Shown in pieces: positions 1 through 24,207 of a DNA stretch of 24,207 nucleotides. Position 1 is the first letter of the stretch, and each line of letters begins with the position of its first letter. The position numbers and the translations under genes were made by a program. The DNA lies in IMG/VR virus record IMGVR_UViG_3300020159_003442, positions 1 through 24,207 of that record. One strand, given 5' to 3'. Source of the DNA: a virus. Under the pieces are notes generated by a model. That model ran no database searches. It saw only the letters and a program-made list of their open reading frames with translations, and was not told where the DNA came from.

Positions 1-221
1 AGAGTGGGAACTTTAAAGGTGTCGTCTGTTTTTAGGACGTTTGCTTCATCGCGGTAGAGGTTTACATCTCCGCCCTGGGTTCCGTCACCCCAGACAAGGC
101 GACCGCCACCCTGGATTTGTAGTCTTGCAAAAGTTTCTTGGTCTACAAAAATTGTCAACCCATCAGAGCCAGCAGACGACAACTGCTTAATAGCGATAGG
201 TGTTATAAATTTTTGAGCCAT
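1..221 (-). CDS. N-terminus of another fibre/tail protein (partial)
   Basis: An ATG at 221-219, preceded by GAGG five bases upstream, opens a frame that runs off the left edge. It reads MAQKFITPIAIKQLSSAGSD, then a beta-rich part (LTIFVDQETFARLQIQGGGRLVWGDGTQGGDVNLYRDEANVLKT). The first five residues, MAQKF, are the same as in the 430-aa fibre. The QGGGRLVWGDGT..GDVNLYR pattern is typical of fibre head-binding or shaft domains in environmental phages. It is probably another fibre that docks in the same way. Confidence 0.7.
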   Translation of the reverse strand, partial: MAQKFITPIAIKQLSSAGSDGLTIFVDQETFARLQIQGGGRLVWGDGTQGGDVNLYRDEANVLKTDDTFKVPT

Positions 222-241
222 GACCTCAGTCGTTTCTCTTG

Positions 242-268
242 TTAATGCCCCTCAGGGCTAAGCATTAA
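242..268 (-). terminator. Hairpin overlapping the stop of the 62-aa gene
   Basis: Arms TTAATGC (242-248 on the plus strand) and GCATTAA (262-268) are exact inverted repeats, and CCC/GGG within them (249-251 and 255-257) may add an inner stem. The stop TAA (267-265) falls in one arm. No U run follows, so it is a weak terminator at best; it could act in mRNA processing or stability between the two genes. Confidence 0.4.
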
Positions 269-453
269 GCCTTTTTGCCGAATGCTTTATCGTTTGGATT
301 TAGGTAACGCATGAGAACAGGGAGACCGGCTGCCCAGAGAGCATTTGCTGCCATCTTGATGTCTCCAGTTGATGCGTAAACCGCTACTGCTGCACCAAGG
401 ACGCTTCTTGCGTACGATGCTGCCATTGCTTTTTGTTCTGCTGTAATTTTCAT
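265..453 (-). CDS. Small hydrophobic protein, possible holin-like (62 aa)
   Basis: The protein is 62 residues with two hydrophobic helical stretches, SYARSVLGAAVAVYAST (14-30) and MAANALWAAGLPVLMRYL (34-51), a basic N-terminus, and an end (LNPNDKAFGKKA) that is charged. Small proteins of this style occur among fibre genes in environmental phages and are often left as hypothetical. Two short membrane helices fit a holin-like role, but a structural role is equally possible. AGGAAAAC before the ATG is the ribosome site. It lies between two fibre genes. Confidence 0.6.
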   Translation of the reverse strand: MKITAEQKAMAASYARSVLGAAVAVYASTGDIKMAANALWAAGLPVLMRYLNPNDKAFGKKA

Positions 454-459
454 GTTTTC

Positions 460-1752
460 CTATCCTGTTACTACGATTGTGTAATCGCCTGCTGAGATTG
501 TTCCGAGAAGGGTCACCGTTACTGTGTCGGCGTTTGTGCGAACAACATCACCGATTACTGTTGCGCCGCTTGACACTTCATAAATCTGAACAATGACGTC
601 AGTTGAGTTAAACAGGTGAGTAACTGCGGTTGACGAAGTTCCAGCAGCACTTGCAGCACATGCTTGTTTTGCAATTCGCGCAAGGGCTGGAGTAGATGTT
701 GTCGCAGTTCCGGCAGATGTTGCAATACCGAGGTTCGTACGAGCCGTAGCGGCCGTTGAGCCACCAGTACCACCAGATGAAACTGCGATGTTGGTCGCTC
801 CAGAACCCCAAGTACCAGTGGTGATTGTTCCAAGGGTTGTGATTGTGTTTTGACCAATATAGGTAGAATCAATGTCAATAGCATCTGAAGAAACAGAAAT
901 ACGACCTGCTGTTCCGACGGCGTTGACCGTTGTGCCGCTTTTGGTCAGACCATCTCCGGCAGTAAACGCGCCAGCACCAGAGAACTGAACCCAGTTTATG
1001 GCGTCTGTGCCCACAGTGATTGGTCCGTTGCTTGATACCACGAAGCCAGAATCAGCGTTTATAGTACCTTCTTCAACAAAAGTAAACGCTCCACCAGATA
1101 CTTCACCAGTTCCGTCAAAGTCTGTTGCACGAACAGCTGCGCCAGATGACTGAACAACATAAATACCGTTCTCAGACGCTGTTGACTGATTCTTTACAAG
1201 AACGCGGTCACCAGTAACAAGAGTTACGCCGTCAATTACATCTGTATCATCTAAGCCAGAAGCAAGAAGCACGGCAGTAGTCGTCGCTGCCCTTACCGAC
1301 TGCTTGACATCAAGACCAGAACGGGCTGCGTCTACATAAGCCTTGGTGGCGGCATGGCCCTCAGCAGTAGGAGTGGCAACAGAAATATTGCCGTTTACGT
1401 CGCGCTTGGCGAGTTTGTGTGCCGTTGCAGAGGAAGTGGCGTCAGTCAGGTCGGTAAAGAATGCTCCAGTAAGCAAACCAGCGGAGTCAGCATCTGCAAG
1501 GTTGAGACCAATCGTCACAGTTCCATTTGCGGAAGCAGTGACGGTTATTGCATCAGTATTGGCACCAGTCGTTGTGATGGAGGTGATTGCGTTTACCCAA
1601 GCAGTACCGTTATATACGCGGACAACACCGTTAGTGCTGTTGTAGTACATCCTGCCTGTATAAGCGGTTGGGTCAGAGGCTAATGACTGAACCTTAAAGT
1701 TCAGAAGTTCGTTTTGATTTAGGTCAAGACTTGTAAGAAATTTTTGTGCCAT
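460..1752 (-). CDS. Tail fibre protein (430 aa)
   Basis: The N-terminus MAQKFLTSLDLNQNELLNFKVQSLA, with a YYNST..GVVRVYNGTAWVN motif (36-54), is an attachment-type domain. Residues about 147-260 hold the widespread marine/freshwater phage fibre pattern DVKQSVRAATT..DGVTLVTGDRVLVKNQS..NGIYVV..ATDFDG..GGAFTFVEEGT..WVQFSGAG. A region with VSSGGTGGSTAATARTNLG (325-342) follows, and the C-terminal 60 residues (THLFNSTDVIVQIYEV...DVVRTNADTVTVTLLGTISAGDYTIVV) resemble the 103-aa protein. Host range should depend on it. GAGG stands before the start. Its first five residues equal those of the partial fibre at the left edge. Confidence 0.8.
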   Translation of the reverse strand: MAQKFLTSLDLNQNELLNFKVQSLASDPTAYTGRMYYNSTNGVVRVYNGTAWVNAITSITTTGANTDAITVTASANGTVTIGLNLADADSAGLLTGAFFTDLTDATSSATAHKLAKRDVNGNISVATPTAEGHAATKAYVDAARSGLDVKQSVRAATTTAVLLASGLDDTDVIDGVTLVTGDRVLVKNQSTASENGIYVVQSSGAAVRATDFDGTGEVSGGAFTFVEEGTINADSGFVVSSNGPITVGTDAINWVQFSGAGAFTAGDGLTKSGTTVNAVGTAGRISVSSDAIDIDSTYIGQNTITTLGTITTGTWGSGATNIAVSSGGTGGSTAATARTNLGIATSAGTATTSTPALARIAKQACAASAAGTSSTAVTHLFNSTDVIVQIYEVSSGATVIGDVVRTNADTVTVTLLGTISAGDYTIVVTG

Positions 1753-1764
1753 TTTTCCTCTACT

Positions 1765-2076
1765 TTATGTGAGATATGCTTTTCCAGAAAATGCCGCAGA
1801 AAACAAGACAGTTATCCGTGTATTACTATTGTATTGTACCTCACCAAATACATGCGTATCTGCAGAGTCCACAATGGTTACCTGCGGCTTACCTCCGAGC
1901 GTGTGGTCTATGACCCATGTTGCCGACGCGGTCCCCTGAGTAAATTCAAGTCTTCTTGTATTGCCGACCTCGATGGCCTGTCTAATTATTACAAGATTTG
2001 GCGTATCTTCGCTAATTATTACTTGGTTTGGTGTGTCTTGATATACGTTTACATTGTTTGGAACGGTGCCGCTCAT
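1765..2076 (-). CDS. Short fibre-tip-like protein with a 10-residue tandem repeat (103 aa)
   Basis: Residues 14-33 are two copies of DTPNxVII-type decapeptides. After residue 40 comes a common fibre-terminal domain: TASATWVIDHTLGGKPQVTIVDSADTHVFGEVQYNSNTRITVLFSAAFSGKAYLT (H-x-L-G-x-P-V-I-D...V-Y-N...V-x-F-x-G-A-Y). The same style of domain ends the 430-aa fibre. It is likely a receptor-binding or fibre-capping protein. Its start overlaps the stop of the 121-aa gene. Confidence 0.65.
   Translation of the reverse strand: MSGTVPNNVNVYQDTPNQVIISEDTPNLVIIRQAIEVGNTRRLEFTQGTASATWVIDHTLGGKPQVTIVDSADTHVFGEVQYNSNTRITVLFSAAFSGKAYLT
1984..2043. repeat. Imperfect tandem repeat of 30 bp inside the 103-aa gene
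   Basis: Two adjacent 30-base units (1984-2013 and 2014-2043) agree at 21 of 30 positions and start with an identical AATTATTAC on the plus strand. They encode the two decapeptides (YQDTPNQVII and SEDTPNLVII). Confidence 0.75.
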
Positions 2077-2438
2077 TTCGTGACCTCTAGTGACAATGTA
2101 AAATTTCCTTGCACCATTCTTGAAACGGTTCCAGAATTGTTTATTAATTCAATATCGTATACCCCGCTAGTTTCAAGAGCTGCTGTTTGATTGGCAGTCA
2201 TTACTACGGTTACCTTTCCGGCCGCTCCGTTAATAGATATTCCACCATTTTCGGTTGTAAGTGAAATCATTGCTGTAGAAGACTCAATAGTTCTCCTTAT
2301 TTGCATTCTTGCAGTGTATCCAGTCAGGTTGAAGACAAGATAAACAGTTGGGTCTTCTGGGTCTGGATATTGCAACTCAAACTGACGAGAAAAAGTCGTG
2401 CCCTGCTCGCACACCATATTGTAGTTACCAGCAAGCAT
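2073..2438 (-). CDS. Small beta-sandwich virion protein, BppU-like (121 aa)
   Basis: The pattern VCEQGTTFSRQFEL...VFNLTGYTARMQIRRTIESS...LTTENGGISINGAAGKVTVVMTANQTAAL...GVYDIEL...GTVSRMVQGNFTLSLEVTK is a common phage tail-associated beta-sandwich seen in upper-baseplate (BppU)-like and fibre-accessory proteins. I use the ATG at 2438 because AGGAGG lies six bases upstream; the upstream GTG (2441) would leave only three bases. The 3' end overlaps the next gene (ATGA). The product is most likely a structural accessory protein of the fibre region. Confidence 0.6.
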   Translation of the reverse strand: MLAGNYNMVCEQGTTFSRQFELQYPDPEDPTVYLVFNLTGYTARMQIRRTIESSTAMISLTTENGGISINGAAGKVTVVMTANQTAALETSGVYDIELINNSGTVSRMVQGNFTLSLEVTK

Positions 2439-2456
2439 CACTCACCTCCTTCAGAA

Positions 2457-2462
2457 ATTATA
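2457..2462 (-). promoter_or_regulatory. Possible -10 element before the 121-aa protein
   Basis: The 44-base gap carries a perfect TATAAT on the minus strand, with a weak TTAATA (2486-2481) 18 bases upstream and an AT palindrome (ATTAATATTAAT, 2468-2479) between. A start site here would lie almost on the ribosome site, which speaks against a strong promoter. Confidence 0.25.
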
Positions 2463-2482
2463 GACCAATTAATATTAATGTA

Positions 2483-2710
2483 TTAATCCTTGTCTGTACC
2501 GTCAGTATCGCTATCAATCATGTTGATAGCGTATTCAAGCATGCCGTGAGCCAGCCATGGGGACATTGTGTCACTAACAAAAATGTTTAGCTGTGAGCTA
2601 TCTTCATCTGTTACCTCGGCCACAATAACAAAATTTGTTATTAATTTTTCGGGTAAGGTTTTTTGAACTAATTCTCTAAATATTTCGTTCATGTCGTTAT
2701 TTTCCGGCAT
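2483..2710 (-). CDS. Hypothetical small acidic protein (75 aa)
   Basis: No family is recognised. The sequence has a helical N-terminus (NEIFRELVQKTLPEKL), a hydrophobic strand-like TNFVIVAEV, and an acidic end (IDSDTDGTDKD). It overlaps the preceding gene by 14 bases, consistent with real translation. No membrane segment long enough is seen. A short stem-loop (9-bp arms, TCATG loop, 2509-2531) lies in its 3' end. Confidence 0.5.
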   Translation of the reverse strand: MPENNDMNEIFRELVQKTLPEKLITNFVIVAEVTDEDSSQLNIFVSDTMSPWLAHGMLEYAINMIDSDTDGTDKD

Positions 2711-3014
2711 TGGTTTGCTCCTCTAAGCGACACAATCGACCCATGACGTCTTCTAGTTCTTTTTCTAACACTATATTTCTTTCTTCACATGCCTCTTGCT
2801 CTTTATGAAGGTCGTCGACTATTTGGTGAAGTCTTTGAACTTCTGCATGAAGGTCTGCCACAATCCGACTATAGCCGTCAAAGATTGTCTGTATTTGAGC
2901 CGTGTTGTTGGTTGTTTCTGTTTGTCTTTCGGCACTTTTATGTCCGCGCATTATTCCGTATGTTGAAAGTCCTGCTGTTAAAGCTGCTATAGCTGAAGAA
3001 ATAAAGATGTCCAT
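2697..3014 (-). CDS. Membrane-anchored coiled-coil protein, holin- or spanin-like (105 aa)
   Basis: Residues about 2-22 (DIFISSAIAALTAGLSTYGIM) form a hydrophobic segment, then a basic RGHKSAERQ and a long heptad coiled coil (about 37-100, IVADLHAEVQRLHQIVDDLH ... NIVLEKELEDVMGRL). One N-terminal membrane helix with a long polar helix fits spanin-like i-proteins and some holin-like proteins. The location, after the adhesin gene, suits a lysis factor. It starts at the ATG right after the stop of the 679-aa gene and overlaps the next gene by 14 bases. No endolysin gene is visible in this window, so the lysis role is uncertain. Confidence 0.6.
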   Translation of the reverse strand: MDIFISSAIAALTAGLSTYGIMRGHKSAERQTETTNNTAQIQTIFDGYSRIVADLHAEVQRLHQIVDDLHKEQEACEERNIVLEKELEDVMGRLCRLEEQTNAGK

Positions 3015-3015
3015 A

Positions 3016-5055
3016 TCAGTAGGTGTAGCTTGCCGGAGTGTCTGTTTGTGTCCACACCTTTTTTTTCATCGCAATGGTCATTTGAACACGTATTCTTTGG
3101 TCGGGAGATGTCGAGTATGTCCCAACGCTTCCAGCGCCCCTTACTCTGATTCTTCCGCCCGCACCATTGTCGTATTGTAAAGTAAATCCAGCACCTTCAG
3201 ACTGTATTGCTGTTCCTGAGTTATTGCTAAACGGAGCTTGCAAAGCATTGTACGTATCAGAAGCGGAGCCATAACTTGTTTGAGCACCGGACCAGTCAAC
3301 ATGAAAATACCTAGATGACGACGTAATATTAATTCCGTTTATAACAACCCAGGCCCTGACGGTTACCCCGGTTACCCTGTATGTGCCATCTCCAAGACCT
3401 GGAGTTCCGTAAGAAGTTCTATACCCCGGAACTTCCCAAACAGAAACTTGACTGAATGTATTCCCTGTTACTACAAATATTCCAGTTTCCTCGTCATAAG
3501 CGTTTTGCTCAGCACCCCAGCCATATGTCGTTACGGTGTAGTGGACTGTCACAGTCCCTGTTGTTGCCGTAGTTGTTGAACCGCTGTCGTTAGTGCTATT
3601 GGCTCCACCATATATGTCTGTTGAAGTCGCATATATATAATAGTTAGTGCTTCCGGCCAAGCTCCCAAATGTTCCGGTTAAAGCCCCTGACCCCCATCCG
3701 CCACCCTTTAGGTGTTCTGCGGAACCCATTTGATGCCCGTCACTTGAGCGAATACAGTACACCGTCACCTTTGCAACTTCTGTAGTTAAATAACTTGATG
3801 GAGTCGCAAAAGAATAAGACAAAGAACGAACAACAGCGGTTCCGGAACCCGGGTCTGCGGGAGTGTTTGCAGTTACTGTCGGCGCAGCCAACACTGGCGG
3901 TTTCACGTCACTTCCTGTTGTTATTTCTGAACGCGTAGATAAGCCGCTGGTTAAGTTAAAGGTGTTTTTTGTTTGGGCTCTGACAAAATACTTTGTTCCA
4001 GGGTTTCGGCCAACGCTAAAACTTCCAGTAGTAGTAAACGCAGACGTCGTGTCGGTCACATCTATTGTTAACGATGACCCGGTATAGTTGTCGTTGGTAT
4101 CGTACAAGTAAGCAATTACTTCTTTCACCGTCGTTAAGCCAGCAGCCACACTAACCGTAAAGTCTATTCTTCTATCGTGAAGAGTTGTGTTTGCAGAACT
4201 TATTGCAGAAATCGAAGGAACCGGCGGTGTTCTTGCAACTGTAAATTCACTTGAGGTTGCATTTGATGCAGGCCCAGTATTGCCAAGCGCGTCGGTGACA
4301 ACGTTGTTATTTAGTGTAAGTGTTAACGACCCGGCAGTTGTTGAACCAGCAGATGTTTCCGTAAGCGTTACGGAATAGTTTTGGCCAGAGCCAGAAACTC
4401 CACTAATTTGCCAACCAGTAGACGTGCCGCCAATTGTTAAATTGCTTGATATGTTCCCAGTAATTGACTCACTGAATCTTAAGGTAAAAACAACGGTTGT
4501 GTCTGTAGACAGAGAGCTTGAGTTAAATTGTGAAATTGTTGGTTTTGTTACGTCAATAGAAAAAGACTGAGACTGCAAAGGTGAGCCAGACCATTCATTT
4601 ATTCCAGACTCATCGGTAACTCCAGTTGGGTCCACTTCCAGTGTCACCGTTCCAGACGTTTGTGTTCCGGTAAGAATGATGGCGACAATATAAGTTTTAT
4701 CATCACTTGAAGGATTTGTAACAGAGTCTATTTCCCAAGCAGAACCTGGATTGGACGAGAACGTAACCATTTCTTCTTCCCAGTTAAGGATAGGTTCGCT
4801 AAATTCAATTACGTAACTGGCAGAAGTTTTTTCCGAGCCATAAGTCAAGCCACTCGTCGTGCCGGAAAGGTCAAATTTTGTCAGTGTTGGCGCTATGGCG
4901 TCATAGGCGTAAAAACGTTTCCATTGGCCCGACCTGTAAACATAAGCCTGGTTAACTCTTTTCCATGCGCCGCTTTTATATATAAAAGCTTGCTCTATGG
5001 TTTTCCACGATGAGCCAATTCTTATATATGACGGCTGTTCAGGGTAGGTCGGCAT
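3016..5055 (-). CDS. Large tail adhesin with Ig-like/FN3 domains and N-terminal 14-residue repeat (679 aa)
   Basis: Residues 10-51 are three 14-residue repeats with the pattern (Y/F)(I/V)-(Y/R)-x-SG/GS-x-WK, likely aromatic strands that anchor to a partner. After these come bacterial Ig-like domains (about 55-170 and 171-275; pairs such as TVVFTLRFSESITGNISSNLTI and SVTLTETSAG) and FN3-like domains (about 280-385 and 395-500; YFVRAQTKNTFN, YYIYATSTDIYGG). The C-terminal 170 residues (YRTSYGTPGLGDGTYRVTGVTVRAWV, FTLQYDNGAGGRIRVRGAG) are beta-rich and are the probable receptor-binding part. The product would be exposed on the tail, binding host surface. A ribosome site GTAGG stands before the start. 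No enzymatic motif is visible. Confidence 0.72.
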   Translation of the reverse strand: MPTYPEQPSYIRIGSSWKTIEQAFIYKSGAWKRVNQAYVYRSGQWKRFYAYDAIAPTLTKFDLSGTTSGLTYGSEKTSASYVIEFSEPILNWEEEMVTFSSNPGSAWEIDSVTNPSSDDKTYIVAIILTGTQTSGTVTLEVDPTGVTDESGINEWSGSPLQSQSFSIDVTKPTISQFNSSSLSTDTTVVFTLRFSESITGNISSNLTIGGTSTGWQISGVSGSGQNYSVTLTETSAGSTTAGSLTLTLNNNVVTDALGNTGPASNATSSEFTVARTPPVPSISAISSANTTLHDRRIDFTVSVAAGLTTVKEVIAYLYDTNDNYTGSSLTIDVTDTTSAFTTTGSFSVGRNPGTKYFVRAQTKNTFNLTSGLSTRSEITTGSDVKPPVLAAPTVTANTPADPGSGTAVVRSLSYSFATPSSYLTTEVAKVTVYCIRSSDGHQMGSAEHLKGGGWGSGALTGTFGSLAGSTNYYIYATSTDIYGGANSTNDSGSTTTATTGTVTVHYTVTTYGWGAEQNAYDEETGIFVVTGNTFSQVSVWEVPGYRTSYGTPGLGDGTYRVTGVTVRAWVVINGINITSSSRYFHVDWSGAQTSYGSASDTYNALQAPFSNNSGTAIQSEGAGFTLQYDNGAGGRIRVRGAGSVGTYSTSPDQRIRVQMTIAMKKKVWTQTDTPASYTY
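4972..4989. repeat. Perfect 18-bp palindrome
   Basis: GCTTTTATA is followed directly by its reverse complement TATAAAAGC with no spacer, in the second N-terminal repeat of the 679-aa adhesin gene (codons for AFIYKS). It could be a chance result of the repeat codons, or a protein-binding site. Confidence 0.85.
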
Positions 5056-5061
5056 AGCAAC

Positions 5062-5886
5062 CTACGCCAAATGCTGTAAGTAAATGTCGCCTTCGTTGGC
5101 GCTTCCGCTCGGTGCCGCAGTGCCATATGTAATAGCGCCACCGCCGGAGCCTGTACCGTTGTGGTAAACGCCGGGTCCACCAGAGGCTGCTGTATTTATT
5201 TTTGTCTTCGTAATAGAAGAGTTAGCTATTTTGTCGGCTGTGACGGCGCTATTGTTTATTTTTGCAGTGGTCACAGCTACATCTTTTATGTGGTTTGTAG
5301 TTACGGCCCTGTCGTTATCTACTGATGCACTATCAGCAAGTTTTGCAGAAGTAATAGCATCGTCGGCAATTTTTGCAGTTGAAACGACAGTATTTGCAAG
5401 CATTGTGTCAAGGTTTATTGCGCCAGTTCCTATTACGTGAACGTGGCCGGCATCAGAAACGTTTCCAGAAGAGCCAATTGCCGCTGTTGTTCCAATGGCC
5501 TGTGGAGCCGTAGAACCAACGCTTAAAGAGTGAGCGTGGTCTTGCCTGGCGGCCAATAATGACGTACCAACAACCGAAGACCCACCGGCAGTAACTGCCG
5601 TGACCGATGTGGCCATTTCGTTTATTTTAACCCAGTTACCTGCAGTAAAAGCGCCCTCTGGGGTTACCGAACCGGTATAAAAAAACAATACAGATGTTGA
5701 AGTATTAAAATAAAAAGCGCCAACATAAAGTGCCGAACCACTTGGCGGGCTCCCTGTACCAACCAGGAACTTGGCAGCTAGTGCGTCAATCGCCGCATGT
5801 GTGTCGTCAAAATGAACACGCGTAAGCTCGTCATCGTCCTCGCTCCACCTAACCAATTCAAATCTTGGAGTTGAACTTACTGTCAT
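5062..5886 (-). CDS. Tail fibre protein with HxH motifs and a 10-residue repeat (274 aa)
   Basis: The first 90 residues form a baseplate-attachment-like domain (THAAIDALAAKFLVGTGSPPSGSALYVGAFYFNTSTSVLFFYTG, ending in NWVKI). AARQDHAHS (HAH at 117-119) and SDAGHVHV (HVH at 148-150) are HxH motifs, known in fibres as possible metal ligands in trimers. Residues about 166-231 are built from repeats of roughly ten residues around TTAKINN/TADKIAN/TKTKIN, typical of a trimeric beta-structured fibre. The end (AITYGTAAPSGSANEGDIYLQ) resembles fibre linkers. A short hydrophilic fibre joined to the 679-aa adhesin that follows is likely. Confidence 0.75.
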   Translation of the reverse strand: MTVSSTPRFELVRWSEDDDELTRVHFDDTHAAIDALAAKFLVGTGSPPSGSALYVGAFYFNTSTSVLFFYTGSVTPEGAFTAGNWVKINEMATSVTAVTAGGSSVVGTSLLAARQDHAHSLSVGSTAPQAIGTTAAIGSSGNVSDAGHVHVIGTGAINLDTMLANTVVSTAKIADDAITSAKLADSASVDNDRAVTTNHIKDVAVTTAKINNSAVTADKIANSSITKTKINTAASGGPGVYHNGTGSGGGAITYGTAAPSGSANEGDIYLQHLA

Positions 5887-5887
5887 T

Positions 5888-7300
5888 TTATAAATCCGCC
5901 AAAATTTCGTGCACTACTTCTATACCAACCGGTTTTGATATATCTATAGCGGCCCTAACAATTTCACTGGTTCCACCTATGCCGGTGGCGTCAGGTGTAT
6001 CGCCGATATAAGTATACAACGTCACCGAGAATCGGTTTGTACCCACTGGATTTTTATCGATGTAAGCAGTTTTGTTGTTGTCTAAGAAAAATTTAACTGT
6101 TTCTACAATTGCTTCTTCTGAGCCGGCCCTGAAACCCACATACCCGCTAGATATTGCAAACTGCAAGTATTCAGTAAGCTTGGAAAAACTGGGTGAGTAA
6201 TTCTCTAATTCTGTCCATGAGACAATATTGTCTTCGTCTGAGTCAACAAGGTTTTCTATTCTTGTCCACGTAGAAGGCAGTCCTGACCAAGCCGTTGATG
6301 TTGGTTTTACGGCATCGCGGCGTGCTCCGACAAACTGGCTTAACCATATCAAGTTTGGTAGCGGAGCTAGCTCCGGGTTTACAAGCTTGCTTATGGTTTG
6401 TGGATTGTCTGCAGAATACCCACTCAAGATGTCGTAATAAGTGTAGTTAGAAATAAATTCACTAGCCAAATCGCTCATATGTAAAAGAACATCCGTCAAT
6501 CGAGACAAAGGCCTATCTATCAATGCATCATTTGAGTCGTTTGATGTAAAAACCAGAGGGAGAGAGTGATACACAAGGTTGTGACTTAAATTATTTTTAA
6601 CATACCCATAACGCGTAGTAATCGATGGGTATGTTAAAAACGTAAGTGCTTGGCTAGCAGCTAATCCTGCTGTGTCATACTCAACTTCAATAAAAATCCC
6701 AATATTTCTAGAAAGATTGGCTTCTGGAAGTCTATGCCAATTAGTACGCAGCACTTTCCATTTGTCTTCTGTCAGAAACCCTGCGCCGTCCATCGTGTAC
6801 GGCGACTTGTCGATAGTTATTTCTGTCATTGTTCCAACTAGACCAAGTTCATCTATCACGGTTTCCATCGTCATGTCGGCCGGATAGGTGTACGCCCATG
6901 ACCCATTTGACCCGTTATGTGGAAAGTTTTGTGTCCACTCCATATACCAAGAGCCATTTTCGTCATTCAAGTCATGCGCATCGTCAGAGCTTGTCTCGTA
7001 AACAAATATTTTTACAGTTGCGGCGTCGTTAATTTGGGCAAAAACAGTAAAACCAATTTCTCTACCGTCGTATCTCGATTCATAAGATACCTCGTTTGTT
7101 CCACACCAAATACGCGGTTTGTAGTTGTTTGGGTACGTGTAGCTTGGGAATAGCTTTACAGTACGTGGACCCGTAGACAAAAGCGTTAAACTTGAATCGC
7201 CGGCATCTTCCGAATGCGTGTCTGGGGTATCCCAGCCGGTTAACGTGTCGTTAGAAGCTCTAAAGAACTTTTGTCTAATAGGAAGCAGGTCAGGCACCAT
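5888..7300 (-). CDS. gpI-like tail/baseplate protein (470 aa)
   Basis: Position directly after gpJ and before the fibres is the place of gpI of P2. The part from about residue 230 resembles this family: LPLVFTSNDSNDALIDRPLSRLTDVLLHMSDLASEF, LPNLIWLSQFVGARRDA, YLQFAISSGYVGFRAGSEEAIVETVKFFL and the C-terminal RAAIDISKPVGIEVVHEIL. An extra N-terminal beta-rich region of over 200 residues makes it more than twice the usual length (about 180-200 aa). Such proteins anchor fibres to the wedge. A perfect inverted repeat lies within the gene (6594-6640; listed separately). Confidence 0.72.
   Translation of the reverse strand: MVPDLLPIRQKFFRASNDTLTGWDTPDTHSEDAGDSSLTLLSTGPRTVKLFPSYTYPNNYKPRIWCGTNEVSYESRYDGREIGFTVFAQINDAATVKIFVYETSSDDAHDLNDENGSWYMEWTQNFPHNGSNGSWAYTYPADMTMETVIDELGLVGTMTEITIDKSPYTMDGAGFLTEDKWKVLRTNWHRLPEANLSRNIGIFIEVEYDTAGLAASQALTFLTYPSITTRYGYVKNNLSHNLVYHSLPLVFTSNDSNDALIDRPLSRLTDVLLHMSDLASEFISNYTYYDILSGYSADNPQTISKLVNPELAPLPNLIWLSQFVGARRDAVKPTSTAWSGLPSTWTRIENLVDSDEDNIVSWTELENYSPSFSKLTEYLQFAISSGYVGFRAGSEEAIVETVKFFLDNNKTAYIDKNPVGTNRFSVTLYTYIGDTPDATGIGGTSEIVRAAIDISKPVGIEVVHEILADL
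6594..6640. repeat. Perfect 16-bp inverted repeat with 15-base loop, inside the gpI-like gene
   Basis: The arms are TTTTTAACATACCCAT at 6594-6609 and its exact reverse complement at 6625-6640, separated by 15 bases. The arms carry terminal T and A runs. The repeat is inside codons for LTYPSITTRYGYVK, and it does not break the frame. On either strand RNA could form a 16-bp stem. Confidence 0.9.
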
Positions 7301-8897
7301 AAATGCTCACATTTGATTTGATGCTCGGCATGCTTCCCGCGTAATAGAACTTCATAAACTGAGGATTTGAGGGATTGTCGGTGTCAAGTTCACCCATTAA
7401 ATTATTGTTGAAAAAATTGCTTCCGGTCGTCGTTGTCATGTCTCCGGCTCCATAGGCGGGGAGATACATAACAGCTGAAACAACCCGTTTAACTCCATCT
7501 ACTTCTGAAGCCCTGACGACTATTTCGTTTCTATAAAGATATTCAGCCCAGTTAGGGTAATTCTCAGGACTAAAAGATGAATCTAGATACTCACTAACTT
7601 CCGCGGAAACGCTTGATGCTACATACCCTTCAAGAACCTCTATCTCGACTGTAACGTAGAGCTCAACAGGCATTACCATGTGAATAAAAGCATCAATACC
7701 AACGGGAGTTCTAGAAGATATGTCGTCATAAATTGATTGTTTTGTTTCAAAACTAACAGGCTGACCATTCGTTCCCCAGACAAAAATTACATACATGCCG
7801 CGAGCATCTGGAGTTCTAAGAGCTGGCGCTGTTCCGTCCAGAAGCGCGTAGGTTAGGCCTTCAACCAATTGAACCATTGTCTCGCCAAGGTTTGCAGAAG
7901 CTGCTGGGGAAGTAACCCCAATGCCGGAAATGGATACTGTCTTTGCAATAGAGTCGAAGTCTGTTATTTCAGCACCAAAACCCATTGCTCCAGATGGAAA
8001 TACTTCTTTTGTAACCTCATCGCTGCCATACATTTGTTGCGTGGTTACCCATACTGTTTCCCCGTCAATATCTAAACCTAGGCCGTCATTAAAAGAAAAC
8101 ATTTGGTTATCTTCATCTGAGCAATCAATAACAACATCAAGGAAGCCTCCAAAAGTCGTTGCTGTTGTTGTGGTTGTTGAAACGGGAGAAGTAGAAGAAC
8201 CATAAGCAAGGTCGTAAACTTTGCATCGTGTAACGCTTGGAAACGTCGACAAAATATAGGACTCAATTTGCGCTGAAGTACAGAGAGAGTTGCTTAATGA
8301 GTTTAGATAAGTAACCCCACGAGAGAGATATTCAACATCTGTTTCAGCCGATTCAACTACAGACGGCGCAGACGTCGTAACGCACGTTAAAATTTCTGAA
8401 GAAGGTTGAGCTATGGTGAGCGGCGTACCGATTGGTATTGCTGGCAACGGGCCCACGACTATTGACTCAAGAACTGCGTTGACTGTCGTCGAGCTGCCAG
8501 ATGCGTAGGCTGTTTCGCGAACAAAAAACGAATACTGAGCAGAATCGCCATCAATTTCTGTAAGGTATGCAATCGCAGTCCCTTCCTGTACAAAGCCACC
8601 AGGAGAAAGAACGGTAAATTGCACGTTTATTGTGGAAACGCCAGCCTCCCTGCGCTCAAGTCCGAGAAGTCTAAGAACCCCTTCAATAGTTCCGTTTGGG
8701 ACTCTGTTGGCAGCAGCTATATAAATTGAGTTGACAACCGATACGGCCTGAAGAAGTGCTTCCTCTACCGAGCCGGAACGAGGTTCAAATTCTGGAAAAG
8801 CCGTACGCGCATAGTCGATGGCAGCAGCGTACAGCTCGGGCGGCTGAAGGTCGTTTACTGTTAAGTCTACGTATTCTGAAAAGTCTGGAGATGCCAT
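7290..8897 (-). CDS. Baseplate wedge protein, gpJ/gp6/gp47-like (535 aa)
   Basis: The N-terminus (YVDLTVNDLQPPELYAAAIDYARTAFPEFEPRSGSVEEALLQAVSVVNSIYIAAANRVPNGTIEGVLRLLGLERREAGVS) is the baseplate-J helical entry. The C-terminal domain carries the expected strand VELYVTVEIEVLEGYVASSVSAEVSEYLDSSFSPENYP, then LYRNEIVVRASEVDGVKRVV. It forms the wedge ring that links the hub to the fibres. The middle section (about 180-330) is long and beta-rich, larger than P2 gpJ (about 300 aa). Its stop lies within the start of the gpI-like gene (11-base overlap). Confidence 0.88.
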   Translation of the reverse strand: MASPDFSEYVDLTVNDLQPPELYAAAIDYARTAFPEFEPRSGSVEEALLQAVSVVNSIYIAAANRVPNGTIEGVLRLLGLERREAGVSTINVQFTVLSPGGFVQEGTAIAYLTEIDGDSAQYSFFVRETAYASGSSTTVNAVLESIVVGPLPAIPIGTPLTIAQPSSEILTCVTTSAPSVVESAETDVEYLSRGVTYLNSLSNSLCTSAQIESYILSTFPSVTRCKVYDLAYGSSTSPVSTTTTTATTFGGFLDVVIDCSDEDNQMFSFNDGLGLDIDGETVWVTTQQMYGSDEVTKEVFPSGAMGFGAEITDFDSIAKTVSISGIGVTSPAASANLGETMVQLVEGLTYALLDGTAPALRTPDARGMYVIFVWGTNGQPVSFETKQSIYDDISSRTPVGIDAFIHMVMPVELYVTVEIEVLEGYVASSVSAEVSEYLDSSFSPENYPNWAEYLYRNEIVVRASEVDGVKRVVSAVMYLPAYGAGDMTTTTGSNFFNNNLMGELDTDNPSNPQFMKFYYAGSMPSIKSNVSIYGA

Positions 8898-8906
8898 AAA
8901 AAAATC

Positions 8907-9200
8907 CTAATAGTTATAAAAAACATCAATTTGATAGTTGGATGTTTTAATGTTTTGTAAGACTTTAACATCCCCGATAAACAACTCAGGAAAGTAAAAA
9001 CTTAAAGACTGTCGTATCGATGAGCCTGTCATGTCTGTAAAAGTCATGTCTTTTATTCCAAAATCAATATCTAGCGCGTATTCTCCTGGTGCCGTTTGGA
9101 TAGATACAGAAATTAACTGGTTGTAATATTGGTCGCTCCCACTGGGGAGAGTCGCTAGGTGATTGTTCGAAAACCTTAAAGGAAAAGCAATTGTGTCCAT
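8907..9200 (-). CDS. Baseplate wedge protein, gp25/gpW-like (97 aa)
   Basis: Size and order (spike, gp25, gpJ) match gp25/gpW of T4/P2. The sequence starts with a polar strand region, then NQLISVSIQTAPGEYALDIDFGIKDMTF, where gp25-like proteins carry the short loop ahead of the FGxxD strand, followed by a helix-rich SIRQSLSFYFPELFIGDVKV and the terminal strand NYQIDVFYNY. The usual EPR core is not clearly recognisable, so this is a divergent member. gp25 polymerises the sheath from the baseplate. Confidence 0.75.
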   Translation of the reverse strand: MDTIAFPLRFSNNHLATLPSGSDQYYNQLISVSIQTAPGEYALDIDFGIKDMTFTDMTGSSIRQSLSFYFPELFIGDVKVLQNIKTSNYQIDVFYNY

Positions 9201-9202
9201 GT

Positions 9203-9523
9203 TTACGAAAACACCTGTGTCTCGAGGATGTCGTTAGCATTGGTCTCGGTTGTGTACTTTTTTGCTAATACAACCAAATGTTCAAATCTTTCATCTATAT
9301 ATCCGCACAAAACATTCTGTCCAACGTTGGGTAAATCACAATAAATGTCGCACGGTCCAAACTCGGCAACAGGATTTAACTTTGGTATTTTAAGAATAAC
9401 CCTGTCTCCTACAATTCTTGTAATAATCCCAATATAGGTCGAGTTTGCATTGGACGAGCGCGAAGAACCTTTTGCCCGGTTTGTAAAATTTGAGTTTGCT
9501 AATGCAATATCTGAAATTGACAT
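9203..9523 (-). CDS. Baseplate spike, OB-fold protein (gpV/gp5-like, 106 aa)
   Basis: The segment [33 protein letters not shown], followed by [23 protein letters not shown], is an OB-fold of the gpV/phage-baseplate-spike type. The protein stops after the OB domain, with no long beta-helix needle and no HxH apex iron motif, so a separate tip protein or the hub must provide the point. It starts seven bases after the hub stop and ends three bases before the gp25-like start. Confidence 0.7.
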
Positions 9524-9529
9524 AATGAC

Positions 9530-10891
9530 CTAATCGTCTTCGGTTTCGGGTTTTGGTTTTTCTGGTGTTCTAAAAGATATTGATACCGGTTCTGGTGTTC
9601 CTTCGGAAAAAGCCACTTCAGTAACTAAATAGCCTCCTCGGAACATCGTAGGCTTAGGACCTATAACGACCGTGTGCCCAGGCCTAATGATACACCCGTT
9701 GGGTTTGGCCACCACGACTGCTCCGTCGCCTTCTAATGGGTCGTTTTCGGATTGGCGTATTGTCGGATACTCCATAACTTTGAATTTTTCGGCATCTCTT
9801 GGCATTACGTAACCAGGCTCAAAGCCGTAAAAAAGGCGAGAATATTTTCTAGTTGTTGATTTTTTTGTCTTTGCATTTACTGTAGTTTTTGAATCGGTTC
9901 CAAATTTCCACATAAGCCATTTTTGTGAGCCATAAATCATAACTCCGTCCATAACGTATAAAACAAATTCGTCCTGAGTGGCGGAACCTTTAAGAACCGA
10001 CCAAACGTTTTCGTCAGCGTTGTTCCCGCTTCCTTTGTTTATGGTCTGGGTTTTGTTTGATTTCTCTGCAACGAATTGCAACCCGTATTTACGCGCCGCG
10101 TTAAACGCGTATTCATACACAGAGCTTCCAGATATTGATTCTGGATTTTTATCTCTTTTCATTTTTTGTATTGCTTCATCCCAGGCCGTAACTGTTATTT
10201 GCGGAGAGCCGCCTGGGCCTGGACCAACTTCAACAACCCCAATTTCGTACCATGCTCCTCGGTACTTTATAACCCTGCGATTCATAAAAAAGTTTTTTTC
10301 CATCATTGCGTAATTTTTGTCAATAACAGTAAATTGAATTTGATTGGAGCCATCCATTGAATAGCTAACATTTAAAGACGTAACTAGTGGCCCAAACTCT
10401 CTTGTTTCAGCAAGGCCAAGTTCTTCAATTTCAAAAGTTCGGTAAAGAAGACGGATGGAGTCTTGCACTTCCAGTGCTTCGGATTGCTTAGCATATTTAC
10501 CCATGTGATAATTGCTGCGTCTGTATTCTTTAATAGCAGCATTTACGCTTAAAAGCTGTGACTTTTTTGAGTTAGAACTATTTGCAAGGGCAACAAGATT
10601 TGAAACTAAAAAAATTATCACCCATTTATCTTTGTCAAATATGACTACGGTAGGGGCTAAGACTCTTTTAGAAACAAGGTCCCCCAAATCCGCTGTCGGA
10701 TATACAAGAGGTTTTACTTTTGGTTCATAAAAAACCGGCCGAGCATAAAGACTCAGCAAGGAGCCAAGGCCAAACTCCTGAAAAACCGGATTAGAACCAA
10801 GCGTTAATATGTCATATATGGAAGAATCTCCCCGGCCAAGGGATAGTTCAGCAGCATTTAAGAAAAGGTTTAGGTCAGCTTCAGTAACCAT
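9530..10891 (-). CDS. Baseplate hub protein (gp27/gpD/XkdQ-like, 453 aa)
   Basis: Residues from about 165 onward show the hub fold: FGPLVTSLNVSYSMDGSNQIQFTVIDKNYAMMEKNFF, the strand pair RGAWYEIGVVEV, the PQITVTAWDEAIQKMKR segment, and VYEYAFNAARKYGLQFVAE. The final third (VMEYPTIRQSENDPLEGDG, ANGCIIRPGHTVVIG, PVSISFRTPEKP) is typical for the distal domain. Hubs form the trimer that connects the tube to the spike. The order tape measure - 351 aa - hub - spike is conserved in simple contractile tails. No lysozyme domain is present, in contrast to T4 gp5. Confidence 0.85.
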   Translation of the reverse strand: MVTEADLNLFLNAAELSLGRGDSSIYDILTLGSNPVFQEFGLGSLLSLYARPVFYEPKVKPLVYPTADLGDLVSKRVLAPTVVIFDKDKWVIIFLVSNLVALANSSNSKKSQLLSVNAAIKEYRRSNYHMGKYAKQSEALEVQDSIRLLYRTFEIEELGLAETREFGPLVTSLNVSYSMDGSNQIQFTVIDKNYAMMEKNFFMNRRVIKYRGAWYEIGVVEVGPGPGGSPQITVTAWDEAIQKMKRDKNPESISGSSVYEYAFNAARKYGLQFVAEKSNKTQTINKGSGNNADENVWSVLKGSATQDEFVLYVMDGVMIYGSQKWLMWKFGTDSKTTVNAKTKKSTTRKYSRLFYGFEPGYVMPRDAEKFKVMEYPTIRQSENDPLEGDGAVVVAKPNGCIIRPGHTVVIGPKPTMFRGGYLVTEVAFSEGTPEPVSISFRTPEKPKPETEDD

Positions 10892-11946
10892 TAGCTACCT
10901 TTGTATGGGTTATATCGAGAAAGACTTCTATTGTATGCTTCAGTCAAGGTCTTAAGATAGTTTTTTCTTGCTGCACCTTTAAGATTGCCAACAAATCCCT
11001 CTGTTTGTGTTGCTTGAACTGCCGTTACAAAAGCCTTACCTGCTCTACCAGCGAGCATTGTTGGGAATCGTGGAGAATTTGAGTAATAAACCCATGTGGT
11101 TCCTTCTTGCTTCCAGAGGGAACCATATACGTCGCCATAAGTCGGTGCTGTCGTTCTAGTAAAACGATAATATTTTTTACCCTGTGTGACCCCAACCTGT
11201 GATTGTCCTGTTCCTCCGGCCGCTGCTGGCCCCCCAACAACGTTGTCGCCGGTTGCAGTTCCCGCCGAATCTTCCGAAGTGTTTGGCTCGTCTTCACCGC
11301 CTCCGCCGCCTCCCCCACCGGGTCTTGTTGTTAGGTTGGTGTATTTTAATTTAGGAAATTTAGTAAATTTCATATTCCTCTCTTGATACTCCATTAAACC
11401 AATAGTGCATTGAGCAGCAACTATTTCCCCATTGGTGTTTACCCTGCTTGTTTTGACTGAAAACTCTGCAATGTACCAAAAACCATTTGTTAGAAAAGTG
11501 TCAAAGTTTTCAAAATAAACAGGCTCTGCTGAGTCCGCCATCCACCGAAGAGTGACAAGCTGTTGTTCAATACTTGTGGTCAAACCGTCAAGAGGTGCGG
11601 CTACAAGAAATTCAAAAACTGCTTTATAATTCTTGCTTGCGCGTATATCGATTAACGGTTTACTAAGAGGGATTGGTATCTCCGATATATCTACCCCGGC
11701 TCCATCGTAAACAATCTGACTAGGAGGAAAACTAAATTCAAAAAAATTTTGCGGGTATGACTTTTGAGTCATTCGTCTAGTTTTCATAGACTGACCAATA
11801 GTTATATCCTGATATCCGTAGGTGAATACATTTTCGTTTTCGGCGTTTGGGCCAAATCTTACTAATAACCTAAGTCTTGCTGTTTGGGACGTTCTTGAAA
11901 TACTAGTAATAGATTCGGGCAAATATCTGCCAGCTACGTAGGGCAT
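10891..11946 (-). CDS. Tube-initiator / LysM-like baseplate protein with poly-Gly linker (351 aa)
   Basis: The gene lies between the tape measure and the hub, where myoviruses encode the gp53/XkdP-like protein that caps the tube base. Residues about 1-205 form the conserved-looking part (QSMKTRRMTQKSYPQNFFEFSFPPSQIVYDGAG; IRASKNYKAVFEFLVAA; the NGFWYIAEFSVKTSRVNTNGEIVAAQ strand set). A run of eight glycines (about 214-221) and a low-complexity stretch (EDEPNTSEDSAG) act as a linker. The C-terminal part contains a small aromatic motif (YGSLWKQEGTTWVYYSNS) and a basic tail. No clear LysM motif can be pointed out, so the name is by position. The start shares bases with the tape measure stop, and its own stop is TAATG with the next start. 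Confidence 0.6.
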   Translation of the reverse strand: MPYVAGRYLPESITSISRTSQTARLRLLVRFGPNAENENVFTYGYQDITIGQSMKTRRMTQKSYPQNFFEFSFPPSQIVYDGAGVDISEIPIPLSKPLIDIRASKNYKAVFEFLVAAPLDGLTTSIEQQLVTLRWMADSAEPVYFENFDTFLTNGFWYIAEFSVKTSRVNTNGEIVAAQCTIGLMEYQERNMKFTKFPKLKYTNLTTRPGGGGGGGGEDEPNTSEDSAGTATGDNVVGGPAAAGGTGQSQVGVTQGKKYYRFTRTTAPTYGDVYGSLWKQEGTTWVYYSNSPRFPTMLAGRAGKAFVTAVQATQTEGFVGNLKGAARKNYLKTLTEAYNRSLSRYNPYKGS

Positions 11947-14900
11947 TATTTTCTCTCTCTATAATTTCTTTGAGCTTTTGAAATTTCGCTCATAACAATT
12001 CGTGCTATTGCTCTTTCATCTTGTTTGTCGGTTGCGTAAACATTGATTGTTACGCCGCCTAAGTTTTCTGAGGTAGTGGCTCTTGGTGCGCTTTGTCCAA
12101 TCCTAGATGTTCCGGTGTCTCCGACTGGAGAAGATGGTGGCACAACATGTAAATGCCGCGAGCCGGCAGCTCCATGAAATTCAGCAAAACCGCCAGCGTT
12201 GTTAATTGTAGTTGCGTACTGTCCTAGGTTTTGGCCAACGAGGTCATAAGCATTTCCTGTTGCGTGGTCAGAGCTAGGGGAACCAAGGCTGTGATTTCTC
12301 CAAGAAGAAGTTATCGACCTCTTACCAGTCAACCCTGAGTTAAAGTAATTATGGCGGCTCATTGTACGGCTTAGCCTTGAAGAGACGGTGTCCCCCACTC
12401 CTTTCGCACGAGGTGACGATGTGTCTGGCGTTCCTGTTCCCGCATTTCCCCACCAAGCCGGTGTGCCATTCCACCACTCGGGCTTGTCGTCGAACCCTGT
12501 ACCTATAGCGCCAACAAGCGCCTTTTGAAGTTCTTTTTGTTGGCCCTCTAGTTGGTCTGCAAGTGTTCCAGCTGTGCTTGTTGTCAAAGCCCCAGCTGCT
12601 CCTAAGTCTATTCCAAAAGACGCAAGAGTTTTAGCTATCTGTTCAGGAGTTGAGCCAAGACTCGCGCCGCTAGAAAGGAAATTTTCAAGACCTCGTGCTT
12701 TATCTCTAGTGCCTTTGTCGTCAGATTTATACATTGTTTCAAGTTGACTTTTGATTCCTTGAAATCCGGCAGCACCATCAGAAAACTCCAAACCGCTTCC
12801 AGCAATGAGCTGCATGATTCCGCCAGTGCGTGAAGTGGCAAGGTTTGAGGCTTGTCGATTGACTAATTTTGTATAAGATGAACCTGCATTTTTTTCAAAG
12901 TCGGCTCTTCCAACTGAACCTAATTGATTACCTTGTTTAAATAAATCTCCGTCTTTACCAAACATGTTCTGAAAACCATAAAGTTGAGCAAGAGGGTTGT
13001 CTGCATTTTTTTCAGCAAGATATGCGGTTGTTTTTCGCATGTAGTCGATATAGTCTTCTTTAGAGCCTCCACCAGCTGTATATATGCCTCGACCGGCAGC
13101 ATTCATAGCGCTTGTTAGTGCCTTTGATTTGTTTACTTCGTCAAATACCTTGTTGGCTTGCAAAATCATGTCGGTTCCGGAGCGAGCAAGACCCGCAGCA
13201 GTAAGGTCCATCTTTAGTCCCAGTGCCCCTATCGCGTCTGTCAGGTTTACCGTTGGGTCGTAAAGATTGACATTCATTGTTTGAGCTAGTTTTAAGAGTT
13301 CGTCTTTGCTCTTACCTGTAGCCCCCTGAAGACCGTTCATTACGGAATCAAATTGAGTTATAAGCGATTGTGTTGCAACTTCCGTATTTATCGACTGCGT
13401 ACGAAGTTCGGCACCAAAGTCCCCTAAGTGAGAACGGCCGCGTTCTGCTTGCGTTCCTGTAATTGTTCCTTGTTTTTCAAGGCTTGTAATATATGCTCTT
13501 TTGTCGACATCGGACATTGATTCGTAATTTAGCGAAGCTTGCACCAGCTTGTTGCTTGCTGTTGTTGCTTCCTCGGTAAATCCATTAATAAGACTTCCAG
13601 TAATAGAGCGAAGAGACTTTCCAGTAAGCGCTTTGGCCGCTTCTTTGGCAACCATCTTTTCAGCTTTTTGTCCGCCAAAGTATCCAGTTATGCCACCAAT
13701 AATTGTTCCGACTAAAGCTCCTATCCCGGTTCCAATAACTGGAATAAATGAACCAATTGCTGCGCCGGTTGCTGCTCCGGCAACCATGCCTGTTCCTACA
13801 CCTCCAGCCTTGGTGCGAGCTCCTTTGCCCTGCACGAGGTTTGCCAAAACGCCAGCACCCATCACGCCTACACCAAGCGCTGGAATTGCCATCAGGTTTG
13901 AACCCATGCCTATGGCATCAGCATTTTCTTTCATCATGCTTGGAGCCATGTCCGAGTTGGCAAAAGCTGAAATTGCTTGGCCAGCCAAAAGTCCACCCAT
14001 ACTAAAGCCGCCTTTTAGCTTGGCTCCAGCAGCACCCATTTGTCTTTTAAAACCTGTTTTGGCATTAGGGTTGGCTCTTTGAACGTCTCGGTCAACCACT
14101 ATGTTTCCGCTGGCATCTCTGTAGGCACCGGGAGTTTGCATCGCTTGACTTTGTCGCCACGACGGTGCATTTCCTGACATTAGTTGCTGCGGTTGAGATT
14201 CATAAATAAAGTCATTAGCGTCAAAGTAGGCTTGTTGTGCAAGGTTCATTGAACCCACTGGATTAAGAAATCCCCCTAGCCGACCCACTGTGTTGGTAAG
14301 CCCTGGAAACCTGCTGCCGATTCTTCCGCCTGCAAACCTTTGCATTCCTCTACTGGAGTTGGCTTGCGCACCGGTCATTGTTGATGTTCCAGTAACCACC
14401 CCACCCGGGCCAATTGTTGGTGTCACGTGTGTAAGCCCCATACCTGGGTATAGCGGAAGGCCCATCATGTTCATGGCTGCGCTGCCCATGTTTTGCCCTG
14501 CGACTTTAAAATTGGTTCCCCTTCGACCTGCTCTTTGTGCTGCTCGACGACCCTTAAGCAGTCCGTATCCAGCTATACCGGTAATAAGCTCACCACCCAA
14601 AGGTATGCCGGCCAATCCACCAACGACGTTGCCGAGTAGTCTTATAATTTTTTCAACAACGGTTAAAACTTGGTTGATTGTTGGAAGAGCCGCCACAAAT
14701 GCTTCTTTAAACTTTGCTGCAAAGTCCATAAGTGCGTCCACGACATCAGCAAGTTTGTCTCCAAACGCTAAAAAATCTTCTTTGTTGTCAACTGCGAGTT
14801 GTGCAAAATGTTCGACGTTGTCGCCAATACCGCTAAATAATGCGTTTAGCGGCTTTGCAAACATGTCGATAACGATTGAGCCTCCGGCTCTTAGTTTGTC

Positions 14901-16139
14901 AAGTGCCGTAGTTATGAACGTCCAAGCTTTTTTAAATTCAATATATACATTCTTGACAGAAGTAAGCATTCCTTCTGATTGAGGCAGATACTTGTCAAAA
15001 AGGTTTACAGTGAAATTAGCTAATTTTTCCGTAGCTTTAACTATCGTGTCTAAAAAACCTGGGCCGAACGCGACTAATGCAGGAGATATTCTTTCAATGG
15101 TGTTTCTAACAATATTAAAAATCTTTTGCATAGCTTCCGTTGCTGGACCAAGTAGTGGTGTTCCAATATCGGCAAAAAGGCTTGTCAAAAGAGTTTTGAA
15201 TTTTTTAAACGAGCCAACTAGTGTTCCGCTCATCAGGTCTGCCGCACCGGTAATTCCAGCAGCCTTGGACATGTCTCCAGAAAGTATTGACTTGAATATG
15301 TCTTCTACTCCACCGCCGCCTTTTTTTATCTTTTTGAAAGCTTTTTCAAACTCTGGTCCTATGGCTTTTGCTGCTGCAGTTACCTTTGATGTAACTTTTC
15401 CTTCTTTTTGAAGAAGGCCAACAAACTCACCTATGGAAGCAAGGTTCTTTCCTTGGTCTCCACCTATTGCAGCAAAGTCTCTTAAGGCTCTAATTACCTG
15501 TTGGCTCTTGCCGGTAAATTGACTGTTTCTACTTACTGCAGCAAACGCGGCGCTTAAGTTTTCAACACCGAACACGGCAAGTTGTGCGTCGGATGTAAGG
15601 TTTCGCAACATAGCCATACTGTGGTTCATAGCAGAACCAAATTTTGGTGTTGCTTTTTGAGTGTGTGCGTATTGGGCGGCAGTAAATTCTCTTTGTGCAG
15701 CAGCAGCAATTGACAGAGTTACTCCTACCGCTGCTGCCGCTGCCGCTACCCCGCCCATTGACCATTTGTAAGCTTTCATGATTGCATTGCCTGCTGCAAA
15801 AGCAGCATTAACGCTCATAAGAGAAGCGGCCACGACGGCAAATTCAACAGCGAGACCGATTACGGCGAACATCAAAAACCTGGCTGATTTCATAAAAAAC
15901 CTAGACGCCGAAGACGCCTTGTTCATAGACTGAGCAAGAATATTTGTTCTTTGGGAAAGACTGTTGGTATGGTTGTAGGCCTGTCTCATTTGCCTATTGC
16001 TTTGACCTATAGAGCCACTTAGCTGACTGTTTCTTTGTGACAGGAGTTTTGACGATGCGGCAAGCGCAGCCATCTTGCCCTGGAGCTTTTCAAAACCCCG
16101 CCCTTCGGCAGAAACTATTACTTTTTCAATCTCTGCCAT
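11946..16139 (-). CDS. Tape measure protein with C-terminal M15-type peptidase domain (1397 aa)
   Basis: It is the longest gene and follows the chaperone pair, so it is the tape measure that sets tail length. An N-terminal polar helical stretch (about 1-80, many Q/N/S) precedes two hydrophobic segments (about 85-115 and 127-146). Residues about 735-830 hold a second, glycine-zipper-like hydrophobic region (AATGAAIGSFIPVIGTGIGALVGTIIGG), as expected for a protein that enters the host membrane. At about 1240-1335 lies an M15-like peptidase: SDHATGNAYD (His1292, Asp1299) and RHLHV (His1331) match the HxxGxAxD...HxH zinc ligands. The final helix (RAIARIVMSEI) is the likely chaperone- or baseplate-binding end. 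AAGGTG before the ATG is the ribosome site. Confidence 0.93.
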   Translation of the reverse strand: MAEIEKVIVSAEGRGFEKLQGKMAALAASSKLLSQRNSQLSGSIGQSNRQMRQAYNHTNSLSQRTNILAQSMNKASSASRFFMKSARFLMFAVIGLAVEFAVVAASLMSVNAAFAAGNAIMKAYKWSMGGVAAAAAAVGVTLSIAAAAQREFTAAQYAHTQKATPKFGSAMNHSMAMLRNLTSDAQLAVFGVENLSAAFAAVSRNSQFTGKSQQVIRALRDFAAIGGDQGKNLASIGEFVGLLQKEGKVTSKVTAAAKAIGPEFEKAFKKIKKGGGGVEDIFKSILSGDMSKAAGITGAADLMSGTLVGSFKKFKTLLTSLFADIGTPLLGPATEAMQKIFNIVRNTIERISPALVAFGPGFLDTIVKATEKLANFTVNLFDKYLPQSEGMLTSVKNVYIEFKKAWTFITTALDKLRAGGSIVIDMFAKPLNALFSGIGDNVEHFAQLAVDNKEDFLAFGDKLADVVDALMDFAAKFKEAFVAALPTINQVLTVVEKIIRLLGNVVGGLAGIPLGGELITGIAGYGLLKGRRAAQRAGRRGTNFKVAGQNMGSAAMNMMGLPLYPGMGLTHVTPTIGPGGVVTGTSTMTGAQANSSRGMQRFAGGRIGSRFPGLTNTVGRLGGFLNPVGSMNLAQQAYFDANDFIYESQPQQLMSGNAPSWRQSQAMQTPGAYRDASGNIVVDRDVQRANPNAKTGFKRQMGAAGAKLKGGFSMGGLLAGQAISAFANSDMAPSMMKENADAIGMGSNLMAIPALGVGVMGAGVLANLVQGKGARTKAGGVGTGMVAGAATGAAIGSFIPVIGTGIGALVGTIIGGITGYFGGQKAEKMVAKEAAKALTGKSLRSITGSLINGFTEEATTASNKLVQASLNYESMSDVDKRAYITSLEKQGTITGTQAERGRSHLGDFGAELRTQSINTEVATQSLITQFDSVMNGLQGATGKSKDELLKLAQTMNVNLYDPTVNLTDAIGALGLKMDLTAAGLARSGTDMILQANKVFDEVNKSKALTSAMNAAGRGIYTAGGGSKEDYIDYMRKTTAYLAEKNADNPLAQLYGFQNMFGKDGDLFKQGNQLGSVGRADFEKNAGSSYTKLVNRQASNLATSRTGGIMQLIAGSGLEFSDGAAGFQGIKSQLETMYKSDDKGTRDKARGLENFLSSGASLGSTPEQIAKTLASFGIDLGAAGALTTSTAGTLADQLEGQQKELQKALVGAIGTGFDDKPEWWNGTPAWWGNAGTGTPDTSSPRAKGVGDTVSSRLSRTMSRHNYFNSGLTGKRSITSSWRNHSLGSPSSDHATGNAYDLVGQNLGQYATTINNAGGFAEFHGAAGSRHLHVVPPSSPVGDTGTSRIGQSAPRATTSENLGGVTINVYATDKQDERAIARIVMSEISKAQRNYRERK

Positions 16140-16158
16140 AAGACACCTTGAGTATTAA

Positions 16159-16826
16159 CTAAGCAGATTCCTGCTCCTCGTTGTCAGCCTCAATAACTTT
16201 AGCACAGGCGTGCCTTATTAACCATTCATCTTCAGAACAGCGCATTAGTTCAATTGGGTCAGTTGCAAAAAGTTTACCTAGCCTGGCCGCGGAGATAACA
16301 CGCGGGTCCTCAACAAGAGCGTTAAGGACTATTTCGTAGGGTTTTCCTTTTCCGCCTCAATCGTGTCACCATAGCCAGCGGCATCGATGATTGCCAAAGC
16401 GGCAGATTCAAGGTGTGGGTCGAGACCAAAGAAACCCTGAACACATTCTGGAATTGCCCGAGATGCACCAGTCATGGAGAGAACTGAAGGAGATGCAAAA
16501 CCTAGCGGTCTACCATCTTCTTCTACGTCTACACCATTAAGAACGATGCCGCGAGTCGTTTGACCAATTACGGTGCAAGCAAATTTAACACCATCGAGGC
16601 CGCCCTTTGACTCAGAACCGCACTGGCGTTGCCAGGACTTTAGCTGATTTTGAGTAATGTTGGGACTAACGCGCAACTTTACGCCTGGGCGCTCAGGGAC
16701 ATCAATCAAAATTTCAGGTCTAAAAACCTTTTTTGATATGACCTCTTTGAGTTGGTCAAGGATGCTTCCTCCGGAGTTAACTGGAGTAGCATCTTCTTCT
16801 GGGATTGAATACAGTTCGTCTGTCAT
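16159..16826 (-). CDS. Tail assembly chaperone, frameshifted long form (gpGT-like, about 222 aa)
   Basis: After the zero-frame stop at 16331-16329, the -1 frame stays open from the end of the short form to a TAG at 16161-16159. It reads PYEIVLNALVEDPRV..., then a helical stretch (AARLGKLFATDPIELMRCSE, WLIRHACAKVIEAD) and an acidic end. It has no start codon near its beginning with a ribosome site. Together with the slippery purine run and the hairpin at the junction, this is the lambda G/GT arrangement of long-tailed phages. The tape measure ATG follows 19 bases later. The extension should carry the tape-measure-binding part. Slippage at AAG (16349-16347) or AAC (16343-16341) gives the same length. 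Confidence 0.85.
16306..16352 (-). promoter_or_regulatory. -1 programmed frameshift signal: slippery run plus stem-loop
   Basis: Reading 5' to 3' on the minus strand, GGAAAAGGAAAAC spans 16353-16341. A stem follows: GTCCTTAAC (16329-16321), loop GCTCTT, and GTTGAGGAC (16314-16306), nine pairs with one G-U wobble. The gap between slip site and stem is 11 bases if AAC slips or 17 if AAG slips. The slip site is not a perfect XXXYYYZ heptamer (GGAAAAG or GGAAAAC), so the exact codon is not certain. The stem begins on the last base of the zero-frame stop. Confidence 0.75.
16329..16826 (-). CDS. Tail assembly chaperone, short form (gpG-like, 165 aa)
   Basis: The sequence LKEVISKKVFRPEILIDVPERPGVKLRVSPNITQNQLKSW, then GVKFACTVIG, and near the end FFGLDPHLESAALAIIDAAGYGD, is the pattern of chaperones encoded before tape measure genes in actinobacterial phages. 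It lies between tube and tape measure, the canonical place. It should bind the tape measure during tail assembly and be absent from the virion. No clear Shine-Dalgarno precedes the ATG, and in-frame upstream codons reach a stop quickly, so the start is fixed by elimination. A -1 frameshift near its end yields a longer form, listed separately. Confidence 0.85.
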   Translation of the reverse strand: MTDELYSIPEEDATPVNSGGSILDQLKEVISKKVFRPEILIDVPERPGVKLRVSPNITQNQLKSWQRQCGSESKGGLDGVKFACTVIGQTTRGIVLNGVDVEEDGRPLGFASPSVLSMTGASRAIPECVQGFFGLDPHLESAALAIIDAAGYGDTIEAEKENPTK

Positions 16827-16868
16827 GATGCAGACACTACCACGCTATGTGTGCGCGTAGTGAAGGAA

Positions 16869-17360
16869 TCAGGCTCCAGGAGTAACTGAGCCAGATGCCT
16901 GCGAAGGCACGCCGGAGATTGCGAACGTTAAGGCGTATGTTGCCGGCGCGCCGGAAGAAGAATCACCATCAGGCTCGGTAACACCAACAAGCAATGCGTT
17001 TGCATAAATACGCTCCGATTGATAGTTAGCTATGTCACAATCAGCGTCGTAAACCTTAATTGTGTAGTACGCGCGGCCAACAACCTGACGTGCCTGGTGA
17101 AGAAGGGTTCTTTCATGGTCTGAATAATGCTTTGTCAGGGTAATGTCACCTATTTCGGCTGGGGCGCACAATGTCTCTGGAAAAGCTGAGCCACCTAGAT
17201 AGATTTTTTCAACCGATGCTGTAATTTCCCCACCAGATATTTGGGCAAAAAACAGACCGGCACCAGTGTTGCTGCCTATTGCAGGTCCAGCGGTGCTACC
17301 TGTTGCTACAACAGGTGTAATTTCTGCCAGGATTTGGCGCTGTGAAAGTCTTTTTGCCAT
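16869..17360 (-). CDS. Tail tube protein (163 aa)
   Basis: It follows the sheath gene directly and is about the usual length for myovirus tubes. The beta-rich pattern GLFFAQISGGEITASVEKIYLGG, then EIGDITLTKHYSDHERTLLHQARQVVGRAYYTIKVYDAD and a C-terminal strand TYALTFAISGV, fits the tube fold that stacks in hexameric rings. A GAGG ribosome site stands seven bases before the ATG. A short hairpin (8-bp arms, CTA loop, 17298-17316) lies in its 5' part. The assignment rests on order and pattern rather than on an invariant motif. Confidence 0.82.
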   Translation of the reverse strand: MAKRLSQRQILAEITPVVATGSTAGPAIGSNTGAGLFFAQISGGEITASVEKIYLGGSAFPETLCAPAEIGDITLTKHYSDHERTLLHQARQVVGRAYYTIKVYDADCDIANYQSERIYANALLVGVTEPDGDSSSGAPATYALTFAISGVPSQASGSVTPGA

Positions 17361-17372
17361 TATTTACCTCAA

Positions 17373-18824
17373 TTATGCAAGTGATGTTGTTAGTGATGAT
17401 TTGGTGACTTCGACCTCAATCTTGTCGCCAATTCCGGACACGCGTGCACCAACCTTGGCAACAATTTTGCCTTCAGCCAGTTGCGTAACAGGATTAAGCG
17501 CATCAGAAACGATAACCGAATATCCAGGGTCAACTTCGTTTCCATTGACGTCATAAATTGCAAACAATCCGCCAGACTTTGCAATCGGGTCAAGGATTGC
17601 TGTAAGGGTAGATGCGACTCTTGCAAAAATCGTTTTCCGGCCATCGATTGGCTGGAAGACAAGTGATTCAAGGTCTCGCTCTGCAAGGTACACAATGTAG
17701 TTAAGAACTTCTTGCGCGGTAATGAATCTAAAGTTGTCAGCGTCCTCAGAAAGAGAACGTGCTCCATAAACTCTCAAGCTTCCCTGAATAATGCGAATGG
17801 CGTTTACGCAGCCGGCGTCAACCGTATCTGTGTCTTCTTTTGAAACTGATGTTTCAAGTCCGACCACATATCTTGCGGAACCAGCTTCACCAGCATATGG
17901 GTAAAACACGCCTCTGCTGTTCTGGACAGCGGCACGCTTGGCTGCAACAAAACCTTCTGGCGGTATTGTCATTGTCAAGGAACCATTAGGAACTTTAATC
18001 CATGGCCAGTAAACGGCGATGTGCTCAGAATGTTCATCGCCAACATAGTTAGCAGTGTCATCTACAGCATCAGCTGCGGTGCTTCCAGCAGCAACGCTTG
18101 ACAATGCAATTCTGTGATTAGTGTTTGCGTGTGCAATCAGTGCATTAATTGTTGTTGAGTCGTAAAATCCTGGTGCCATAACTGCTCCAGAACCAAGGTC
18201 ATAAGTAAACTCACCCAAAGCAGTAACAATATCTGCTGCCACTACCGTAGAGCCATTGTCGCCGCCAGAAAAATCTTGAGCAACAACAGCTACCGGGTCA
18301 AGCGTTCCAGTGCTTGTAGCCGTCACGTACAGCGCCGCTGTTGCGCTGTTATTGATTTCATTAAGAACATCAGCCTTAGTTGTGTATGTGGCGGTTCTAT
18401 AAACTCTTGTGCCACCAAGAAGAATGTCGATGTAAAAGCTTCCCGATGCAGGAACAGTTACTGTTGCTTCTAAGCCACCGCTGTTAGCCCAGGTGCCTTT
18501 ACCTGTAGCTGTAAGAGTAATCGCCGTTTCGTCGTCATCATCTAAAAGTGCGCAAGTTGCTGGGTCAGCGCCAGCTCCCGTAGCACGCGACACGTAAATT
18601 CTAGCGCCGCCTTCTTCGAAAAACGTTTTTACTGTTTGATGGACGTAACCAGACGAAGTGTAGCCACCATAAATTTCTTCGTACTGGTCAAGACTGCTAA
18701 TCAATGTTGCTGACCCGGAAGGACCGCGGCTAGTAACGCCTGCAACAAAAGCAGTTGCCGTTGGGGTCACCTGAACTGATGTTGGGCCCGTTCTTACTGC
18801 TGTTGTAACGACTACACCTGGCAT
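17373..18824 (-). CDS. Tail sheath protein (483 aa)
   Basis: The start MPGVVVTTAVRTGPTSVQ, followed by ATAFVAGVTSRGPSGSATLISSLDQYEEIYGG and TVKTFFEEGGARIYVSRATG, is the classic sheath N-terminal domain; the C-terminal domain shows ALNPVTQLAEGKIVAKVGAR and the last strand IEVEVTKSSL, which forms the handshake with neighbouring sheath subunits. Its presence shows the tail is contractile. I use the ATG at 18824, because GGAGG lies six bases upstream; the longer in-frame start at 18851 would put the ribosome site inside the gene. Length is within the range usual for phage sheaths. Confidence 0.93.
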   Translation of the reverse strand: MPGVVVTTAVRTGPTSVQVTPTATAFVAGVTSRGPSGSATLISSLDQYEEIYGGYTSSGYVHQTVKTFFEEGGARIYVSRATGAGADPATCALLDDDDETAITLTATGKGTWANSGGLEATVTVPASGSFYIDILLGGTRVYRTATYTTKADVLNEINNSATAALYVTATSTGTLDPVAVVAQDFSGGDNGSTVVAADIVTALGEFTYDLGSGAVMAPGFYDSTTINALIAHANTNHRIALSSVAAGSTAADAVDDTANYVGDEHSEHIAVYWPWIKVPNGSLTMTIPPEGFVAAKRAAVQNSRGVFYPYAGEAGSARYVVGLETSVSKEDTDTVDAGCVNAIRIIQGSLRVYGARSLSEDADNFRFITAQEVLNYIVYLAERDLESLVFQPIDGRKTIFARVASTLTAILDPIAKSGGLFAIYDVNGNEVDPGYSVIVSDALNPVTQLAEGKIVAKVGARVSGIGDKIEVEVTKSSLTTSLA

Positions 18825-18877
18825 ACTTTTCCTCCGCTCCTGATGGAACAATTAAATGAAAACCTAATTGATTATAG

Positions 18878-19249
18878 TTAGATTTCTATTGGTTCTATTG
18901 CAACTACCGGCGAATCTTCTTCAACGGCACTATCTGCAACTGTTTCAACAACTTCAGGAACTTGAATTTCGTCATCTACCTGCTGTTGTTCAAAATCTAA
19001 TTTTTTTGACTTTTTTGTTGACTTTGCTTCAACTTTTTCTTCTTTTGAAGAAAACTCAACAATTCGCAAACTTCCAGCCCTCAAGGCTCTGCGAATGTGT
19101 TCAGTTTCAAAAGTTACAGCAACTTCTTGTGGCCCAAGATAGTTTCCAAATCTGTCAAGTTGGACAACCTGAAAAGACTCGTTTACGTATTGAGTCATGC
19201 CGTTGCAGCCTTCCGGCGCTGATGTTTGAAGACTTTTAAAAATTCTCAT
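18878..19249 (-). CDS. Unknown protein with acidic C-terminal tail, before the sheath gene (123 aa)
   Basis: The first 70 residues are predicted mixed alpha/beta (QYVNESFQVVQLDRFGNYLG, VAVTFETEHIRRALRAGSLRIVEF); residues 70-85 are lysine-rich (EEKVEAKSTKKSKKL) and the rest is a strongly acidic, valine/glutamate-rich tail that is probably disordered. I do not know the family. Small proteins of this kind occur between the terminator and sheath genes of actinophage-like myoviruses. The folded part could be a minor neck or assembly factor. A 26-base gap separates its stop from the region upstream of the sheath start. Confidence 0.6.
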   Translation of the reverse strand: MRIFKSLQTSAPEGCNGMTQYVNESFQVVQLDRFGNYLGPQEVAVTFETEHIRRALRAGSLRIVEFSSKEEKVEAKSTKKSKKLDFEQQQVDDEIQVPEVVETVADSAVEEDSPVVAIEPIEI

Positions 19250-19253
19250 AAGC

Positions 19254-19856
19254 CTAAGCCTCTAGTTCGTCCTGTAGCTGATTCATTGTCTTAACGCCGA
19301 GTTCAATTTCGTCAAGCGTGCCGTATGGTTCACGCGTAACTACTTCTTCTAGCTCTATATCATAACCCAAATATGCCCCTGCCATGACACGGTCGCCCTT
19401 CAATAGTGTTAGCTCGGAAAACTCTTCAGAAATAGTTTCCTCCAGAATTCTCGACTGGCGGCCGGCTGAATAGCGAGACAAACATGGGTGGTCAAGCAGT
19501 GCTGAGCGAACAATCGTTGTCAACTGGTCTCTCATTAGGGTTGCTTGCTCTGAGCCTTCTGTTTTGACCCATATGTACGTTCTCATTGCATATGTGACCG
19601 CGTACATGGGGTCATAGTTGCCAACATAGTTAGTACGGTCAAATCTTTTTGTCGAGATGGCTACAGTGATTATGGTTGGCCATTCATCCAGGGCTAGAGG
19701 CTCGTAGGTTATGTACTTCAGTGGTGACGGCAGGCTGACAGAATCAAGATTCCACGAGTTTCTATATCGAATAATTCTTTGAGGAATATCCTGCAATAAG
19801 TAAGAATTTATATATTCTTTAGCAAATTGGGCTCCATACATTGTTTCGAGCGTCAT
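19254..19856 (-). CDS. Tail terminator / neck protein (200 aa)
   Basis: The pattern WPTIITVAISTKRFDR...MYAVTYAMRTYIWVKTEGSEQATLMRDQLTTIVRSALLDHP is the alpha/beta core typical of tail terminator proteins: a strand describing the parameter, a long strand YxWVK, then a helix with RD-LT-IVRSALLDHP. Such proteins form a hexameric ring that stops tube and sheath growth and docks to the head. Its start overlaps the preceding stop as ATGA, and it lies just upstream of the 123-aa gene and the sheath, as in other myoviruses. No catalytic function is expected. Confidence 0.75.
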   Translation of the reverse strand: MTLETMYGAQFAKEYINSYLLQDIPQRIIRYRNSWNLDSVSLPSPLKYITYEPLALDEWPTIITVAISTKRFDRTNYVGNYDPMYAVTYAMRTYIWVKTEGSEQATLMRDQLTTIVRSALLDHPCLSRYSAGRQSRILEETISEEFSELTLLKGDRVMAGAYLGYDIELEEVVTREPYGTLDEIELGVKTMNQLQDELEA

Positions 19857-20305
19857 GATAAGTCACCCTCTATGACCCACTTTGCATAGGAAGAGCCAAG
19901 CCACTCCGCAAAACCACGCGGTACAAAAACAACTTGGCGCTTCGGCATCTTTGATGTTCCCATTTGATGAAATTTTGCATACGAGACGGTCGTGCCGAAT
20001 TCAAATGAGTCTTTTGTTATTTTTGTGGCTGTGTTGTTTAGGTTCACCAAGCTGGAAAAGAGCTTTCCGCTTCTCACCATTGGCGGTGCTCCTGGGAATC
20101 TTATTGCTTTCCATGCTCCGTATTGGGCGTCAAGCGGGGACCATCCACCGGATGGCAGGCCATTTGATGTGAAGTTTTCAATATTTGCAAGTCTCAGTTT
20201 GTTTTGGGCTGCGGGGGCGAGTGGCATCATTGTTCCGGCACGTAGGGCCATTTTTTCAAGCTGTCTATCTAAGTTGCCAATATCTATATTGATTTCGATA
20301 TCCAT
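19853..20305 (-). CDS. Tail completion protein (virion morphogenesis / gpS-HK97 gp10-like, 150 aa)
   Basis: The motif FGTTVSYAKFHQMGTSKMPKRQVVFVP in the second half matches the HQxG...PxR signature of phage virion-morphogenesis (P2 gpS) and HK97 gp10-like neck proteins. I chose the ATG at 20305 (MDIEIN), which overlaps the stop of the connector as TAATG; an in-frame ATG eight codons upstream (20329) lacks a ribosome site and would overlap the connector. Its stop overlaps the next start (ATGA). Position between connector and terminator fits a protein that joins the tail to the head or closes the tail end. Confidence 0.8.
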   Translation of the reverse strand: MDIEINIDIGNLDRQLEKMALRAGTMMPLAPAAQNKLRLANIENFTSNGLPSGGWSPLDAQYGAWKAIRFPGAPPMVRSGKLFSSLVNLNNTATKITKDSFEFGTTVSYAKFHQMGTSKMPKRQVVFVPRGFAEWLGSSYAKWVIEGDLS

Positions 20306-21168
20306 TATGCAATTCTTCGCCTTCTCCATCGACGTATAGCAAGTAGTTCTTTTTCGAGAAATCCTGTTTCTACAGGAGCTACACCTCTTGGGTTTAAGTC
20401 TTTTATGCCAACAACGTCGTCATGCATGTTCTGCATTTCTCGTGTAGCTGCGCGGAGAATCATCAGTTTAAATACGTGGATTTGGCCTCCATCAAGACCG
20501 CCCTCGTAAGTAATTTCTACTGTGTCGTTTGGGAAACCACGATACATCTCAATTCCATACCTGTGAACTACATAGTCGCTGCCAGTAGCCGTTGCAGTTC
20601 CTGTTCCATCAGTTGTAACCCCAAGAGAAGGGTCAACACCATCAACCGTAAAGCTGTTTTCAGTAACGGCTGTTATTTCTTTTGCCGGTACGTTGTATCC
20701 GTCAGGGGCCATGTCTTTAACAACAACACGTTGACCTACTGTAAAACCATGAGCTGTAGCCGTATAGGTTATTGATGTGCCGGTTCGGACTGCGGCAGTT
20801 ACGGATGCGTTTCTCTGTAAGGCTTCTCCGAGATTTACGCCAGTTTCACCAAGGCTCTTAATCCGTACCTTGCTTATGCTTGCGACTGGAGTATTTCTTA
20901 GGGGCAATACCACCGAAGGCTGAATATAGTTTATGAAATTTCCTGTTGTATCAAGGCTTGAATCATAAAAGAAAGAAGTAGCTGGAACACCCTGAAAGTA
21001 GCTAGGAATTACATGTTCTTCAGTAGTTTCTAGCAACTCAATCGGCCTGCGCAAATATGCTTCTAGCTCACTTTGCAGACCTTCGAGCACAAATTCAGCC
21101 GCGTCGCGCTGCCGGTTGGACAAAGATATATCCATATACGTGATGAGGTCATTTATAGTTACGAGCAT
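20305..21168 (-). CDS. Head-tail connector (gp6/adaptor-like) with an inserted beta domain (287 aa)
   Basis: The N-terminal helical region (TINDLITYMDISLSNRQRDAAEFVL, then LEAYLRRPIE at 35-44) is typical of phage head-tail adaptors of the HK97 gp6/SPP1 gp15 type, as is the C-terminal part (VEITYEGG at 217-224, then HVFKLMILRAATREM). Residues about 121-195 are an insertion with the pattern THGF-VGQRVVV-GYNVP-ITAVTENSFTVDG. This resembles FCCH-like beta repeats found in phage proteins. The usual adaptor is far shorter. The extreme C-terminus is arginine-rich (RRWRRRRIA). The stop overlaps the next ATG (TAATG at 20307-20303), implying coupled translation. The product should sit on the portal ring at the neck. 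Confidence 0.8.
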   Translation of the reverse strand: MLVTINDLITYMDISLSNRQRDAAEFVLEGLQSELEAYLRRPIELLETTEEHVIPSYFQGVPATSFFYDSSLDTTGNFINYIQPSVVLPLRNTPVASISKVRIKSLGETGVNLGEALQRNASVTAAVRTGTSITYTATAHGFTVGQRVVVKDMAPDGYNVPAKEITAVTENSFTVDGVDPSLGVTTDGTGTATATGSDYVVHRYGIEMYRGFPNDTVEITYEGGLDGGQIHVFKLMILRAATREMQNMHDDVVGIKDLNPRGVAPVETGFLEKELLAIRRWRRRRIA

Positions 21169-21177
21169 TGATATGCC

Positions 21178-21378
21178 CTATCTACGGCCAAGAACGATGT
21201 TCCGACCCTCTGTGGCTAGAGCCCGCCCTTCACCCGCTTGGGTACGTACACGACTACCTTTACCGTACTGAAGTCTGTCCGCCAGGCGGTTCAGGGTATA
21301 GGAAACGGCACGACGCCACCATGGTGGTCTTTGCTCACCGAGAAGTTCTTCATCTTCAATGTCATTAGGATTAGGCAC
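21178..21378 (-). CDS. Small basic protein before the head-tail connector (66 aa, GTG start)
   Basis: The first codon is GTG, preceded by a strong Shine-Dalgarno GGAGG at 21389-21385 with 6-base spacing, which supports this start. The protein has an acidic N-terminus (IEDEELLG), a PPWWRRAV segment, then a basic helix and a glycine/arginine-rich tail ending in LGRR. I do not recognise the family. Its place directly before the connector suggests a head-completion or virion-associated peptide (inference). It ends ten bases before the start of the connector. Confidence 0.65.
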   Translation of the reverse strand: MPNPNDIEDEELLGEQRPPWWRRAVSYTLNRLADRLQYGKGSRVRTQAGEGRALATEGRNIVLGRR

Positions 21379-21405
21379 TCTAAACCTCCAAATAGTTTCG
21401 TTCTG

Positions 21406-21411
21406 ATTATA
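21406..21411 (-). promoter_or_regulatory. Possible -10 element between the ParB/PAPS cluster and the virion genes
   Basis: The 59-base gap between the IbrB-type gene and the 66-aa gene is one of the larger gaps in the window and contains a perfect TATAAT on the minus strand, 17 bases before the GGAGG of the next gene. No good -35 hexamer is visible at 17 plus or minus 1 bases, and no TGn extension precedes it, so this is a candidate start point for neck and tail transcription rather than a firm promoter. Confidence 0.35.
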
Positions 21412-21437
21412 CGTGACAATACATAAACCAGAGAGAA

Positions 21438-21989
21438 CTACCTGTCTTTGTTTGGCGGCTTTTCAATTTCTGCCATTTGTTCGGCCGCTCCAGTTGGTGC
21501 TTCAATGGGCACCCAGGCTTTTGAATAAGAGTATTCAGAAATCTTGCGCTGCTTGATTATTGAACTATCCATCATGAGGCTTATTTCTGCATAGCTCATA
21601 CTGAAAATATTCTTGATTTCATCAAGGCTGTATTTACCCGAGTGATAAATGTCTTGGACTATTGCCGACATATGCTTGGCAACCAAAGAGCCCCTGCCGC
21701 GATTTAGAGAAATGTGCATCACCATGGCATCAATGGCGTCAACATCCACATAAATGACGGGAATCATTTTCTTATCCCGTTTTAAGATTTTTTTATCAGC
21801 CTGCGCACAAATCCACCTATGGAATCCGTCAATAATGTGCATGGTTGATTTTTGAACAATTATTGGGGAAATCCATCCATAGTCATGAAGTGAGTCAGCT
21901 AAAACCTGAATGTCTGGTTTAAGCATGTGGGTAGCACGCCATGGAGCCGGTTTTAGCTCATCCCATTTTACGTATTCAATTTGCATCAT
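21438..21989 (-). CDS. ParB-like protein, IbrB-type (183 aa)
   Basis: Residues about 8-100 are a ParB N-terminal-like domain: LADSLHDYGWISPIIV (30-45), the catalytic/CTP-pocket-like IIDGFHRW (52-59) and NRGRGS (96-101). A helical segment follows (about 104-150, KYSLDEIKNIFSMSYAEISLMM), resembling the helix-turn-helix-like region of ParB/IbrB proteins. The tail after residue 155 is proline-rich and probably disordered. The start ATG lies inside the 3' end of the PP-loop gene (14-base overlap; a second ATG follows directly and either may be used). The pairing with an IbrA-like gene argues that the two proteins act together. It shares the ParB fold with the 266-aa protein, but the motifs differ enough that this is not a recent duplication. 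Confidence 0.8.
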   Translation of the reverse strand: MMQIEYVKWDELKPAPWRATHMLKPDIQVLADSLHDYGWISPIIVQKSTMHIIDGFHRWICAQADKKILKRDKKMIPVIYVDVDAIDAMVMHISLNRGRGSLVAKHMSAIVQDIYHSGKYSLDEIKNIFSMSYAEISLMMDSSIIKQRKISEYSYSKAWVPIEAPTGAAEQMAEIEKPPNKDR

Positions 21990-23109
21990 CTTCTGCCTGT
22001 ATTATTTCTTGTATTGAGTAGGCCTTTGTCCCAGGCCCAATCGGGTTTACGGCTGTGGTAGCAAATTCATGCATCAGTAAATTTCTAATTAACCAATGTA
22101 TAGGGTACGAGTTTTTATCCTTTGCATGTTTTTTTCTAAACTCCGCCGTGTAAGCCATAGCCCTTTTCTTTAACCCTGGAGTTAAAACATTTTCTTCTAT
22201 GCATCGCTTGACACCATCCCAGCCTTCAGATGCGTAACGCAAAATGACGGCCTCAATGTTGAACTCTGGCCACCATCGGCGCTGAGCGTCAATTTGTGGA
22301 AAACACTCCACAAGCCTGTCATAGAATTCTGGCTCGGTTGCAACAACATCACCTATGCGTCGGATAGCAACGGCATGAAGAGGGATGCCTACCCGCGAGT
22401 TGCTTCCTGTCAACGCGGCGTAGTCGTAGTACTCGCAATAAGTTGCATTGTGCTCTTCTGTAATAAACTTAAAAACGTCGTCGGCTGTCCAGTCGTAAAT
22501 CACTTTTGCAAAACGTAGAGGTATGTTTTTTTTCATTTTATAAGGAATAACAATATAGTTCTCGTGAAGTTTTTGAACACAGGACCTGTAACGAATCATT
22601 GACTCGTTTGCTCGAACTCCGGTTATAAAAGCAACTTTCCCTTTTTTTCCCTGCATTGTGTAGTAGTCAATTGATTCAATAATTTTTTTTGTTGGGTCAA
22701 GTCCAAAATGTTCAGCCCTAATAGCCCAATCCGGAATAGGGCGAATAAGCCTGCCCTGTTTTTCGCGCATTCCGGACCAAAGTAGGCAATACTCGCGGCG
22801 GCCTAAAACCCATATTTCTTGACCTTGAGGCAAGCAATACCACTCCATGTCAACCCAGTCATAGTTGCGAACCTCTTCAACAAACTTGATTACAGAAGGG
22901 CTAACCATTTCTTCGTCACGGAAAATAACTTTTACCGGACCCAAGCCTCGCTCTTCGTGAATTTCTTTTGCTAAATACAAAACAGCCGTAGAGTCTTTTC
23001 CTCCAGAAAACTGAATGCACACGGTGTCAAATGTGTCATAGACGTGACGCATTCGTTCCCTAGCCGCATCAACACATGAAATATCTAAGTAAAGTTTTTG
23101 CCTAGGCAT
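21976..23109 (-). CDS. PAPS reductase-like PP-loop ATPase, IbrA-type (377 aa)
   Basis: A PP-loop (SGGKDS, residues 35-40, preceded by VCIQF) identifies the adenine nucleotide alpha-hydrolase fold used by PAPS reductases, ATP sulfurylases, tRNA thiolases and DndC. GVRANES at 164-170 and DWTADDVF at 206-213 are the second and third blocks expected in phage PAPS-reductase-like and IbrA-like proteins. The long C-terminal helical region (about 255-377) goes beyond the classical enzyme. No ECGxH reductase motif and no clustered cysteines for an Fe-S centre are visible, so true PAPS reduction is unlikely; nucleotide-dependent modification of DNA, RNA or a small molecule is the alternative. It overlaps the downstream ParB-like gene by 14 bases, as in ibrA-ibrB type pairs. 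Confidence 0.85.
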   Translation of the reverse strand: MPRQKLYLDISCVDAARERMRHVYDTFDTVCIQFSGGKDSTAVLYLAKEIHEERGLGPVKVIFRDEEMVSPSVIKFVEEVRNYDWVDMEWYCLPQGQEIWVLGRREYCLLWSGMREKQGRLIRPIPDWAIRAEHFGLDPTKKIIESIDYYTMQGKKGKVAFITGVRANESMIRYRSCVQKLHENYIVIPYKMKKNIPLRFAKVIYDWTADDVFKFITEEHNATYCEYYDYAALTGSNSRVGIPLHAVAIRRIGDVVATEPEFYDRLVECFPQIDAQRRWWPEFNIEAVILRYASEGWDGVKRCIEENVLTPGLKKRAMAYTAEFRKKHAKDKNSYPIHWLIRNLLMHEFATTAVNPIGPGTKAYSIQEIIQAEDDAN

Positions 23110-23341
23110 TATGCGCTTCTTTAATCATTGGCCTAACTAATTGGTGTAGCTCGCGTAAAGCCGCTTCCGGACCACTCGCAAAAGACGTAACGACAGAAAA
23201 ATTTTCTGTTTTCGTCGACGCAGTCCACTTGTTGGGTTCATGCATTAACAGCGTAAAAGTCATATTGTGTATAGAAAAAAATTTGGCGTAAGAAATTATG
23301 TCGCCTGACTCAAGGCTGTAATTAGATTTCGGTGTGAACAT
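23102..23341 (-). CDS. Hypothetical protein between ParB-like and PAPS-reductase-like genes (79 aa)
   Basis: I do not recognise a family. The protein is 79 residues long, with a central beta-prone stretch (MTFTLLMHEPNKW, then TENFSVVTSF) and an amphipathic C-terminal helix (EAALRELHQLVRPMIKEA). It has no signal peptide, membrane segment or cysteine. It overlaps the preceding ParB-like gene by 20 bases and the following PP-loop gene by 8 bases, so it is very likely translated as part of the same cluster. The size and position would fit a small partner or adaptor of the neighbouring enzymes; that is inference only. Confidence 0.65.
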   Translation of the reverse strand: MFTPKSNYSLESGDIISYAKFFSIHNMTFTLLMHEPNKWTASTKTENFSVVTSFASGPEAALRELHQLVRPMIKEAHNA

Positions 23342-24122
23342 TTATAAACTCCATTAAGCGCTGTGCCGTCGTTTCTCCTTCATAGACGGGCGACGATTTT
23401 AAAAAACGAATAAATTCGTACCACTTCCGCTGCTGTTCAGAATCATCAAAAACAAGAGTATATTGAACTACTGCTTTTGTTGTTTTTGAAAGACCAATGG
23501 CGGCACTGCCGAGGGAAATGGCGTCATTCACATCAATCTTATCAGTGGCCGTAAGACGAGCTGCGCCGTCTTCACCGCGCGTTGCGGTCACCCTATCTGC
23601 CGAAAGTTCTTCGGTATCACGAACATTTACCGGCATAACCATCTCTGGCGGAATGTAGCCCGTACCAATGTCGGTGTCCATCTTCGCCGCGTATGCGGCT
23701 GTCTCGTCTAGTGCGGCCATTTCAAATTCATCCCACCCAAGTCCATCAAGCAGGTTGTAGTACTCGGGTCGAATGTCATCTAAAAGTGCGAATAGTTGGT
23801 CTTGCTCCGTGTGTCCAAGCTCCATTGTTCTGTTGTCAGCAAGGGCAAAAGCAATGGCCCGAGCATCGTCAACAGGCATTGAAACGGCAGCAATGTGTGT
23901 CCATCCAAGTCGTTTTGCTGCTTCAAGCTGGTGATTTCCGGCAATCACTGTAAAAGTGTCGTCGTTGTTTGGGCGTATTACTATGGGTCGGACCTGACCA
24001 AATTCTTCATACGAAGCGGCGATGGCGTCTACGTCACCTTTTCTAGGGTTGTTTTGAAGAGGAAGAAGAGAATCAACGGCCACTAGAAGATTTTTAATGT
24101 CCTCATTTACGTTGCATATCAT
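23322..24122 (-). CDS. ParB-like N-terminal domain protein (266 aa)
   Basis: Residues about 12-100 carry the ParB/sulfiredoxin-like fold: an NPRKGD turn at 25-30, a helix followed by FGQVRPIVIR, the AGNHQLEAA motif at 61-69 and ADNRT at 95-99. Members of this superfamily bind DNA and CTP, or act as nucleases or nucleotide-hydrolysing enzymes. The chromosome-partition ParB helix-turn-helix is not obvious. The C-terminal part (about 215-262, TLVFDDSEQQRKWYEFIRFL then a helix) looks like a small separate alpha/beta domain. The start at 24122 follows the preceding stop by two bases. The 3' end overlaps the next gene by 20 bases, which suggests translational coupling. It is probably a DNA-interacting phage protein; a role in partition is unlikely because no ParA is seen. 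Confidence 0.8.
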   Translation of the reverse strand: MICNVNEDIKNLLVAVDSLLPLQNNPRKGDVDAIAASYEEFGQVRPIVIRPNNDDTFTVIAGNHQLEAAKRLGWTHIAAVSMPVDDARAIAFALADNRTMELGHTEQDQLFALLDDIRPEYYNLLDGLGWDEFEMAALDETAAYAAKMDTDIGTGYIPPEMVMPVNVRDTEELSADRVTATRGEDGAARLTATDKIDVNDAISLGSAAIGLSKTTKAVVQYTLVFDDSEQQRKWYEFIRFLKSSPVYEGETTAQRLMEFINVHTEI

Positions 24123-24124
24123 AT

Positions 24125-24205
24125 TTACACCTGGGCTCTAACGTTTGCGTTAAGTGTACGCAAGGCATCAATACTGGTACGTAAAGATGTAAGTTTTTCG
24201 CGCTT
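24125..24205 (-). CDS. C-terminal end of an unidentified upstream gene (partial)
   Basis: An open frame enters from the right edge of the window and runs 26 codons to a TAA at 24127-24125, three bases before the ATG of the ParB-like gene. The visible residues (ending LRTLNANVRAQV) are charged and helical, with regularly spaced leucines, and could be the end of a coiled coil. The tight spacing to the next gene matches the rest of the operon, which is the main reason for believing it; the other two frames on this strand are less convincing (one has an internal stop, the other has no stop suited to the junction). The product cannot be named from so little sequence. Confidence 0.5.
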   Translation of the reverse strand, partial: KREKLTSLRTSIDALRTLNANVRAQV

Positions 24206-24207
24206 TG

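Follow-up and report, generated by a model that had tools for sequence, protein, structure and literature searches.

The genes lying ahead of the neck genes in this viral DNA encode two ParB-like proteins (ParB1 and ParB2) and a PP-loop protein, and we judge from comparison of sequences and folds that the three are probably the core genes of a cassette with which the phage modifies its DNA, with a probability of about 0.6. The key result, new here, is that in comparable phages the PP-loop and ParB2 genes appear to swap places with cassettes that modify DNA bases. The homology, the folds, the conserved gene order and this exchange of slot are results of the computation, and are described in turn. 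The window, the whole stretch of DNA analysed, is a 24,207-base fragment from IMG/VR. No match to the region was found among isolated phages in a DNA-level search. The relevant genes are:

23322..24122, minus strand: ParB1, a ParB/Srx-domain protein of 266 aa (Pfam ParB_N, 8e-10; phrog_723, 3e-39)
23102..23341, minus strand: 79-aa ORF, a lineage-specific accessory outside the core (no family match in Pfam or PHROGs)
21976..23109, minus strand: PP-loop (PAPS-reductase-like) protein of 377 aa, a predicted adenylyltransferase-type enzyme (Pfam PAPS_reduct, 1e-10; phrog_2302, 1e-72)
21438..21989, minus strand: ParB2 (IbrB-like), 183 aa, with a ParB N-domain, a helical domain and a low-confidence tail ending in PPNKDR (phrog_2159, 2e-34)
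21178..21378, minus strand: sm66, a 66-aa ORF between ParB2 and the neck genes that follows ParB2 in the window's lineage
20305..21168, minus strand: first neck-region gene past the cassette (context), conserved after ParB2 in 37 of the 38 ParB2 loci left once redundancy is removed

The place of the first four genes and their overlaps of 20, 8 and 14 bases, given in a preliminary description, agree with a check of the open reading frames, which puts all four on the minus strand. The last overlap may be 11 bases rather than 14, because ParB2 starts with MM while many relatives have a single M, placing the true start perhaps 3 bases later. The four genes precede the neck genes as described, with sm66 in between; beyond sm66 lie the neck/tail-completion, sheath and tube genes of a contractile tail. 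sm66 goes with the ParB2–neck locus and not with the cassette, and the GGAGG ribosome site before it is conserved in relatives. A TATAAT-like stretch between ParB2 and sm66 is not kept in the relatives; since the ribosome site alone is conserved, no promoter is claimed.

The PP-loop protein scores above the Pfam PAPS_reduct cut-off and contains the SGGKDS (residues 35–40) and GVRANES (residues 164–170) motifs that had been noted. SGGKDS is invariant in 40 aligned sequences, down to 20% identity. The cysteine motif of the reductases is missing, as was also claimed, with ECGxH in none of the 40 aligned members, and no column of the alignment is an invariant cysteine. The AlphaFold2 model (pLDDT 86.8) is closest in fold, among solved structures, to FAD synthase (Z = 16.6 over 183 aa), followed by APS/PAPS reductases (Z = 14.4) and TilS/MesJ (Z = 11.6). 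The best profile matches among solved sequences are FAD synthase (2e-7) and the ATP sulfurylase subunit CysD. The protein is neither a reductase nor DndC. These matches speak for adenylyl transfer, and against reduction or the transfer of sulfur. The PP-loop domain of FAD synthase (FMN adenylyltransferase) has the motif DW..D...YC.LYD in common with the window protein; the identity is 17% and FMN is not the expected substrate. The C-terminal helical part of the window protein (residues about 260–377) is little covered by FAD synthase.

Viral loci (80 in total) were selected by PP-loop identity, and the ranking of genes by divergence was rechecked with loci found through ParB2 added. In the set that includes these added loci the PP-loop gene is the slowest to diverge, with a mean difference of 0.26 against 0.42–0.53 for the others; it diverges about half as fast as the sheath or ParB2 genes. 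In a mirror-tree comparison the distances of the PP-loop protein and ParB2 are correlated with r = 0.71, and those of either with sheath or neck proteins with r = 0.67–0.80. The correlation within the pair is thus no better than with the structural genes, so that it carries no signal of coupling beyond shared descent.

ParB2 has the DGFHRW ParB motif ascribed to it, and the two ParB-like proteins of the locus do differ from each other. ParB2 matches Pfam ParB_N at 1e-4, which is under the cut-off. Its AlphaFold2 model has a pLDDT of 84, with a low-confidence tail. The first 100 residues match ParB/Noc, with Z = 11.7 and an RMSD of 1.4 over 92 residues for Noc (7ng0) and Z = 11.6 for the ParB–CDP complex (6sdk), while KorB (Z = 14.1) aligns over most of the chain. 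The modelled fold is that of the nucleotide-binding domain of ParB/Noc. The DGxxR and NR motifs are conserved in this candidate CTPase clamp. No ParA is annotated in the phage regions that were read. ParB1 passes the ParB_N cut-off (8e-10), has a conserved C-terminal segment (VVQYTLVFDD..QQRKWYEFIRFLK) and is homologous to gp1 of phages Gadjet, Lars, Wooper, Heath and Stinger. Both ParB1 and ParB2 match phrog_498 and the PADLOC type II MTase profile, which include ParB domains fused to DNA methyltransferases.

Three of the four genes, those of ParB1, PP-loop and ParB2, make up a conserved set. It had been suggested that the same order be sought in other phages, and that a lack of joint conservation would count against the idea. 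Unrelated phages of Mycobacterium, Arthrobacter and Bacillus do show this order, mostly next to the terminase genes, and the three neighbours are conserved together. Many of the 80 viral loci keep the order ParB1-x-PP-loop-ParB2-sm66-neck-sheath. Among non-redundant loci, the gene directly downstream of PP-loop is of ParB2 type in 31 of the 51 viral ones and in 47 of the 54 from bacteria. The gene set is real and goes beyond chance: dozens of independent loci show this order. The 79-aa ORF falls outside the conserved set, and its supposed membership of the cluster is not upheld: it has 43% identity to an ORF in one relative (L004), the ORF in the corresponding position of another (L005) is only weakly similar, and it is regarded as non-core since it is found only in close relatives.

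The order is not obligatory. In records of 105 and 138 kb (G004 and G013) all three genes are present but far apart, so the PP-loop gene can sit tens of kilobases away, and in one of 55 kb (G016) ParB2 alone is separated from the other two. Some loci of the window's lineage have neither ParB1 nor the PP-loop gene, and a 79-kb record (a fragment) contains ParB2 without either. In loci such as L129 and L145, ParB2 is preceded by the gene of a ∼114-aa protein that elsewhere precedes ParB1, so that ParB1–PP-loop behaves as an optional insert ahead of ParB2. The unit is thus partly optional, because ParB2 can adjoin the neck genes without a PP-loop gene.

The same module is found in other phages and prophages, arranged as follows:

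Gadjet: ParB1, two small genes, PP-loop, ParB2, terL
Laroye: ParB, PP-loop, ParB2, methyltransferase, terS, terL
Mycobacterium abscessus prophage 79-1: ParB, ParB, small gene, PP-loop, small gene, ParB2, methyltransferase, HNH, terminase
Bacillus 031MP004: ParB, PP-loop, methyltransferase, ParB2 at the end of the record; terS and terL at its start
Rhizobium RHph_I4: two ParB genes, PP-loop, ParB2, in mid-genome

In Laroye, prophage 79-1 and Bacillus 031MP004 the methyltransferase is of one and the same family, phrog_11826, which by profile also adjoins the module in Nocardia and Rhodoplanes; none was found in 18 window-type records. A Rhizobium gene annotated as a DNA methyltransferase adjoining IbrA proved to encode a ParB protein.

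The exchange of slot is seen in phages that start with a homologous ParB1 and whose terL is 57–60% identical to that of Gadjet. In some of them the interval from ParB1 to terL contains PP-loop–ParB2, in others a known or predicted DNA-base-modification cassette, and in two of them hypothetical genes:

Gadjet: small genes, PP-loop, ParB2
M. abscessus prophage 79-1: PP-loop and ParB2 with the methyltransferase
Lars, Saguaro: DpdA, QueC, QueD, QueE, FolE
Wooper: TET/JBP-like oxygenase, amino-acid:DNA transferase (aGPT-PPlase/ADDT), protein of a DNA-kinase family
Heath, Stinger: TET/JBP-like oxygenase and the kinase family of Wooper (annotated as TGT/oxidoreductase and adenylate kinase)
Serendipitous: TET/JBP, TET-associated glycosyltransferase, PIG-L
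NHagos, Mariokart: two hypothetical genes (GNAT- and formyltransferase-like in NHagos)

The TET/JBP matches are under the Pfam cut-off (E values from 6e-4 to 3e-7). In Rosebush, which is of the same species as Lars, dPreQ0 was measured at ∼28% of G (PMC6884629). The Rosebush-type locus (ParB1-DpdA-QueC-QueD-QueE-FolE-terL) resembles that of Gadjet in its homologous ParB1, its terL, the slot and the direction of transcription, but its catalytic genes direct 7-deazaguanine synthesis and transglycosylation and are unrelated to PP-loop and ParB2. A second lineage has the order ParB-ParB-TET/JBP-kinase-terS-terL in Ottawa as against ParB-PP-loop-ParB2-MTase-terS-terL in Laroye; the terL proteins are 64% and the terS proteins 48% identical, and the ParBs are homologous. 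In Wooper, Heath and Ottawa the cassette of TET/JBP, aGPT-PPlase/ADDT and 5hmU DNA kinase type thus occupies the slot of the PP-loop module, behind ParB1 and before the terminase. These cassettes carry an oxygenase or kinase, whereas none is annotated beside the PP-loop module in the loci read; therefore the module would act on an unmodified base or on another group. All of these exchanges are in actinobacterial (mycobacterial and Arthrobacter) phages, and at the loci compared in the window's lineage no known modification gene has been swapped in at the place of the cassette. We read the exchange as the swapping of DNA-modification cassettes behind a common ParB, an association and not a proof; in that sense it lends backing to the earlier suggestion that the cluster could modify phage DNA.

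The IbrA–IbrB genes of Escherichia coli and its relatives are adjacent and often overlapping genes of PP-loop and ParB2 type, as in the window. The pair occurs in 1848 of 5426 E. coli genomes (∼one third, at 80% coverage), on the chromosome, on plasmids and in prophage remnants. The window PP-loop protein has both IbrA motifs (SGGKDS and GxRAxES), and its IbrB-like ParB gene follows directly 3′ with an overlap. At ∼25% identity the two pairs are distant relatives. IbrA has a DUF3440 domain (5e-33 in an IbrA of an E. coli phage) that is missing from the window protein up to an E value of 1, and no ParB1 adjoins the pair in those E. coli loci that were viewed. The locus had been identified as the IbrA–IbrB combination; the pairing is borne out, with the correction that the window protein is without the DUF3440 of E. 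coli IbrA. DndC–DndB of the phosphorothioation system is an analogy, as a PP-loop enzyme with a protein of the ParB superfamily (PMC10853773), and PAPS-reductase-like phage proteins of M. abscessus prophages were already noted in 2021 as resembling DndC (PMC8092301). The likeness of the window protein to DndC that was mentioned earlier is weak. DndC has 4Fe-4S and dyad cysteines whereas the window PP-loop family has none conserved, and the protein scores 25.6 bits against a curated DndC cut-off of 290. No cysteine desulfurase was found in 15 phage records, with the control positive in 14 of 14 genomes. In the literature we found no link of the phage PP-loop–ParB pair to DNA modification, although subscription papers or earlier computational surveys may mention one.

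If the three genes do constitute a modification cassette, the ParB-fold proteins would bind phage DNA, probably in an NTP-dependent manner, and recruit the PP-loop enzyme. The latter would spend ATP to adenylylate either a group on the DNA or a small molecule for later attachment to it, with release of pyrophosphate, and in some phages the phrog_11826 methyltransferase may finish or alter the product. The mark may be placed late, on concatemers ahead of packaging, because the cassette usually adjoins packaging or late genes, and its role would most likely be to shield virion DNA from host restriction. In this scheme it is DNA as the substrate, adenylylation, timing and protection that we infer. 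A more specific version, which we hold only tentatively and consider rather doubtful, has PP-loop–ParB2 adenylylating an ordinary base of double-stranded DNA directly, as TilS acts on tRNA cytidine, with no prior oxidation or base exchange, which would make the pair a new class of base-modifying machine; on this view the IbrA–IbrB pairs of cells would belong to that DNA-modification family too, and the gene activation reported for them would be epigenetic.

Counted in favour of DNA modification are the slot exchange in two lineages, the linked methyltransferase and the ParB–methyltransferase fusions; the adjacency of PP-loop and ParB2 and the retention of all three genes even where they are dispersed; and the adenylyltransferase-type fold, invariant ATP motif, lack of an invariant cysteine and slow divergence of the PP-loop protein. 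Against it, the slot beside terL could carry other cargo, as the hypothetical genes of NHagos and Mariokart illustrate, and the argument is one of guilt by association. The window lineage shows no swap, some loci simply being without ParB1 and PP-loop, and 18 window-type records have no methyltransferase.

Also against DNA modification, a title cited by two papers (Sandt 2002) describes IbrA and IbrB as activating the eib genes of prophages. Together with the homology of the two pairs and the tight packing of the window genes with late genes, this would fit a transcription co-activator, in which PP-loop and ParB2 bind DNA, leave it unaltered and switch on late phage or host genes. We consider this unlikely: it leaves unexplained the exchange with base-modification cassettes and the linked methyltransferase, the window protein has no DUF3440 domain, and activation could itself stem from an epigenetic mark. 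A somewhat smaller chance is given to a packaging or genome-handling module, with the ParBs as DNA clamps or adaptors that the PP-loop protein regulates by NTP use or adenylylation. The cassette adjoins terminase or neck genes in the Mycobacterium, Arthrobacter and Bacillus phages and in the window lineage, ParB2 has a ParB/Noc-type fold, and it keeps its place at the neck locus even if the PP-loop gene is missing or has another location; yet the PP-loop gene can be tens of kilobases distant, those E. coli-type pairs that were viewed occur without packaging genes, on chromosomes and plasmids, and replacement by modification cassettes would not be predicted for a packaging factor.

That the module inactivates a host defence system or depletes nucleotides is improbable. 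No effector or nuclease domain was found with Pfam, PHROGs or defence profiles, and both the pairing throughout the family and the exchange of slot speak for DNA as the substrate, even though members of the ParB superfamily have been suggested to act as effectors that degrade nucleotides (PMC10853773) and the PP-loop protein weakly matches the DndC and BrxP defence profiles. Auxiliary sulfur metabolism, meaning true PAPS or APS reduction, is suggested by the Pfam and database names and by the overall resemblance in fold to the reductases. It is effectively refuted by the missing catalytic cysteine; the PP-loop gene is, moreover, tied to ParB genes, and the 15 records searched contain no cysteine desulfurase.

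Many phage records label PP-loop genes of this kind as ‘PAPS reductase’ or as ‘auxiliary sulfur metabolism’. The exchange of slot gives testable ground for regarding them as DNA-modification enzymes, and isolated phages with the cassette exist in Gadjet, Laroye and Bacillus 031MP004. If the reading is confirmed, a new base modification would await in laboratory phages, and the large family of unexplained bacterial IbrA–IbrB pairs would gain a likely biochemical role.

A single methyltransferase family, phrog_11826, is a recurrent companion of the module formed by ParB1, the PP-loop protein and ParB2, and is found at five of the compared loci:
L083, 5528-6106, phrog_11826 methyltransferase
L084, 8971-9576, phrog_11826 methyltransferase
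L085, 7088-7639, phrog_11826 methyltransferase
L189, 7586-8197, phrog_11826 methyltransferase
L190, 7094-8128, phrog_11826 methyltransferase

These proteins conserve ARR.xPE in place of a DPPY-type motif, and are weakly similar to the Erm rRNA methyltransferases. The 'putative DNA methyltransferase' of a Rhizobium phage (L086, 7241-7939) is really a ParB-domain protein; its sole methyltransferase-named match spans the ParB part of that profile.

PP-loop genes also lie in other neighbourhoods. A group of viral contigs (L042, L022, L046, L048, L052 and similar) encodes a PP-loop protein ~80% identical to the one in the window, in quite unlike surroundings, with neither ParB2 nor virion genes nearby. 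The PP-loop gene of L187, a contig in a MAG labelled Oxalobacteraceae, is 78% identical and ParB2 is absent from the contig, which is probably viral and binned into that MAG. At the end of Microbacterium phage Hendrix (L087, 3613-7161) a glycosyltransferase, methyltransferase, acetyltransferase and PP-loop protein could be another set acting on DNA or sugars.

The window neck gene (20305-21168) is ~80 aa longer than in many relatives. Its additional stretch (residues about 109-194) has matches among phage tail-protein profiles and seems to be a domain insertion, as the L072 and L138 types also have long versions.

Pfam gives matches to the TET/JBP oxygenase and Ploopntkinase3 families in the following genes:
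L273, 785-1759 and 2863-3465, TET/JBP / Ploopntkinase3 genes
L274, 776-2376, TET/JBP / Ploopntkinase3 genes
L281, 813-1730, TET/JBP / Ploopntkinase3 genes
L282, 5478-6904, TET/JBP / Ploopntkinase3 genes

Since these matches contradict the record labels ('queuine tRNA-ribosyltransferase', 'oxidoreductase' and 'adenylate kinase'), the genes are likely a misannotated TET-DNA kinase pathway. In two Gordonia phages the ParB1-terL slot holds a pair of hypothetical proteins:
L279 (NHagos), 630-2473, two hypothetical proteins
L280 (Mariokart), 609-2446, two hypothetical proteins

Those of NHagos match GNAT and formyltransferase, and the pairs are possibly another uncharacterised DNA-modification cassette.
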